Shown here in pieces: positions 1-50,776 of a stretch of DNA of 50,776 bases. The notes under the pieces are model-generated. The model did not search any database. It saw only the letters and a list, made by a program, of their open reading frames with translations, and had not been told where the DNA came from. The position numbers were made by a program, and so were the translations under genes. Numbering within the stretch: position 1 is the first letter of the stretch; the number at the start of each line of letters is the position of its first letter. Source of the stretch: an uncultured Alphaproteobacteria bacterium (GTDB lineage: Bacteria > Pseudomonadota > Alphaproteobacteria > Micavibrionales > UBA1664); assembly GCA_943789475.1 (NCBI GenBank), contig CALSUG010000005.1, positions 154,694 to 205,469 on the forward strand. Direction: 5' to 3'.

Positions 1-747
1 ATTCCACTAATATCTGTGTGGATCATTGTTTCCAGATTCAAGTTAGATTCTTCTTCAGCAGCCAGTGTGATATTCATAAATTCAGAAATGAATAGAGGGT
101 TTCCATTGCTTTCTTGAAGTAATTTATAGCCATGTTCTTTTATAATTTTGTTTTTTTGACTGCCATACTGGATTAATGATTTTGCTTCTGAGCTCGATAG
201 TGCTGTTATTGGAATAGTGTGAAAATTATTCGACCTACTTAATTCAAAGTTATTCCTAGACGAACTAATCAAGGTTACATTTTTAAATTCATCACTGAAT
301 TCATCTGTGATTTTGGAAAGAAGAGAATCTCGTAAATCATCTCTGTAATGGAGATCCTCTATAACTATAATAACGTGATTTGTCCTTTGAGATTTTTTTT
401 ATCTCTTCGCACATTTTTTTTTCCGCGGAGGAGGGAGGAAGGGTATTATCAGGGAGTGAGTTTGAACTTTCCTGATTGATTTGAGACATTAAAGTTTCGA
501 CTATGTTGGTGTTAAAAGCACTTTCACTAGGTGTGTTGTAATATAAATGGATCGTTTTTTTTTGTTTTAATTTTACGATCTCGGCGATACATCTTGTTTT
601 ACCAGATCCAGCAGATCCTTTTAAATGCAGGTGTATAAATCCCTTTGACTTATTAAGGTCACCGAGATTTTTAAGTATATTTTTTTTAACAACAGATGGC
701 CACACATAAGGGAATCGAAAGCCATCATAAATTTGTTGGGTTATCAT
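1..747 (-). pseudogene. STAND/AAA-type NTPase, N-terminal part, one frameshift, cut by window edge
   Basis: The frame starting at 747 encodes a P-loop, GSAGSGKT at about residues 44-51, and ends after 136 codons at 337. If one base is dropped from the run of eight T (about 392-400, A on the coding strand), the frame continues to base 1. It then reads a Walker B strand (VIIVIEDLH), a sensor-like strand (VTLISSSRNN) and the motif GNPLFISE, which resembles the GNP-hydrophobic-E signature of STAND ATPases. Such proteins are usually signal-controlled switches with a C-terminal sensor, and that part lies outside the window. It is divergent from the MoeB-like gene. The ATPase family is well supported, the biological role is unknown. 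The frameshift may be a sequencing error, a true mutation or a phase-variable tract. Confidence 0.65.
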
Positions 748-890
748 TAGTGCACCCTAAATTATCTTTATACTGTTTGTAAAATAAAAATAAATAGGAC
801 ACATATTTTGTATACTTAATAACTATAATGTGATGACTTATGTATGGGGTAAGCGTTAACAAATTGCTGTAATGCTGTTAATTATATTCC

Positions 891-1691
891 ATGACATTAA
901 AATCGACACAACTGATTCGTTATGAAAGACATATTGAATTGTCTGGATATGGCGAAGAAAAACAAAAAATTCTCTTGAATTCTAAAGCTCTAATAGTTGG
1001 GGCAGGTGGCCTTGGCTGTCCTGTGTCAGTGTATCTATGTGCATCAGGCGTTGGAAGTATAACAATTGTTGATAATGATAAAGTTTCTTTATCAAACTTA
1101 CAGCGACAGATTCTTTATAAAACACAGGATCAAAAAAACTCTAAAGCACTGCTTTCAAAAAAATATTTAGAAGAAATAAATGAAGATTGTGCTGTTTACG
1201 CTATTGAAGAAAGATTAAGTGAAGGTAACATTGACAGGATTATGCAGGACATTGATATCGTTATTGATGCATCGGATAATTTTGACACCCGTTACCTGTT
1301 GAATAATTTTTGTTTGAAGCATAATAAGCCACTTATTTCTGGTGCTGTGGTTCATTATGATGGCCAAGTAAGTGTTTTTAAGGCCTATGAAGATGATATG
1401 CCGTGTTACCAATGCTTGTATCCTGAAAAACCACATCATCATGATGTTCCATCATGTACGGACTCAGCTGTTCTTTCTCCTGTTGTAGGCGTTATCGGAA
1501 CTCTAATGGCTACGGAATGTATTAAAGAGTTGTTGGAGATTGGACAAAGCACTGCAGGATCAATCAATTTGTATAATAGTTTGTCTAGTCAATTTACAAA
1601 GATAAATATAGAGAAGCGAAGTGAGTGTAAGGCTTGCTGTGGGGACGGTGAAATACTTATTTCAAATCCTTCTGAAGAGAGATTTGGTTAA
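891..1691 (+). CDS. HesA/MoeB/ThiF-family E1-like adenylyltransferase
   Basis: This family adenylates the C-terminal Gly-Gly of a ubiquitin-like sulfur carrier such as MoaD or ThiS, for molybdopterin, thiamin or related sulfur transfer. The 266 residues show the nucleotide-binding GAGGLG at 37-42, the acidic and basic stretch around D61-D63 and SNLQRQ, the conserved DASDNFDTR near 127-134, and two zinc-ligand CxxC pairs (C172/C175 and C246/C249). There is no C-terminal rhodanese domain, so it resembles short MoeB or ThiF. No sulfur-carrier gene is adjacent, so MoeB cannot be told from ThiF or HesA here. It is divergent from the STAND ATPase and converges on rluA. No strong ribosome site precedes the ATG. 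Confidence 0.85.
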   Translation: MTLKSTQLIRYERHIELSGYGEEKQKILLNSKALIVGAGGLGCPVSVYLCASGVGSITIVDNDKVSLSNLQRQILYKTQDQKNSKALLSKKYLEEINEDCAVYAIEERLSEGNIDRIMQDIDIVIDASDNFDTRYLLNNFCLKHNKPLISGAVVHYDGQVSVFKAYEDDMPCYQCLYPEKPHHHDVPSCTDSAVLSPVVGVIGTLMATECIKELLEIGQSTAGSINLYNSLSSQFTKINIEKRSECKACCGDGEILISNPSEERFG

Positions 1692-1700
1692 ACGCTTATT

Positions 1701-2390
1701 TTAAAACGGTGCTAGATCTGTGAAAGTGATTAATGATTCATCTTTTGGATGGTGGATCGTTAGTGATTCTGCGTGCAGTTGTAATCTTTTTGCTGCATTT
1801 TCGGCCTCATCGTGGGCGTAAAAAACTTCACCTAATATGGGGTGGCCAAGCTGCTCCATGTGAACACGTAATTGATGTGATCGACCACTTATTGGTTTTA
1901 GGAGTACCCGCGTAAAGTCATTTCCGCAGGGTAATTTTCCACGTTCAATCACTTTCCAATCTGTTTGTGCTGAGCGCCCATGCTCATGACAAATCATTTG
2001 CCGTGGACGATTATCCCAATCAACACACATGGGTAAATCAATGTGTCCGCTATCGTCGTTAACATTACCCCAAACACGTGCAATGTAATGTTTTTTTGTG
2101 CGACGTTTTTCAAATTGTAAATTTATGTGTGCTTGAGCAGATTTATGTAACGCCATCATGAAAATTCCAGATGTTTCTAAGTCAAGCCGGTGTGTCAAAA
2201 GCGCATTTGGAATTTCTGTCTGTGCTCGCGTTTCTAGACAATCTCGGTGCTCTTCTGGTTTTCCAGGAACGCTTAATAGGCCACTTGGTTTAGATAATAC
2301 CAAGATATCGTCATCTTGATGTAAGATACGCAATGGCTCTTGTGGCGGATCATAAAATAGTGGGGGGAGTTTTAATGATTTATTTCTCAA
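1701..2390 (-). CDS. rluA: RluA-family pseudouridine synthase (23S rRNA/tRNA)
   Basis: The protein isomerises uridine to pseudouridine. The family's RluA member acts on 23S rRNA U746 and tRNA U32. In 229 residues it has the catalytic motif HRLDLETSG, with the nucleophile Asp at about residue 70, and the C-terminal signature GRSHQLRVHM followed by LGHPILG and a histidine/leucine-rich end. There is no S4 domain, and the short length matches RluA rather than RluC or RluD. Its start overlaps the end of the upstream small gene by 11 bases, so the two are probably co-translated. The exact RNA target is inferred from length and motif spacing. Confidence 0.82.
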   Translation of the reverse strand: MRNKSLKLPPLFYDPPQEPLRILHQDDDILVLSKPSGLLSVPGKPEEHRDCLETRAQTEIPNALLTHRLDLETSGIFMMALHKSAQAHINLQFEKRRTKKHYIARVWGNVNDDSGHIDLPMCVDWDNRPRQMICHEHGRSAQTDWKVIERGKLPCGNDFTRVLLKPISGRSHQLRVHMEQLGHPILGEVFYAHDEAENAAKRLQLHAESLTIHHPKDESLITFTDLAPF

Positions 2391-2601
2391 AACTAACCTT
2401 TACGCCACGCTTTTTAAAGTAAGCTTGCATGGTTTTTCGGCCTTCACGATTGTTTATGGGAAGGCGATTTGATGCAAATATAGCTTCTTTTGCGTCACTT
2501 TTTTGCATGATATCTTTTAAATTCGAAATGTGTAGATCAATGTCTTCATTGTCGTTTTCTAAAGATGTATAGATCGCTTCGGTTGCCTGTTCAATATTCA
2601 C
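2380..2601 (-). CDS. small protein of unknown function, coupled to rluA
   Basis: A 73-residue charged, soluble protein without signal peptide or membrane segment. I do not recognise a family. The start is a GTG at 2601, supported by an AAGGA six bases upstream, and the stop lies inside the rluA start region (11-base overlap). That coupling and the ribosome site argue that it is real. The C-terminal half is lysine/arginine-rich, which would suit an RNA-associated helper, but this is only inference. Confidence 0.55.
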   Translation of the reverse strand: MNIEQATEAIYTSLENDNEDIDLHISNLKDIMQKSDAKEAIFASNRLPINNREGRKTMQAYFKKRGVKVSFEK

Positions 2602-2697
2602 GTTATTTCCTTGTTTCTGCTTTTTATGACTTGGTCATCTATTATCATTTTAGAAATGATCTGATTGTTTGTATAGGGGAATAATGATGGTTTCAAA

Positions 2698-2774
2698 TGG
2701 CGCGCCCGAGAGGATTCGAACCCCTGACCTCCTGATCCGTAGTCAGGCGCTCTATCCAGCTGAGCTACGGGCGC
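2698..2774 (-). tRNA. tRNA-Arg (anticodon ACG, read as ICG)
   Basis: On the minus strand the sequence folds into a full cloverleaf. A 7-bp acceptor GCGCCCG/CGGGCGC has its 5' end at 2774. The anticodon stem CCTGA/TCAGG holds the loop CTACGGA with ACG at positions 34-36, and the T-loop is GTTCGAATC. The discriminator is G and CCA is encoded at 2700-2698. Confidence 0.97.
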
Positions 2775-2809
2775 GTATTTTTATACTTCCAAAGATTTGG
2801 AATAGAGGT

Positions 2810-2838
2810 GTTTTACCCAAAGTGTTTTTCGATTGCAA
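2810..2838 (-). promoter_or_regulatory. candidate sigma-70 promoter of tRNA-Arg
   Basis: On the minus strand, TTGCAA at 2838-2833 is followed by a 17-base spacer and TAAAAC at 2815-2810. This lies about 36 bases ahead of the tRNA 5' end. The spacing is ideal, while both hexamers depart from consensus. Confidence 0.4.
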
Positions 2839-2945
2839 GAGAAAATAGTGTTAAAATTGAATAAAGATTAATATTTGTTTTCCATCATGTGTTCTTTACA
2901 TTATACTTTAAACGTTTTAAGAGTCTTAATTAAGTTAAAGTTATC

Positions 2946-4187
2946 ATGATGATCAAAGAAAAAAATATGATTAAAAAATCCATTTTCACCTTTCCATTAT
3001 CGCTTGTTATTGCGATTTCAACACAAACATTTGCGCAAGATGGTGTCCCAACATTGATTGTAACAAATAAACCAATTGCACAGGTCGCACCACAAACGAC
3101 GCCATCTAAAACAGCGGCTGGTGTTGAACGTTCCGCATCAGTTGAAAATCGTGTTGATAATTTGTATAGCAAACCAGTGCGTTTGCCAGATATCAAAGCG
3201 GAGAGTGTTCTAAATCCAAATTATTTTGCGCCTGTTGATACAATGACGGCACAAAAAATTAAAGACATACAAACAGAAATGTATAATTTGCAAGGACAGG
3301 TGGCTGATTCTGCATCACAACTACAATCACTTGAAACGGTTGGACAAGATTTGGCGGCTAATTATTATGCGGCTATTGCAACAATTAATACACAATTACA
3401 AAGCGGAACGACGCCGGGTAATCCTCGTTTGAAGAATCGTTTGGTTGTTGCAGAGGATGCGTTGGATACGTTGTCTGGAAATGTAGCTGATTTGAATAAG
3501 ATGGCGGTACAGGTCGCTGATTTAGCATCAGTCTCAAATTTTTTACAACAAGAATCACGTGCAGCATATGGTTTGTCAGGATCTGTTGAGGAAGACCATG
3601 TTCAATTAGCACAATTAGAAGATTCGCTGGCAAATACAGCAACGGCAATTGAACGTTTGTTAAATAATGTAAATGATAATATTACGCGGGCTGCGGCATA
3701 TATGAGCTCTGAACGTTCAAACCTTCGTACATTGGCTTTGGCTATTTCTAATGGTGACCTTTATGGTACAAGCCTATCCAACCGTCCATTTTCAATGGCA
3801 CAAGGAACGGATATTTTAGAACAAGTGAGATATTCAATGCCGATAGGGCAGACGCAACAGCGCCGCGTTGTCGGAAAACCAGCGACACCACGTCCATTGA
3901 TGAAAATTCGCTTTGATCGTTCTGATGTTGAATATTCTCAAGCTTTATATATGTCAGTGAATGATGCGATAAAGCAATATCCTAACACGCAATTTGAGCT
4001 GGTTGCGGTTTCTCCAGGAATGGGTAACCCAGCGAAATTAGCGATAGAATCAACACGTGCACGTCGCAACGCAGAAAAGGTTTTGCGTAATATGGTGCAA
4101 ATGGGAATTGATACTAATCGTGTTAAGCTTGCAAATTTAACTGAAGACAATATTCAATATAACGAAGTTCACCTTTATATTAGGTAG
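2946..4187 (+). CDS. secreted protein with coiled-coil middle and OmpA-like C-terminus
   Basis: A 413-residue exported protein. A second Met at 2967 gives the cleaner signal peptide (MIKKS, a hydrophobic stretch, then a predicted cut after TFAQ) and is the likelier start. The middle (about residues 95-260) is Gln/Ala/Leu-rich and probably helical or coiled-coil. The last 95 residues have the spacing of an OmpA-like peptidoglycan-binding domain: a strand starting KIRFDR, a helix, the strand QFELVAVSP, an Arg-rich helix (ESTRARRNAEKV), and a final strand. The usual Asp/Arg peptidoglycan ligands are not clear, so the domain may be degenerate. It precedes the OlsB-like gene by 27 bases, both plausibly acting at the envelope. 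Confidence 0.65.
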   Translation: MMIKEKNMIKKSIFTFPLSLVIAISTQTFAQDGVPTLIVTNKPIAQVAPQTTPSKTAAGVERSASVENRVDNLYSKPVRLPDIKAESVLNPNYFAPVDTMTAQKIKDIQTEMYNLQGQVADSASQLQSLETVGQDLAANYYAAIATINTQLQSGTTPGNPRLKNRLVVAEDALDTLSGNVADLNKMAVQVADLASVSNFLQQESRAAYGLSGSVEEDHVQLAQLEDSLANTATAIERLLNNVNDNITRAAAYMSSERSNLRTLALAISNGDLYGTSLSNRPFSMAQGTDILEQVRYSMPIGQTQQRRVVGKPATPRPLMKIRFDRSDVEYSQALYMSVNDAIKQYPNTQFELVAVSPGMGNPAKLAIESTRARRNAEKVLRNMVQMGIDTNRVKLANLTEDNIQYNEVHLYIR

Positions 4188-4214
4188 ACAAGTTATTAGA
4201 TAGAAGACGTCATA

Positions 4215-5030
4215 ATGTCACAATTTATATTACAGGGGGATGGAATATCATTAGGTGATATTCAGGTTCGTCTTGCAAAAAATAATAATGAAATCAGACA
4301 GGCTCAGGCACTTCGTTACAAAATATTTTATGAAGAATTTCACGCGAAAAGATCTGCGGAAATAGAGGCAGAAAAGCGCGATTTTGATTATTTTGATGAT
4401 TTTACCGACCATTTGGTTGTTATCGATAAATCTATCGTTGATTCTCAAAAATCTATCGTTGGTACTTACCGTATGTTACGCGAGGACCAAGCGGAGAAGG
4501 CAGGACGTTTTTACACATCGGATGAATTTGATATTTCAAAACTGGTTGATAATCATTCTGATTTATTGGAAATGGGACGCTCATGTGTTTTGGAACCTTA
4601 CCGAACGAAGGCTGTGTTACAATTGTTGTGGCAGGGGATCGCGGAATACGTAGCGTATCACAAAATTCAATTCTTATTTGGGTGTGCTAGTTTCCATGGT
4701 ACAGACCCACAGGTTCATGCAAATGAGTTGAGTTTCCTTTATCACAATAATCTTGCACCAGAGGAATATAGGCCACGAGCTTTACCTGAGGTATATACAA
4801 AAATGGATCTTGTTGATCCATCGACGATTGATATGAAAACGGTTTTGCGTAATTTACCTCCTTTGATTAAGGGGTATATGCGCATTGGCGGTTATGTTGG
4901 TGATGGTGCATTTGTGGATCATGATTTTGGTACAACTGATGTATGTGTTGTTTTGAATACAGAAACAATGACAGGCAGTTATCAAAAACATTATGAGCGT
5001 AAAACTGGCGCTGAATTTTCAAAAAAATAA
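4215..5030 (+). CDS. olsB: GNAT-type N-acyltransferase, OlsB-like (lyso-ornithine lipid synthesis)
   Basis: The 271 residues match the alphaproteobacterial OlsB/hemolysin-like branch of the autoinducer-synthase and GNAT superfamily. After an N-terminal strand (VRLAKN) comes the signature AQALRYKIFYEEF at about 32-44. A strand with IVGTYRML follows, then LEMGRSCVLEPYR, typical of these acyl-ACP-using enzymes, and SFHGTDP. OlsB transfers a 3-hydroxyacyl chain from acyl carrier protein to ornithine, the first step of phosphate-free ornithine lipids. The partner OlsA is not in the window, so the exact acceptor is inferred. It sits 21 bases ahead of glycyl-tRNA synthetase. Confidence 0.65.
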   Translation: MSQFILQGDGISLGDIQVRLAKNNNEIRQAQALRYKIFYEEFHAKRSAEIEAEKRDFDYFDDFTDHLVVIDKSIVDSQKSIVGTYRMLREDQAEKAGRFYTSDEFDISKLVDNHSDLLEMGRSCVLEPYRTKAVLQLLWQGIAEYVAYHKIQFLFGCASFHGTDPQVHANELSFLYHNNLAPEEYRPRALPEVYTKMDLVDPSTIDMKTVLRNLPPLIKGYMRIGGYVGDGAFVDHDFGTTDVCVVLNTETMTGSYQKHYERKTGAEFSKK

Positions 5031-5051
5031 CTAATAAAAAAGAGTGATATT

Positions 5052-6584
5052 ATGACGAACGTGGATATGAAAGACCTTGTTGCATTGTGCAAACGCCGTG
5101 GATTTATTTTTCCGGCATCAGAAATATATGGTGGAATTAATGGTTTTTGGGATTTTGGTCCATTGGGAACAGAATTAAAAAACAACCTGCGTGACATGTG
5201 GTGGAAATGGATGGTAACGACACCACCAATTGGCCCAGATGGCGAACCAGTGCAAATTGTAGGCTTGGATACAGCAATCATTCAAAATCCAAAGGCATGG
5301 GAAGCATCAGGTCACGTGGGTGGATTCAATGACCCTATGGTTGATTGTAAAGAATCAAAAAAACGCTATCGCGCGGACCATATGAATGTTTATCAGGCCG
5401 ATGGTAGTGAGTATTATTTTGCCTTCGATAAAGATGCTTCAACAGAAAATATATTAAAGAAAGTAGAAAAATTTTATAAAAAAAATAAAATAGAATACTC
5501 TCAGGATATAGGAGTACATAAAACAGGGACATATGATAAGTATTTTGATGGTGATGAGGTTGTAGGGCAAACCGACATAGCTAATTTTATAGCCCCAGAT
5601 ACCTATACTTCAGGTACGTTGACCGAACCACGCCAATTTAACATGATGTTCCATTCATTTGCTGGTGCGGCCGCAGGTGAAGAAAATAAGGTTTATCTTC
5701 GCCCAGAAACATGTGGTGGTATTTTCCTGAACTTTAAAAATGTAATGGATAGCTCGCGCGTGAAGATGCCTTTTGGAATTGCCCAAATTGGTAAGGCGTT
5801 CCGTAACGAGGTAACACCACGTAATTTCATTTTCCGTTCACGTGAGTTTGAACAAATGGAATTGGAATGGTTCTGTCATGAAGATGACGTGCCAAAATGG
5901 TTTGATTTTTGGGTCGAGCAACGCAAAAAATTCTGGGATTTTGTAGGTATTGATTTGAACAAAATTCATTTCCTTGATGTACCAGATGGTGATCGTGCGC
6001 ATTATTCACAAAAAACAACGGATTTTGAATATCAATTCCCATTCAGTGGTGATGGATATGATGAATTGGAAGGTGTTGCCCATCGTGGTAATTATGACTT
6101 GACCAAACATCAAGAACATTCTGGGGTTAAGCAACAATACATCGATCCAGTAACGAATGAACGTTATATCCCTCATGTTATTGAACCTTCATGTGGTTTG
6201 ACGCGTGGTGTGTTGGCATTGTTATCCGAGGCATATGTGATTGATGAAAATCGTCCATCAGGTGGATATATGAATTTCAAGCCATCAATGGCACCGAAAA
6301 AAGCCGCGATTTTACCATTGGTTGCCAAGGACGGTATGCCAGAGGCGGCGACAAAGTTATACATGGAATTGCGTGAACATTTTGCCGTTGATTTGGACAT
6401 TAAACAAAATATTGGTAAACGTTATGCGCGTCAGGATGAAATTGGCACACCATATTGCTTTACAATTGATGGTGATACTTTGACGGATGGAACGGTGACT
6501 GTGCGCGAGCGTAACACGATGTCGCAAGAACGCATTCCATTGGATCAAGTTCTTCTATATTTGCGTGAAAAATTGGCATTGTAA
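5052..6584 (+). CDS. glyQS: glycyl-tRNA synthetase, single-chain (homodimeric) type
   Basis: This enzyme charges tRNA-Gly. The 510 residues belong to the alpha2 (eukaryote/archaea-like) class II GlyRS, not the alpha2-beta2 type. The N-terminus reads CKRRGFIFPASEIYGG then FWDFGPLG. Class II motif 2 is at FRNEVTPRN..FRSREFEQME, motif 3 is around EPSCGLTRG, and the C-terminal anticodon-binding domain starts near KAAILPLV. Residues about 115-190 form a lineage-variable insertion. A rho-independent terminator follows the stop. Many alphaproteobacteria carry the two-subunit GlyQ/GlyS, so this is worth comparing. Confidence 0.93.
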   Translation: MTNVDMKDLVALCKRRGFIFPASEIYGGINGFWDFGPLGTELKNNLRDMWWKWMVTTPPIGPDGEPVQIVGLDTAIIQNPKAWEASGHVGGFNDPMVDCKESKKRYRADHMNVYQADGSEYYFAFDKDASTENILKKVEKFYKKNKIEYSQDIGVHKTGTYDKYFDGDEVVGQTDIANFIAPDTYTSGTLTEPRQFNMMFHSFAGAAAGEENKVYLRPETCGGIFLNFKNVMDSSRVKMPFGIAQIGKAFRNEVTPRNFIFRSREFEQMELEWFCHEDDVPKWFDFWVEQRKKFWDFVGIDLNKIHFLDVPDGDRAHYSQKTTDFEYQFPFSGDGYDELEGVAHRGNYDLTKHQEHSGVKQQYIDPVTNERYIPHVIEPSCGLTRGVLALLSEAYVIDENRPSGGYMNFKPSMAPKKAAILPLVAKDGMPEAATKLYMELREHFAVDLDIKQNIGKRYARQDEIGTPYCFTIDGDTLTDGTVTVRERNTMSQERIPLDQVLLYLREKLAL

Positions 6585-6610
6585 TCTAATAAATAATCTT
6601 TATAAGACAG

Positions 6611-6647
6611 GGCATCATAGTTGTTTGAAATACTATGGTGCCTTTTT
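6611..6647 (+). terminator. rho-independent terminator after glycyl-tRNA synthetase
   Basis: An 11-bp stem (GGCATCATAGT, 6611-6621, with ACTATGGTGCC, 6632-6642, one G-T pair) closes a 10-base loop. It is followed by TTTTTG, 27 bases after the glyQS stop codon. Confidence 0.85.
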
Positions 6648-7340
6648 GTTCTCGGATTCTGTCGAATCGATTTCTTAAACAATTATATCTCTTAAAAAAT
6701 GTGCCTGTGGATAAATTTGGGGGCAAGTATTCTAACTATCTCAAATTGAAAATATTTGATTTGTGGATTAAAATATAATTACGCAAAAAGTAAAAAATAA
6801 TTATAAAAATTTCAAAAAATGATTCGACACTCATCGTTTTGAGTTGCATTATTAAATCATAGAGACGAGATAGAAAACGTTTCGGGGTTCTTGATTTTAA
6901 CTTTTTCTGACTGGACAAAGATAAAATTGAAAGCTTAAAAGAAAAAGAGATAAGACAAACAAATAATTGTTTTCTTGCCGTGGTGGGCATAAAAACACGA
7001 CAAAAAAGGATGATTATTTTTCACTGTTTTAATTAAGAATGGTTTGGCCCATTTCTCTGGTTTTCTTGCAATGGTTAACGGGTTGTGCCGCATACCGCGT
7101 GGAAGATCTCCCACGATAAAGAAACCTTTTGGCACCGTTCAAAAGGGTGATGTATTAGGATTTATGATGGCTTGCCATTCAAAAGTTTTAGTATTTTTCA
7201 TGATCAAGGAACCAGGATTACGAAGGCCAAAGCTTGCTTTACCTTCCTGACCTTCTTCCAAACCAGTAGTCCCGATATTGGGTTAACCCCTGATATCGGG
7301 ATTGCTTTATTTATTCTTCTTGAAAACAACAAAAATCGCT
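6648..7340. other. long gene-free region with DnaA-box-like sites and hairpins
   Basis: About 690 bases without a convincing gene. The left half (6660-6960) is very AT-rich. It contains TGTGGATAA at 6706-6714, a perfect DnaA box in reverse orientation, and TGTGGATTA at 6762-6770, one mismatch away, 56 bases apart in the same orientation. The right half is richer in GC and holds inverted repeats, such as the near-palindrome at 7099-7114 and the nested hairpin around 7222-7247, ending in a terminator-like stem. Open frames here (up to 84 codons) have no ribosome site or recognisable sequence. An unassigned structured RNA or a replication-related region are possible readings. Confidence 0.4.
7271..7315 (+). 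terminator. terminator-like hairpin upstream of secY
   Basis: CCCGATAT (7271-7278) and ATATCGGG (7293-7300) form a perfect 8-bp stem with a 14-base loop. A loose T-rich tract (ATTGCTTTATTTATT) follows. No gene ends just before it, so it may end an unannotated transcript. Confidence 0.5.
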
Positions 7341-7368
7341 TTGACTTGAGGGTGCGCCTGTGTATTCT
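7341..7368 (+). promoter_or_regulatory. candidate sigma-70 promoter of secY-adk
   Basis: TTGACT at 7341-7346, a 16-base spacer, and TATTCT at 7363-7368, ending 36 bases before the secY start. It lies just downstream of the hairpin at 7271-7300, consistent with an independent transcription unit. Confidence 0.5.
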
Positions 7369-7404
7369 GAGCCTTGAATTTTAATGACTTTATAAGGATT
7401 TTAC

Positions 7405-8763
7405 ATGGCTTCTGCTGTTGAACAAATGGCGCAAAATATGAATTGGGGTTCTGTTGCAAAGGCAACGGAATTAAAGCAACGCATCATGTTTGTGCTCTTC
7501 GCATTAATTATTTACCGTATTGGAACTTATATTCCAATTCCTGGTGTTGATCCAACGGTTTGGCGTGAAATATTCGATCAAAAAAGCGGCGGAATATTGG
7601 ACATGTTCAATATGTTTTCTGGTGGCGCGTTATCGCGTATGACTATTTTTGCATTGAACATTATGCCATACATTTCGGCATCGATTATTATGCAACTTGG
7701 GTCCGCAATGGTTCCACAATTGGAGGCTATCAAAAAAGAAGGTGAACTTGGTCGTGTTAAAATCAACCAATATACACGCTATTTGACGGTGTTGTTGGCG
7801 GCTGTTCAATCATATGGTTTGGCCGTTGGTTTGCAAGCCACACAAGGTGCCGGTGGAATGTCCGCTGTTATTAATCCTGGACCGTTTTTTGTGATTTCAA
7901 CAATGATCACGATTATTGGTGGAACAATCTTTATTATGTGGTTGGGTGAACAAATCACACAACGTGGTATTGGTAACGGTATTTCATTAATTATTTTTGC
8001 AGGTATCGTGGCTGAACTACCACGTGCAGTTGCAGGAACGTTAGAGTTAGGTCGCCAAGGGACGTTTAATGCTCTCGAAATTATAGCATTATTTGCGTTG
8101 GTAACAGGCGCGATTGTCTTAATCGTGTTTATGGAACGTGCGCAACGCCGTATTCCTGTACAATATCCGCGTCGTCAAATGGGTAATGCGATGGCCGCGG
8201 CGCAACAATCGCATTTGCCTTTGAAAATTAATACGGCTGGGGTTATCCCACCAATTTTTGCTTCATCATTATTATTGCTTCCACTAACTATTGTTGGATT
8301 TGCAGGTGAGGGAGGTAGTGATTTTACAGCGATGGTTTCAAGATATCTTGCGCATGGTCAACCGCTATATATGGTCGCTTATGGTGCTTTAATCGCGTTC
8401 TTTTGCTTTTTCTATACTGCGATTGTTTTTAATCCAAAAGAAAATGCAGACATGTTGAAAAAACATGGTGGATTTGTTCCTGGTATTCGTCCAGGTGAAC
8501 AAACTGCAATCTATATTGATTTTGTATTAACACGTGTCACTGTTATTGGAGCTGCATATATTACGTTTGTGTGTTTATTGCCTGAAATTTTGATCTCTCA
8601 ATATAACATTCCGTTCTATTTAGGTGGAACATCATTGTTGATTGTTGTGACTGTGACGATGGATACAGTAGCACAAGTGCATTCACACTTGATTGCTCAT
8701 CAATATGAAGGTCTAATGAAAAAGACAAAACTTCGCGGGGTTAGTCCTCGTGGTCAACGATAA
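7405..8763 (+). CDS. secY: preprotein translocase subunit SecY
   Basis: SecY forms the membrane channel of the Sec translocon with SecE and SecG. The 452 residues show the family pattern: an N-terminal cytoplasmic stretch, YRIGTYIPIPGVDP, plug-region residues GGALSRMTIFALNIMPYI, QLTRYLT-like loop residues, GIGNGISLIIFAGI, and the conserved cytoplasmic loop with RRIPVQYPRR, ten hydrophobic segments in all. An AAGGA lies seven bases ahead of the ATG. adk follows after 19 bases, the standard order. The ribosomal genes normally upstream (rpmD, rplO) are absent, replaced by about 800 bases of gene-free DNA. Confidence 0.97.
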   Translation: MASAVEQMAQNMNWGSVAKATELKQRIMFVLFALIIYRIGTYIPIPGVDPTVWREIFDQKSGGILDMFNMFSGGALSRMTIFALNIMPYISASIIMQLGSAMVPQLEAIKKEGELGRVKINQYTRYLTVLLAAVQSYGLAVGLQATQGAGGMSAVINPGPFFVISTMITIIGGTIFIMWLGEQITQRGIGNGISLIIFAGIVAELPRAVAGTLELGRQGTFNALEIIALFALVTGAIVLIVFMERAQRRIPVQYPRRQMGNAMAAAQQSHLPLKINTAGVIPPIFASSLLLLPLTIVGFAGEGGSDFTAMVSRYLAHGQPLYMVAYGALIAFFCFFYTAIVFNPKENADMLKKHGGFVPGIRPGEQTAIYIDFVLTRVTVIGAAYITFVCLLPEILISQYNIPFYLGGTSLLIVVTVTMDTVAQVHSHLIAHQYEGLMKKTKLRGVSPRGQR

Positions 8764-8782
8764 AACAAGGAAATATAAATAA

Positions 8783-9349
8783 ATGAGATTAATCTTATTA
8801 GGCCCTCCAGGTGCAGGTAAGGGAACACAAGCTAAACGTTTGGAAGATTTGCATGGTTTAAAACAACTTTCGACAGGTGATATGTTACGTGCAGAAATCG
8901 CATCAGATTCAACACTGGGTCGTCGTGTAGAAAGTATTTTGGCTTCAGGTGATTTGGTATCGGATGATATTATGGTTGAAATGATTGCGCACCGTATTAC
9001 AAAACCAGATTGTGAAAAGGGGTTTATTCTTGATGGTTTTCCACGCACTGTGGCACAGGCTGAGGCCTTAGATGATATGTTGCATAATCATAAGTTGGAT
9101 TTGGATGCTGTTATTGAGGTTCAAGTGAATGAAGATGAGTTATTTGGTCGTATTGCGAAGCGTGCAGAAGAGGATGGAACTCGTCCTGATGATAACGTTG
9201 AGGTGATGAAGAACCGTTTGCAAGTTTATAAAGATCTGACGGCACCAATTATTCCTTATTACACTGGAAAAGGGATGTTAAAGCCTGTTGATGGTATGCA
9301 GTCAATTGAAGATGTTGCGAAAGTTATTGATACTATTTTGGATGCATAA
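8783..9349 (+). CDS. adk: adenylate kinase, short LID-less form
   Basis: Adenylate kinase interconverts ATP + AMP with two ADP and balances adenylate pools in the cytoplasm. In 188 residues it has the P-loop GPPGAGKGT at 7-15, the AMP-site STGDMLR, the motif GFPRTVAQAE, and the short lid AKRAEEDGTRPDD, which replaces the longer LID domain and lacks zinc cysteines. That short form is usual in alphaproteobacteria. It forms an operon with secY, and the normal downstream rpsM-rpsK-rpoA genes are not present. A terminator follows 27 bases after the stop. Confidence 0.96.
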   Translation: MRLILLGPPGAGKGTQAKRLEDLHGLKQLSTGDMLRAEIASDSTLGRRVESILASGDLVSDDIMVEMIAHRITKPDCEKGFILDGFPRTVAQAEALDDMLHNHKLDLDAVIEVQVNEDELFGRIAKRAEEDGTRPDDNVEVMKNRLQVYKDLTAPIIPYYTGKGMLKPVDGMQSIEDVAKVIDTILDA

Positions 9350-9376
9350 TGGAAAATATTTGATTAAACTACTTTG

Positions 9377-9404
9377 AAAGCCACTGTTATAGTGGCTTTT
9401 TTAT
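9377..9404 (+). terminator. rho-independent terminator after adk
   Basis: A perfect 9-bp stem AAAGCCACT/AGTGGCTTT with a 5-base loop is followed by a T tract. It lies between adk and the convergent sulfotransferase gene and may serve both strands, better on the plus strand. Confidence 0.9.
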
Positions 9405-9411
9405 TGGAAGC

Positions 9412-10302
9412 CTATATGTTCTTTAACTCTTCAAAATGTGGAATATAGTTTCGTAATAATGCATCTTCTGCTTCAATGATATTTATATAATTACGTTCTT
9501 TCTGCATATATGCTTGGATATCAGATGCTGACCATTCTAAATTTAAATATTGAGAAATAGAGCGTAATGTTTTTTTTGTATCTCGAAGAAAATCTTCGTA
9601 TTGAATTGATAAAAAATGGTTCTCCATTTTTTTTTTACAAAAAGAATGGAATTTATCGTGTGCTTGTAGAACCTTAATTATATTTTCCATGCTGTAAGTA
9701 AAATTCCAATAGTTGCTTTCAAAATATTTTATAAAGAGATTAATGCTATGGTGTTTATTATTACGATGGCACCAAACTATTTTAGAATGAGGTAATATTT
9801 TTTGTAATAGAGGGATGTATAAAAAATTAGAAGGCATTGTGATAATGAGTTTTTTATTTGGATCAGGGTATTCTTTTGCAAAAGCATCTGTAGCTTGTTT
9901 TCCCATTCTCATGAAAGATTTATCGTCTAGATCGCATAGATATAAGGGGTATTTTAGCGAAGTGTTGTTCATAGTATAAGAGGAGAAAAGATTCGAAATG
10001 GTCCCAAGTTCTCCACCGTTAATGCAGCGTGGGTCATTGGATAGTATTTTTTCTAAAGAGCTTTTTCCAGAACGAGGCAAACCTACAATAAATATTAAAT
10101 TTTCACCTTGTGAAAATGAGGGAGCCGAAAAATCATGAAGTTCTAATAGAGCTTTTATATGAGAAATCTGTCTTGCGATATCTACAAAGGGTTCTGAAAA
10201 TCGCATGTTAAGTTGTTGTGCATTATAATCGCGCAAAAACTTAACAGCATCTTTAGGGGTTGAAAATTGACTTAGAGAGGTTGCCCCTTCAAAGTTATCC
10301 AT
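9412..10302 (-). CDS. sulfotransferase-like protein (PAPS-dependent family)
   Basis: The family moves a sulfuryl group from PAPS to a hydroxyl or tyrosine of a protein, lipid or sugar. In 296 residues, the PAPS 5'-phosphosulfate loop reads GLPRSGKSSLEKIL (74-87), followed by GGELG as in TPST/TPR-sulfotransferase relatives. A degenerate 3'-phosphate site (WCHRN, then Ser five residues on) and the late motif YEDFLRD also fit. The usual RSGTT is changed to RSGKS, and the DPRD of classical members is missing. There is no TPR region or signal peptide, so it is probably cytoplasmic. It starts one base inside the stop of the upstream secreted protein. The substrate is unknown, and ATP rather than PAPS binding cannot be excluded. 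Confidence 0.7.
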   Translation of the reverse strand: MDNFEGATSLSQFSTPKDAVKFLRDYNAQQLNMRFSEPFVDIARQISHIKALLELHDFSAPSFSQGENLIFIVGLPRSGKSSLEKILSNDPRCINGGELGTISNLFSSYTMNNTSLKYPLYLCDLDDKSFMRMGKQATDAFAKEYPDPNKKLIITMPSNFLYIPLLQKILPHSKIVWCHRNNKHHSINLFIKYFESNYWNFTYSMENIIKVLQAHDKFHSFCKKKMENHFLSIQYEDFLRDTKKTLRSISQYLNLEWSASDIQAYMQKERNYINIIEAEDALLRNYIPHFEELKNI

Positions 10303-11300
10303 TATTTTTGTTGTTCAAATATTTTATCAACACGTTTGAATAATTCAGGGAATGAACTTTCACTTGGTAATATGTGTCCGACGGCCATCTCTCCATGTAC
10401 ACGTGTAAATCCATTACGGTGCATACCTAAGGTTCCCTCATATTCACGAGTTAACCCTTTTTTGAATGGGAAAACAAATTCACAATTTACAGAGGAACTC
10501 TCTGAACGTCCATAACAGTGAATGTCATCTTTCATAGACCATTGTCCAAAACGAACAGGAGCAGTTAAAAAAGAAATATCACGATCAGCATTCTCTATAC
10601 GAGTTTCACTTGTTGAGAAATATCCGCCATTTTTGTGGAAGTACATTAAATTATCACCAATGAAAAATATTTTTCCAATGACTTCATCATAATACGATTT
10701 CATTCTGTCATTTAATTTTGAACGATCGATTGTTCCGCCTGGTATTGTTTTTGTATAGCGATATTCTTTCATCGTATCTAAGCCTTTTTGGGCCATTGAT
10801 ACATATGACGGGTCAAGAACATAATTGTCGTAAGCCCATCTATTCCATTTAAATGAGGGGGATCTCTCTTCTATGCCATTAATTGTTTGGTATAGTATGA
10901 ATTCTTCTGCGTGGGTGGTCATGAATGTATCTTCGGGAGAATCAGAATAAACAGAATAGCAAAATTCTGTGTTAGCAACATTTAGTTTGTTTTCTGGTTC
11001 ACCATTTGCGTATGTCCAACAAACAAGATCGTCTTTTATAATCCACGTTCCGTTAAGAATCTCACCAGGAGTATTAGTATTTTTGGGATTGTTGAGTTGT
11101 TGTGTAAAGGAACTATCTGGTGCAAAATAAACACGATCAAGATTATATTTTTTCCAAAAGGTATTGTTATCTGTAACGCGTTGGAGCTTATCTTGCTTTA
11201 ATTTTTTAAACGTAGGCGGCTCCTCCGCATAGGAAACGTTTGCCACCATAGCAATGGCGACAAACAAATATAAACTCAAAAGAGATAGTGATTTTTTCAT
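10302..11300 (-). CDS. secreted protein of unknown function with internal duplication
   Basis: A 332-residue protein with a clear signal peptide (MKKSLS, hydrophobic core, likely cut after VSYA). Two similar blocks can be seen. Residues about 55-125 go from VYFAPDS to GTWIIKDDLVCW and a following FCY. Residues about 211-285 go from IFFIGDN to GQWSMKDDIHCY and a following NCEF. The repeated G-W-x-x-KDD-x-x-C pattern with a paired cysteine resembles small periplasmic DUF995-like folds, though I cannot confirm the family. It lies 37 bases after the Hint lipoprotein gene and overlaps the sulfotransferase-like gene by one base, so the three are probably one transcript. Confidence 0.65.
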   Translation of the reverse strand: MKKSLSLLSLYLFVAIAMVANVSYAEEPPTFKKLKQDKLQRVTDNNTFWKKYNLDRVYFAPDSSFTQQLNNPKNTNTPGEILNGTWIIKDDLVCWTYANGEPENKLNVANTEFCYSVYSDSPEDTFMTTHAEEFILYQTINGIEERSPSFKWNRWAYDNYVLDPSYVSMAQKGLDTMKEYRYTKTIPGGTIDRSKLNDRMKSYYDEVIGKIFFIGDNLMYFHKNGGYFSTSETRIENADRDISFLTAPVRFGQWSMKDDIHCYGRSESSSVNCEFVFPFKKGLTREYEGTLGMHRNGFTRVHGEMAVGHILPSESSFPELFKRVDKIFEQQK

Positions 11301-11337
11301 GAAAAACGTCCTGTGGATAGTGTTATGTATGAACAGT

Positions 11338-13668
11338 TTATGCTTTTTTTCTTAAATAATCTAGAGCTTTAAGGCGTCCTTTTTCGGCCGTATTGTCTAT
11401 ATTATTAAGATCATCAGCAGTATCATACACTGTTCCACTTGTTCCAACCACAGGTACAACATGACTTTCTGTTAAGAAGTTGTAAACAGTTCTAACAGTG
11501 TCACTATGGTCATGTCTTGTGGATTTACTATAATCACCAAGCTTTTGCCATTTTCCTTCAAGATGGACAGGATGTTGTCCCGTTGTAATTACGCCATCAT
11601 ACTCAAACAGTCCACCATTTATACCGATAATACCATCATCTGTATATGCAAGTGCTTCCTCATAACCACGTGCATACTTGTGCAGTATACGGCCCGAAAT
11701 AGTTTCATCACCGATTTGTACATTTTCTACACGTTTTGTGGAGCCATCAGCCATGGCGATGAGTGTTCCTGCAACGAAACAGTTGTTACCACCGCTACCG
11801 CCACCACTACCACCGTTTCCTGAGCCACCACTAGGTTCTACACAGACACCAACGGTATCACTTGGGGCATTTCTTGTGTAGCGATCGATTTCTTTAAAAG
11901 CTTTGGTTCTTTCCTTTGTATCCTCAGGTAATGCTTCAGCCACCTCAATCATTCTATCTAGCTCGGCCTCCCATGCGGGAAGGGCTGGGTTTGGTCTCTG
12001 TACGTATCTACCAGGTGCTTGCACCGTGTGCCATTCATTCCATCGCCCATTATCAGGGCGTGTTGCTTCAAAGCGTCGTCCTTCTATATGTACACCACAC
12101 GTTCTACTTGTAGATCGTTGAATTTGATAGCGACAGAACATGTCATCATTAGAATCATTCCATTCTCCCTTATACTGGGCTTCATTAGGGGTCATTGTTG
12201 ATGCATTCGCCCATCCAGATACACTTGATTTCCTCTTATAATTTAGACCATTATTATGTGTCCAAAGATTGCTTCTTCCGTTGAAATTAGAACGCGGATC
12301 CCTTCTATCAGGGAACATTTGGTTACAAGTGAAGTGAAGTGTATTAGGTCTAGAACATTCGATACTTACACCTTCATGAGAAACCACTTCAACTTCATCT
12401 GTTTGTGATCCTGTTTCTCCACCATAATCATTCATTACTTCATAAAAACGAGAAATCTTTTTAAGTGTAATTTCGCCTGTCATTTCACCATATGAAAGAG
12501 ATCCTTGTTTGTTATCCAAAGCGTTGTGAACACCTGTAAAATCATTGTGTGAAACATTGATAGTAACTGTACCGGCTGTATCAGGTTGCGCAGGACAGGC
12601 CTGAACAATGATGTTTTCTTCTTCGCGAAGAAGACGACGTTCTTCAGCACTCATGCCTTCAAGCAGGTCTAACGCACCAGCGTCTTCACACGTATCAAAC
12701 TCATCGTTATCTTCGCCTTTTTCAGGATCTTCTTTTTTATTAACATCCTTACACTCAAGATCATTTAAGTTAGAACGTAATGTGTTGGCAATACCACCTG
12801 ATGATATACCAGATAATGACGCCATGTTTACCGCATCAGCTGTACTGGCAGAAACAACACGTGTAACGCTTTCGTTTAATGCAATACACTCATTTGAAAT
12901 TTCACTCCATGTTAAAGAATTATCAGCAATAACTTCCGTTTCACTATCAAATCCACGACCTTGAACAACAATATCGCCAGCTGCGGTAAATGAAGCATCA
13001 ACACGTTGTAAAATACCACCTTCTTGATCTGCACCACATGAGGCAGCGCGTGTAATAAATTTTTCTTGTGTTTGTGTTACTTGGACAGGGGCAGGTATGC
13101 GAATGGCCGCAACGGCTGATCCTTCTGGAATGTTAATTGTACTACATCCACCGCTCAGCGATAATGTACTTGCTCCATCATTAATCGCGATAGATGAACC
13201 TGTCATCACACCAAAATTTTGATTGGGAATAATGTCTTTAATTTTTAATGACACAAGACCTGATTGCTTCGCACCAAGCCCTTTAAGGAATAGATCACCA
13301 TCACTATCTTGTTTATCAAACCATGTGAGGTGATATGCATCGCCACTAATATTACAATGAGCACTTTGAATATAGCTTTCTGCTTGTCCTAAGTTAAGAG
13401 ATCCAAATTGTGCTTCGGATAAATCTAGAGATCCTTCTGGAAGTAATTGTGCTTGCCATGCAGTCGAATTAACCACGGCATTTAAGGCTTGATTAGAATA
13501 ATGTTCAAAAGCCTGAGCATATGATGTGGCCATCGCCTCAACACGTTTAACGTCTTGTTCTTGACTGGCAACTTCATCTTCTGGAACACAAGCGGAAAGA
13601 ACAAGAGCGCTCGCCCCCATCAATAAAACACCACTTAATCCATTCATATTAATAACTTTTTTACTCAT
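11338..13668 (-). CDS. large lipoprotein with C-terminal Hint (hedgehog/intein-type) domain
   Basis: The start is taken at 13668, because AAGGG lies 9 bases ahead of it and directly abuts an earlier in-frame ATG at 13677. The 776 residues begin with a lipoprotein signal (LSAC, Cys at 27). A long region of unknown fold with many Cys and an acidic stretch near 305-325 follows. After a Gly/Ser-rich linker the last 147 residues form a Hint domain starting at Cys630: CFVAGTLIAMADGST, VENVQIGDE, the block-B motif TGQHPVH, and HVVPV near its end. Hint domains self-cleave at the N-terminal Cys. The terminal HN of true inteins is absent, so cleavage rather than splicing is expected. It is the first gene of a three-gene unit. 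Confidence 0.75.
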   Translation of the reverse strand: MSKKVINMNGLSGVLLMGASALVLSACVPEDEVASQEQDVKRVEAMATSYAQAFEHYSNQALNAVVNSTAWQAQLLPEGSLDLSEAQFGSLNLGQAESYIQSAHCNISGDAYHLTWFDKQDSDGDLFLKGLGAKQSGLVSLKIKDIIPNQNFGVMTGSSIAINDGASTLSLSGGCSTINIPEGSAVAAIRIPAPVQVTQTQEKFITRAASCGADQEGGILQRVDASFTAAGDIVVQGRGFDSETEVIADNSLTWSEISNECIALNESVTRVVSASTADAVNMASLSGISSGGIANTLRSNLNDLECKDVNKKEDPEKGEDNDEFDTCEDAGALDLLEGMSAEERRLLREEENIIVQACPAQPDTAGTVTINVSHNDFTGVHNALDNKQGSLSYGEMTGEITLKKISRFYEVMNDYGGETGSQTDEVEVVSHEGVSIECSRPNTLHFTCNQMFPDRRDPRSNFNGRSNLWTHNNGLNYKRKSSVSGWANASTMTPNEAQYKGEWNDSNDDMFCRYQIQRSTSRTCGVHIEGRRFEATRPDNGRWNEWHTVQAPGRYVQRPNPALPAWEAELDRMIEVAEALPEDTKERTKAFKEIDRYTRNAPSDTVGVCVEPSGGSGNGGSGGGSGGNNCFVAGTLIAMADGSTKRVENVQIGDETISGRILHKYARGYEEALAYTDDGIIGINGGLFEYDGVITTGQHPVHLEGKWQKLGDYSKSTRHDHSDTVRTVYNFLTESHVVPVVGTSGTVYDTADDLNNIDNTAEKGRLKALDYLRKKA

Positions 13669-13813
13669 CTCAATCATCCCTTACTTAAATAGCACCCGTA
13701 TAAACAAAGGCACAGTTCTCCTATCTTTGTTCCAGAGTACACCCACATTCCTTAAATTTAAGTAAAATTTTAAAAGTTTTTTATTATTTATTGATTTTTT
13801 AACGTCGTCTCTT

Positions 13814-14560
13814 TTACTTTGAAGACCACTCAGCCCATGAACCATCAAACACGGCGACGTTGTTATGCCCACATTCTTGTAATGCAAGCGCCGTTGCACA
13901 CGCCGTTACACCACTTCCGCATGTTGTCGCGAGTGGAAGATTGTTATCAATGACTGGTTTTAAGATTGTTTTCAGTTCACTAACTGATTTTAAACGACAC
14001 TGTGGCGTGATGAGTGTAGAAAGTGGAATGGATACGGCATAATTTATATGGACGGCCTCGTAGGCTTGTGCAGGGCGAACATCGATTAGCATGAATTCAT
14101 TGCCATTATGTGATTTTACATCATCATAAGATTTATAGAGATGTGATTGAAATCTTGATTTAAAATTTCGAGATTCGTGTTGTTTTTGAGAGTAGGGAGC
14201 AAGTTCTCCGTTCCATGCCTGCAATCCGCCATCAAGAATTTTGATATTGTTGTGTCCAAACAAACGGAACATCCACCATACACGCGCCGCGGCCATCCAA
14301 AATCCGGATTGATCAAAAACAATGATTTCTGAGTTATTACTAATTCCCATATTTGATACACATTTAGAGAAGTATTCAGGCGTAGGAATTGTGTGTGCCA
14401 AGGGAGCGTTTAAATCCGCAATAGCGTCAATATCAAAGTGCTGTGCTCCCTCAATTGTATAATTGATTGGTTGACCATAGGTGGCGTCTAACAAGATAAA
14501 ATTACTGTCATTATTTGTTATTTTATCTTGTAATTGTGCAGGTGATATAAGAGCGGACAT
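13814..14560 (-). CDS. sseA: 3-mercaptopyruvate/thiosulfate sulfurtransferase (two rhodanese domains)
   Basis: Tandem rhodanese enzymes move sulfur from mercaptopyruvate or thiosulfate to a thiol or cyanide through a persulfide on Cys. The 248 residues hold an inactive N-terminal domain (LLDATY, then VFDQSGFWMAARVWW) and a catalytic C-terminal domain with LIDVRPAQAYE and the active loop CGSGVTA. The loop CGSGVT, not CRKGVT, is typical of the mercaptopyruvate type. The protein is somewhat shorter than the usual 280 residues. It starts 3 bases after valS stops, so it is translationally linked to valS. Confidence 0.85.
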   Translation of the reverse strand: MSALISPAQLQDKITNNDSNFILLDATYGQPINYTIEGAQHFDIDAIADLNAPLAHTIPTPEYFSKCVSNMGISNNSEIIVFDQSGFWMAAARVWWMFRLFGHNNIKILDGGLQAWNGELAPYSQKQHESRNFKSRFQSHLYKSYDDVKSHNGNEFMLIDVRPAQAYEAVHINYAVSIPLSTLITPQCRLKSVSELKTILKPVIDNNLPLATTCGSGVTACATALALQECGHNNVAVFDGSWAEWSSK

Positions 14561-14563
14561 TTA

Positions 14564-17209
14564 TTATGCAACATCCAATTGATCAAGAGCAGAGTTCAAT
14601 TTTTTAATAACAATTTGTGCTTCTTTCTTACGATGTTTTTGTTCCTCAATTACTTCTTCTGGAGCTTTAGAAACAAAATTTTCATTCGCCAGTTTACCGT
14701 CAATTTGCTTGATGTCCTTTTCAAGTTTTTGAATTTCTTTTTGCAAACGGGCACGCTCTTTGTCCAGATCAATGATATCTGCAACAGGAAGACCAAGAGT
14801 AACCTCGCCAACAACCAATTGGATCGCACCTTGTGGCATTTCCGACACAATATCGAATGATTTCACTCGCGCCATTTTAAAGATAATCGCTTGATGTGTT
14901 TGCATCCATGATTGTGTTTCATCATCGGCATCCATAACCAAGACATCTAATTGTGCGCTTGCGGGGACATTCATATCCGTACGCACCGAGCGAATATCAG
15001 ACACAATGCGTTGCAACCATGTGATTTCACGACGAGCATCGGCATAACGCCATTCAGCTTTTATCTCTGGCCATGATTGCTCCATCAACAAATTACTATC
15101 ATCATGAAATTCTGCATATAATGTTTCGGTAATATACGGCATGAATGGGTTTAGGATTTTTAGAATCTGATCCAATACCCAACCTGTCGTTGTCTTTGTT
15201 TCGTCGGCATAATCCGTATCCATTAATGGTTTTGTAAATTCCAAATACCAGTCACAGAACGTCCCCCAGATAAAGTGATACACACCATTTGCAGCATCGT
15301 TAAAACGGTATTGTTCCATTGATTGATTCAGTGTTTCAACAACACTCATCGTTTCGTCAATCATCCATTGGTTTGTTGGATTTTGAACTGTTTCTGGAGC
15401 GAAATTTACACGAGGCATTGCTTCGTTCATCTGACAATAACGTGCAGCATTCCACAATTTTGTTCCGAAATTACGATATCCTTCCAAACGTTGTTCTGCT
15501 AATTTAATGTCACGACCCTGTCCGCACATTGCACATAGTGTGAAACGTAACGCATCAGCACCGTATTTTTCAGTTAGATCAAGTGGGTTTAAAACATTCC
15601 CCTTTGATTTTGACATTTTTGCACCCTTTGAATCACGGACAAGGCCATGCATATATACCTTTGGAAATGGCGTTTTACCATTCATTTCATACATGCCCAT
15701 CATCATCATGCGCGCGACCCAGAAAAAGATAATATCAAACCCTGTCACCAAAATATCACCAGGGTAATATTTGTCGAGTTCAGCCGTTTTTTCGGGCCAT
15801 CCAAGTGTTGCAAATGGCCATAAACCAGATGAAAACCATGTATCTAAGATATCTTCATCTTGTGTCAATTCAACAGCTTCACCGTAATGTTTCATTGCGG
15901 CTTCATACGCTTCAGCCTCTGTTTCTTCAACAAAGACATTACCATCGGGTCCATACCACGCTGGAATTTGATACCCCCACCATAATTGGCGGGAAATACA
16001 CCATGGCTCCAAATTCCGCATCCATGAATAATATGTGTTTTCCCACTGTTTTGGCACGAATTGGGTTGTTTCATTTTCAACGGCTTCTAATGCTTGTTTA
16101 CCCATTGTCTGGGCATCAACATACCATTGATCAGTCAAGTAGGGTTCAACGACAACGCCTGTTCTCTCAGCTAAAGGAACTTGATGAACATGATCCTCGA
16201 TCTTTTCCAGATATTCTAGCTCATCTAAGTCAGCGATAATTTTATCACGTGCGGCAAAACGATCTAATCCTTGATAATCATCTGGACAATTTTCGTTCAT
16301 TGTTCCGTCAGGATTCATTAAATTAATTAATGGAATGCCTTTTTCTTTGTGACGTTTGTAAACTTCAAAGTCATTATAGTCATGCGCCGCTGTAATTTTT
16401 ACCGCACCTGAACCAAAATCAGCCTTCACATACTCGTCCGCAACGATTGGAATAATACGATTACATACGGGCACCACAACAAATTTACCAACGACGTTTT
16501 TGTATCGTTCATCATCTGGGTGAACCGCAATGGCTCCATCGGCTAAAATTGTTTCGGGGCGTGTTGTTGCGATTGAAATATGTCCAGAACCATCTTCGTA
16601 CATGTATTTTACATGGTACATCTTCCCCTTAATATCCTTGTGATCTACCTCGATATCAGAAATAGAAGTCTGCATTTTGGGATCCCAATTCACCAAACGT
16701 TGATCGCGGTAAATCAATCCATCTTTGTGCATTTTTACAAAAATATTGATCACTGATTTCATATAGGCATCATCCATTGTGAAACGTTCGCGTGACCAAT
16801 CTGGTGTTGCCCCCAATTGGCGCAATTGTTCCATGATTGTTCCGCCAGATTCTTCTTTTTGTTTCCAACAACGGTTTAGAAATTCCGCGCGACCGACTTC
16901 TTTTTTGGATGTGCCTTCGGCTTCTAATTGTTTGGATACTAAGACATCCACCGCGATTGATGCGTGATCTGTTCCAGGCATCCATAAAACATCTTTACCA
17001 AGCATTCGTTGATAACGTGCAATGACATCTTGTAAAGACATCACAAGTGCGTGACCAACGTGAAGAGATCCCGTTACATTTGGTGGCGGCATCATGATAG
17101 TAAACGGCTCTTTATCCGATGATGGGTCCGCCTTTAATATCGGGGATTGTTCAAATTTTGGTGTAAATTCGGCCTGCGCCTTTTGAAAATCGAATGATTT
17201 GTCGAGCAT
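14564..17209 (-). CDS. valS: valyl-tRNA synthetase
   Basis: Class I synthetase charging tRNA-Val. The 881 residues show the HIGH-type motif within PPPNVTGSLHVGHAL (HVGH 50-53), the CP1 editing domain, and the KMSKS motif KMSKSKGN near residue 530. The C-terminal anticodon-binding domain is followed by a charged helical tail (EKEIQKLEKDIK) that matches the ValRS coiled-coil arm. Length is normal. It lies downstream of popZ, a common alphaproteobacterial order, and upstream of sseA. Confidence 0.97.
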   Translation of the reverse strand: MLDKSFDFQKAQAEFTPKFEQSPILKADPSSDKEPFTIMMPPPNVTGSLHVGHALVMSLQDVIARYQRMLGKDVLWMPGTDHASIAVDVLVSKQLEAEGTSKKEVGRAEFLNRCWKQKEESGGTIMEQLRQLGATPDWSRERFTMDDAYMKSVINIFVKMHKDGLIYRDQRLVNWDPKMQTSISDIEVDHKDIKGKMYHVKYMYEDGSGHISIATTRPETILADGAIAVHPDDERYKNVVGKFVVVPVCNRIIPIVADEYVKADFGSGAVKITAAHDYNDFEVYKRHKEKGIPLINLMNPDGTMNENCPDDYQGLDRFAARDKIIADLDELEYLEKIEDHVHQVPLAERTGVVVEPYLTDQWYVDAQTMGKQALEAVENETTQFVPKQWENTYYSWMRNLEPWCISRQLWWGYQIPAWYGPDGNVFVEETEAEAYEAAMKHYGEAVELTQDEDILDTWFSSGLWPFATLGWPEKTAELDKYYPGDILVTGFDIIFFWVARMMMMGMYEMNGKTPFPKVYMHGLVRDSKGAKMSKSKGNVLNPLDLTEKYGADALRFTLCAMCGQGRDIKLAEQRLEGYRNFGTKLWNAARYCQMNEAMPRVNFAPETVQNPTNQWMIDETMSVVETLNQSMEQYRFNDAANGVYHFIWGTFCDWYLEFTKPLMDTDYADETKTTTGWVLDQILKILNPFMPYITETLYAEFHDDSNLLMEQSWPEIKAEWRYADARREITWLQRIVSDIRSVRTDMNVPASAQLDVLVMDADDETQSWMQTHQAIIFKMARVKSFDIVSEMPQGAIQLVVGEVTLGLPVADIIDLDKERARLQKEIQKLEKDIKQIDGKLANENFVSKAPEEVIEEQKHRKKEAQIVIKKLNSALDQLDVA

Positions 17210-17244
17210 ACTCTATTCCTTACTTGCTTAGTATGAATAGAGTT

Positions 17245-17991
17245 TTACTTCCTTATCGCCTTTTCTGCAAGTCTTTCCAGTTCTTTTGACACAAGACGTT
17301 CAATTGTATTTGGTAGATTATCATCTAACCATGTCTTGATCATTGGACGTAGAAGTTCACGAACAATATCTTCTAGAGTTGTTCCTTGAGTATTGTTTGA
17401 AATAGCAATGTTTTCTGCCAATTTTGCCATTGCACCAACTGTTGCTGTTTCTGCAATTTTATCAACGAGGGCATCATCTTCTTCTTGTTCAGTGTCTGGT
17501 TCACTGATTTCTGGTGTTTGGTCTTGAATATCTTCCTCAACCACTTCATCGACACTTTCTTCAATTATATTTTCTTCTTCTAGTATATCGGTAAGGCCAT
17601 CGTCGGTAGCAGGTACGTCAGTGATATCCAAATCGTCCTCCGGATGGTCTAAATTAATGCCAGCCAAAGGATCATCGCCTTCTTCATTGCTGTCTTCAGT
17701 TTCAACTTCTTGAGCTATTTCTTCATCAATATTGATATCATCTTGTTCTTGTTCAAAATTGGCTAAGTCTAATACGTCGTCATCACTATCACCTGTATCA
17801 GAAGGTGTAGGTGTGCTTTCAGCAACGGCAGGGGTATCATCGTTTTTTTCAGGAGCAGATGCTTCTTCAGCTACTGTCGTTTCTGCGGCTGGTTGCTCAC
17901 CATCTTCATCTTCGTCAGATATTATGTCTCTTATAGAAGATAGAATTTCTTCGATTGATGGTTCTTCGTCTGTATTAGTTTCATCTGTCAT
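17245..17991 (-). CDS. popZ: polar organizing protein PopZ (DUF2497)
   Basis: PopZ assembles a polar matrix that anchors the ParB-parS centromere and recruits cell-cycle regulators. The start is placed at 17991, which gives the family N-terminus EEPSIEEILSSIRDIISD. An upstream in-frame ATG at 18057 adds 22 residues unlike PopZ. The 248 residues then run through a very acidic, low-complexity linker (about 25-180). They end with the conserved helical C-terminus LEDIVRELLRPMIKTWLD and LPNTIERLVSKELERLA. Location directly ahead of valS (35 bases) is the standard one. Confidence 0.9.
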   Translation of the reverse strand: MTDETNTDEEPSIEEILSSIRDIISDEDEDGEQPAAETTVAEEASAPEKNDDTPAVAESTPTPSDTGDSDDDVLDLANFEQEQDDINIDEEIAQEVETEDSNEEGDDPLAGINLDHPEDDLDITDVPATDDGLTDILEEENIIEESVDEVVEEDIQDQTPEISEPDTEQEEDDALVDKIAETATVGAMAKLAENIAISNNTQGTTLEDIVRELLRPMIKTWLDDNLPNTIERLVSKELERLAEKAIRK

Positions 17992-18050
17992 GTTTGAATA
18001 TTTCGAAATAAAATTTGTGTAACACCTCATTTTTAAATAGAAATTCGCCT

Positions 18051-18079
18051 TTGTCAAAGCATCCTTTCATATTTATACA
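18051..18079 (+). promoter_or_regulatory. candidate sigma-70 promoter of tRNA-Cys
   Basis: TTGTCA at 18051-18056, a 17-base spacer and TATACA at 18074-18079. It is 69 bases ahead of the tRNA, a long leader, so support is moderate. It overlaps the extended but unlikely 5' end of the popZ frame. Confidence 0.35.
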
Positions 18080-18147
18080 GAACAAATGAAAAATTACCGT
18101 AGATTTTTATAAAAACACATGATAGAACCCATATCATTATTTAGGAT

Positions 18148-18221
18148 GGTGCGATGGCAGAGTGGTGATGTAACGGACTGCAACTCCGTGTACGCCGGTT
18201 CGATTCCGGCTCGCACCTCCA
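18148..18221 (+). tRNA. tRNA-Cys (anticodon GCA)
   Basis: Cloverleaf with acceptor GGTGCGA/TCGCACC and anticodon stem CGGA/TCCG around CTGCAAC (GCA at 34-36). The T-arm is CCGG-TTCGATT-CCGG and the discriminator is T, as in all tRNA-Cys. CCA is encoded. Confidence 0.97.
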
Positions 18222-18240
18222 ATAATAATCTTTTTAAAAT

Positions 18241-19470
18241 TTAACCCGTCATTATTTTTGAAAATTCATGTGATGACCACAAATCGTTTAATGCATTCAT
18301 TAATGTATTAATATGGTCGCGTGTATGGGCAGCAGTGGCTGTAAGGCGAAGACGTTCTGTTCCTTTTGGAACTGTGGGCGCATTAATGGGTTGGGCGTAT
18401 ATATTGTAATCATTTAATAAAATTGATGTGATGGCCTTGCAGCATGCGTCATCTCCAATAATGAGTGGAACGATATGGCTTTGCCCTTGCAATGTGCGGA
18501 TATCCGCTTTGGCGATGTGTTTTTTTAAGTGTTGTGCATTTGCGTGAGCTGTATCACGTTCTATCGATGAGGTTTTTAAATACTCAACAGAAGCTAAAGC
18601 GCCAGCAACAACTACTGGGGGTAGGGCAGTAGTGAATATAAAGGCGGGGGCGTGTAGGCGAATTGTCTCAATGAGTTCTTTTTTTCCCGTTATAAAACCG
18701 CCCATAACGCCATAGGCTTTGCCAAAGGTGCCTTCGATAATATCAATTTGATCCATAATGTTTAACTGCTCGGCTACACCGCCACCGCGAGGCCCGTATA
18801 AACCAACGGCGTGAACTTCGTCTAAATAAGTCATTGCATTATATTTTTTAGCGAGGGCAATGATATCGGCAATGGGGGCAATGTCACCATCCATAGAATA
18901 AACTGATTCAAATGCAATGAGCTTTGGACGATGAATGTCTGTAGCTTTAAGTAAGTCTTCTAAATGTTCAATATCATTGTGGCGGAAGATGTGTTTTTCT
19001 GCTCCGCCATTACGAATACCAATAATCATTGACGCATGATTTAATTCGTCTGAAAATACGACACAATCGGGAAGAAGGCGGATGAGTGCACCAAGGCTAC
19101 CTTCGTTCGAGGTGAATCCAGATGTGAAGACAAGTGCTGATTCGCTGTTGTGAAGATCACAAAGGCTGTCTTCTAATTGAGTGATTAGTTGTGTTGTTCC
19201 TGAAATGCTACGTGTTCCGCCCGCACCCGTACCATATTGTTGAATAGCCTTATGCATAGCATTCATCACAATAGGGTTTTGTCCCATGCCTAGATAGTCA
19301 TTACTACACCATATTGTAACATCTTTTTTTGTTCCGTTTGGCAGGGTGGATGTTGCATTAGGAAAATTTCCGACATGACGTTGAAGGGGTAAAAAATTAC
19401 GAAAACGACCATTTTCATGAGTGGATTGCAAAATGTGTTTGAAGTGGGCAGAATAGTTAAATGAAGTCAT
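18241..19470 (-). CDS. hemA: 5-aminolevulinate synthase
   Basis: PLP enzyme that condenses glycine with succinyl-CoA to start tetrapyrrole synthesis by the C4 route used in alphaproteobacteria. The start is set at 19470 (MTSFNYSAHF), because the longer frame to 19590 adds an unrelated N-terminus. The 409 residues carry WCSNDYLGMGQ, the GAGGTRSISGT loop, DELNHASMI, YLDEVHAVGLYG, and the PLP-lysine segment GTFGKAYGVMGG. Length and motifs are typical for ALAS rather than for biotin KAPA synthase. The stop lies 19 bases after tRNA-Cys on the opposite strand. Confidence 0.93.
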   Translation of the reverse strand: MTSFNYSAHFKHILQSTHENGRFRNFLPLQRHVGNFPNATSTLPNGTKKDVTIWCSNDYLGMGQNPIVMNAMHKAIQQYGTGAGGTRSISGTTQLITQLEDSLCDLHNSESALVFTSGFTSNEGSLGALIRLLPDCVVFSDELNHASMIIGIRNGGAEKHIFRHNDIEHLEDLLKATDIHRPKLIAFESVYSMDGDIAPIADIIALAKKYNAMTYLDEVHAVGLYGPRGGGVAEQLNIMDQIDIIEGTFGKAYGVMGGFITGKKELIETIRLHAPAFIFTTALPPVVVAGALASVEYLKTSSIERDTAHANAQHLKKHIAKADIRTLQGQSHIVPLIIGDDACCKAITSILLNDYNIYAQPINAPTVPKGTERLRLTATAAHTRDHINTLMNALNDLWSSHEFSKIMTG

Positions 19471-19527
19471 AAATATTATGATAACGTGCCTCGCGCTCAT
19501 AACAAGTAAAATAAGGAATAGTTCGCT

Positions 19528-20469
19528 ATGTCGATGGTTATAGTTTTTGGATCTCTTAATATTGATCTTGTCATGCAAGTTGAAAGTCAACCCAGTGCTG
19601 GTGAAACGGTTTTGACTCCGACATACGAATGGTTGCCAGGTGGTAAAGGGTGTAATCAGGCAATTGCATGTTCAAGATCAGGTGTGAAAACCGCGATGGT
19701 TGGGCAAGTTGGTGATGATGGTTTTGGCACACGAATTATGAATACTTTGAAGCGTGATGAGGTTTTAGCATCCGGCGTTGCGCGTGCGGATGGTGAACCA
19801 ACGGGGATGGCATTTATCACGATTGACGAAAGTGGTGAAAATCAGATAGTTGTGGCCAGTGGTGCGAACACATTAACCGCAGGGGATCAAGTGCCTAATG
19901 AAATATTGCATAAAGATAACGTTGTTTTGATGCAGATGGAGGTAAACCATGAGCAAAATTGGGATGTTATCCATCGTGCAAAGGCTGTCGGTGCAAAAAC
20001 AATCTTAAATTTGGCTCCTGTAGGTGTTGTTCCGCGTGATGTCCTTGATGACCTCGATTATTTAATCGTTAATCAGATAGAAGGCCGTCAAATGGCAGAA
20101 AAAATGGGACTGGATATTGAGGAAAGTGCGATTGTTATGGCATCGAAATTAGCGACGGCGGCGAATTTAGTTTGCGTTATGACATTGGGGTCATTGGGAT
20201 GTGTTGCAATGAAGCCAGACGGTAATGGATGGAAAATTGATGCCAAAGATTTAGGTGAAGATATGCAAGATACGACAGGGGCAGGAGATACATTTTGTGG
20301 TGTATTTGCAGGATGTGTTTTTAAAGGTCTTTCTGTACAGGAGAGTTTGCGTCGTGCTTCTGTGGCAGGCTCATTGGCATGCCGTGGTGTTGGCGCACAA
20401 TCGACAATGCCACGTGAAGAAGAAATAGAAGAGTTCTTGCCTGAAATTCCAAAGGCGGAGGCTATTTAA
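19528..20469 (+). CDS. rbsK: ribokinase-like PfkB sugar kinase
   Basis: Phosphorylates ribose at O5 in the RbsK members of this family. The 313 residues show the PfkB N-terminal signature FGSLNIDLV, the Gly-rich GGKGCNQA, VGDDGFG, and the C-terminal catalytic motif DTTGAGDTFCG with the base Asp. Overall length and the GGKGxNQA motif fit ribokinase, but there is no ribose transporter or regulator nearby, so another sugar or nucleoside is possible. It is divergent from hemA with 57 bases between starts. Confidence 0.8.
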   Translation: MSMVIVFGSLNIDLVMQVESQPSAGETVLTPTYEWLPGGKGCNQAIACSRSGVKTAMVGQVGDDGFGTRIMNTLKRDEVLASGVARADGEPTGMAFITIDESGENQIVVASGANTLTAGDQVPNEILHKDNVVLMQMEVNHEQNWDVIHRAKAVGAKTILNLAPVGVVPRDVLDDLDYLIVNQIEGRQMAEKMGLDIEESAIVMASKLATAANLVCVMTLGSLGCVAMKPDGNGWKIDAKDLGEDMQDTTGAGDTFCGVFAGCVFKGLSVQESLRRASVAGSLACRGVGAQSTMPREEEIEEFLPEIPKAEAI

Positions 20470-20512
20470 CGTTTACTATATTGTCTGTTGATAGAATGCA
20501 GATGTCATTTGC

Positions 20513-20541
20513 TTGACAGTTTGTCTGTCATGTATTATTCC
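20513..20541 (+). promoter_or_regulatory. candidate sigma-70 promoter of dksA
   Basis: A perfect TTGACA at 20513-20518 with TATTCC 17 bases on (TTATTC at 16). It sits 42 bases ahead of the dksA start and after the rbsK stop. Confidence 0.5.
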
Positions 20542-20583
20542 ATCACGGAATTTAATTGTTCTTTTGGAGAAGGAAACACATAA

Positions 20584-21009
20584 ATGAGCGCAGAATTATT
20601 ATCACCAGATTATGATCCAATGAAAGATAAGGGAGAATTTATGAACCCTGTGATGTTGGAGTATTTTAAACTCAAACTTCTTGACTGGCGTTCGGAACTT
20701 CTTCGTGAATCCTCAGAAACAATTAAAAATTCATTGCAGGAAGAGCATCTTCAAAAACCAGATATGACAGATAGGGCGTCAGCAGAAACGGATCATGCGT
20801 TGGAGTTGCGAACACGTGACCGTGAACGTAAATTGGTTAAAAAAATTAACCAGGCATTGCAACGTATTGAAGATGATGAGTATGGCTATTGTGAAGAAAC
20901 AGGTGACCCTATTTCAATTGGTCGTTTGGATGCACGCCCTGTTGCAACGATGACGTTAGAAGCACAAGAACGTCATGAGCGCAAAGAAAAAGTACATCGC
21001 GATAATTAA
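20584..21009 (+). CDS. dksA: RNA polymerase-binding transcription factor DksA
   Basis: DksA enters the polymerase secondary channel and, with ppGpp, tunes rRNA and stress promoters. The 141 residues have the long coiled-coil with DMTDRASAETD at its tip, holding the conserved Asp pair, and the globular end GYCEETGDPISIGRLDARP. Only one of the four zinc cysteines is kept, which is common in alphaproteobacterial DksA. It is monocistronic, with its own promoter and a following terminator. Confidence 0.92.
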   Translation: MSAELLSPDYDPMKDKGEFMNPVMLEYFKLKLLDWRSELLRESSETIKNSLQEEHLQKPDMTDRASAETDHALELRTRDRERKLVKKINQALQRIEDDEYGYCEETGDPISIGRLDARPVATMTLEAQERHERKEKVHRDN

Positions 21010-21035
21010 TGTAATGTAGAAAATTAATAATTAAT

Positions 21036-21070
21036 AAAAAAGCCCTGTATTTTCAAGGCTTTTTGTTTTT
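21036..21070 (+). terminator. terminator between dksA and flgH, probably bidirectional
   Basis: A stem of AAAAAAGCC/GGCTTTTT with an imperfect inner part is followed by TTTTTGTTTTT on the plus strand. The mirrored A-run would give a U tract on the minus strand for flgH, whose stop overlaps the site. Confidence 0.75.
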
Positions 21071-21809
21071 AATAAGGCATCAATATATCAAATACTTGTT
21101 GTCCAAGACGTGGTTGTTGGACATCACTGATAAATCCTTTTCCACCATATCCGATACGGGCTTCGGCAATTTTATCGTAAGCAATTGAATTGTCGATCAT
21201 GATGTCTTCGGGGCGAATAACGCCAGCGACTTCTAATACACGTTTCTCATGATTGACACGAAATTCTTGATGTCCAGTAATCACCATATTTCCGTTAGGG
21301 AGTATTTGTGAGACGACGGCGGCTATTTTTAGTTCTAGCGTGTCTTCACTTTCTGTTGATCCCGTATTGTTGTTATTTGATGTGCTGGCCAAATCAGCTA
21401 AAGTTGCTGGATTGGCGCCATCAGGTAATACTTTGGCAGCGAGATAAGATTCAAACCCTGCAAGGGCATTGATTCCTGTGTTTTCTCCGGCGGACCGAGA
21501 TCTTTTTGAGGTGCTTTCAAATTCGGCTTCGGTCTCCATACTGACCATAACGGTAAGGATGTCACCGATTTGTTTTGCGCGTTGGTCTTCAAAAAAAGCC
21601 TGACGGTTGGATGACCATAGAGAATTCATTTGCTTTGTAGCAATTTCAGGCTCAGGCATGGGCATCGTGACAGGTTTGTATCCACGTTTATCAATAGGAT
21701 TTTCAATTTTAGCAAAATCAGGAGTTTCACCAACACGTGATAGACGTTCTAATGATGAGCATGCAGACAGGGATAATATTAATGCGGTTGAAATAAATAG
21801 ATGTTTCAT
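21069..21809 (-). CDS. flgH: flagellar L-ring lipoprotein FlgH
   Basis: FlgH forms the outer-membrane ring around the flagellar rod. The 246 residues begin with a lipoprotein signal (LSLSAC, Cys17). The family core follows: ALWSSNRQAFFEDQRAKQIGDILTV-like segment, ESTSKRSRS, a Ser/Thr/Asn-rich variable loop, and the end LPNGNMVITGHQEFRVNHE with VLEVAGVIRPEDI. It is last in flgF-flgG-flgA-flgH, 14 bases after flgA. Confidence 0.95.
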   Translation of the reverse strand: MKHLFISTALILSLSACSSLERLSRVGETPDFAKIENPIDKRGYKPVTMPMPEPEIATKQMNSLWSSNRQAFFEDQRAKQIGDILTVMVSMETEAEFESTSKRSRSAGENTGINALAGFESYLAAKVLPDGANPATLADLASTSNNNNTGSTESEDTLELKIAAVVSQILPNGNMVITGHQEFRVNHEKRVLEVAGVIRPEDIMIDNSIAYDKIAEARIGYGGKGFISDVQQPRLGQQVFDILMPY

Positions 21810-21823
21810 GAGTATATTTCTCC

Positions 21824-22780
21824 TTAATTATAAATTGTTGCTTCACGTAATCCAGTTACTTGAGCTTCTAATGTGCGTTTGCTGTCCATATTCACTAGGC
21901 GGATCATATCGCCTTTCGTGCCGTTCTCCATTGCCTTGGCAAGTGCAGTAAGGGAAATTGGACCACTTTTTAATTGCATAGTGACAAGGTCACCACGTTT
22001 AACCATGATAGGTTTATTAAGTTGGCTTAATTTTACAGGTTCGTTTGCACGAACGATCTTACGTGGTGTCATATGTAGTAATTCATCTACATGTAGCGCG
22101 ATGTCATCAGTGATATAGTTTTCACGAATGTCGATCATGGATATCATGCTTTGTTTTATACTGTCACCACGACGTGCAGCGGTTTTTAAAACAGGTATTC
22201 TAACCATTTTATGGGCAACACCTTTGTAATGAAATGTTTTATTGCCGGATGTGCTCAAGGTTGCTGAAAATGTTTGACGTTCACGATTGAATGAAGATGT
22301 ATCAACGTTAATTGTTGGAGCTAGTTCGTGAGATAAGATAATAGTGGGGTCGGCACCAACAAATTCTAAGTCCATATTTGGATTAACATTTTGATTTTGA
22401 AATGAGTTTAAAATTGCATTTTTTATCATATCTTCGCTAATTACTGTTGCTAAACGGCGAATTGTAATTTGATCTGTGGATGATGGTCTCCAATTTAATT
22501 TAAAGGCCTTTGCAAGGCGATTTAAGGTTCGTGCATCCCATGTGATAGGGGTGTTAGGGTGTGGTGCGGGGGCTAAAACATAATTCTCATTTTTATAAAT
22601 ACCGTCAAATACATCACCAAGTGTAATATTATCACCTGTTATAGTGATGTCACGTTTTGGTGTCGCTGCATTTGCTTGATTAATGCTGGCGATAAAGGCT
22701 GCCATCGAGAAAACCATGATAATGGTAGCCAATATTAATTTTATGGCGCTAGGCAGTATTTTAAAAACACGTTCTGTCAT
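21824..22780 (-). CDS. flgA: flagellar P-ring assembly chaperone FlgA
   Basis: FlgA helps FlgI assemble the P-ring in the periplasm. The 318 residues begin with a long, hydrophobic signal region (about 14-38, likely cut after ANAA). The C-terminal SAF domain is clear from about 200: a beta strand with IPVLKTAARRGD, IDIRENYI, the segment MTPRKIVRANEPVKLSQL, MVKRGDLVTM and the final GDMIRLVN. It is 23 bases after flgG and 14 before flgH. Confidence 0.9.
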   Translation of the reverse strand: MTERVFKILPSAIKLILATIIMVFSMAAFIASINQANAATPKRDITITGDNITLGDVFDGIYKNENYVLAPAPHPNTPITWDARTLNRLAKAFKLNWRPSSTDQITIRRLATVISEDMIKNAILNSFQNQNVNPNMDLEFVGADPTIILSHELAPTINVDTSSFNRERQTFSATLSTSGNKTFHYKGVAHKMVRIPVLKTAARRGDSIKQSMISMIDIRENYITDDIALHVDELLHMTPRKIVRANEPVKLSQLNKPIMVKRGDLVTMQLKSGPISLTALAKAMENGTKGDMIRLVNMDSKRTLEAQVTGLREATIYN

Positions 22781-22803
22781 GGTTAATCTCCTTTTATTTT
22801 TGT

Positions 22804-23589
22804 CTATCTTAAGTTTGATACGGCCGACATCATTTCATCGGATGTCTGAATGACTTTTGAATTCATTTCGTAGGCGCGTTGTGCCGTGATTAGGCGTGTA
22901 ATTTCTTCAACAACATCAACGTTTGAGTTTTCTAAAATGCCTTGTTCTAATTTACCAAAGGCGTCGTCATTTGGATTTCCTGTTGTAGGAGTTCCTGAGG
23001 ATTCTGTTTCCATGAATAAACTGTTACCAGTTGCTTCTAATCCCCCTTCATTTGCAAAAATGGCAAGTTGAATTTGTCCTTGGTTTGCGTAATTTGTTTG
23101 TCCTGGAAGTTTTGTTAAAACTTCACCTGATTCATTTATGATAGTGTCCGTTGTGTTTTGAGGAATGTTTATAGTTGGTTCTAGTAAATATCCTTGTGAT
23201 GTGACCAAATCACCATCGGCATTAATTCCAAAACTGCCCGCACGAGTGTAGGCGGTTTCCCCATTTGGTGTTTGTATTTGGAAATATCCACGACCCGCAA
23301 TAGCAACATCGAATTCATTTGTTGTGACCTCGAACGATCCTTGTTCCATGATGCGATATACAGAGCCAGGCTTAACTCCCAATCCAACTTGGATACCTGC
23401 GGGAACGATTGTACCAATATCAGATGAGGTCGCACCAGGACGTTGTTTGTTTTGATACATTAAATCTTGAAATTCAGGACGTTGACGTTTGTATCCTGTT
23501 GTCGTCATGTTCGCGATGTTGTTGGAAATGACATTTACGTGGAGTTGTTGAGCCAGCATTCCTGTTGCGCCGATATCAAGTGATAACAT
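22804..23589 (-). CDS. flgG: flagellar distal rod protein FlgG
   Basis: FlgG builds the distal rod and is exported by the flagellar type III system. The 261 residues have the rod/hook N-terminal signature (QLHVNVISNNIANMTTTGYKRQRPEFQDL), the central FlgG fold with GRGYFQIQTPNGETAYTRAG, and the conserved C-terminus LENSNVDVVEEITRLITAQRAYEMNSKVI. Length is standard. It lies between flgF (37 bases) and flgA. Confidence 0.96.
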   Translation of the reverse strand: MLSLDIGATGMLAQQLHVNVISNNIANMTTTGYKRQRPEFQDLMYQNKQRPGATSSDIGTIVPAGIQVGLGVKPGSVYRIMEQGSFEVTTNEFDVAIAGRGYFQIQTPNGETAYTRAGSFGINADGDLVTSQGYLLEPTINIPQNTTDTIINESGEVLTKLPGQTNYANQGQIQLAIFANEGGLEATGNSLFMETESSGTPTTGNPNDDAFGKLEQGILENSNVDVVEEITRLITAQRAYEMNSKVIQTSDEMMSAVSNLR

Positions 23590-23626
23590 TTTTGTTTCTC
23601 CTCTTTCTTTAACTTTAAATCTTTAA

Positions 23627-24349
23627 TTATTCGGTTAGGGCTTTAATCATGTTGCGTTGTCGATCATGTTCATTTTGCAATGACTTTTGCATTGATTGAA
23701 ATTGACGAGAAATTTCAATCATATCGGTCATTTCTAAAACTGCTTCAACATTGGATCCTTCTAGAGATCCTTGTTTAACTTGTGTTTGTTTTGGAGGGGC
23801 TCCTGCATCATTTGCGGATGCTTTGTAAAAACCATTACCTGTAGGAGTTAGTGTTTGAACATTCGTAAATTCGACAACACCAATTTGTCCTGCGACACCT
23901 TGATTCGTAACAACTTGTCCGTTGTTTGTAATAGTTATTTCAGTAGCATTCTTTGGAAGAACGATGCGTCCTTGGCCATTATCTAAAACATTGTGACCAG
24001 ATGGTGTGACCAATTCGCCATTGGCGTTTATCGCAAAATTACCAGCGCGTGTATACTGTGTGCCTTGTGTCGTTTCAACCATCATGAATCCAGGCCCATG
24101 TAATGCAACATCTAGTGGATTTCCCGTTAATTGAACTCTTCCAGCAGCTGTATCTTTGAATTGTCCGTAATCTGATACCATTGAAATTTCTTCATTTAAT
24201 GGTTGTGGGTCGACAACATATTCTTCAAATAAAATTTTATCTCCACGAAAGCCTGGTGTATTAACATTCGCGATATTATTAGCGATCAAGTTCATGCGCT
24301 GATTTAACGCCACTTGGCGGGATAATCCTACGTATATGCTGTTTTCCAT
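23627..24349 (-). CDS. flgF: flagellar proximal rod protein FlgF
   Basis: FlgF is a proximal rod subunit. The start is taken at 24349 (MENSIYVGLSRQ). The frame extends to 24424, but those 25 residues do not fit the family and would cover the sigma-54 site. The 240 residues show NLIANNIANVNTPGFRGDK, ALHGPGFMMVETTQGTQYTRAG, and the end SNVEAVLEMTDMIEISRQFQSMQK. First gene of the rod-ring operon, with a consensus sigma-54 promoter ending about 42 bases upstream. Confidence 0.94.
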   Translation of the reverse strand: MENSIYVGLSRQVALNQRMNLIANNIANVNTPGFRGDKILFEEYVVDPQPLNEEISMVSDYGQFKDTAAGRVQLTGNPLDVALHGPGFMMVETTQGTQYTRAGNFAINANGELVTPSGHNVLDNGQGRIVLPKNATEITITNNGQVVTNQGVAGQIGVVEFTNVQTLTPTGNGFYKASANDAGAPPKQTQVKQGSLEGSNVEAVLEMTDMIEISRQFQSMQKSLQNEHDRQRNMIKALTE

Positions 24350-24390
24350 GGTTTCTTCGTTTCTTTTAAAAATTGTCTCGAAGGTAACTT

Positions 24391-24407
24391 TGCAAAGCCC
24401 GTGCCAA
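24391..24407 (-). promoter_or_regulatory. sigma-54 (RpoN) promoter of flgF operon
   Basis: On the minus strand the site reads TTGGCACGGGCTTTGCA, a full match to YTGGCACG-N4-TTGCW with correct spacing of the GG and GC pairs. It lies 42 bases ahead of flgF. RpoN-dependent flagellar rod/hook operons are established in Caulobacter and relatives. An enhancer-binding activator (FlbD type) would be needed and is not in the window. Confidence 0.85.
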
Positions 24408-24482
24408 AACTTCTTTGATTGCATGATTGTTACGGTTTGAGTACACTTTTAGGAAAGACATGTTTTATGAAATGGAAATAAA

Positions 24483-25028
24483 ATGGCCGAAGAGGAAGTA
24501 AACGAATCTGAAAATGCAGAAGCAGTTGATGGAGATGAGGGCGAGGGTGAAGATTCTGGTGGTGGAAAAAAGAAACTTCTTCTTATTTTGATACCCGTAT
24601 TGTTACTGGCAATTGGTGGTGGACTTTTCTTTTCAGGAGTCATTGGCGGTAGTTCAGAGGAAGTTGTTGTAGAACAAACTGAAGAGGGGGCTCAAGGTGA
24701 AGAAGTCGAGGGAGATGAAGCCACGAATGCTGCGTTTTTCCCACTGCCTGATTTTATCGTAAATTTGACATCAAGTACGGGAGCACGATTCTTAAAATTA
24801 AAAGTACAATTGGAAATCGAAAACGAAACGGATCTACCCGCTATTGAGACAATAACACCGCGTGTCATCGACCAATTCCAAACATATTTACGTGAAATGC
24901 GAGTGGAGGATTTAAAAGGATCTGCAGGGATATATCGTTTACGACAGGAATTGTTGTATCGTGTGAATATTGCAGCACACCCTGTTAAGGTGACAGATGT
25001 GTTGTTTCAAGAAATGTTGATTCAGTAA
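24483..25028 (+). CDS. fliL: flagellar basal-body-associated protein FliL
   Basis: FliL surrounds the stator and supports torque. The 181 residues have an acidic cytoplasmic start, one membrane segment (LLLILIPVLLLAIGGGLFF, about 33-51), an acidic linker, and the periplasmic FliL domain from FFPLPDFIVNLTSSTGARFLKL to VLFQEMLIQ. First gene of a plus-strand motility operon and divergent from flgF. I see no sigma-54 motif on this side. Confidence 0.93.
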   Translation: MAEEEVNESENAEAVDGDEGEGEDSGGGKKKLLLILIPVLLLAIGGGLFFSGVIGGSSEEVVVEQTEEGAQGEEVEGDEATNAAFFPLPDFIVNLTSSTGARFLKLKVQLEIENETDLPAIETITPRVIDQFQTYLREMRVEDLKGSAGIYRLRQELLYRVNIAAHPVKVTDVLFQEMLIQ

Positions 25029-25096
25029 TAATAATGGTATGATTGTTGCACTGTTATTGTGCAGGGTAATAATAGAAGAATAACGGAACAAGGTCT

Positions 25097-26233
25097 ATGG
25101 CTGACGAAACAGAAGAAATGAGTGCTGAAGAAGCCGCAATGATGGCGGAGTGGGAGAATATGGCCGATGACGCCGGTGATGATTCTTCTGATACGGCTAA
25201 CTCTTCGAATGATGATGACGATTTTCTGGCGGCAAATCCCGAAGATATTGGAGATGACACAACAGACGCACGCATATTAAACCAAGATGAAATTGATTCT
25301 CTTCTTGGTTTTGACGATGATGATGATGGTTCTCAAAAATCAGGTGTTATGGCGCTTATTAATTCGGCGTTGGTTAACTATGAACGTTTGCCAATGTTGG
25401 ACATTGTGTTTGATCGGCTGGTTCGACTAATGTCCACATCGTTACGTAATTTAACGTCAGACAACGTAGAAGTATCATTGGATCAGGTTTCGACTGTGCG
25501 TTTTGGTGATTACATGAATTCTATTCCGCTTCCTGCCATGCTTGCCATGTTTAAGGCGGAAGAGTGGGATAACAATGGTTTGATGGTTGTTGATTCGGCG
25601 CTTATTTATTCTGTTGTTGATGTATTGCTTGGTGGTCGTAAAGGGACGCCTGCCATTCGGGTTGAGGGGCGTCCTTATACAACAATTGAAACGCGATTGA
25701 TTGAAAGGATGTCTGCGGTCGTTCTCGCAGATTTGTCATCTGCATTTGATCCTTTATCTCCTGTTAATTTTTCGTTGGATCGGATGGAAACTAACCCTCG
25801 ATTTGCAACGTTAACACAAAGTTCAAATGCTTGTGTGTTGGCTCGGTTACGCGTTGATATGGGGGATCGTGGTGGTCGTGTTGAAATTTTGATTCCTTAT
25901 GCAACATTGGAACCTATTCGTGAATTATTGCTTCAAATGTTTATGGGGGAAAAATTTGGTCGTGACTCTATTTGGGAAACCCATTTGACGAATGAACTTT
26001 ATGGAACTGATGTTGCGTTGCAGGCGATGTTGGGGGAAAAGGTATTGCCATTGGACGAAATTTTGAATTGGGATATTGGTTCTACAGTTGTATTTAATAC
26101 AAGGCCTGGTGATCGAGTGGAAGTTCGATGTGGAGATTTTCCAATGTTTAATGCAACCATGGGGCAAAAACAGGATAATTTAGCAATGAAAATTAACACT
26201 TATATTAAACCACCAATGGAAGAGACGTCTTAA
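25097..26233 (+). CDS. fliM: flagellar motor switch protein FliM
   Basis: FliM forms the C-ring with FliG and FliN and receives CheY-P. The 378 residues start with a long acidic extension of about 58 residues. The CheY-docking motif LNQDEIDSLLGF follows, then the CheC-like middle domain (YERLPMLDIVFDRLVR, SLRNLTS, DVLLGG, MEVN-like NLFMGEKFGRDSIWE). The C-terminal SpoA domain begins near VLPLDEILNWDIGSTVVF. The gap to fliL (68 bases) holds a small TGCAC/GTGCA hairpin without a T tract. The acidic extension is longer than in E. coli. Confidence 0.95.
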   Translation: MADETEEMSAEEAAMMAEWENMADDAGDDSSDTANSSNDDDDFLAANPEDIGDDTTDARILNQDEIDSLLGFDDDDDGSQKSGVMALINSALVNYERLPMLDIVFDRLVRLMSTSLRNLTSDNVEVSLDQVSTVRFGDYMNSIPLPAMLAMFKAEEWDNNGLMVVDSALIYSVVDVLLGGRKGTPAIRVEGRPYTTIETRLIERMSAVVLADLSSAFDPLSPVNFSLDRMETNPRFATLTQSSNACVLARLRVDMGDRGGRVEILIPYATLEPIRELLLQMFMGEKFGRDSIWETHLTNELYGTDVALQAMLGEKVLPLDEILNWDIGSTVVFNTRPGDRVEVRCGDFPMFNATMGQKQDNLAMKINTYIKPPMEETS

Positions 26234-26287
26234 AATAGTATAAAGTCTTAATTTGATTTTTACTGTATGTCATATAGAATTGTATTT

Positions 26288-26884
26288 ATGGAATTTTTAA
26301 CAATCCCCTTGGTATTAAATGTTGTGATCGCAATTTTGTTGATCGCAGTTATTATTTATGTTGCGAGATTGACAATTTATTTGAAAAATTTCAAAGAAAA
26401 TCGATCCGAACTACAAAAAATAATTCATGATTTATCACATCATATAGCACGAGCAGAAGCGTCAATAGAGGGTCTTCATAATGCAGTAGATGAATCAGGG
26501 GTGGATTTACAAGCGCGTTTGAATAAAGCTAATGCAATGTTTGATGAGCTGGATATTGTTGTACAAACGGGAGATAATCTAGCCAACAGGTTAGAAGAAT
26601 TGGCCGTTAAAAATCGTAAAATCATTGAAGGTAATGAAGGTGATTTAGAAAACTTAGCACGTATGCGTGGTAAAGACGATTACGAAGATCGCGTTGAAAA
26701 TCTTGTTCGCACCGTTGATGGTGGAGAATCAAAAGCATCAAAATTTGCAATCCGTGATCCTGAAATGGAACGTGGGGGTGAAGCACAAAAAACTGGATTT
26801 ACCTTGGAAGATAATGAAGTTTTGAGTGAAGCAGAGCGCGATTTGTATGAATCACTACAAAAAATAAGAGGTGGGAACAAATAA
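26288..26884 (+). CDS. DUF6468-type flagellar-cluster membrane protein
   Basis: A protein of about 198 residues if started at 26288 (MEFLTIPL); an upstream ATG at 26267 adds seven. There is one N-terminal membrane segment (LVLNVVIAILLIAVIIYVARL), then a long cytoplasmic or periplasmic helical region with heptad-like charge (LQKIIHDLSHHIARAEASIE, LANRLEELA) and a charged tail. Proteins of this kind sit between fliM and motE in other alphaproteobacteria and are annotated DUF6468. The role is unknown, and a function in stator or C-ring assembly is only inferred from position. Confidence 0.7.
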   Translation: MEFLTIPLVLNVVIAILLIAVIIYVARLTIYLKNFKENRSELQKIIHDLSHHIARAEASIEGLHNAVDESGVDLQARLNKANAMFDELDIVVQTGDNLANRLEELAVKNRKIIEGNEGDLENLARMRGKDDYEDRVENLVRTVDGGESKASKFAIRDPEMERGGEAQKTGFTLEDNEVLSEAERDLYESLQKIRGGNK

Positions 26885-26887
26885 CTT

Positions 26888-27556
26888 ATGCAGATTTCAC
26901 GTTTATTTATTCTTTTGATTTTTGTTTCGTTTTTTTCATTCCTTGTGCGTATAGGTGATATTGTTACGGAAGTCCGTACCGTTGAACAAAGTTTGAATGT
27001 GACGGTTATGGCAAAATCAGAAGATTCAAAAGACACTAAAAAAGGTGAATCTGTTCATGTTCCCGAAGGATTGCCCGAGGATGAACCTGTACGGATGCCT
27101 GAAAATGATTGGGCAGATCCAACCACACTAGAAATGGAATTTTCGGAAACTCAAAAGACTGTATTGAATGAATTGAAAGTCCGACGGGAGGAGTTGGATA
27201 GCCGTGAAGTGCGTATCAATCAGCACGAAGCGCTATTGAAGGTGACCGAGCGTCGTATAGAAGAAAAAGTCGCGGAATTGAACGAGTTGAAAAAAGAGAT
27301 AGAAAATCTTTTAGGAACTCAATCCAAAGAAGAAGAAGCGCGTTTACAAAGCCTTGTTAAAATTTATTCCGGAATGAAGCCAAAGGATGCTGCTGCGATA
27401 TTTGATAATCTGGATATGAGAATCTTAATACAGGTTGTAGGTCGTATGTCAGAACGTAAAACAGCCCCGATCATGGCTTCAATGAATATCCAAATAGCGC
27501 AAGAACTGACAACATTGTTGGCAGAACAAAAAAAGCTTCCTGAATTTTTGGAATAG
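26888..27556 (+). CDS. motE: MotE-like flagellar protein (MgtE_N-type domain)
   Basis: MotE is a periplasmic chaperone for MotC in Sinorhizobium. The 222 residues have an N-terminal signal or anchor (LFILLIFVSFFSFLVRI), a Pro/Glu-rich linker, and a coiled-coil at about 85-150 (LNELKVRREELDSRE onward). The C-terminal domain starts with LVKIYSGMKPKDAAAIFDNL and contains GRMSERKTAPIMASM, the MgtE_N/MotE signature. It begins 3 bases after the DUF6468 gene. MotC itself is not recognised here, so its client may be one of the MotB-like proteins downstream (inference). Confidence 0.82.
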   Translation: MQISRLFILLIFVSFFSFLVRIGDIVTEVRTVEQSLNVTVMAKSEDSKDTKKGESVHVPEGLPEDEPVRMPENDWADPTTLEMEFSETQKTVLNELKVRREELDSREVRINQHEALLKVTERRIEEKVAELNELKKEIENLLGTQSKEEEARLQSLVKIYSGMKPKDAAAIFDNLDMRILIQVVGRMSERKTAPIMASMNIQIAQELTTLLAEQKKLPEFLE

Positions 27557-27681
27557 TAACAATTTTTTAACCATGCGATGGCATGTTTAATCTATGGAAT
27601 AACCGTGGATGTTTACCTTTTATATTTTTACGCGTACCATGTTTGTATATAGAAATTTTGAATAATAGTGAGGAAGATTAA

Positions 27682-28056
27682 ATGAATACCGATATGAAAG
27701 TTTTGATTGTGGATGATTATAGTACGATGCTACGTATTATTCGAAATCTTTTAAATCAAATCGGATTTAAAGATATTGATGAAGCAACAGATGGTACACA
27801 GGCTTTGGAAATGTTTGGTCAAAAAAATTATGGTATGGTTATTTCCGATTGGAATATGGAGCCGATGAGTGGATATGATTTTTTAAAGCATGTTCGCGCG
27901 GGAGCGCATAATAAAGATGTTCCATTTATTATGATTACTGCTGAAAGTAAAACCGAGAATGTTATTAAAGCGAAACAAGCGGGCGTCAGTAACTATATCG
28001 TGAAACCCTTTAATGCAGAAACTCTTAAAGGGAAAATCGAAAGCGTTTTAAACTAG
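27682..28056 (+). CDS. cheY: chemotaxis response regulator CheY
   Basis: Single receiver domain of 124 residues that carries the phosphoryl signal from CheA to FliM. Acidic pair D11-D12, phospho-acceptor D56 (ISDWNM), T86 (MITAES) and K108 (IVKPF) are all present, with the FKDIDEATDG turn typical of motility CheY. An AGGAAG site lies six bases ahead of the ATG. A 125-base gap separates it from motE, so it may have its own promoter, though I see no clear one. Confidence 0.95.
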   Translation: MNTDMKVLIVDDYSTMLRIIRNLLNQIGFKDIDEATDGTQALEMFGQKNYGMVISDWNMEPMSGYDFLKHVRAGAHNKDVPFIMITAESKTENVIKAKQAGVSNYIVKPFNAETLKGKIESVLN

Positions 28057-28087
28057 GCATATTACACAATAATTAGGGGGATTAAAA

Positions 28088-28666
28088 ATGAGTAATTATA
28101 GCCGAGATCAGGTGATGAAGGTTATCCATTCTGTAATGGATAAGGCGACTCCACAACAATCACAAGCGTTACAAAATATCTACACGGAACTCTCCACGTT
28201 GGCGCAAACAATTGATGCAATGCACGCAGATATTTTGGCCACACGATCACATGATGTATCTGGAAAACATATTCCAACGGCAACGGATGAGTTAGACGCG
28301 GTTATCGGTGCGACAGAGACAGCAAGTGCATCAATTATGGATTCGTGCGAGGCTATTCAATCTTTTGTTGATGCTGCTGATGAAAATTTGAAAAATAATG
28401 TTGTTGGCGAAACGATGAAAATTTTTGAAGCGTGTTCTTTCCAAGACATTACAGGACAGCGCATTTCAAAAGTGGTCAATACATTAAGAGATATTGAGGG
28501 TACAGTCGATAAACTGTTAAATCTATTTGGGTCAGATGAGAGTGCTCCTCTTCCTGAGATGGAAGATATGCGCAGCGAAGATGAAAAATTGTTAAATGGC
28601 CCTCAAATGGACGGACAAGGAGTGTCACAGGATGACATTGATAAATTTCTGGCTGAATTTGATTAG
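28088..28666 (+). CDS. cheZ: CheY-P phosphatase CheZ
   Basis: CheZ dephosphorylates CheY-P. The 192 residues are mostly helical. The catalytic helix shows FEACSFQDITGQRISKV, with the Gln of SFQDITGQRI as the expected catalytic residue. The C-terminus SQDDIDKFLAEF is a likely CheY-docking peptide and resembles the FliM N-terminal motif. A GGGGG-rich ribosome site lies 11 bases ahead of the ATG. Its last 35 bases overlap the next gene in another frame. Confidence 0.9.
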   Translation: MSNYSRDQVMKVIHSVMDKATPQQSQALQNIYTELSTLAQTIDAMHADILATRSHDVSGKHIPTATDELDAVIGATETASASIMDSCEAIQSFVDAADENLKNNVVGETMKIFEACSFQDITGQRISKVVNTLRDIEGTVDKLLNLFGSDESAPLPEMEDMRSEDEKLLNGPQMDGQGVSQDDIDKFLAEFD

Positions 28667-29288
28667 GTTTGCAAAATATTTTTTAAATGATGAACGGGGA
28701 AATTCTTCTCAAGGTTCAGTCATTCTCAGTCTTGCTTTATTTATTATTTTATTGGCGTTCTTTATTGTCATGAATGCGATCTCTAATTATTCTGCAGAAA
28801 AGGTTGATGGTGCATTTTCATCACTTGATTACGCTTTTTCACAAAACATACTGCGTGTAAAAGAACAGTTTCAAAATAATGACGAAAATGCAAACGAGGA
28901 AAAAGGTGAGGGGGATAGTTTAGAAGATATACAGGGTACTCTACGTGCTATATTACCTGGTTTAGAAATGGTTCTAACGTCAGATTCAAATGGTGGAGAT
29001 GTGATGGCTATTCGAATGAAAAAGGATATGTTTGATCGATTATCCACTAGAATCATTCCTGTTTTTGTACGTATTTTGAATGTAAAAGATGGTCCTAAAT
29101 TATATGATTTGGTTGTGACATCATATGTTCGTGATCCTTTCGCAAAATCATCTGGATTGAGTTTTCGTGTATTACAAACATATCGTGATGACTTTATTAA
29201 TGAAGGCATTAGTAAAAATAGATTGATACTAGCGGTTGAAAAAGGAAATCCTGCTTTTTTACAATTTCGATTTTATAAGGCGCCGTAA
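28632..29288 (+). CDS. MotB/OmpA-like membrane protein lacking the stator Asp
   Basis: The start is taken at 28632, nine bases after AAGGAG, inside cheZ; a start at 28596 has no ribosome site. The 218 residues have one membrane segment (about 29-50, SLALFIILLAFFIVMNAIS) that aligns with the MotB-type segment of the next gene. The proton-carrying Asp is replaced by Ala35. After an acidic linker the remainder shows strand-helix patterning of a degenerate OmpA-like domain (YDLVVTSYVRDPF, VLQTYRDDFI). It cannot conduct protons like MotB, so a structural or scaffold role beside the stator is inferred. Confidence 0.65.
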   Translation: MTLINFWLNLIRFAKYFLNDERGNSSQGSVILSLALFIILLAFFIVMNAISNYSAEKVDGAFSSLDYAFSQNILRVKEQFQNNDENANEEKGEGDSLEDIQGTLRAILPGLEMVLTSDSNGGDVMAIRMKKDMFDRLSTRIIPVFVRILNVKDGPKLYDLVVTSYVRDPFAKSSGLSFRVLQTYRDDFINEGISKNRLILAVEKGNPAFLQFRFYKAP

Positions 29289-29291
29289 ATC

Positions 29292-29969
29292 ATGACTGAG
29301 AATAATGATCGAGAAGAACCTCCTGAAAAAAAGAATGTGCAACCATTCGTTTTAGTTCGAAAAAAAATTGTTTTTGATGACGATGAAACAGAAAAGGCAC
29401 CTATCTGGTTGATTTCATTTACGGATGTTATTGCGTTGATGCTGACTTTTTTTGTATTGCTATATGCCATGTCTGATACAGATCCAATAAGATTTGATCG
29501 AAAAATGGGCATTACAACGCAGGCTTTTGGTGAATATAGTGGTCCACGTAATAATGCAGGAACGCAAGAGGGGCTTAATCTTAATCGAGATAACTATGAA
29601 GCCGGCGAAGATATTAATTATTTACATGCGGTTTTAGATGAGGTTTTGAAAAGGCACGATGCTATGTCTTTTACAACAATATCAAGGCGGCATGATGAAA
29701 TTATACTTTTGTTTGAAATTCGAGAATTCACGCCTCAATTTTTGAACTTTATAAATGAGTTATCACCTTTGTTAAGCAATATGAATAACAGAATTACATT
29801 GATGGGATCAAAATTAAAAAAATTTGAGACTCTACAAAATCTGGGACGTCAGATGAAAGAGCATGGTTATGAAAGGCCGATGGTAATATCTGTATCAGGA
29901 GACAAATATGTGGCAGGGGATGGAATTGCGATTTTTATCCAACCACATACAGGAAATCGAATTGAATAA
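29292..29969 (+). CDS. MotB-like stator protein with the conserved Asp
   Basis: The 225 residues have a charged cytoplasmic start, then the MotB signature FTDVIALMLTFFVLLYAMSD with the proton-binding Asp at 45. A C-terminal region resembling a shortened OmpA-like domain follows (FEIREFTPQFLNFINELSPLL, then strands). No peptidoglycan-binding consensus (NxxLSxxRA) is visible, so anchoring may need its partner encoded just upstream (3-base gap). No motA is in the window. It could be the functional MotB or an accessory stator component. Confidence 0.7.
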   Translation: MTENNDREEPPEKKNVQPFVLVRKKIVFDDDETEKAPIWLISFTDVIALMLTFFVLLYAMSDTDPIRFDRKMGITTQAFGEYSGPRNNAGTQEGLNLNRDNYEAGEDINYLHAVLDEVLKRHDAMSFTTISRRHDEIILLFEIREFTPQFLNFINELSPLLSNMNNRITLMGSKLKKFETLQNLGRQMKEHGYERPMVISVSGDKYVAGDGIAIFIQPHTGNRIE

Positions 29970-30029
29970 CTGTTTAATAAATTATATCGCCTCTGGTTGT
30001 TTATAGAATCTGTGTGTATGATTTGTGGT

Positions 30030-32924
30030 ATGAGATTTCATTTTATTTCATTTTTATTACTGTGTTTTTTGCCGTCAATCGCGTATGCAAAAATTGATAT
30101 TCTTCAACGGGATAATTATGATCGTATTGTGATTGAGTCTGTTGATGATGGGGCTATTCAGGTTAAAGAGGGGATAATTAAAATTCCATATTCATTACCT
30201 GTTGAAAAAGAGGTGATGAAAAAATCGCGTTCTCTCCAAAATATTAAGGTCAATAAAAATAGCATAGAACTATCATTGCATGGTGCCGTGACCGATACAC
30301 GTCATTTTCGTATCGGGAAACGGGTTGTTTTGGACGTTTTTGTTGATTTGAAAAAAATCGCTATAAAAACAGAAAAAGAAACAGCTAAAACGTCAAAAGA
30401 GGAATTAAAGCAGGTCGAAAAAATAAAAACCGTTGAAGAAATTGTTCCGACGATAATAGAGAAGCAAGATCAAAAAATAACAGACAAAACGCCTGTCATT
30501 GTTGATGAGGTAGCACCAGATTTATCATTGGCGGAAACACTACCAGATAATGCTAATCCAACAATTGTGATGATTTCATCAACAACACCATTTGGCTTGT
30601 CTGTCTTCCAACGTTATGGTCGATTATTTATAGTTTCGGATAGTAACAATATGACTGTTCCACCACAAATAACGGGTGCAGGTGCCGATTTAGGATGGGA
30701 AGTTACAGAAGTATCAATGGACAATGGTAAGGCATGGATGATACCTGTGCCAGATAATACATATGTTCGACCCGAGGGAAGTAAATTGATTTGGCGATTA
30801 ATTTTGTCTGACATAGCTCCTAATTTGAAAGATACAGGTATTCGCCGTCGCTTAATTGACCCAGCTCATCCTGAGATTGATATAATTATGAGTCATTCAA
30901 CAAAATTATTAAAGTTGCATGACCCAGATTATGGAGATGATTTAGCTGTTGTCACCGTGTCACATGCATTAAAGCGTATGAATACAGCGTATGATTTTGT
31001 CGATTTTGATATTGTTCCTGCGGTTGTAGGGGCGGTTATAAAACCTGAATCTGATGGTTTGCGAATTGCATCCGGATCACAATATATAACAATTACAAAA
31101 TCAACTGGTCTGGTTGTATCATCGGAATCACCGTTGAAAATTATTGAAGCTTACCTAAAAAAGGCAGGTAAGAACCTGAGTGAAAAGATAACAAAGACAA
31201 CACTAGACCGTATTTACTATTTTGATGATTGGGGAAAAGGTATTGAGCCATATGAGTATAGTGAAAAAAGAAAAGAGTTGGAAAATTTTCTCTCTGTATC
31301 ACAAGCGGACGCTAAGTTGGGTGTTCTTCTGAATCTTGTGAAATTATCACTTTCACAAAATATGGGACATGAAGCTATAGGTTTTCTAGAGCTGGCGAAA
31401 GATTTTAATAATCAAATTGAAAATGCTGTTGAATATAAGGCATTACGCGGTGTGGCGCATTATTTGACACATCAATATGATGTGGCATTAAAATATTTTT
31501 CTGAAGATGAATTAAAATCAATATCAGAAATTTCTTTGTGGAAAGCAGCTACATTGGCATCAATGGGAAGGTCGGAAGAAGCAGTAGAAAATTATGACGA
31601 TAATGCTGTTTTAGCATCGATTTACCCGTACGAAATTAAACGAAATGTTATTGCTCCATTAGCAACAGCTTTGTTGGATGAAAACAAGGGAGCAGATGCT
31701 GCGTCTATGGTTGCACTATTAGATCAAAATATGGATGATAAAAGTCTTGAAGCAAGAGCAACACTTGCGTATCTAAAGGGTAGATCACAGTCGGTTACGG
31801 GACATCCTGATGAGGCAATCTCAAATCTTTATAAAGCGTCGTTGAGTGATAAACTAGGCCCTTATGGAATTCGTAGTGAGTTGTTGTTGGTTGAGGATGA
31901 ACTTGCCCGTGAAGTGATTAAAAGGGATGAGGCTATCCAACGAATGGAACGCTTACGTTTTGCATGGCGTGGGGATGATTTAGAAACACAAATCCAAAAA
32001 TCATTAGGAAATTTGTATATTCAAAGCGATGAACCAAGAAAAGGTTTAAATATTTTAAAACGGGCTGCAAAAAATACAAAATCATTACAAGATCGTCGTG
32101 CAATGGTTCGCACTATGGCCGATGCATATAAGGGTATTTTTCTTGGATTAGGATTTGCGGATATTGACCCAATGATTGCCATTGCGATTTATGATGAATT
32201 TAAAGAATTAACCCCTGTTGGTGACGAAGGAAATGCTCTGATCGATGGTGTGGCGGATAAATTGATGGGTATTAATTTGTTGTCTCGTGCAACCAGTGTA
32301 CTAAGTGATAAAATGAATCGTCTTGGCGAGGGCGAAGACGCAATTAAGACAGGATTGCGAATTGCGGCAATACAATTAATTGACCGTAATCCTAAAGTTG
32401 CATTAAAGACCTTAGCGAAGGTTGATAAAATGATCTCCCAATATACAGGTGAAAACAAAAATGAATTACTAAGTAAAATTGTACTATTGAAAGCGCGTAG
32501 TTATTCAGATTCAGGTGAGCCAGAAACAGCATTATTTATGACAGAGGGATTAGATGATAGTGAAGATGTTATTCGTCTACGTGTTGATACGGCGTGGCGA
32601 TCTGGTCGTTGGGTCGCTGTAACGGATAATTTATCAAAGTTATTGGCGCGCCAAAATATTTCGACCTCTACACCGCCGACGGCTGAACAAACACAGTTGA
32701 TATTGAACCAAGCTGTCGCGCTCAGCTTGTCTGATCAATATGATGCACTTCAACGTTTTGCGGGACAATATGATATGGTGATGAAACAATCTCCATCATA
32801 CAAAACATTCTTGCTTGTTTCTCGTCCGCAAAATATATCGAATTTGGCTGACCGTGAAACACTCCTCGGTGTTACCGCCGAAGTTGATTTGTTCAAAGAT
32901 TTTCTTGAGAGTATGAATAAGTAA
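30030..32924 (+). CDS. large secreted TPR-repeat protein of the motility region
   Basis: About 964 residues if the start is 30030 (MRFHFISFLL), which gives a typical signal peptide cut after AYA; ATGs at 29997 and 30018 are alternatives. The N-terminal third has beta-rich segments (DNYDRIVIESVDDG, VLDVFVDLKK) resembling AMIN-like modules, with a Lys/Glu linker. From about 425 onward helical TPR-like repeats run to the end (for example YKALRGVAHYLTHQYDVALKYF and ARATLAYLKGRSQSVTGHPDEAISNLYKA, given in part). It follows the MotB-like genes and could be a periplasmic scaffold for the motor. The function is not known. Confidence 0.65.
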   Translation: MRFHFISFLLLCFLPSIAYAKIDILQRDNYDRIVIESVDDGAIQVKEGIIKIPYSLPVEKEVMKKSRSLQNIKVNKNSIELSLHGAVTDTRHFRIGKRVVLDVFVDLKKIAIKTEKETAKTSKEELKQVEKIKTVEEIVPTIIEKQDQKITDKTPVIVDEVAPDLSLAETLPDNANPTIVMISSTTPFGLSVFQRYGRLFIVSDSNNMTVPPQITGAGADLGWEVTEVSMDNGKAWMIPVPDNTYVRPEGSKLIWRLILSDIAPNLKDTGIRRRLIDPAHPEIDIIMSHSTKLLKLHDPDYGDDLAVVTVSHALKRMNTAYDFVDFDIVPAVVGAVIKPESDGLRIASGSQYITITKSTGLVVSSESPLKIIEAYLKKAGKNLSEKITKTTLDRIYYFDDWGKGIEPYEYSEKRKELENFLSVSQADAKLGVLLNLVKLSLSQNMGHEAIGFLELAKDFNNQIENAVEYKALRGVAHYLTHQYDVALKYFSEDELKSISEISLWKAATLASMGRSEEAVENYDDNAVLASIYPYEIKRNVIAPLATALLDENKGADAASMVALLDQNMDDKSLEARATLAYLKGRSQSVTGHPDEAISNLYKASLSDKLGPYGIRSELLLVEDELAREVIKRDEAIQRMERLRFAWRGDDLETQIQKSLGNLYIQSDEPRKGLNILKRAAKNTKSLQDRRAMVRTMADAYKGIFLGLGFADIDPMIAIAIYDEFKELTPVGDEGNALIDGVADKLMGINLLSRATSVLSDKMNRLGEGEDAIKTGLRIAAIQLIDRNPKVALKTLAKVDKMISQYTGENKNELLSKIVLLKARSYSDSGEPETALFMTEGLDDSEDVIRLRVDTAWRSGRWVAVTDNLSKLLARQNISTSTPPTAEQTQLILNQAVALSLSDQYDALQRFAGQYDMVMKQSPSYKTFLLVSRPQNISNLADRETLLGVTAEVDLFKDFLESMNK

Positions 32925-32934
32925 TATTTTTCTA

Positions 32935-33714
32935 CTATCCATCGGGGAGTGGAAGTGAACTATCAAAACTCTTAATTAGCGATCCTGCGATCAAATACCA
33001 TCCATCGACTAGCACAAAGAAAATTATTTTAAACGGCAGTGATATCATCACCGGCGGTAACATCATCATACCCATGGACATCAAAATGGATGCTGTAACC
33101 ATGTCGATAATGAGGAAGGGGAGGAAAATGATAAAGCCAATTTCAAATGCACGGCGAAGTTCAGAAATCATGAATGATGGAATGACAATTGTCATGGGTA
33201 AATCCATGGCGGTATCAACATCGGGCTCTTTACTGATTTCTTTGAATAACTCTAAATCTTTCGGGCGTGTGTGTTGCAACATAAAGGCTTTGAATGGTTC
33301 AACACCACGCTCAAATGCTTCAACTTCTTCAATTTCTTGATTAAGTAATGGCTTTAATGCCGTGTCATATGCACTTTGGAATGTTGGTGCCATGATAAAA
33401 AATGTTAGGAACATCGCCAGAGAAATCATAACTGTATTTGGTGGTGTTTGTTGCACCCCCATCGCGGTACGTAAGAAAGACAAGACAACCACAATACGAG
33501 TAAAACTAGTCATCATTATCAAAATGGATGGAGCAAGGGATAGGACAGTTAAAAGCCCTAACATCTGTACAATACGACCGGTTAATGTTTCACCGTTGCT
33601 GGCGGTGACGCCATCGGTTGAACCGAGATTTAATGTCACTGATTGTGCCAAGGCATCTGGTGCAATGGTGGTCAGGATGATTGTACAAATAAGGCCAAGA
33701 TTAAAGAGTTTCAA
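32935..33714 (-). CDS. fliP: flagellar type III export protein FliP
   Basis: FliP is a core of the export gate with FliQ and FliR. The 259 residues have a signal peptide (cut near DALAQ), then TVLSLAPSILIMMTSFTRIVVVLSFLR, the conserved QTPPNTVMISLAMFLTFFIM, and the C-terminal PFLIIDMVTASILMSMGMMMLPP. Its start overlaps fliO by 14 bases. FliQ and FliR are not in the window. Confidence 0.97.
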   Translation of the reverse strand: MKLFNLGLICTIILTTIAPDALAQSVTLNLGSTDGVTASNGETLTGRIVQMLGLLTVLSLAPSILIMMTSFTRIVVVLSFLRTAMGVQQTPPNTVMISLAMFLTFFIMAPTFQSAYDTALKPLLNQEIEEVEAFERGVEPFKAFMLQHTRPKDLELFKEISKEPDVDTAMDLPMTIVIPSFMISELRRAFEIGFIIFLPFLIIDMVTASILMSMGMMMLPPVMISLPFKIIFFVLVDGWYLIAGSLIKSFDSSLPLPDG

Positions 33715-34003
33715 CGGGAATGTCCTTTTTCAATGGTTCTTTTGGCGGTATCATATCCGCCTTTATAACAGTGTTGCCGTTTTGAGAGATAAGTACAAGG
33801 TGGTCTTTATCATCACATCGAATGATGGCTGTTTTTGTTTTTGGATCAATCATCCGTTGTTCAACGATTTTTAACCGGTTTGATTTACCACTTAATCCAG
33901 ACTGCATTGTATTTATTTTTTTGAGGATAATGGTTAGTAAAGCCATCAATGCCAAAACAACGCAAAGCGCGATAAAAAATTGTAATCCAGTGTCAAAAGT
34001 CAT
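33701..34003 (-). CDS. fliO: flagellar biosynthesis protein FliO
   Basis: FliO is a small membrane protein that helps assemble the FliP ring. The 100 residues have one membrane segment (FFIALCVVLALMALLTIIL, about 9-27) followed by the cytoplasmic FliO domain (LKIVEQRMIDPKTKTAIIRCDDKDHLVLI). It overlaps the flhB-like gene upstream by 4 bases and fliP downstream by 14, a tightly coupled trio. Confidence 0.88.
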   Translation of the reverse strand: MTFDTGLQFFIALCVVLALMALLTIILKKINTMQSGLSGKSNRLKIVEQRMIDPKTKTAIIRCDDKDHLVLISQNGNTVIKADMIPPKEPLKKDIPVETL

Positions 34004-34359
34004 GTTTTATCCTGATTAAGATCCTCAATGAGTGCATTAAAAGGATCGGGTTCACCATTGGCACGATACACATAAGATAGAATTTCTGCAACGGCCATCA
34101 TGGCCTCTGTGGGGATGGGGGAGTCTAGTTCTATTTCTGCGAGCATGTTGGCTAAATCAGCATCTTCACGCACTTTTATATCATTATCAAAGGCAATTTG
34201 TGCAATTTTTTCGGCCAATGCACCGCGTGCGGCGGCTTTTATCTTTGGAATAGGATTGTCTGTCGAGCCATCTTGGATCGCAACGGCGACAGACTTTCGT
34301 GCGTCCTCAATCGGTTTGATTGAGGATAATTTTTTATCATTTTCACCGTAATCGGTCAT
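34000..34359 (-). CDS. FlhB-like cytoplasmic domain protein (FlhX type)
   Basis: The 119 residues correspond to the cytoplasmic C-terminal domain of FlhB without its membrane part: KIKAAARGALAEKIAQIAFDNDIKVREDADLA and the ending AVAEILSYVYRAN. The NPTH autocleavage motif is absent, replaced by DNPIP. Such free-standing FlhB-C paralogues are known as FlhX and may substitute for the FlhB C-terminus in substrate switching. It is the first gene of the fliO-fliP operon, divergent from flgB. Confidence 0.8.
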   Translation of the reverse strand: MTDYGENDKKLSSIKPIEDARKSVAVAIQDGSTDNPIPKIKAAARGALAEKIAQIAFDNDIKVREDADLANMLAEIELDSPIPTEAMMAVAEILSYVYRANGEPDPFNALIEDLNQDKT

Positions 34360-34360
34360 C

Positions 34361-34377
34361 TTGGCACGCTTTCTGCA
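34361..34377 (+). promoter_or_regulatory. sigma-54 (RpoN) promoter of flgB-flgC-fliE
   Basis: TTGGCACGCTTTCTGCA matches YTGGCACG-N4-TTGCW with one mismatch (C for T before TGC) and correct GG-GC spacing. It lies in the 63-base gap before flgB, giving a leader of about 35 bases. Confidence 0.8.
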
Positions 34378-34422
34378 ATAACTAGCTTATCTAAACTAAC
34401 AAAATTTGATTGAGGATAAAAG

Positions 34423-34827
34423 ATGTTAGAAAATATTGGCTTAATGAAAGGGATTGGCGGTAAAATGAATTGGTTGAACCAACGTCAAACTGTTTTATCT
34501 GAAAACATCGCCAACGCGGACACACCATCATATCGTCCACATGATTTAGAAAAAGTAGATTTTGGTGAGGTTATGGGGCGTGCGTCTAATCGTCCTAAAA
34601 TTGGAAAAGTTACAACTAATAGTGGTCATATTGGCGCAAATCCAGAAGTAGGAGAGGCTGATAGCCGTAAGTCGAAAATGGTTTATGAATCTGCACCTGG
34701 TGAAAATGCGGTTATTATTGAAGAACAATTGTTGAAGGCTGGTAAGACACAGGCTGATTACAACCTCATTACAAATTTATATAAAAAGAATGTTGGTATG
34801 TTGCAGTTGGCTGTAACAAATAAATAA
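34423..34827 (+). CDS. flgB: flagellar proximal rod protein FlgB
   Basis: Rod subunit exported by the flagellar type III system. The 134 residues carry the signature RQTVLSENIANADTPSYRPHDLEKVDF and the C-terminal QADYNLITNLYKKNVGMLQLAV. A GAGGA ribosome site precedes the ATG, and a sigma-54 promoter lies upstream. It is followed by flgC after 21 bases. Confidence 0.95.
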   Translation: MLENIGLMKGIGGKMNWLNQRQTVLSENIANADTPSYRPHDLEKVDFGEVMGRASNRPKIGKVTTNSGHIGANPEVGEADSRKSKMVYESAPGENAVIIEEQLLKAGKTQADYNLITNLYKKNVGMLQLAVTNK

Positions 34828-34848
34828 GGGTAGGGAAGGATTTAAATT

Positions 34849-35265
34849 ATGGGTAGTATTTTAAATGCAATGGATATATCAGCCGCGGGAATGAGAGTGC
34901 AGGGCGATCGTATCGGTGTCGTATCACAAAATATTGCCAATGCCGACACCGCGGCCAACACACCAAATTCAGAACCATACCGCCGTAAGAGTGTTATTTT
35001 TAAAAATGAACTTGATCGTGCAACAGGTGTTAACAAGGTCACCGTTGATCGCGTGGTTGAGGACCCAAGCAATGATTTTAAATTAAAATATATGCCATCA
35101 CACCCTGGTGCGGATCAGAGTGGGTATATCCGTCTTCCAAACATTAATACGCTTATTGAATCGATGGATATGAAAGAGGCGCAAAGATCATACGAGGCAA
35201 ATATGGGGATGTTGAAAATTTCCAAAGGTATGCTCGGTAAAACAATTGATTTAATTGGGAAATAA
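34849..35265 (+). CDS. flgC: flagellar proximal rod protein FlgC
   Basis: Rod subunit of 138 residues with AMDISAAGMRVQGDRIGVVSQNIANADT, the loop EPYRRKSVIF, DPSNDFKLKYMPSHPGAD and the family end YIRLPNINTLIESMDMKEAQRSYEANMGML (quoted in parts). Length is standard. It sits between flgB and fliE, the usual order. Confidence 0.95.
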   Translation: MGSILNAMDISAAGMRVQGDRIGVVSQNIANADTAANTPNSEPYRRKSVIFKNELDRATGVNKVTVDRVVEDPSNDFKLKYMPSHPGADQSGYIRLPNINTLIESMDMKEAQRSYEANMGMLKISKGMLGKTIDLIGK

Positions 35266-35295
35266 TTATTAATATTTGATATACTGGATTCTAAC

Positions 35296-35610
35296 ATGAC
35301 AAACATAATTGGACAGCAGGCGGCAAGCCTTTATCAAAACACAGCAAAAATCGCCACAAATGGTGGGTTGGTTAGCTCGGGTACACAAGATCAAGTTTCG
35401 TTTGGTTCTTTGATTAAGGCTGGTGTTGAAAAGGTTGTAGAAACGCAAAAAGCATCCGAAAAAATGTCTGCCGATGCCGTTATGGGTAAGGCCGATATCA
35501 CGGATGTTGTACAGGCCGTGACAGAGGCGGAAGTCACATTGCAAACAATGGTTGCTGTGCGTGATAAAGTCATTGGTGCTTACCAAGAAATCATGCGTAT
35601 GCCGATTTAA
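35296..35610 (+). CDS. fliE: flagellar hook-basal body protein FliE
   Basis: FliE joins the MS-ring and rod. The 104 residues end with the conserved helical motif VTEAEVTLQTMVAVRDKVIGAYQEIMRMPI (in part), and the preceding helix includes DITDVVQ. It is the last gene of flgB-flgC-fliE. The next gene, tilS, begins 25 bases on. Confidence 0.92.
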   Translation: MTNIIGQQAASLYQNTAKIATNGGLVSSGTQDQVSFGSLIKAGVEKVVETQKASEKMSADAVMGKADITDVVQAVTEAEVTLQTMVAVRDKVIGAYQEIMRMPI

Positions 35611-35634
35611 TATAGTCTTTTATCTTGAGCATAG

Positions 35635-36576
35635 ATGTTTAAGATAGGTCACATGAATATTAACATTCCTGAAAATCAAAAAAATATTGCTGTAGCTTTG
35701 TCTGGTGGCGGTGATTCTATGGCTTTGTCACATATGATTTGCGCGTGGGCTGAAGAAAATAATACTCAAGTTCACTTGTTGACCGTTAACCATAACCTAC
35801 GTGAAGAGGCGATGGAGGAATGTAAAAATATTGCGAATTGGGTGACGGATTTTCCAAATGCGATACATCATATTTTAACGTGGGAACACGATTTAAAACC
35901 CAATACTGCCGTGATGGAGAAGGCGCGCACAGCGCGATATTCGTTAATGCGGGATTATTGTGTGGAGCATAATATTCAAACATTATGTGTGGGGCATCAT
36001 GGTGATGATCAAATTGAAACTTTTTTCTTTCGATTGGCAAAAGGGTCAGGATTGAGTGGTTTGACGGGAATGAAGGACTGGAGCACGTTGGAAGATATTC
36101 AAATTTATCGCCCGTTGTTAGGTCATTCTCATGCTGAACTCATTCAATATTGTAAAGATAACCAATTGCAATGGATTGAAGATCCTAGTAATGAAAACGA
36201 TGATTATGCGCGCCCGAGGTTACGCAAAGCATTGGTAAATGAGGGGTTTGAAATATCACGATTTGTAAAAACTTTAGCGCGGTTGTCACGTGCACAAGAT
36301 GCAATCGATTGGTTGGTTGATGAGGCCACAAAAAAATGCGTGATGGACAAAAAAATTACATTTAATGTATTGAAAACATATCCATTGGATATTCAAATTA
36401 GGGTATTGCAGAATGTTATTCACATTACTGGTCAAACAACAGGTAATTATCCACCTAAATTGGAAAGGGTAGAAGAAATTATTGCCACAATTTTACCATC
36501 TCAATCTGCGACATTGCATGGGTGTTTAATAACATGTTCAAAAGACGGAAACACCCTTGAAATCAAAGGGGCTTAG
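35635..36576 (+). CDS. tilS: tRNA(Ile)-lysidine synthase TilS
   Basis: TilS makes lysidine at C34 of tRNA-Ile(CAU) using ATP and lysine. The 313 residues contain the PP-loop SGGGDSMAL, LTVNHNLREEA, VGHHGDDQIETFFFRLAKGSG and the signature WIEDPSNENDDYARPRLR. The C-terminal domains are short compared with the 430-residue E. coli enzyme, a length common in alphaproteobacteria. Starts at 35635 or 35653 (second Met) are both possible. It precedes ftsH by 36 bases, the usual neighbour. Confidence 0.92.
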   Translation: MFKIGHMNINIPENQKNIAVALSGGGDSMALSHMICAWAEENNTQVHLLTVNHNLREEAMEECKNIANWVTDFPNAIHHILTWEHDLKPNTAVMEKARTARYSLMRDYCVEHNIQTLCVGHHGDDQIETFFFRLAKGSGLSGLTGMKDWSTLEDIQIYRPLLGHSHAELIQYCKDNQLQWIEDPSNENDDYARPRLRKALVNEGFEISRFVKTLARLSRAQDAIDWLVDEATKKCVMDKKITFNVLKTYPLDIQIRVLQNVIHITGQTTGNYPPKLERVEEIIATILPSQSATLHGCLITCSKDGNTLEIKGA

Positions 36577-36612
36577 CCCTATTATCACGATACAAATTTA
36601 AAAGGAAAAATC

Positions 36613-38648
36613 ATGAATCAAACAGGTCGTAATATTTTAACGTGGGTCGCCATCGGTTTCTTACTCGTTTTTATTTATAACAGCTTTATGCAGGGGCAGG
36701 GTGGTGCGTTTGGTCAAAAGATTAACGAAGTGACCTATACTGAATTCATGAATGATGCCGGCGGTGATATGATTAAATCAATCACGGTTAAGGGAGCTGC
36801 CATTAATGGCGAATATGTTGATGGCACAAAATTCAAAAGTTTTATGCCAGCAGGTGAAAATATCGTTGAACGTTTAAATGGTACAAATGTAACGATCAAG
36901 GCCGAAGACGATGCACCAGAGGTTAGCTTCTTTGGGGTATTACTATCATGGTTCCCGATGTTGCTTTTGATCGGAGTGTGGATATTCTTTATGAAACGTA
37001 TGAATGGCGGTGGCGGTTCAGGTGGCGGTGGAAATCCGTTTAGTTTTGGTAAATCAAAGGCAAAATTACTAAGTGAAAATACAAAACGCGTCACTTTCGA
37101 AGATGTCGCAGGTATTGATGAAGCCAAAGAAGAATTGGAAGAAATAGTTCAATTTTTGAAAGACCCTAAAAAATACGAACGTTTGGGGGGTAAAATTCCA
37201 AAAGGTGCATTGCTTGTTGGACCTCCGGGAACTGGTAAAACATTGACTGCACGTGCTGTGGCTGGTGAAGCTAACGTTCCATTTTTCTCTATCTCTGGTT
37301 CTGATTTCGTTGAAATGTTCGTTGGTGTTGGTGCATCACGTGTACGCGACATGTTTGAGCAGGGTAAAAAGAAATGCGCCATGTATTATCTTTATTGATG
37401 AAATTGATGCCGTTGGACGTAAACGTGGCGGTGGTCATGGTGGCGGTAATGACGAACGTGAACAAACATTAAACCAAATGTTGGTTGAAATGGATGGTTT
37501 TGAAGCCTCAGAAGGTGTAATTATTATCGCGGCGACGAACCGTCCTGACGTTTTGGATCCTGCCCCTATTACGTCCTGGTCGTTTTGACCGACAGGTGAC
37601 AATTCCAAACCCAGATGTAAATGGCCGTCAGAGAATTTTAGAAGTTCATTCAAAAGATATTCCATTGGCAAAAAATGTTGATTTGCATGTGATTGCACGT
37701 GGAACACCTGGTTTTTCTGGTGCCGATTTGGCAAATTTGATGAATGAAGGAGCTTTGCTTGCCGCGCGTCGTAACAAACGCGTTGTATCGATGCAAGAAT
37801 TAGAAGACGCAAAAGATAAAGTCATGATGGGTGCGGAGCGCAAATCGATGGCTATGTCGGATGAAGAGAAAAAACTAACCGCTTATCATGAGGCTGGACA
37901 CGCGATTGTGGCCATTCATGAAAAACATTCGGATCCTATCCACAAGGCCACGATTATTCCACGTGGACGTGCGCTTGGGATGGTGATGCGTTTGCCTGAG
38001 GATGATAAATTATCCCTAACACGTGCAAAATTGCATGCCGATTTGGCTGTGACAATGGGGGGACGCGTTGCCGAGGAAATGATTTTTGGTGAAGACATGG
38101 TGACCACAGGTGCGTCGGGGGATATTAAACAAGCTACCCACATGGCACGTAAAATGGTGACTGAGTGGGGCTTATCCGACAAGGTTGGGATGATGGATTA
38201 TGGTCAAGGCGATCAAAATTTCCTTGGCCAATCAATGGGTGGTGCACATGTGTCTGATGACATGGCGGGCATTATTGATGGTGAGGTGAAACGTATTGTT
38301 CAAGATGGATATGATCAGGCAACAAAGCTTTTAAAGAAACATTCCAAAGAATTGGAAACGTTGGCTCAAGGGTTGCTTGAATATGAAACGTTGAGCGGAG
38401 CGGAAATAACCGAATTATTAGAAACGGGTAAGGTTGATCGGTCGACGGAATCAAATGCGGATAAAGGTGCGGCCAAGGCACCACGTTCATCCGTTCCATC
38501 AACGGTTACCAAACCAGTTGAAGTGACCGAGGAAAAACCAAAACCAAGAAAGAAAGCTCCTGCGAAAAAAACAACGACTAAAAAACTGACGACAAGTAAT
38601 GTCACTGTACGAAATCATGGGGATTATCACGGTTATTATGGGGATTAG
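36613..38648 (+). pseudogene. ftsH: ATP-dependent zinc metalloprotease FtsH, broken by two +1 frameshifts as given
   Basis: FtsH is a membrane AAA+ protease for proteins such as sigma-32 and LpxC. Three frames together encode it. The first runs from 36613 and has two membrane segments, a Gly-rich GGGGSGGGG stretch and Walker A GPPGTGKT (203-210). The second gives [11 protein letters not shown] (Walker B) and [12 protein letters not shown] (SRH). The third has the zinc site HEAGH near 425. One extra A in the GAAAT at 37371-37375 and one extra C in the CCCC at 37563-37566 explain both breaks. Removing them yields 677 residues in normal order, ending in a Lys/Pro-rich tail. FtsH is essential in many bacteria, so sequence error is likely, but true inactivation cannot be excluded. 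Confidence 0.85.
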
Positions 38649-39174
38649 TATCCATGTGCCGTATCTCGTCGACGCAATAAAAGGGAGAATAAAACCGCAC
38701 CCTTTTACATGGATTTTATGGACATTATTGACCATTATCGTCTTTTTCGCACAAGTGTTTGATGGTGCAGGGCCTGGTGCATGGGGTACAGGAATTGTTG
38801 GTGCGTTTTGTATCGCGATTACGTTGGCGTCATTACGTTATGGTTTTAACAATATCAAAAAGTCCGATATTATTATGTTTGTCGTTGGTTTAATGACAAT
38901 TCCACTATGGTTGTTAACGGACGATCCAACATTGTCCGTTATTATTGTTGTGGTTATTGATTTAATTGCTTTTACCCCAACATTTCGAAAATCATACGAC
39001 AAACCATATGATGAACCATTATATCACTCTTCTTTAAATTTTATTCGTCATGCATTAACGCTTTTTGCCATTGTAAATGTAACCATCGCAACGGCATTAT
39101 TTCCACTTATGATTGGAGTCGCTAATGGAACATTGTTGCTGTTCTTATTGTGGCGTCGAAAGGCCTTGAAATAG
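38599..39174 (+). CDS. multi-pass membrane protein of unknown function, paralogue A
   Basis: The 191 residues have six or so hydrophobic segments and a cytoplasmic-looking loop. The motif [14 protein letters not shown] at about 30-43 and [16 protein letters not shown] recur in the next gene (KPHAFSWLLW and DALTYWPTIRKSFHKP). The proline-aromatic-Trp motif resembles PQ-loop/SWEET-type transporters, but the family is not confirmed. The start overlaps the end of ftsH by 50 bases; ATGs at 38617 and 38638 are alternatives. It sits between ftsH and glmM, usually adjacent in this class. Confidence 0.7.
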
Positions 39175-39786
39175 ATGGTTTTTGATCAATATACGATTTT
39201 TGCCATTGCGGCGGTGGTGTTGGCGACCGCACGATATGGAACGTATTTTTATACGATACATCAGGGACAAACAAAACCGCATGCATTTAGTTGGTTATTG
39301 TGGGGCATGGTCACGGGCGTTGGAACGTTGGCGCAATTCGATTTAAACGGCGGGCCATCGGCATATGCTTTGGCATTTGTGTCCATCACATGTTTGATGA
39401 TTGCGGTTTTGTCATTTTTTATTGGTGAACGTGATTATACAAAAAGCGATTGGTTTGCATTAGTTGCTTGTTTTATTGCTGTACCATTATGGCAGGTGAC
39501 AAATAATCCGTTAATTGCATTGGTTTTGATTATGGTGATTGATGCATTGACCTATTGGCCAACAATTCGTAAATCATTTCACAAACCCGATACAGAACCA
39601 CCCATATCGTATGGCTTTGCAGGGATGCGATATTTTTTAATGTTATTTGCGGTTCCTGATCCAACATGGCAAACATTAATGTATCCATTTTTCCTTATGA
39701 TAACCGATTGGGGATTTGCGATTTATATTGTGATCCGCCGTTGGCAAATGGGGTATCCTTTGCATGAATATTCTAAGCCAAAATAA
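39175..39786 (+). CDS. multi-pass membrane protein of unknown function, paralogue B
   Basis: The 203 residues follow directly on the stop of paralogue A (TAG then ATG, no gap). It has the same layout: an N-terminal segment, QTKPHAFSWLLWGM, a middle pair of segments, the motif IDALTYWPTIRKSFHKPDTEP, and C-terminal segments. Together the two form a tandem duplication and probably a heteromeric complex. Ion or metabolite transport is a guess from topology only. Confidence 0.72.
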   Translation: MVFDQYTIFAIAAVVLATARYGTYFYTIHQGQTKPHAFSWLLWGMVTGVGTLAQFDLNGGPSAYALAFVSITCLMIAVLSFFIGERDYTKSDWFALVACFIAVPLWQVTNNPLIALVLIMVIDALTYWPTIRKSFHKPDTEPPISYGFAGMRYFLMLFAVPDPTWQTLMYPFFLMITDWGFAIYIVIRRWQMGYPLHEYSKPK

Positions 39787-39850
39787 TCTGTAAGATTTTG
39801 AAACAATAAATGACTGTAACCCTATTAACTATGATGGTAAAAACTAAATC

Positions 39851-41212
39851 ATGACAAGAAAATATTTTGGTACAGATGGTATTCGTGGGCAAGCAAACAA
39901 ACATCCGATGACGGCTGATGTCGCGATGCGATGTGCTATGGCGGCGGCGCATGTGTTGCGTGGTGAAAATGGACACACACATAAAAAGGTTGTGATTGGT
40001 AAGGATACACGCCAGTCGTGTTATATGATTGAGCAGGCTATGGCGGCCGGCTTTCTATCCATGGGGATGGAAGTTGTTTTATTGGGTCCTATACCAACAC
40101 CAGCCGTGGCGTATTTGACCCAATCATTACGCGTTGACTTAGGCGTGATGATTTCAGCTTCTCATAATCCATATCAAGATAATGGTATTAAATTTTTTGC
40201 ACATGATGGGTATAAATTGTCGGACGAAACGGAATTAGCTATTGAATCTGCAATGGACATGGATCTTTCTGCACACTTGGCATCTAGTGATGATATTGGA
40301 CAAGCGGTACGATTGGATAGCGCGAATGGACGTTATATTGAGGCCATTAAATCATCTGTACCAAAGGGCATGCGATTTGATGGTTTGAAAGTTGTTGTCG
40401 ATTGTGCCAATGGCGCGGCATATAAAATAGCACCAAAAATTTTGTGGGAATTGGGTGCGGACGTTATCACGATGGGTGTTGATCCCAATGGTAAAAATAT
40501 TAATCACAAATGTGGTGCAACGGATACAGAGGCATTAGAGTTTCGTGTAAAGGCGGAGCAGGCGGATATAGGTGTTGCATTAGATGGTGATGCTGATCGT
40601 TTGATTATGGTTGATCAGAAGGGAATCCGTATTGATGGCGATCAATTGATGGCCGTCTTAGCGCGTTCTGGTGCAGAAAAGGGATGGTTGAAAGGGCAGG
40701 GTGTTAGTGCCACAGTCATGTCAAATTTAGGATTTGAACGTTATTTAAAGACAATCGATTTGACGTTAAATCGGACTGCTGTTGGTGATCGTTATGTCGT
40801 TGAAAATATGCGGGAAACAGGAATTAATTTGGGGGGCGAGCAATCAGGACATATTGTGATGTCTGATTTTTCGACAACAGGCGATGGGTTGTTGGCGACA
40901 GTTCAAATTATGTCGATTATGGTTGAAAGTAAACAAGATATGGCGTCACTTTGTAATGTTTTTTCAACTGTACCACAGCATTTGGAAAACATACGGCTTG
41001 GGAATGGTTTATCTGCATCAACTGTTATGAGTAACGATAATGTGAAGCAGGCGATTGTTAATGCCGAGAATGATCTTAATGGAGCAGGGCGCGTTCTTGT
41101 TCGTCCTTCTGGAACAGAACCTTTGATTAGAGTTATGGCCGAAGGTGATGATATGGATCAGGTTAATGGAGCTATTCAAAAGATTTCGAAAGAAATAAAA
41201 AAGTTAAGCTAG
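39851..41212 (+). CDS. glmM: phosphoglucosamine mutase GlmM
   Basis: GlmM turns glucosamine-6-phosphate into glucosamine-1-phosphate for peptidoglycan and lipopolysaccharide. The 453 residues start with RKYFGTDGIRGQAN, carry the active phosphoserine loop ISASHNPYQDNGIKFF (Ser104), the metal loop DGDADRLIMVD, the sugar-binding GGEQSGHI, and RPSGTEPLIRVM near the end. Length is typical. In many alphaproteobacteria it follows tilS-ftsH; here two membrane genes intervene. Confidence 0.97.
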   Translation: MTRKYFGTDGIRGQANKHPMTADVAMRCAMAAAHVLRGENGHTHKKVVIGKDTRQSCYMIEQAMAAGFLSMGMEVVLLGPIPTPAVAYLTQSLRVDLGVMISASHNPYQDNGIKFFAHDGYKLSDETELAIESAMDMDLSAHLASSDDIGQAVRLDSANGRYIEAIKSSVPKGMRFDGLKVVVDCANGAAYKIAPKILWELGADVITMGVDPNGKNINHKCGATDTEALEFRVKAEQADIGVALDGDADRLIMVDQKGIRIDGDQLMAVLARSGAEKGWLKGQGVSATVMSNLGFERYLKTIDLTLNRTAVGDRYVVENMRETGINLGGEQSGHIVMSDFSTTGDGLLATVQIMSIMVESKQDMASLCNVFSTVPQHLENIRLGNGLSASTVMSNDNVKQAIVNAENDLNGAGRVLVRPSGTEPLIRVMAEGDDMDQVNGAIQKISKEIKKLS

Positions 41213-41226
41213 TTAACTATTTTTTA
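41202..41226 (+). terminator. weak AT-rich terminator at glmM end
   Basis: AGTTAA (41202-41207) and TTAACT (41213-41218) pair around GCTAG and are followed by ATTTTTTA. The stem overlaps the glmM stop codon. Low GC makes it weak. Confidence 0.35.
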
Positions 41227-41744
41227 TCATCAATGTCATCAATATCGATTTCTGGTGCGTTGGTTGAAGTTTCTAAAATTTCTTCTGTAGGAAAACCAAA
41301 ATCGTCAAGAGCGTATTTTCCAGTAACTTTTTCGCCCCAACGTTTTACAAGTTTTTCTTGTTCTATATGTGCTTGTTTCAATTTTTTCTTTGAGCGCTTT
41401 ATAACGATGCTTGAGGTTATTCCTGTAACGGCGATATCAATGGCATAGCCACCAGCGGCTAAAAGATAAACAACGATTATAGTTTCTAGATCTGCAACGA
41501 GTCGAAATGCATTGGGTACGGTTTGTTGTCCAAACTCTGTCCAAAATTTTAATAAAAATGGAAAACAACCAGCAAAATTCATCAATCCAACACATATGGT
41601 TTTATTTCTTCCAACAGATCTGTCCGTTAAAAACGCGGCCATAGTTGGCATCATGCCAAAGGCTAAGAAAACAGTTGTTGGTAAGAATATATAGCCAACA
41701 ATACAAATGCATAGAATTGATAATTTAACGCTAATATTCTTCAT
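41217..41744 (-). CDS. small membrane protein with cytoplasmic tail, unknown function
   Basis: The 175 residues hold an N-terminal hydrophobic region (about 7-37), a second segment (IGLMNFAGCFPFLLKF-like, about 52-67) and a third (LETIIVVYLLAAGGYAIDIAV, about 85-105). A basic helix and an acidic end (EIDIDDIDD) follow. I do not recognise a family. It begins 3 bases after the pseudokinase gene, so the two are surely co-transcribed and probably work together at the inner membrane. Confidence 0.65.
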   Translation of the reverse strand: MKNISVKLSILCICIVGYIFLPTTVFLAFGMMPTMAAFLTDRSVGRNKTICVGLMNFAGCFPFLLKFWTEFGQQTVPNAFRLVADLETIIVVYLLAAGGYAIDIAVTGITSSIVIKRSKKKLKQAHIEQEKLVKRWGEKVTGKYALDDFGFPTEEILETSTNAPEIDIDDIDDKK

Positions 41745-41747
41745 AGG

Positions 41748-43823
41748 CTACACTCCTGTTCCGTAATGAACCATAAGAAAGCCGAGTATTACAAGAGCCG
41801 AAATGATACCAGAAATGGTGGCAGCCCATTCTTGCCCAACCTTGTCAGCAAAAAATTTAGGGTTTTTTAATCTATTTGCAAGTTTGTCTTCTTCATATTT
41901 GTATTCCTTATAACGAAGCATGGCTTTACGAAACATAAGTTGATCTTTTTTTATACGCTCACTATTTTCAATGAGAGATAATAATTCAATTAAGTTACCT
42001 TTTTCGGCAACGGTATCAATTTCTTTTTTAATCTTTTCTTGATATTCTTTGTCATGATATCTCCCTATAAGGGGGTTGATAATTTTGATCATCCAGTCCG
42101 TTAACTTTGGTAATTTATCAATGATTTCAGTTCGTTGTATTGACGCCAATATTTGTAATGTTGCCAAAATATGCCTGTATTCCTCCTTGGAGGAAAGGTC
42201 ATAAGTATATGGATCTATAATTCTCTCGTTTCGCGAAATAAGAAAACACGCAGCATGTTTGTCGATTATTTTAGATGGGTAGGCTCCATCCTTTTTCTCT
42301 GCTATTTTTTCAAGAGCAAAAATATAATCACGAGGTGTGCAAACAAAACGATCTTGTACAAGCTCACTAAGGCAATGGATTGATGGATTAAAGAAATACA
42401 AACAGCGTTCAATGCCGCTGACTATATTTTTTTGTCGTAAAAAAGATTTTGCCTTATCTAAATTTTGAACATGCTCAAGAACATCAATATTTAAATTGGC
42501 GAGAATGGTTATCCAAAAGTAAACTGTGCCATTATTGAAAAAATCGATAAAAGTAGATAATCCTTTCTTTTGAATAAAGGATTCTGCCATGATATTGCCC
42601 AATGCATTCATGTGAAATGACAGCGTTCTATAACGGATCGGAGCATATGGATCAAGAGCGATTGATAAAAAAGGTAAAAGTCGATCCCAATAACCCACAC
42701 CTTGTCCTCCTTCAAGTGCTGCTTCAAAAGCCTGTGTCATCCTTTGAGAGATATCAGGGTTTCCTAATGACCGTTCTACCCAATGTACTAGTTCGTTATT
42801 TTCAATAATGTTGACCGCTTCTTGTTGTTGTTTCATCATGCGGTGTGCAAAAGTACGAGGATAATAAAATTGTCCACCGTCAAAATTGAGAGATCTTGCT
42901 GCTTTTTTAAGTTTTACAGGTTGCTTTGCATTTTGACGACGTCCTTCAAGCCAACCGAGAACCTCATCTAGAGACCATCTTATTTTTCTGTCATCCATTA
43001 ATAAACCACGGACAAGTTCAGATATTCCACTGCCTATGCGGTCGCTACTTCCGATAAGGGCAGAATAACTTCCGTTGACAACTTTTGCAGAAATAATTTC
43101 ATCGTCAGATTTTCCACGTAAGGGGTCAAAATTTCGTACATGCATAGCAATAAGGACGCCTAACGCATATAAATCATCTTGAATACTGCCTTCTCCACGC
43201 CCAAGTGGAGAGGCCATAGCGCGTTCTATAGGTTCGTATACCACTGGTTGATGGAATGATGCTGGTGCAGATAGGCATTCACCAAGTTTTATGGTTTCTA
43301 AATTTGTTCCATTATCGCTATATAGATTACTTGCACGAATATTGCCATGTGTTAGATCTCGTTGTTGCAATCTTTGTAATGTTGAAATAATAGGTAGTGC
43401 GACGCGCTCTAAAACTTCATCCGCCTTCCACCCAAGGGCGATGTCTTCGTCACTGTCATAAATTTTTTCACCCACATTATCTTTATAAATGAGACAATAA
43501 GAGTTTGGTTTGTTATTGGGCATAACAATACGACCACTTTTAAAAAGATCAGGCAATGTTGTTCCAGAAAGCTCTTTGTAAAACTGGACTATGTTTGTTC
43601 GTGGAGTGTAGCAAGGGTCGCAAATCATGGCGAAGTAACCAGTAGGGTTTGCCTCGTTCGTTCCTGCTGCATATGATTTTACATGTGATGTGGAATGTTT
43701 TTCTAGCTCTTTATCAAGATTAATAAAAAAATCATTACCGAAAGTAGCTATCATACTTTTCGGTGAGGACTGTTTTTGAGTGACAGTCTCTGATGATTTT
43801 GTTTTTTCTTTTTTTTCAGCCAT
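41748..43823 (-). CDS. tail-anchored protein with degenerate Ser/Thr kinase (pseudokinase) domain
   Basis: The 691 residues show a kinase C-lobe without catalytic residues. The catalytic loop reads LTHGNIRASNLY (159-166 for HGNIRASN) in place of HRDLKPxN. The DFG position reads LGE, and the F-helix is DDLYALGVLI (216-225). No glycine loop or VAIK lysine is clear in the first 130 residues. Helical regions of unknown type follow to about 650, then a single C-terminal membrane segment (ISGIISALVILGFLMV) with a short tail. The bulk is therefore cytoplasmic. It heads the pair with the 175-residue membrane protein. A scaffold or ligand-sensing role is inferred. Confidence 0.75.
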   Translation of the reverse strand: MAEKKEKTKSSETVTQKQSSPKSMIATFGNDFFINLDKELEKHSTSHVKSYAAGTNEANPTGYFAMICDPCYTPRTNIVQFYKELSGTTLPDLFKSGRIVMPNNKPNSYCLIYKDNVGEKIYDSDEDIALGWKADEVLERVALPIISTLQRLQQRDLTHGNIRASNLYSDNGTNLETIKLGECLSAPASFHQPVVYEPIERAMASPLGRGEGSIQDDLYALGVLIAMHVRNFDPLRGKSDDEIISAKVVNGSYSALIGSSDRIGSGISELVRGLLMDDRKIRWSLDEVLGWLEGRRQNAKQPVKLKKAARSLNFDGGQFYYPRTFAHRMMKQQQEAVNIIENNELVHWVERSLGNPDISQRMTQAFEAALEGGQGVGYWDRLLPFLSIALDPYAPIRYRTLSFHMNALGNIMAESFIQKKGLSTFIDFFNNGTVYFWITILANLNIDVLEHVQNLDKAKSFLRQKNIVSGIERCLYFFNPSIHCLSELVQDRFVCTPRDYIFALEKIAEKKDGAYPSKIIDKHAACFLISRNERIIDPYTYDLSSKEEYRHILATLQILASIQRTEIIDKLPKLTDWMIKIINPLIGRYHDKEYQEKIKKEIDTVAEKGNLIELLSLIENSERIKKDQLMFRKAMLRYKEYKYEEDKLANRLKNPKFFADKVGQEWAATISGIISALVILGFLMVHYGTGV

Positions 43824-43887
43824 ACTAATAGGATACCAAGAATTTGGTTTAAATATAGTTTAAATGCGTTGTATGGCTTTGTAAAAC

Positions 43888-45180
<1,293 letters not shown>

Positions 45181-45338
45181 TTAATCCTTATGTTCTTAAA
45201 GTCTATTTATTATTGCATTTTGAACGAGGTGTAAAGCCATTCTGAAGCTAAAATAATCAGGGATAATCCTTCGGAAAGGCTTGAGATTTGTTCGAATTTT
45301 CGCCACAGTAGGGGAATTTACAAATATTGGACAAAATT

Positions 45339-45848
45339 ATGCGTTACAAACATTTTATTATTATGATCACTCTCTTCACATTGGGCGCATGCGAGCATTT
45401 TCCGGCTTATCGTGAAAAACCACAGATCGTGGAGCCTGCAGTTGTTGTTTTTGAAGATCTAAAGCCAATCAAAATAAGAGCACGTGATGAAATTATGTCG
45501 AATGAAAATGTAATCGTGTATCCAGTTGATGGTGATTTGTCAAAAAAACGACAAACGTTCCCTGAATACCGAGGTGTTTTAGAAAATACAACACGTGGTG
45601 GATACACTGTATTTGATAGCTCGGTAACTGTTTTTGCGGTTGAGGGGCGTACGGGTCGTCCACAATATTTACCAAATTACTCGGTCCCTCAATATTCTGA
45701 GCAATATCGAACGACACAACCAATAGCCTACGCTGATAATGGGCCATTAATCCCTATGAGGGGGCAACAACAACGGGTGCCGTCAGTGCCGTTGGCGATT
45801 ACTCCTGCTGGTAGACGATCTTCACCTGTTTTAACAGCTTACGAATAA
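45339..45848 (+). CDS. lipoprotein of unknown function
   Basis: About 169 residues from the ATG at 45339 (an upstream ATG at 45327 adds four). The N-terminus is a lipoprotein signal with LFTLGAC and Cys18. The mature part is Pro/Gln/Arg-rich and probably extended. It contains VIVYPVDGDLS and the segment FDSSVTVFAVEG, likely a short beta region. Similar small lipoproteins precede glpX in related genomes (inference). The glpX start lies 22 bases after its stop. Confidence 0.65.
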   Translation: MRYKHFIIMITLFTLGACEHFPAYREKPQIVEPAVVVFEDLKPIKIRARDEIMSNENVIVYPVDGDLSKKRQTFPEYRGVLENTTRGGYTVFDSSVTVFAVEGRTGRPQYLPNYSVPQYSEQYRTTQPIAYADNGPLIPMRGQQQRVPSVPLAITPAGRRSSPVLTAYE

Positions 45849-45870
45849 GATAAATAAGGAAAACATAGTT

Positions 45871-46893
45871 ATGCCCCATATTGTGAATGCGTTGAATGAA
45901 GATAAAACAGACTTTCCACAATTTGGAGAGATCATGGATCGTAACCTTGCATTAGAGGTCGTGCGTGTAACAGAGGCCGCGGCGCTTGCGTCTTCGCTTC
46001 AAGTTGGACGTGGCGATGAAAAGGCCGCAGATCAGGTTGCGGTTGATGCCATGCGACAGGCGTTAAACAGTCTTTATATTGATGGCACTATTGTTATTGG
46101 TGAAGGTGAACGTGATGAAGCGCCGATGCTTTATATCGGTGAAAAGGTTGGTGTGGGGAAAGGACCAAAGGTTGATATTGCCCTTGATCCATTAGAGGGA
46201 ACAACAATTACGGCCAAGGGTGGTCAAAATGCAATGACAGTTATTGCAATGGCCGAAGCAGGTGGATTTTTAAACGCACCTGATACCTATATGCAAAAAA
46301 TAGCGGTAGGGGCAGGGCTTCCTGATGACTTCCTCGATATTGATGAGCCCATTGGTGATATGTTGGTGCGTTTGGCAAAGGAACGGTCATGCAAGGTAGA
46401 AGATTTAACGGTTTGTGTGCTCGATCGCTCACGTCACGATGATGTTATGCGCGATATTCGTGCGGCGGGTGCTCGTATCTACCTTATTGGCGATGGCGAT
46501 GTTGCCGGTATTATTGCATGTGCGGAACAAGACAGCGGTATTGATGCCTATGTTGGTATTGGTGGCGCGCCTGAAGGTGTATTGGCATCGGCGGCATTAC
46601 AATGCGTTGGTGGACAAATGCAGGGGCGTTTAATTTTCCGCAATGATGATGAGCGCGCTCGCGCAGAAAAATACGGTATTATCGATTTTGATAAAGTTTA
46701 TACGCATCATGATATGGCGCATGGCGAAGATATTATGTTTGCAGCGACTGGCGTTACGACAGGTCCAATGTTACAGGGGGTGCGTAGGCGCGCGAACGGC
46801 GCGGTAACGCATTCCATTGTTATGCGTTCAAAATCAGGAACAATTCGCCATATTACGGCTGAGCATAATTTTAAACGTAAACCTGAGGAATAG
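45871..46893 (+). CDS. glpX: class II fructose-1,6-bisphosphatase
   Basis: GlpX dephosphorylates fructose-1,6-bisphosphate in gluconeogenesis. The 340 residues start with a 20-residue extension, then MDRNLALEVVRVTEAAALAS, the metal site IGEGERDEAPMLYIGE, the loop DPLEGTT, the motif TVCVLDRSRHDD, and GIGGAPEGVLASAAL. An AAGGA lies about 11 bases ahead of the ATG. It runs into recJ, with a 4-base gap between stop and the recJ GTG start. Confidence 0.95.
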   Translation: MPHIVNALNEDKTDFPQFGEIMDRNLALEVVRVTEAAALASSLQVGRGDEKAADQVAVDAMRQALNSLYIDGTIVIGEGERDEAPMLYIGEKVGVGKGPKVDIALDPLEGTTITAKGGQNAMTVIAMAEAGGFLNAPDTYMQKIAVGAGLPDDFLDIDEPIGDMLVRLAKERSCKVEDLTVCVLDRSRHDDVMRDIRAAGARIYLIGDGDVAGIIACAEQDSGIDAYVGIGGAPEGVLASAALQCVGGQMQGRLIFRNDDERARAEKYGIIDFDKVYTHHDMAHGEDIMFAATGVTTGPMLQGVRRRANGAVTHSIVMRSKSGTIRHITAEHNFKRKPEE

Positions 46894-46897
46894 GGGC

Positions 46898-48733
46898 GTG
46901 TTATCCAATTTAAACATCGATGATATTGTAACGACCAATCCCTTTGAAGGTAAAAAATCTGTAAAAGGTAAGGTGTGGTCATCGCCAATTGTTGATGAAA
47001 CACGCGTTGAATGTCTGGTTCAGGCACATGGATTGCCCGAAATGGTGGCGCGATTATTGGTTATTCGTGATTTGGACAAAGGCGATGTTGATGGGTTTTT
47101 GAATCCGACATTGGCTAAAAATTTTCCTGATCCATTCTCACTACAAAATATGGATCAAACGGCCGCCTTTATTGCCACGGCGATCCAAGAGAATAAAAAG
47201 ATAGGAATATTGGCAGATTTTGATGTTGATGGCGCAACGTCATATGCAACTTTATCTCGATTTTTAATGGCCGCTGGATGCGCAGATGTACCATGTTTTA
47301 TTCCGGATCGTTTAAATGACGGTTATGGTCCATCGACAAAAGGATTTGATTCACTGAAAGAGCAGGGAGCGGAAATCGCAATTGTTTTGGATTGTGGAAT
47401 TACGTCTGTTGATCCTATCGCGCATGCAAAATCAATTGGTTTGGAGGTTGTGGTTGTTGATCACCATGAACCAGATGAGATATTGCCCGAGGCTAACTTT
47501 ATCATTAATCCTAAATTGGCGGATGATACAAGTGGGTTGGATTATTTGGCCGCCGTTGGTGTAACCTTTCTATTATCCATTGCCGTAAATGCGAAATTAC
47601 GCGAAGCAGGTTTTTATGCGGATAAAAAGGAACCTGCAATGCGTGAATCACTTGATCTTGTCGCACTTGGAACCGTATGTGACATGGTGCCATTGATTGA
47701 TGCAAACCGTTTGTTTGTAAAACATGGTTTCCCCATGATGGCGCAGGGGCGTAATATTGGCCTTAATGCACTATTGGCCGTGTCTAAAATTACAACAATG
47801 CCCGATCCGTATCATGCAGGTTTTATGCTTGGTCCTCGTATTAATGCGGGGTCGCGGGTACATCAAAGTGATTTGGGCGCGCAATTGCTCTCGACAATGG
47901 ATGAAGGCGAGGCAACGCGTATCGCGTGGTTGTTGGATGATTGTAATGAGAAGCGTAAAGCGATTCAAAAGGACATGACGCGTGAGGCCATGGAAAAGGC
48001 CAAGGCAATGATGATTGAGGCACCACAAACATCTGGATTAGTGATTGATGGTGAGGGGTGGCATACAGGGCTGAGTGGCCTTGTATCAGGTGCGATTAAG
48101 GATAAATATAACAAACCATCTTGCGTGATCGCCTATGTCGAAAATGAAGAGGGTGTGATTGAAGGTCGGGCATCGGGGCGTTCGATTAAAGGTGTTCATA
48201 TCGCTGATATATTCATGGGAGCGCAAAAGGAAGGTTTGATTGTGAAGGGTGGCGGCCATGCGATGGCTGGTGGTTTTACAATTATGCCCGATCAGTTGAA
48301 TGGATTTATTGAATATTTTAATACGCAAGTTGCGGCGCAATTATCAAATGTTGATGAATATAGTGAGGTTGAGGAAATTGAATTACCTTTGGCGGTGCAG
48401 GGATTGAATATTCAAACTGCAAAACTGTTAACGGAATCGCTTGCGCCTTTTGGTATGGGGCATGAAGAACCTAAAACAATACTATCAAACGTGCGGATTG
48501 ATTATGCAGATCAGGTTGGGACGAATCATTTGCGATGCACGGTTAAGGATGCAGAAGGTGGCAAGGGGATGAAAGCGATGGCTTTCCGTGCATTAGAAAG
48601 TGACATGGGGAAAATGTTGCGTGAAATCGCGGGAACGCAAGCACGTGTTCATTTGCGCGGACAAGTCAAAATCAACGAATGGCAAGGGCGAGAGAGTGTC
48701 GAATTCCACATCTCTGACGCGATGTCAGTTTAG
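46898..48733 (+). CDS. recJ: single-stranded-DNA exonuclease RecJ
   Basis: RecJ degrades single-stranded DNA 5' to 3' in recombination and repair. The start is taken at the GTG 46898, nine bases after GAGG inside glpX; the frame is open further upstream, but that part only shadows glpX. The 611 residues show the DHH motifs ADFDVDGATSY, VLDCGIT, VVVDHHEP, the NPK signature, and the DHHA1 motif VKGGGHAMAGGFT. A C-terminal OB-like part follows. Length is near the family norm. Confidence 0.95.
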   Translation: MLSNLNIDDIVTTNPFEGKKSVKGKVWSSPIVDETRVECLVQAHGLPEMVARLLVIRDLDKGDVDGFLNPTLAKNFPDPFSLQNMDQTAAFIATAIQENKKIGILADFDVDGATSYATLSRFLMAAGCADVPCFIPDRLNDGYGPSTKGFDSLKEQGAEIAIVLDCGITSVDPIAHAKSIGLEVVVVDHHEPDEILPEANFIINPKLADDTSGLDYLAAVGVTFLLSIAVNAKLREAGFYADKKEPAMRESLDLVALGTVCDMVPLIDANRLFVKHGFPMMAQGRNIGLNALLAVSKITTMPDPYHAGFMLGPRINAGSRVHQSDLGAQLLSTMDEGEATRIAWLLDDCNEKRKAIQKDMTREAMEKAKAMMIEAPQTSGLVIDGEGWHTGLSGLVSGAIKDKYNKPSCVIAYVENEEGVIEGRASGRSIKGVHIADIFMGAQKEGLIVKGGGHAMAGGFTIMPDQLNGFIEYFNTQVAAQLSNVDEYSEVEEIELPLAVQGLNIQTAKLLTESLAPFGMGHEEPKTILSNVRIDYADQVGTNHLRCTVKDAEGGKGMKAMAFRALESDMGKMLREIAGTQARVHLRGQVKINEWQGRESVEFHISDAMSV

Positions 48734-48769
48734 TTGACAGATTACAATTGAGATCTTACTAATTAATGC

Positions 48770-49171
48770 ATGAATATACATGATGAATTCACAGCACTAG
48801 TAATTGTCCGTACTCCCGAAAGTGTATTAGTCGTTGAGCGCACCGACTGGCCAACAGAGAAAAATCTTTCTTTTCCTGGTGGAAAAAAAGAAGGTAATGA
48901 ATTGCCTTTTGATACAGCTCGACGAGAACTATTGGAAGAAACGGGTCTTTATGTCGAACCAAATGATTTTAGAATATTGGGACAACGGCAACACCCAAAA
49001 ACATGTAAGAAGTTAATTTATCTTTCAACGCATTTTTGGCGTTGTAAAGGCGTATTGGAAAACAAAGAGCCTGAAAAACATCACTCCGTTAGTTTTGAGT
49101 CAATTGATGAAGTCGTTGAAAAAATGTGGCAGAACAACGTTTTTCCTCCTGTATTAAAATTTCTTTCTTAA
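48770..49171 (+). CDS. NUDIX hydrolase
   Basis: Small pyrophosphohydrolase of the MutT-like superfamily. The 133 residues hold a complete Nudix box G-x5-E-x7-REL-x-EE-x-G at about 38-59 (GKKEGNE, then RRELLEETG), preceded by LSFPGG. Substrates range from oxidised nucleotides to NADH and cannot be set from sequence. It follows recJ by 36 bases and precedes tRNA-Glu. A DNA-repair or housecleaning role fits the neighbourhood. Confidence 0.88.
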   Translation: MNIHDEFTALVIVRTPESVLVVERTDWPTEKNLSFPGGKKEGNELPFDTARRELLEETGLYVEPNDFRILGQRQHPKTCKKLIYLSTHFWRCKGVLENKEPEKHHSVSFESIDEVVEKMWQNNVFPPVLKFLS

Positions 49172-49186
49172 TTTATAAAAAAACAC

Positions 49187-49216
49187 TTGCCAGCGTGATA
49201 TAAAAAACGTTATAAC
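49187..49216 (+). promoter_or_regulatory. candidate sigma-70 promoter of tRNA-Glu
   Basis: TTGCCA at 49187-49192, an 18-base spacer and TATAAC at 49211-49216, ending 37 bases before the tRNA. Both hexamers are close to consensus. Confidence 0.6.
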
Positions 49217-49253
49217 ACGCACACTTAGTAAGGAACTAGGAAATATCTCTTGC

Positions 49254-49329
49254 GTCCCGTTCGTCTAGAGGCCTAGGACACCGCCCTTTCACGGCGGCAA
49301 CACGGGTTCAAATCCCGTACGGGATGCCA
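49254..49329 (+). tRNA. tRNA-Glu (anticodon TTC)
   Basis: Cloverleaf with acceptor GTCCCGT/ACGGGAT (first pair G-U), D-arm CGTCTAGAGGCCTAGGACA, and anticodon stem CCGCC/GGCGG around CTTTCAC (TTC). The T-arm is CGGG-TTCAAAT-CCCG. The discriminator is G and CCA is encoded. Confidence 0.97.
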
Positions 49330-49371
49330 ATTTTATAAACTAAAAGAGATAGATAAAAAGATTTATTCATT

Positions 49372-50667
49372 TTGACAAACAAAAACAAAACAACTTTCAA
49401 AGATTTAGGATTAGATCCGCAGATTATGCGCGCTATTGATGATGTTGGGTATGAACACCCGACAGAAATTCAAGAAAAAGCGATTCCATCGATTCTAATG
49501 ATGAAAGACGTTATTGGTATTGCCCAAACGGGTACTGGTAAAACAGGTGCGTTTACATTGCCAATGATCGAAGTGTTGCAAGGTGGTATGGCAAAGGCAC
49601 GTATGCCACGTGGATTGGTTTTAACACCAACGCGTGAATTGGCGGCACAAGTGGCCGAAAATATTGAAAGTTACGCGAAATATTTATCCCTTTCACATGC
49701 GCTTATCGTTGGTGGTGTGCAAATGGGGGATCAAATCGCAAAGTTAGAACGTGGTGTTGATATTTTAATCGCAACACCAGGGCGTTTGTTGGATTTGCAA
49801 GAGCGCGGTAATGTTTTGCTTCGCGATATTAAATTTCTTGTGATTGATGAGGCAGACCGTATGTTGGATATGGGGTTTGTACCTGATATCGAAAAAATTA
49901 TTGGATTTTTACCACCACTTCGCCAAAATTTACTTTTCTCGGCAACAATGCCAAAGCCTATCCAAAAATTGGCTGAAAAATTGATGGATAACCCAAAAAC
50001 AATTGAGGTTGCGAAGCGATCTTCAACGTCTAAAAACGTCACTCAAAAATTGGTTATGCTGTCCAATAAACGCAATAAAACATCTAAACTATTAGATTAT
50101 GTTCGTGATTTAAATGTCGATTCTGCCTTTATATTTTGTAATCGTAAACGTGATATTGATGGATATCATCGTGCGTTGGAAAAGGCAGGGGTAAAAGCGG
50201 GTGCATTGCATGGCGACATGTCACAAAATGTCCGTACCGAAACATTGGCTAAATTTAAGGCTGGTGAAATATCTATCCTTGTTTGTAGTGATGTCGCCGC
50301 ACGTGGAATTGATATTTCCAATGTTGGGCATGTATTTAATATGGATTTGCCATTAAATGCCGAAGATTACGTTCATCGTATTGGTCGTACAGGTCGTGCA
50401 GGTAAAACGGGTGAAGCATATAGTTTTGTTTGTTTACCAGAAGATGAAAAATATTTGGATGCCATTGAAAAATTAATCGCGACTAAGATTGAGCGTATTG
50501 AAGATAAAGGCCCAAGCAAAAAACCTGCACTTGCAAAGTCGGATAATAAATCACATCAAAATACGAACAAGGTTCAGAATAAGCCTGTTAAAAAATATCA
50601 TAATAATGATGATATTCCATCTCCAATTGGTTTTGGCGATGATTTGCCTGATTTTATGAAGGCTTAA
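49372..50667 (+). CDS. rhlE: DEAD-box RNA helicase, RhlE-like
   Basis: Unwinds structured RNA in ribosome assembly or decay. The 431 residues have the Q-motif start FKDLGLDPQ, then AQTGTGKT (51-58), PTRELA, ATPGRLLDL, VIDEADRMLDMGF, SAT, and the C-terminal SDVAARGIDI and HRIGRTGRAG. After the core comes a basic, low-complexity tail rich in Lys, Asn and His, as in RhlE. The start is a TTG at 49372, because no ATG or GTG occurs upstream in frame and the Q-motif needs this N-terminus. Ribosome site is weak. RhlE rather than RhlB or DeaD is judged from length. Confidence 0.85.
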   Translation: MTNKNKTTFKDLGLDPQIMRAIDDVGYEHPTEIQEKAIPSILMMKDVIGIAQTGTGKTGAFTLPMIEVLQGGMAKARMPRGLVLTPTRELAAQVAENIESYAKYLSLSHALIVGGVQMGDQIAKLERGVDILIATPGRLLDLQERGNVLLRDIKFLVIDEADRMLDMGFVPDIEKIIGFLPPLRQNLLFSATMPKPIQKLAEKLMDNPKTIEVAKRSSTSKNVTQKLVMLSNKRNKTSKLLDYVRDLNVDSAFIFCNRKRDIDGYHRALEKAGVKAGALHGDMSQNVRTETLAKFKAGEISILVCSDVAARGIDISNVGHVFNMDLPLNAEDYVHRIGRTGRAGKTGEAYSFVCLPEDEKYLDAIEKLIATKIERIEDKGPSKKPALAKSDNKSHQNTNKVQNKPVKKYHNNDDIPSPIGFGDDLPDFMKA

Positions 50668-50752
50668 TTTCCTTATTTTGCTCACGATATAGTCGCGGAT
50701 AGAATCTTCTTTTTTCTTTGCGTTATTGTGTGTCCGCGCTATAACATATCTC

Positions 50753-50776
50753 ATGAAAAAACTGATACTTACACTT
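50753..50776 (+). CDS. start of an exported or membrane protein, cut by the window edge
   Basis: The last 24 bases start with ATG and read MKKLILTL, typical of a signal peptide (two lysines then hydrophobic). Nothing more can be said. Confidence 0.35.

Follow-up and report, generated by a model that had tools for sequence, protein, structure and literature searches.

The three minus-strand genes described here, from a window (the whole stretch of DNA analysed) of 50,776 nucleotides, are a real, conserved unit encoding a lipoprotein that ends in a Hint domain, a secreted partner and a protein of the sulfotransferase fold. The explanation proposed for them, to which we assign an even chance of being right, is a surface-lipoprotein system of modular build, belonging to a few Micavibrio-like Alphaproteobacteria, with gene-converted fronts, exchangeable ends and, in a core group, dedicated partners. 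The original prediction described the three genes; the main point that it did not contain is this proposed family, with a gene-converted constant front, exchangeable ends and, in the core group, its own secreted partner for each copy.

Organization and conservation of the cassette

The features of the cassette are collected in Table 1. The three genes had been predicted to lie tightly packed on one strand, and this proved correct, the 37-base gap and the 1-base overlap between the open reading frames both being exact. The lipoprotein frame begins at 13677, and the start given for it originally is an in-frame ATG at 13668. A terminator-like hairpin separates the cassette from the converging adk gene. 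No Rfam match was obtained over window positions 8500-15000, a promoter scan stayed at chance level, and the PHROGs and PADLOC searches returned nothing useful.

Table 1. Coordinates of the cassette features within the window, unless another locus is named
Feature	Position	Strand	Remarks
Lipoprotein gene, 779 aa	11338..13677	(-)	signal peptide II, constant front module, Cys-rich middle, Gly/Ser linker, C-terminal Hint
Block 100% identical to the C6 copy, 1,468 bp	12307..13774	(-)	codons 1-457 and the 97 bp ahead of them; edges abrupt
Predicted lipidated Cys30, lipobox LSAC	13588..13590	(-)	from sequence; C30 nearly invariant across the family
Variable middle, Cys-rich, about residues 458-612	11842..12306	(-)	divergent between the C5 and C6 copies, 31-40% identity where they align
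Gly/Ser-rich linker, residues 616-632	11782..11832	(-)	from sequence
C-terminal Hint, residues 633-779, short conserved tail included	11341..11781	(-)	no space left for another domain
Cys633, predicted N-S acyl shift nucleophile	11779..11781	(-)	invariant in 5/5 cassette Hints
TGQH699-702, Hint block B TxxH motif	11572..11583	(-)	TGxH in 5/5
Secreted partner, 332 aa	10302..11300	(-)	signal peptide plus duplicated unit, lipocalin-like first domain
First partner motif, GTWIIKDDLVC	11019..11051	(-)
Second partner motif, GQWSMKDDIHC	10515..10547	(-)
Sulfotransferase-fold P-loop protein, 296 aa	9412..10302	(-)	no signal peptide seen
Walker A GLPRSGKS, replacing the PAPS 5'-loop GMPRSGTT	10060..10083	(-)
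Vicinity of glycyl-tRNA synthetase-like gene	window 5052-6584; L022 16389-17933; L050 5030-6517

A search for the same gene order in related genomes, which had been suggested as a check, found the Hint lipoprotein, secreted protein and sulfotransferase-like protein in the same order and strand in two others, NORP145 (G004) and Micavibrio sp. UBA6147 (G005). The UBA6147 cassette holds two tandem lipoproteins, and a third Hint lipoprotein of that genome, cut by a contig start, has a partner gene after it and no third gene. The combination of features was not found in the literature searched, and its parts resemble known kinds, namely intein-like domains in variable exported proteins and polymorphic proteins with constant and variable portions.

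In three genomes, a cassette or lipoprotein copy lies at most about 5 kb from a glycyl-tRNA synthetase-like gene, which may mark an ancestral locus. Five tandem paralogous genes (about 280-300 aa, with starts MADK, MADS or MADR) stand directly after a cassette end on UBA6147 contig C4 (L100 3027-7818). The IMG/VR contig 3300001605_004935 (L173 1-4852) is 99.96% identical to the start of that contig, which carries the cassette end; its viral listing is probably a false call, with no evidence of phage. A phage or plasmid origin of the cassette was rejected, as the lipoprotein had no protein match in phages or plasmids, the partner none in plasmids and the third protein none in phages.

The constant front and the ends of the lipoprotein

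The first protein had been read as a lipoprotein with a Gly/Ser linker near its end, and both the lipobox and the linker are present. The front had no match in Pfam, and the AlphaFold model of the full-length protein (pLDDT 42) was unusable. The major data concern a second lipoprotein gene (734 aa) in the same genome (1.97 Mb, 97% complete, 9 contigs), which lies on contig C6, the window copy being on contig C5. The block over which the two copies are identical covers 210 fourfold-degenerate sites and 97 non-coding bases, and their DNA diverges at once outside it. As silent and non-coding sites are also identical, purifying selection on the protein is not the cause. Past the block, the proteins share 31-40% identity over a short stretch and are unrelated thereafter, the C6 copy terminating in an end of 122 residues behind a Gly-rich linker, and the C5 copy in the Hint domain.

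The C5 front, fully identical to that of C6, is 40% identical to that of NORP145. The C5 Hint and partner are 52% and 46% identical, respectively, to their NORP145 counterparts, while the C5 and C6 partners are 22% identical and the ends are unlike. Since the C5 Hint and partner are closer to those of NORP145 than to those of C6, it was deduced that the ends are older than the species split and that the identity of the fronts is recent. Judged from these alignments, the simplest reading of the identical block would be gene conversion or a single replacement of the front. An assembly error at the identical repeat retains a residual probability, given a 97% complete genome in 9 contigs.

The C6 end had no Pfam, PDB or viral relative and matched no toxin family. 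No silent donor cassettes for it were found in its own genome, where the lipoprotein copies found are two only, and with two copies and no silent cassettes the exchange of ends may be slow. A 1,622-aa haemagglutinin-like two-partner-secretion exoprotein adjoins the C6 copy (L003 12026-16894).

The lipoprotein front was present in 11 of the 142 genomes that made up the sample of the order and absent from the 384 other genomes drawn from the class. A scan of named genomes gave no match with the front, and the Hint alignment matched NORP145 and UBA6147. Multiple copies were found in G014 (at least two, with different flanks and with fronts 99.4% identical over 1,853 bp), in G008 (at least three, at 86-91% DNA identity) and in UBA6147 (three, including a tandem pair 73% identical). 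Contigs of G008 and G014 often break inside lipoprotein genes, as expected for repeats. Among the relatives, the end is a VWA domain in G001 (E 3.4e-16), in G014 a Hint having the canonical HNK at its C terminus, and in G008 a set of Cys-rich repeats.

The Hint end, the secreted partner and the third gene

The Hint domain opens with Cys633-FVAGTLIAMADGS. Its block A has the N-terminal Cys with GTxIxMADG and its block B the TxxH motif, so that the N-terminal Cys and TGQH claimed originally are present, the residue then numbered Cys630 being Cys633. A search with the single sequence returned Vint below the curated cut-off (E 2.4e-4). A profile of the cassette Hints matched five other, independent Hints of the order over blocks A and B (E 3.9e-13) and PDB inteins (E 2.7e-5 and 5.6e-5); the PDB entries returned were PI-SceI and a protein bearing an intein, 8w20, the latter being the best profile match. 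The assignment to the Hint fold was thus supported by the profiles but not by the predicted structure, as the AlphaFold pLDDT was <35 in the region. Blocks F/G of the window copy do not align to other Hints. There is no terminal His-Asn in the cassette Hint; a conserved tail, EKGRLK...A, closes the protein and directly ends the Hint, leaving no room for cargo.

B-type bacterial intein-like (BIL) domains possess all intein motifs except the C-terminal one and cleave at their N terminus (PMC7765530). The cassette Hint is like them in its N-terminal Cys and TxxH, in its position in a non-conserved part of an exported protein and in the missing C-terminal His-Asn motif (blocks A and B were verified, and block F was not alignable). 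With this motif set, N-terminal cleavage would be expected, and by analogy this is the likeliest reaction. Our best guess is that the Hint acts at its Cys on the exported lipoprotein. Unlike B-type BIL domains, it follows a Gly/Ser linker at the very end of the protein, belongs to a set of exchangeable ends carried by a homogenised lipoprotein front, and is linked to a secreted partner and a P-loop gene.

A second C-terminal Hint protein is encoded about 28 kb from the cassette (G000:C5:136324-142810; L142 4324-9736, L101 2726-3811), near genes for a pilin-like GNIFAMLFAAVGMTGVLGVVGMQ protein and a long protein whose end resembles an S74 chaperone (DRRLKKDI). A relative of the pilin-like gene stands directly upstream of the cassette in NORP145 (L020 5449-6045). 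Three consecutive genes of G093 (L102 1-8304) contain or terminate in a poly-Gly linker and a Hint, and the first of them (1,385 aa) has a prepilin-like segment, GFTLIELSIVITIIG, near its start. A Gly linker with a Hint seems to be a common surface-protein ending in the order.

The two halves of the secreted partner align with each other (E 1.1e-4), indicating a tandem duplication. The two similar blocks described originally were therefore confirmed as a duplication, while the motif was corrected to G-x-W-x-x-KDD-x-x-C, with one residue more between G and W. In the partner model (pLDDT 70), the first domain appears lipocalin-like, with Z scores of 9.1 and 8.6 at 2.8-4.2 Å over 92-110 residues (for the latter match, 2.8 Å over 92 residues) and Foldseek E values above 0.05. 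The predicted beta-barrel is like that of the bacterial lipocalin-like periplasmic proteins potempin E and the NlpE N-domain (Z 6-9), from which the partner differs in having no sequence similarity, two tandem domains and no Pfam family. Among the 142 genomes sampled from the order, the partner family occurs 6 times, in four genomes, and every occurrence adjoins a member of this lipoprotein family or its Hint. Hint ends (C5, NORP145 and two UBA6147 loci) have the long, two-domain type, and the short one accompanies C6 and G002; as the subtype follows the type of end, these sequences suggest that the partner serves the end module and not the front. No secreted partner of this family accompanies the lipoproteins of G001, G006, G007, G008 and G014.

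The third protein matches Sulfotransfer_3 (E 8.6e-26), and its best PDB relatives are tyrosylprotein sulfotransferases. The sulfotransferase search scored the cassette proteins, three in number, at E values of ~1e-153 or better and the next match at 1.7e-44. Its description as sulfotransferase-like therefore holds for the family, but not for the PAPS-type loop, which is a Walker A motif. The pattern GxxxxGK[ST] was found in all three cassette proteins (GLPRSGKS, GLSRSGKS and GMPRCGKT) and the PAPS 5'-loop PRSG[TS][TS] in none of them, a Lys occupying the position at which all 54 readable comparators (related sulfotransferases of the order and phylum) have Thr or Ser. The Ser of the 3'-phosphate motif R-x-P-x-D-x-x-x-S is replaced by N, N and D in the cassette proteins; among the comparators it is Ser in 40 and Ala in 1, with the motif not read in 15. 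The third protein thus has the fold family and overall sequence of the tyrosylprotein sulfotransferases, from which it departs in these two sites, and the two changes make the use of PAPS doubtful. They also remove much of the basis for the earlier idea that a surface protein is sulfated. Sulfotransferases share the loop with nucleotide kinases, so the change to Lys restores a Walker A motif, and the protein may bind ATP or GTP. The G+C content of the third gene (window 9412-10302) is 31.5%, against 39.3% in the window as a whole, a possible sign of a separate origin.

Alternative readings and implications

Each of these deductions has a rival. The third gene could encode an ordinary PAPS sulfotransferase, with the lipoprotein or a surface glycan as its target, as would fit its Sulfotransfer_3 match and its PDB relatives. 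This was deemed rather doubtful because the Thr of the 5'-phosphosulfate (PSB) loop and the Ser of the 3'-phosphate site are both altered in all three cassette proteins, the former against the Thr or Ser of every readable comparator, and because the protein is cytoplasmic. For the identical block, one recent replacement of the front, by a fresh copy placed onto an older gene with no continuing homogenisation, is sufficient to explain a fully identical, abruptly bounded block of 1,468 bp. The near-identical fronts in G014 and the similar ones in G008 nevertheless suggest a repeated process, and a single replacement is considered unlikely.

A constant front, a variable end and a variable adjacent gene are also the classic architecture of a polymorphic toxin system. 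In a system of the MafB kind, the variable C terminus would be a contact toxin, released by the Hint where one is present, and the adjacent exported protein would be its immunity protein. In Neisseria MafB proteins, a conserved domain is combined with a variable end that is toxic and, in some, with a Hint (PMC7738311); a conserved N-terminal part, an optional Hint, a variable C-terminal part and several loci per genome are common to the maf islands and the cassette family. The PDB entry best matching the Hint profile bears an intein. We do not expect this reading to hold, since only the short conserved tail follows the window Hint and leaves nothing to release, the C6 end matches no toxin family, and lipoproteins with VWA or Cys-rich ends have no partner. 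In addition, the long partners are exported two-domain proteins of about 330 aa conserved over genera, whereas immunity proteins are small and fast-evolving. The cassette further differs from the maf genomic islands in that DUF1020 is missing, no toxin follows the Hint, no silent cassettes were found, and the lipoprotein is the cassette protein itself. The PilV shufflon adhesins of IncI1 plasmids likewise join a constant N-terminal part to exchangeable C-terminal ends, but the cassette protein is a lipoprotein and not a prepilin, its two loci are separate and chromosomal, and no invertible segments were seen; a relation was rejected on sequence (hhalign of the lipoprotein-family profile against R64 PilV, probability 0.4). 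A hedgehog-like ligation, in which the Hint would pass the lipoprotein C terminus to a nucleophile on the lipocalin-like partner and form a covalent conjugate, would be consistent with a Cys and TxxH without terminal His-Asn, as in Hog and B-type BIL domains, with a long partner at every Hint-type locus in the three cassette genomes, and with a partner fold that could hold a small ligand. It has neither a sterol-recognition region nor an identified nucleophile in its favor, the short partner occurs also with a non-Hint end, and its probability is low.

The preferred explanation is that of a modular lipoprotein system with gene-converted fronts. The sequences show several gene copies in a genome that have in common a front module (signal peptide II and about 430 aa), kept uniform together with the upstream region, most simply by gene conversion, and C-terminal parts that are old, divergent and exchangeable: the Hint here, and VWA, Cys-rich or other ends elsewhere. 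Each core-group copy has its own secreted partner, either after or before it. We infer the surface location, the cleavage and the role of the partner as follows. Anchoring and display at the outer membrane would fall to the front module, and the work of binding or processing to the end module. In the window Hint, an N-S acyl shift at Asn632-Cys633 would most likely be followed by cleavage, either releasing the Hint of ~147 residues or passing the new C terminus of the lipoprotein to a nucleophile. The lipocalin-like partner would most likely escort or restrain its particular end, and the third gene product would be a cytoplasmic P-loop protein of sulfotransferase descent, probably binding ATP or GTP rather than PAPS. 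An extended version, highly improbable in our estimate, would keep the anchor constant by gene conversion and swap the ends, each with a lipocalin-like partner, with one Hint end transferring the lipoprotein C terminus covalently to a ligand or protein that the partner provides, as a prokaryotic counterpart of hedgehog ligation.

If the proposed system is real, a chromosomal constant/variable display system acting through gene conversion would join the few known ways by which bacteria diversify their surface. Micavibrio is a genus of epibiotic predators, and surface recognition matters in a lineage related to it. A bacterial intein-like domain would also gain a fixed genetic partner, which would make the function of such domains testable, and the third gene may exemplify the natural conversion of a sulfotransferase into an NTP-binding protein through one loop change.
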